DNA of 6,826 nucleotides, taken from contig QNDJ01000085.1 in assembly GCA_003644825.1 (NCBI GenBank), positions 1 through 6,826 of the forward strand, in the 5' to 3' direction. The position numbers were made by a program, and so were the translations under genes. The notes beneath the pieces are model-generated. The model saw nothing but the letters and a program-made list of their open reading frames with translations. It searched no databases and had not been told where the DNA came from. Each line of letters starts with the position of its first letter. Within the stretch, counting starts at the first letter, position 1. The stretch comes from B21-G16 sp003644825 [NCBI: Candidatus Zhuqueibacterota bacterium]. Its GTDB lineage: Bacteria > SM23-31 > B21-G16. Of this stretch, positions 1 through 6,826 are shown one piece after another.

Positions 1-62
1 ATTATAATCAGTATTGCTCCAAATATTATTAAGGTTCTACCAAAAGAGCTGAAAGGTTCCAT
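1..62 (-). CDS. DUF2905-like small membrane protein, N-terminal fragment
   Basis: An ATG at 62-60 on the minus strand opens a frame that stays open to the window edge, giving 20 residues starting MEPFSSFGRT followed by a hydrophobic run (LIIFGAILII). The short polar start, the GRxLIxxG pattern and the immediate membrane segment resemble DUF2905, a family of about 70-residue proteins with two predicted membrane helices and no firmly established function. The ATG lies only 2 nt after the TAG stop of the SAM hydrolase gene, so this is probably the next gene of the same operon and translationally coupled to it. Only the first helix is visible. The family assignment is inference from a short stretch; another small membrane protein is possible. 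Confidence 0.5.
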   Translation of the reverse strand, partial: MEPFSSFGRTLIIFGAILII

Positions 63-64
63 TT

Positions 65-883
65 CTATTCAAATGTTAGTTCTATTTTATCTCCAACTTC
101 CAGTTTGAGGTTTTTATGAGCATTTCCCTGATTTATACTTATTTCAAGTAGATTAGAACTTGAAAATAATGCTACCGGTTTATTTTCCTCAACTGAACTA
201 TAACTTCTTTTTATCCCATCTATTCTGATATTACCTGCATTAATTATAGTATTATTTTTTCTTTTAAAGTTTCGCAATTCATTTGTAGATATATTTGTTA
301 TGAGATTTCCAAAATGGTCAATGTGAATAATTGCCCCTGAAATCCTGTTTTCTTCTACGGATGGTTTTTCAATTTCCGGTTTTATAAAGTTTCTTGTTTT
401 TTTACCAATTTCATTTATATTTGTTCCCAGGGATAGATGGGCAGAAACAGGAGCAAAGATATCTCTTCCATGAAAGGTACTGGAAACCCGATTGAGAAAA
501 AAAATTCTATTGGTTACTTCAAAAACTCTGCAGTTTTTTTCTCTAAAAAAAATATATTTCAGGAGTCCATTATCGGGTGAAAGGAAGATATAATTTCTGG
601 TTTTTACAGCTATTATTTTCCTTGGACTGCCTACTCCGGGGTCAACAACAGCAACGTGTATGGTTCCTTCTGGAAAGTGATTATATGTAGAAAAAAGTAT
701 GAAACCAGCTTCATCGATGTTTTGAGGTTGAACTTCGTGGGAAATATCAACTATTTGAGCACCGGGGTTTATACCGAGGATAACACCTTTCATAGAACCG
801 ACAAAACCATCTCTGTACCCGAAATCTGTGAGCAGGGTAATGACTCTATTTGTATACCTCCTTTTCTGATGGGTAATTTCCAT
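65..883 (-). CDS. SAM hydroxide adenosyltransferase (DUF62 / SAM hydrolase)
   Basis: Cytoplasmic enzyme of the DUF62 family, relatives of the SAM-dependent fluorinase and chlorinase. Characterised members hydrolyse S-adenosylmethionine to adenosine and methionine; the physiological purpose is unclear. Numbering from the upstream ATG at 892 (275 residues), visible motifs are LLTDFG (20-25), VVDPGVGS (82-89), SPDNG (105-109), TFHGRD (139-144) and IDHFGNLITN (191-200). D84, R91 and H141 match the conserved Asp-Arg-His triad of the hydrolase branch, arguing for hydroxide rather than halide use. Length is normal for the family. The ATG at 883 is preferred because GAGG sits 9 nt upstream; for the ATG at 892 it is directly adjacent. 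Family members usually begin just before the LLTDFG strand, so both starts give an unusual 13-16 residue extension overlapping panB. Fourth gene of the operon. Confidence 0.9.
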   Translation of the reverse strand: MEITHQKRRYTNRVITLLTDFGYRDGFVGSMKGVILGINPGAQIVDISHEVQPQNIDEAGFILFSTYNHFPEGTIHVAVVDPGVGSPRKIIAVKTRNYIFLSPDNGLLKYIFFREKNCRVFEVTNRIFFLNRVSSTFHGRDIFAPVSAHLSLGTNINEIGKKTRNFIKPEIEKPSVEENRISGAIIHIDHFGNLITNISTNELRNFKRKNNTIINAGNIRIDGIKRSYSSVEENKPVALFSSSNLLEISINQGNAHKNLKLEVGDKIELTFE

Positions 884-1652
884 TTTTAACATCCTCGATG
901 AAATTTTTAAAAGCTTTTCTCATTTCACCGGCAAAATCTGCGTATTTTCTCAGGTATCTGGGATTAAAATTTTCAGTTAATCCGAGTAAATCGTAAAGAA
1001 CGAGAATCTGACCATCGCAGTATCTACCTGCACCTATACCAATTGTTGGTATACTGATTTTTTCAGTTATTTCCCTTGCTCTGATTTCAGGGATTTTTTC
1101 CAGGATAATCGAAAATGCACCGGCTTTTTCAAGGTATTTTGCATCTTCAAGAAGTTTTTTCCCATTTTTTTCGTCGTTTGCCTGGATAGCGTACCCACCA
1201 AGTTTATGAACAGATTGAGGTAATAAGCCAAGATGCCCCATTACTGGAATGCCAAAGTCGTTGAGGTTTTTAACGATGTCAAATATCTCCTCGCCACCTT
1301 CGAGTTTTACAGCTTCAGCTCCTGCTTTCAGGAATAGACCCGCATTATATATTGCCTCATCTATACCACACTGGAAAGAAAGAAAAGGCATATCCACAAC
1401 AAGAAGAGCTCTTTTTACACCCTTTCGCACGCATCTTGTATGATAAATCATCTCATCCATTGATACGGGATGAGTCGTATCATACCCTGCAATAACATTT
1501 CCAGCTGAATCACCAACAAGTATTATGTCAATTCCGGAGTCATCCAGAATGGATGCCATAGTATAATCGTAAGCAGTAAGGGCTGTTATTTTTTCTCCAG
1601 TTAATTTTCTACTTATGATAGTTTTAACAGTTATTTTTTTATCAGTTGTCAT
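846..1652 (-). CDS. panB: 3-methyl-2-oxobutanoate hydroxymethyltransferase
   Basis: First committed step of pantothenate (and so coenzyme A) synthesis: transfers a one-carbon unit from 5,10-methylene-tetrahydrofolate to 2-oxoisovalerate to give ketopantoate. Cytoplasmic TIM-barrel enzyme, 268 residues, a normal length. Visible motifs: TAYDY (26-30), LVGDSAGN (45-52) with metal ligand D48, VVDMPF (85-90) with metal ligand D87, KLEGG (117-121), MGHLGLLPQS (138-147), ILEKIP (183-188) with E185 in the catalytic glutamate position, and GIGAGRYCDGQ (205-215). All expected active-site residues are present. The ATG at 1652 has no clear Shine-Dalgarno; the 44-nt gap from mnmA is AT-rich. Its 3' end overlaps the SAM hydrolase gene. 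No panC or panD lies in the window, so the pathway genes are not clustered here. Confidence 0.96.
   Translation of the reverse strand: MTTDKKITVKTIISRKLTGEKITALTAYDYTMASILDDSGIDIILVGDSAGNVIAGYDTTHPVSMDEMIYHTRCVRKGVKRALLVVDMPFLSFQCGIDEAIYNAGLFLKAGAEAVKLEGGEEIFDIVKNLNDFGIPVMGHLGLLPQSVHKLGGYAIQANDEKNGKKLLEDAKYLEKAGAFSIILEKIPEIRAREITEKISIPTIGIGAGRYCDGQILVLYDLLGLTENFNPRYLRKYADFAGEMRKAFKNFIEDVKNGNYPSEKEVYK
857..862 (-). promoter_or_regulatory. Strong Shine-Dalgarno-like AGGAGG at the panB 3' end
   Basis: A perfect AGGAGG reads on the minus strand within the last codons of panB, 8 nt before its TAG stop. It lies downstream of both ATG starts of the SAM hydrolase gene and just ahead of where family members normally begin (the V-I-T-L-L-T-D-F-G region). 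In the hydrolase frame the next codons are TAT ACA AAT AGA GTC ATT. The only conceivable start is ATT at 841-839, 15 nt away, which is too far for a normal site. It may be a relic of an older start, or simply coding sequence for K-E-V. Confidence 0.35.
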
Positions 1653-1696
1653 TTCGATTTAAATTAAATAATTAAATGAATAAAAACAAGGGTTTT

Positions 1697-2797
1697 TTAA
1701 AGAGGATTTTGAATTATTCCACCGCCAATTACAATATCGTTCTGGTAAAATACTGCAGATTGACCAGGAGTTATAGAGTTTGCAGGTTCAATAAATTCTA
1801 CCAACAGCCTGTTATCTGGTAAAGGTGATATTAAAGATAGTTTTCCGGGATCTTTATATCTAATTTTTGTTATTGCTTTTATAGGTTTTTCAATTTTGTT
1901 TAAGGAAATAAAATTACACTGGTTTACAATCATAGATTTTCCTGATATATCTTTTTTTGTTCCTATGTAAATCTCATTTTTAATGGGGTCTATTTTATAA
2001 ATGTATGCTGGTTTTCCGATGGATACACCAATACCTTTTCTCTGCCCGATGGTATAAAATGGATATCCATCGTGTGTTCCGATAACAGAGCCATTTTTTC
2101 CGATGATTTTTCCACCTTTGAGTTTATTTTCCAACTCTGGCATTCTTTCAAGAAGAAATCTCTTATAATTGTTGTCTCTTATGAAGCAAATATCCTGGCT
2201 CTCGGATGTTTTTTCGGTTTTAAGTTTTTTCATTTCTGCATATTTCCGAACCCGTGTTTTTGTCCATTCGCCTAAAGGAAATAGAGTTTTTCCAAGAGCA
2301 TTCTGGGTTAGACCCCATAATGCATAAGATTGTTCCTTATTTTTATCAGCCCCTTTTCGTAGTTCATATCTACCTGTTGCGTTGTTAAATGTGATTCGGG
2401 CATAGTGGCCTGTGGCAATAAATCTGGCACCAAGTTTTTCTGCCCTGGAAAGGAGATATTTCCATTTTATCAGAGTATTGCATCTGATACAGGGATTGGG
2501 TGTTTTCCCTCCAAGATATTCATTAATGAAATATTTAATTATATTTTCTTCAAATTCCTTTTTTAAGTTTATTGTATAATGGGGTATTTTTAATTGATTA
2601 CATACGTTTCTGGCGTTAATAATTCCCTGGAGTGAGCAACAGGATTTTTCATTATCAATGTTTCCACCAGATGTGTCATAGTCCCAGAGTACCATTGTTA
2701 TACCTATAACTTCATAACCCTGTTCACACAGTATTGAAGCAGCAGAAGAGCTGTCTACTCCACCACTCATTGCGACTACAACGCGTTGTTTTTTCAT
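1697..2797 (-). CDS. mnmA: tRNA-specific 2-thiouridylase MnmA
   Basis: Activates U34 of Lys, Glu and Gln tRNAs by adenylation and inserts sulfur to give 2-thiouridine, which supports accurate decoding. 366 residues, full length for the family. The N-terminal PP-loop ATPase motif SGGVDSS spans 11-17; NPCIRCN (101-107) carries the first catalytic cysteine, C106, and SQDICF (200-205) the second, C204. GHYAR (130-134), EQSYAL (155-160), FPLG (173-176) and the C-terminal YTIGQRKGIGV and PGQSAVFY segments complete the usual tRNA-binding and beta-barrel domains. C103 makes a CxxC with C106, a pattern common outside enterobacteria and, with C204, resembling the iron-sulfur ligand set proposed for some thiolases. 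A further C53-C54 pair occurs. Its ATG overlaps the stop of the cysteine desulfurase gene by one base (TAATG), so the two are probably translationally coupled and functional partners. Confidence 0.97.
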   Translation of the reverse strand: MKKQRVVVAMSGGVDSSSAASILCEQGYEVIGITMVLWDYDTSGGNIDNEKSCCSLQGIINARNVCNQLKIPHYTINLKKEFEENIIKYFINEYLGGKTPNPCIRCNTLIKWKYLLSRAEKLGARFIATGHYARITFNNATGRYELRKGADKNKEQSYALWGLTQNALGKTLFPLGEWTKTRVRKYAEMKKLKTEKTSESQDICFIRDNNYKRFLLERMPELENKLKGGKIIGKNGSVIGTHDGYPFYTIGQRKGIGVSIGKPAYIYKIDPIKNEIYIGTKKDISGKSMIVNQCNFISLNKIEKPIKAITKIRYKDPGKLSLISPLPDNRLLVEFIEPANSITPGQSAVFYQNDIVIGGGIIQNPL

Positions 2798-3951
2798 TAT
2801 ATTTTTCTGATATAATCTATTATTTCTTTTAGATTTTTTACTGTATAATCTATCTGCTCTTTATTGTTTTCTCTTCCGAGAGAGAATCGGATTGCACTCT
2901 GGGCAATTTCCGGTGAAACCCCCATTGCTTTCAGTACATGAGATGGTTCAATACTGCCAGAAGTACAGGCAGAACCACCTGAAGCTGCAATTCCCTTAAG
3001 GTCAAGGCTGATCAGTACAGTTTCAGAATCTGTACCCGGAAAAGATACATTAAGAATTCCCGGAAGCCTTATTTTCGGATGACCATTTAAATATATATCA
3101 GGTATATTTTCCTGAAGCTTTTCCCAGAAGTAGTCTCTTAGTTTATTCAGATATTTTCTTTCATTTTCCATTTCTTCGAGGCAAATTTCTGCGGCTTTTC
3201 TAAGCCCTATTATCCCGGGTACGTTTTCAGTTCCGCCCCTTCTGTTTCCTTCCTGGCTTCCCCCGTGAATGATTTTTTCAGGAGAAACTCCCCTTTTTAT
3301 ATACAGTGCTCCTGCCCCTTTTGGTCCATAAATTTTATGACTTGAAAGGGATAGAAGGTCAATATTGTCTTTTTTTACATCTATGGGTTCTTTTCCAAAG
3401 GATTGAACAGCATCAGTGTGAAAAAGGACATTGTTTTCTCTGGCGAACTCTCCAATTTCGGAAATTGGATTGATACTTCCAACTTCATTGTTTATGTGCA
3501 TTATAGAAATTAGGATTGTTCTGGGAGTGAGAGCCTCTTTAATATCTTCGAGTTCTACTATTCCATATTTATTTACGGGAACGTATGTAACCTTAAAACC
3601 GTTTTTCTGGAGAAAACGAGCTGTATCAAGAACTGCGTGATGTTCAGCAGTAGAAGTTATTATATGGTCTCCTTTTTCTTTCATACTCAGAGCTGTTCCT
3701 GTAATTGCCAGGTTATCAGATTCTGTACCACCGCTGGTGAAAAATATCTCCGAAGGCTCAGCATTGATAACTTCGGCTATTTTTTCTCTTGCTTCTTCAA
3801 TGGCTGTTTTAACTTCTCTTCCGAATAAATGGATGCTTGATGGATTACCATACTTCTCATCAAAAAAGGGGAGCATTTCTTTAATTACCCTTTTATCAAC
3901 AGGTGTTGTTGCACTGTGGTCTAAATAGATGGCTTCCAATTTTTTCTCCAC
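2797..3951 (-). CDS. nifS: Cysteine desulfurase (NifS/IscS family)
   Basis: PLP enzyme that removes sulfur from L-cysteine as an enzyme-bound persulfide, for tRNA thiolation and possibly Fe-S assembly. 384 residues. Motifs: YLDHSATTP (9-17), FTSGGTESDN (71-80), EHHAV (103-107) with H104, NNEVG (154-158), D180 in HTDAVQS, SSHKIYGPKG (203-212) with PLP lysine K206, RRGGTEN (237-243), and SGGSACTSGS (324-333) with persulfide cysteine C329. It ends about 20 residues short of E. coli IscS and lacks the C-terminal tail that docks the IscU scaffold; no iscU, iscA or iscR is present. With mnmA directly downstream, this resembles the Bacillus YrvO-MnmA pair, where the desulfurase serves tRNA thiolation. 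The start is GTG, directly after an in-frame TAA. A TTG at 3939 with GGAG 6 nt upstream would give the more typical N-terminus M-E-A-I-Y-L-D-H. The symbol reflects the family, not a nitrogen-fixation role. Confidence 0.95.
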   Translation of the reverse strand: MEKKLEAIYLDHSATTPVDKRVIKEMLPFFDEKYGNPSSIHLFGREVKTAIEEAREKIAEVINAEPSEIFFTSGGTESDNLAITGTALSMKEKGDHIITSTAEHHAVLDTARFLQKNGFKVTYVPVNKYGIVELEDIKEALTPRTILISIMHINNEVGSINPISEIGEFARENNVLFHTDAVQSFGKEPIDVKKDNIDLLSLSSHKIYGPKGAGALYIKRGVSPEKIIHGGSQEGNRRGGTENVPGIIGLRKAAEICLEEMENERKYLNKLRDYFWEKLQENIPDIYLNGHPKIRLPGILNVSFPGTDSETVLISLDLKGIAASGGSACTSGSIEPSHVLKAMGVSPEIAQSAIRFSLGRENNKEQIDYTVKNLKEIIDYIRKI

Positions 3952-3991
3952 TTAATCTTCTATGTTACTATTTTAATTAAACTTATTTTGT

Positions 3992-4020
3992 AATATAATA
4001 TGTTCTATTTTAATTATCAA
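3992..4020 (-). promoter_or_regulatory. Sigma-70-like promoter of the desulfurase-mnmA-panB operon
   Basis: On the minus strand TTGATA (4020-4015), a 17-nt spacer and TATATT (3997-3992) form a near-consensus housekeeping promoter. Transcription would start near 3985, leaving about 34 nt of leader before the GTG start. The region is extremely AT-rich, so chance matches are likelier than usual, but both boxes and the spacing fit and the position is right. It does not look like the Bacteroidetes TTTG/TAnnTTTG type. Confidence 0.5.
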
Positions 4021-4035
4021 GATATTAAATTAATG

Positions 4036-4064
4036 TTGAATTTGTGTTATTTCAATATTATATT
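4036..4064 (+). promoter_or_regulatory. Divergent sigma-70-like promoter candidate for the secretin-like gene
   Basis: TTGAAT (4036-4041), a 17-nt spacer and TATATT (4059-4064) lie directly upstream of the ATG at 4071. The start of transcription would fall about on that ATG, so the mRNA would be leaderless or nearly so; no Shine-Dalgarno precedes the ATG, which is consistent. The hexamers and spacing mirror the opposing promoter. In such AT-rich DNA this remains a candidate only. Confidence 0.3.
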
Positions 4065-4070
4065 TATGAT

Positions 4071-4772
4071 ATGAAGAAATTTATGTCATTAATATTTATT
4101 TTGATTTGTTATAGTGGTGTTTCTTTTAGTCAGCAGGGGTTTGATGTTATTGTTGCTAAAACTTACAGGTTGAAATATAAAAAAGTAGAAAAGATTCTTC
4201 CTCTTGTAAGAAGGATTATGTCAAATAAGGGTGTTGTTGAAAGTTCAAATGAGTTTAATATCTTTGTTTTGAAAGACTATCCCCCCAATCTTGCTCTTGT
4301 AGACAGCCTTGTAGCAAAGTTTGATGTTCCATTAAAGCAGATAAACGTAAGCATAAGGCTTTTATTAGGATATAACCCTGGTCCTGCTTCCCTGGAGTCT
4401 GAAATTCCTTCAGTGTCTGATTCTACGGAGGTTGCGAGGCTTCTTGGTGGTTTTTACGATTTCGGTAAAATTACTGAGGTGGATATGGGTTTTATAAGGA
4501 CTGAAGAAAAAAGTACAACTACTATGAATCTCGGTAGTGGTAAATACAGCATAACATTTGAAATTGATTATATAGATAACAGTTCGAAAATTGTAAAATT
4601 CAGGTCTTTCAGATTAAGTGAAGTTGTTTCAGATGTTCAGGGAAAATATTTAAAACCACTAATTAATACCTCAGCAGAAATGAAGGATGGAACAACAGAA
4701 TTAATAACTGTTTTTAAGAAAGAGAATTCGGACAAATCACTTATCGTTATTGTTAGTGTTCAATCTGTTTAA
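4071..4772 (+). CDS. Exported protein with secretin N-domain-like and reduced secretin-core-like regions
   Basis: A 233-residue protein. The ATG at 4071 is chosen over one at 4044 because it starts directly with a classical signal peptide: MKK, a hydrophobic core (FMSLIFILICYSGV) and a likely cut after SFS (residue 20). Residues 28-87 follow the pattern of the secretin N/NolW-type domain: a YRLKYKKVEKILPLV opening, a variable segment, an F-N-I-F-V-L-K-D-Y-P strand, then LVDSLVAKFDVP, matching 'li..lD.p'. After it, KQINVSIRLLLG sits where secretins have the first core strand, and 195-231, with KDGTTELI and a final SLIVIVSVQSV strand, resembles the end of the secretin core ('dGetvvigG...Llifltp'). 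It is far too short for the membrane-crossing beta barrel. A periplasmic helper or secretin-derived protein is likely; the substrate system is unknown. It is transcribed away from the operon, and no secretion or pilus genes are visible nearby. Confidence 0.75.
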   Translation: MKKFMSLIFILICYSGVSFSQQGFDVIVAKTYRLKYKKVEKILPLVRRIMSNKGVVESSNEFNIFVLKDYPPNLALVDSLVAKFDVPLKQINVSIRLLLGYNPGPASLESEIPSVSDSTEVARLLGGFYDFGKITEVDMGFIRTEEKSTTTMNLGSGKYSITFEIDYIDNSSKIVKFRSFRLSEVVSDVQGKYLKPLINTSAEMKDGTTELITVFKKENSDKSLIVIVSVQSV

Positions 4773-4905
4773 TTTAAGTCAATTTTTCTACCACAATAAT
4801 TTAAGAGCTTCTGGAATCCTGAAAGAAAATGTAAATCAGGTTTAAGAAACAGCTATATTAATTGTAAGTTTTAAATCCTTTAAGTTAATCGAGGCTTGGC
4901 AAATT

Positions 4906-4920
4906 GAGGAACGAAAAATA
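4906..4920 (+). promoter_or_regulatory. Ribosome site and probable AUA start of the propeller gene
   Basis: GAGGA at 4906-4910 is followed 7 nt later by ATA at 4918-4920, in frame with the propeller gene. Reading from ATA as start gives M-R-K-L-T-I-C before the ATG at 4939, a basic n-region that completes an otherwise truncated signal peptide. The frame is open upstream to a TAA at 4843 and holds no ATG, GTG or TTG codon. The alternative ATG at 4935 has AAGGA 10 nt upstream but is out of frame and stops after nine codons. Confidence 0.45.
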
Positions 4921-4938
4921 AGGAAATTAACTATATGT

Positions 4939-6366
4939 ATGGCCTTACTTCTGCTGTCAGCTAATTTAAAAGCTCAATTGCATCATAGATATATCTTTGT
5001 AGATGATTCAATTATTCAAAAGACATATCAGGTTACCAGAGTTGTTCATCATCCTGAAAAATGTTCACAGAATCCTTTACTGATAGCTGACAAGCCGTGG
5101 GAAGGTGGAATAAATCTCTACGGCACCGTTTTATACGATAATGGAAAATTCAGGATGTGGTACCAGGTTTATAATGGTAAGGCTAAGGATAGAAGTTTTA
5201 ATACATTAATTGCCTATGCTGAAAGTGAAGATGGTATTCACTGGACAAAACCAGACCTTGGATTGGTTGAATTTGAAGGTAATAAAAACAACAACATACT
5301 TATAACCTGTAGAGGCACCAGCTCACTTTACAGCCCGGCAGTGGTAAAAGACCCGAAACCGGAAAATCCAGAAAAAACTTATAAAATGATTTACTGGGAT
5401 AGTATGAGTAAAAAAGAACTGGAAAAGTATGGTCCCAATTTTCCACCGGGGAAAAATGTTCCTGGCTGGCGGGCTATACCGGGAGAAGGATTTTTTACAG
5501 CCTATTCTCCAGATGGAATACACTGGAAGCAATACGGTCACCAGCCGGTTTTTACCTGTGCCTGTGATGCATCTTCTCTTAACTATTTCTCAGATGGAAC
5601 ATTCGTTGTATTTCATAAAATCTCAGTTGCAGAAGATAGGCACTTCCGAATTCTCGGTCAAACCACAAGTAAAGATTTCGTGAACTGGAGTAAACCCTCT
5701 ATAATTCTGGAGCCTGACTGGCATGACCCCTATGGGACTGAGTTTTATGGAATGTCTGGCTTTGAATACTATGGAAATTATTTAGGATTGGTCTGGATTT
5801 ATAATAATGCTCCTGCTGATAAGTCTATGAATATACAAATGGCGGCAAGTAAGGATGGAAAAAACTGGCATAGAGCAGCTGATAGAAAAATCTTTCTTGA
5901 TAGAGGAGAACCCGGAGACTGGGATGGTGGCTCAATAGTTGTTTCCAGCAACCCACTAATATCTCCGCCTGGTTATCCTGATAAGATACTGATTTATTAT
6001 GGTGGTGGCACAACTACCCACGATGATTCCAGGTATAGAGAATGGGGTATTGGTCTTGCAACATTAAGAATTGATGGTTTTGTTTCAATGCGTTCTGGAA
6101 TGTTCAATGGAAAACTGAAGACAAAGCCGATTATTGCTACAGGTTCAAAAATGTTCTGCAACTGTGATATTAAACACGGGTATATAAAAATCGAGTTACT
6201 GGATGAAAACGGAAAATCAATTGCAATGAGTAAGGATATAACAACCTCTGGAACAAGGAAAATTGTTCAGTGGGAAAAATCACCGAAAGTTGACATCGCA
6301 GGAAAGAAAATTACTATCGTCTTCTATATGAAAAAATCTGACCTTTATTCTTTCTGGTTTGAATAA
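4939..6366 (+). CDS. Secreted GH32/GH43-like beta-propeller protein with C-terminal beta-sandwich
   Basis: 475 residues from the first ATG; probably 482 from the ATA at 4918, which restores a full signal peptide (basic R-K, core ALLLLSANL, cut near KAQ). Residues about 18-380 look like a five-bladed propeller of the arabinanase/invertase superfamily: FVDDSII (20-26), PWEGGINLYGTVLYD (53-67), FRMWYQ (71-76), and four blade motifs of S-x-D-G-x-x-W type at 96, 190, 244 and 304, the third degenerate (SKDFVNW). A GDWDGGSIV segment (326-334) and a YGGG turn (354-357) follow. Residues 380-475 form a C-terminal beta domain (DGFVSM, KIELLDENGKSI, SDLYSFWF) typical of large, poorly characterised families in PVC-type bacteria. 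A carbohydrate role is inferred from the fold; catalytic acids cannot be assigned. Six cysteines include two CxCD motifs (207-210 and 407-410). No sugar transporter or other carbohydrate gene adjoins it. Confidence 0.8.
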   Translation: MALLLLSANLKAQLHHRYIFVDDSIIQKTYQVTRVVHHPEKCSQNPLLIADKPWEGGINLYGTVLYDNGKFRMWYQVYNGKAKDRSFNTLIAYAESEDGIHWTKPDLGLVEFEGNKNNNILITCRGTSSLYSPAVVKDPKPENPEKTYKMIYWDSMSKKELEKYGPNFPPGKNVPGWRAIPGEGFFTAYSPDGIHWKQYGHQPVFTCACDASSLNYFSDGTFVVFHKISVAEDRHFRILGQTTSKDFVNWSKPSIILEPDWHDPYGTEFYGMSGFEYYGNYLGLVWIYNNAPADKSMNIQMAASKDGKNWHRAADRKIFLDRGEPGDWDGGSIVVSSNPLISPPGYPDKILIYYGGGTTTHDDSRYREWGIGLATLRIDGFVSMRSGMFNGKLKTKPIIATGSKMFCNCDIKHGYIKIELLDENGKSIAMSKDITTSGTRKIVQWEKSPKVDIAGKKITIVFYMKKSDLYSFWFE

Positions 6367-6466
6367 ATTTTTTATCCCGTTTCCCGAATTTTTGGTTTAA
6401 TTGAGCTGCAACTGATTACGCTAATTTTATTGATTAGATGTTTTGAATTTTTTTCAAAAACAGAGA

Positions 6467-6479
6467 GCTCCGTAGGAGC
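6467..6479. repeat. Short hairpin GCTCC-gta-GGAGC
   Basis: Perfect 5-bp GC-rich stem with a 3-nt loop, conspicuous in AT-rich surroundings and preceded by CAGA and followed by GGAATGGAAT. The form is that of dispersed intergenic hairpins in some environmental bacterial genomes, but membership of a family cannot be shown from one copy. Confidence 0.5.
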
Positions 6480-6506
6480 GGAATGGAATATTAAAAGCTC
6501 AAGAAA

Positions 6507-6553
6507 GATTTCCAGGTTGCTTTTTTCAGCACCAGAATCGAATTCTGGTGCTG
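6507..6553 (+). repeat. 47-nt repeat unit, copy A, with 12-bp palindrome
   Basis: The unit starts GATTTCCAG and ends in a perfect palindrome at 6527-6553: arm CAGCACCAGAAT, loop CGA, arm ATTCTGGTGCTG. It aligns without gaps to copy B 132 nt downstream, with 34 of 47 positions identical by hand count. The palindrome arms share the core ACCAGAAT/ATTCTGGT with copy B. Confidence 0.75.
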
Positions 6554-6626
6554 TAACAATACAATGGTAAGTCATTAAAATGACTGCTTTAAAAGAATTA
6601 TGACCTTATTGTTGAAACCTAAAAAC

Positions 6627-6642
6627 AGTCTCTTTAGAGACT
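6627..6642. repeat. Hairpin AGTCTCT-tt-AGAGACT
   Basis: Perfect inverted repeat with 7-nt arms around TT, in practice a 6-bp stem with a 4-nt loop. Its right arm overlaps the first bases of repeat copy B (GACTTCCAG). No T-run follows, so terminator function is doubtful. Confidence 0.55.
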
Positions 6643-6685
6643 TCCAGAATGTTTTATCCACTACCAGAATTCGATTCTGGTAGTG
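6639..6685 (+). repeat. 47-nt repeat unit, copy B, with 12-bp palindrome
   Basis: Begins GACTTCCAG and ends in the perfect palindrome at 6659-6685: arm CACTACCAGAAT, loop TCG, arm ATTCTGGTAGTG. Relative to copy A, two positions of the left arm differ (GC to CT) and the partner positions in the right arm differ to match, so pairing is preserved. The loop is the reverse complement of copy A's loop. Confidence 0.75.
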
Positions 6686-6687
6686 TT

Positions 6688-6698
6688 ATTCTGGTAGT
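6688..6698 (+). repeat. Extra half-arm ATTCTGGTAGT
   Basis: An exact 11-nt copy of the right arm of the preceding palindrome (6674-6684), repeated with a 14-nt period. It could pair with the left arm of copy B as an alternative stem, or mark a partial duplication of the element. Confidence 0.6.
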
Positions 6699-6777
6699 AG
6701 AAAAAAATAATAAACAACGAATTAAACGAATTTATATTAAAATAACCTTACGCACTTTTTAACTATGTGATTTAAGT

Positions 6778-6783
6778 TATAAT
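6778..6783 (+). promoter_or_regulatory. Isolated consensus -10 box TATAAT
   Basis: A perfect TATAAT lies 6 nt before the palindrome at 6790-6812, so a start of transcription would fall at the first base of that palindrome. No convincing -35 hexamer is present 16-18 nt upstream (the DNA there is T-rich), and any gene would lie beyond the window. Weak candidate. Confidence 0.2.
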
Positions 6784-6789
6784 AATTAA

Positions 6790-6812
6790 ATCTCAAGCTG
6801 GAAGCTTGAGAT
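6790..6812. repeat. Palindrome ATCTCAAGCT-gga-AGCTTGAGAT
   Basis: Perfect 10-bp inverted repeat with a GGA loop near the right window edge, followed by ACGCTGATCCGTGA. It is unrelated in sequence to the other hairpins of the region. It could be the end of a REP-type element continuing outside the window, or an operator or leader hairpin for a downstream gene. No T-tract follows. Confidence 0.6.
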
Positions 6813-6826
6813 ACGCTGATCCGTGA

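Follow-up and report, generated by a model that had tools for sequence, protein, structure and literature searches.

Paired palindromes in a Candidatus Zhuqueibacterota genome are the mirrored ends of a dispersed, non-coding, REP-like repeat

REPINs are described as inverted doublets of REP sequences that form hairpins and are better conserved than REP singlets (PMC3116915). Some published REP dimers are heterodimers whose partners differ in their stems, and in others the spacer contains two stem-loops (PMC3733652). A repeat with several of these traits is found in a window of 6,826 nucleotides (the whole stretch of DNA analysed, contig QNDJ01000085.1) from the genome of B21-G16 sp003644825. 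The two hairpins seen near the end of this window are the mirrored ends of one non-coding repeat of about 163 bp, with its core at 6525-6687. Each end is a half-unit of 65 nt, made up of an outer palindrome, a near-constant gap and an inner AGTC hairpin, and the two half-units face each other. The features of the element and of its surroundings are listed below; A1 is an alignment of 64 half-units, 63 of them distinct, and R1 is the covariance model built on these 64.

6465-6480, + strand: GAGCTCC-GTA-GGAGCG REP, of the type that flanks the intact IS200-type tnpA
6525-6589, + strand: left (L-type) half-unit, with outer palindrome, gap and inner hairpin; R1 match of 79.3 bits, alignment A1
6527-6553, + strand: L outer palindrome, 12-bp arms, loop CGA
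6570-6585, + strand: L inner hairpin, AGTCAT-TAAA-ATGACT
6590-6622, no strand: central spacer separating the half-units, 33 nt here
6623-6687, - strand: right (R-type) half-unit, inverted with respect to L; R1 match of 86.8 bits
6627-6642, - strand: R inner hairpin, AGTCTC-loop-GAGACT
6659-6685, - strand: R outer palindrome, 12-bp arms, loop TCG (CGA when oriented)
6688-6699, + strand: right arm repeated a third time, ATTCTGGTAGTA, immediately beyond the element
6713-6733, + strand: TAIL repeat, AACAACGAATTA.., present within 330 bp after 14 of the 19 elements with enough sequence
6790-6812, - strand: further palindromic repeat, CTCAAGCTTCCAGCTTGAG, by which 10 of 19 elements are followed within 330 bp; GTAG precedes it in L030

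The first-pass annotation had superposed 6507-6553 on 6639-6685 as two direct copies of a 47-nt unit. Its count of 34 identities over 47 nt is correct, and the palindromes that it placed at the ends of the two copies are both present, perfect and 27 nt long, with 12-bp stems and 3-nt loops of CGA (6527-6553) and TCG (6659-6685). Where one arm reads CAGC and its counterpart CACT, the opposite arm carries the matching compensation, again as claimed. The direct 47-nt repeat is nevertheless rejected as the unit, as the similarity upstream of the palindromes is peculiar to this copy: the 24 nt preceding the palindrome cores agree directly at 16 of 24 positions in the window and at only 7 to 12 in each of the other 23 full elements. 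In copies such as those on contigs C10 and C171 the stretch preceding the left palindrome is about 17-18 nt longer, so that the direct resemblance in the window looks like an accident of deletion there. The true relation is an inverted one, between half-units 6525-6589 on the plus strand and 6623-6687 on the minus strand, and the loops are reverse complements, as had been noticed, because the ends of the element are inverted. The idea that one end had been copied from its partner was also rejected: the loops match in 6 of the 24 pairs, against 6.8 expected from random pairing. A stretch resembling ATTCTGGTAGTA, with up to three mismatches, follows 17 of the 24 elements; the copy at 6688-6699 could replace the normal partner of the left arm in pairing.

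The source genome comprises 2,483,551 bases in 493 contigs and is 83.6% complete. A search for further copies, suggested with the original observation, found the pattern ACCAGAATnnnATTCTGGT at 60 places, while a reversed control pattern was found at none. From 30 of the 33 contigs with the palindrome 65 half-units were read, the other three (C49, C235 and C277) giving no half-unit; one half-unit cut by a contig end, on C300, was left out of A1. Model R1 returned 143 matches at E<=0.1, 67 of which were counted (at least 49 bits); the next match scores 39.9 bits, and many of the lower ones are the same palindromes on the opposite strand. These 67 half-units, on 32 contigs, form 24 convergent pairs and leave 19 unpaired. 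Eight of the unpaired lie where the contig stops on the side of the partner, and 11 are true singles, including those on C26 and C41, where there is room for a partner and none is there. None of the 67 overlaps an open reading frame of at least 120 aa. Half-units crowd the ends of contigs, 26 of the 67 lying within 300 bp of one where about 7 would be expected, and the true copy number is therefore probably above that counted in the assembly.

The high-copy, extragenic palindrome is thus joined by a second trait of REPs and REPINs, inverted doublets with a preferred spacing. Across 30 stretches around copies, the window's included, most palindromes are paired and facing, 120-137 nt apart, and the spacer between half-units measures 32-38 nt in 21 of the 24 pairs and 21-22 nt in the remaining three. 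Doublets are also better conserved than singles, with a median score of 80.4 bits for 48 paired half-units and 66.3 bits for 11 single ones (p=0.0019). This contrast weakens once the bias of the model is removed: leaving out two singles that stand outside the model gives p=0.014, and the leave-one-out identity to the type consensus is 0.908 for paired (n=48) against 0.831 for single (n=9) half-units, p=0.029. The suggestion that this is a REP-like element therefore holds for its organisation, which is multi-copy, intergenic and structured. The unpaired GTAG or CGTC tag that adjoins the palindrome in the two published superfamilies is another matter. Next to the palindrome, neither tag is found in any of the 31 L units, and CGTC is found in none of 64 half-units overall; of the 33 R units, 28 have GTAG beside the palindrome, but in 24 CTAC stands on the other side, so that the tag is mostly paired. 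Since the defining unpaired tag is missing, the element is not a member of either the GTAG or the CGTC superfamily.

Within the half-unit the two hairpins are held at a near-constant distance. The inner hairpin, of the form AAGTC-NNN..NNN-GACT, is found near each outer palindrome, and with distances of 10-30 nt eligible, the AAGTC motif begins 19 nt from the 19-nt palindrome core in 53 of the 65 half-units, 20 nt in 10, 18 nt in one and 21 nt in one. The end of the element is thus a double hairpin, a palindrome whose 19-nt core is separated by a gap of 19-20 nt from an AGTC hairpin whose loop reads T[A/G]AA. When oriented by the inner hairpin, all 65 half-units have A as the last base of the outer loop, and in 33 this loop reads CGA. 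L and R units differ by fixed, compensated changes in both stems, GC/GC in L against CT/AG in R in the outer stem, and AT/AT against TC/GA in the inner one.

Compared with REPINs as described in PMC3116915, the element is alike in its inverted palindromic units, preferred spacing, intergenic position, multiple copies and better conserved doublets. It is unlike them in that its ends have two hairpins a near-constant distance apart, no GTAG tag, and no RAYT gene of their own was found. Among the dimers described in PMC3733652, the CGTC-3 homodimers of A. tumefaciens share with it the outer palindromes enclosing two inner stem-loops, and the GTAG-24 heterodimers of P. aeruginosa likewise have partner ends that differ at stem positions; the present element combines both traits, with neither tag unpaired, a comparison made by description rather than by sequence. 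The BIMEs of E. coli, built from y and z REPs, likewise have unit types of alternating orientation within larger mosaic repeats, but the BIME unit is one bulged stem-loop with GTAG, whereas the unit here is 65 nt long with two hairpins. MITEs and the TIR families of TIRtrons are similarly short and non-coding with inverted ends; they differ from the element in that neither a transposase nor a sharp terminus is seen with it.

This last likeness leads to one alternative, in which the half-units would be terminal inverted repeats. The parent transposon, classical or of the tyrosine (TIRtron) type, would have a transposase gene that the assembly lacks, and the element would be its MITE-like deletion derivative. 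The short spacer between inverted ends agrees with it. PMC3733652 describes RAYT genes between long TIRs that have no relation to REPs, and moderately abundant TIR families, and an assembly that is about 84% complete and tends to break at these repeats, as their crowding near contig ends shows, might have lost the gene. Nevertheless, conservation often extends beyond the hairpins (HEAD and TAIL), so that no sharp terminus is seen; the 11 single half-units are more than contig ends explain; and paired half-units lie 21-38 nt apart, with no coding copy seen. We consider this origin unlikely, and the REPIN-like organisation remains the preferred reading.

The hairpins are maintained across the family, as the first-pass annotation had proposed. 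In the 64 half-units of A1, 94.4% of stem cells are paired, so that stems are not commonly unpaired in other copies; column shuffling lowers this share to 86.6%, and sliding the structure lowers it to 53.8% or less. The covariation score of 0.226 exceeds the 0.099 of shuffled alignments (none of 500 shuffles reaches it) and the slid controls, at most 0.104. Other measures of the same test do not stand clearly above shuffles: pairs with a two-sided change number 6, which is reached by 41 of 500 shuffles and is not clearly exceptional, and the 13 further pair types are reached by all 500. The compensatory substitutions are real, but they are mainly one fixed difference between the two end types, plus a few independent paired changes, rather than many events. 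Paired changes inside one type amount to four cells in L and two in R; among them are AGTCAC/GTGACT, in three L units, and ACTAGAAT/ATTCTAGT, in a single palindrome.

Stem mismatches are divided almost equally between G.T (12) and A.C (14), beside 25 others; this count omits L pair 4-28, which is unpaired in 25 of the 31 L units. The absence of a G-U preference favours DNA over RNA as the object of selection. The single-stranded DNA fold of the 163 nt has an energy of -34.3 kcal/mol (z -9.3 against shuffles) and local hairpins; in the RNA fold, with z -8.0, the inner arms are paired to one another rather than locally. A structured RNA, one of the candidates put forward at first, is therefore not favoured, and Rfam gives no match at its gathering thresholds. 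The same observations bear on the possibility that the element is a bidirectional transcription terminator or some other transcribed element. On the outer-to-inner strand GTTT(T) follows each inner hairpin, the half-unit consensus ending in GACTGTTT, and five terminator-like sites are predicted in 6360-6826 where 0.2 would be expected, two of them being the outer palindrome and the inner hairpin of the R half-unit. The inner stems, however, are AT-rich and of 6 bp, with two or three G-C pairs and a short T run. A single gene is in view for 58 half-units; the end that they face is the 3' end in 33 cases and the 5' end in 25, at distances of 22 to more than 2,000 bp. With the lack of a G-U preference and of Rfam matches, a terminator appears quite unlikely, and an element maintained as DNA is preferred.

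Conservation is unevenly distributed along the half-unit. The sequence of the palindrome core is near-fixed, at 97-98% within a type, in contrast to the gap (62-64%) and the two bases that open the loop (57-58%). A core so nearly invariant is what might be expected of a protein-bound site, and REPs and BIMEs are described as protein binding sites (PMC2817692); the repeat might accordingly be a site for a host protein (nucleoid, gyrase or another protein binding for DNA topology) with a chromosomal role and no spreading of its own. Two observations point instead to expansion: the element is dispersed in mosaics with near-tandem copies and other repeat families, and R1 at E<=0.1 finds no match in the five other genomes of the phylum, which are also those of the class, among the best 150 candidates scored in each, a search that weak relatives could escape. 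We regard a purely chromosomal role as very unlikely and retain the reading of a repeat that spreads.

Copies are thus present by the dozen in the source genome, and the question raised earlier about relatives receives a different answer. Beyond the R1 search, patterns combining the palindrome with AAGTC have no match in 59 relatives, and the exact pattern is absent from genome_contigs, a collection that represents 84,980 species by one genome each and from which the window's own and very near genomes may be missing. With a 341-base DNA query across the class, the sole match beyond the source genome is 22 bases in one other genome (G004, E 3.9e-4), lying before the palindrome and outside it. 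On these searches the family is best read as lineage-specific. For PanB, the 80 relatives retained of 362 share 50-57% identity, the best matches being to records of Zixibacteria and Ignavibacteria, which points to an isolated lineage, perhaps close to the FCB group. Viral origin was rejected, as the exact pattern has no match in viral_contigs. Four strings of the element's sequence have no match in the open-access papers searched.

A link to a Y1 or RAYT gene had also been proposed, and it is not supported. The sole intact Y1 gene of the genome, on the 3,375-bp contig C338, encodes 151 aa and matches the NCBIfam IS200/IS605 model at 84.1 bits (cut-off 55), while remaining under the RAYT cut-off (36.1 bits against 80). 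No ACCAGAAT hairpin is found on this contig. A second Y1 match, on C167, is partial and contains a stop; no ACCAGAAT hairpin is found near it in the mapped first 5,000 of 5,060 contig bases. A Y1 gene as direct partner is rejected on these grounds, and no RAYT gene linked to the element was found in the 83.6% complete assembly. The intact gene is instead flanked by a different hairpin, GAGCTCC..GGAGCG. On C338:1-3375 (L060) it lies between pairs of these REPs and of CG[TC]CCC..GGG hairpins on both sides. In C167:1-500 (L006) the Y1-like fragment is interrupted by several GTCAACCG..CGGTTGAC palindromes, and the long frame on this contig runs on into what appears, as an impression from its translation, to be a methyltransferase.

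The GAGCTCC REP is also prevalent beside the element. With up to two mismatches allowed and the same orientation required, 14 of 21 elements have one in the 160 bp upstream, compared with 7% of random windows from the same loci at equal stringency. In 11 of these 14 the nearest one is 76-83 bp away; the other seven elements have none. Three of the 24 elements, with fewer than 150 bases upstream, were left out of this count, and a match on C84 was excluded as belonging to another repeat. Many half-units lie inside long non-coding mosaics with several other palindromic repeats, and the IS200-type transposase of C338 is a possible mobiliser of these larger mosaics.

Some of the mosaics are long non-coding arrays. 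Those at L061 5560-7420 and L063 1-1180 contain near-tandem copies with a length of about 0.6-1 kb and at least five palindromic families, GAGCTCC..GGAGCG, CGCCCC..GGGGC, TCATTGCGAG.., GGTCAGGCAGGGATGCCTGACC and CTCAAGCTGGAAGCTTGAG. By eye, single R and single L half-units join a same-looking foreign repeat at reciprocal breakpoints, in L063 (C15), L057 (C347), L064 (C13) and L073 (C41) on one side and in L232 (C3), L065 (C84) and L061 (C64:6085-6200) on the other. The breakpoints fall near CAGTCTCT, in the arm that comes first in the inner R hairpin, and give the impression that the element and the foreign repeat have swapped halves. C64 has two copies of the foreign repeat without such an exchange, and C186 has a diverged one (72%).

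Taken as a whole, the element is probably a lineage-specific, tag-less, REPIN-like and non-autonomous heterodimeric DNA repeat, which often lies within larger mosaics. Its movement is inferred from these patterns. A hairpin-recognising enzyme, for example of the HUH-type IS200/RAYT group, would read the half-unit as folded single-stranded DNA, the pair would be the unit that spreads, and single half-units would be remnants. The element may travel as a passenger, partly within larger mosaics bearing REPs of the tnpA type. Its L and R ends would have drifted apart through compensated changes that kept their own hairpins and weakened pairing from end to end, which would make the element a poorer target for nucleases that clear palindromes. 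A bolder proposal, which we hold only tentatively, is that such elements form a tag-less class of REPINs, in which the recognised end is the double hairpin with an enzyme of its own and selection holds L and R apart, so that one long cruciform is avoided.

In this isolated bacterial lineage, then, the REP-like heterodimers make up a family whose ends consist of two hairpins and carry neither of the published tags. The presence of its copies at contig ends bears on assembly quality. Its 24 natural pairs allow testing whether heterodimers escape the clearance of perfect inverted repeats.
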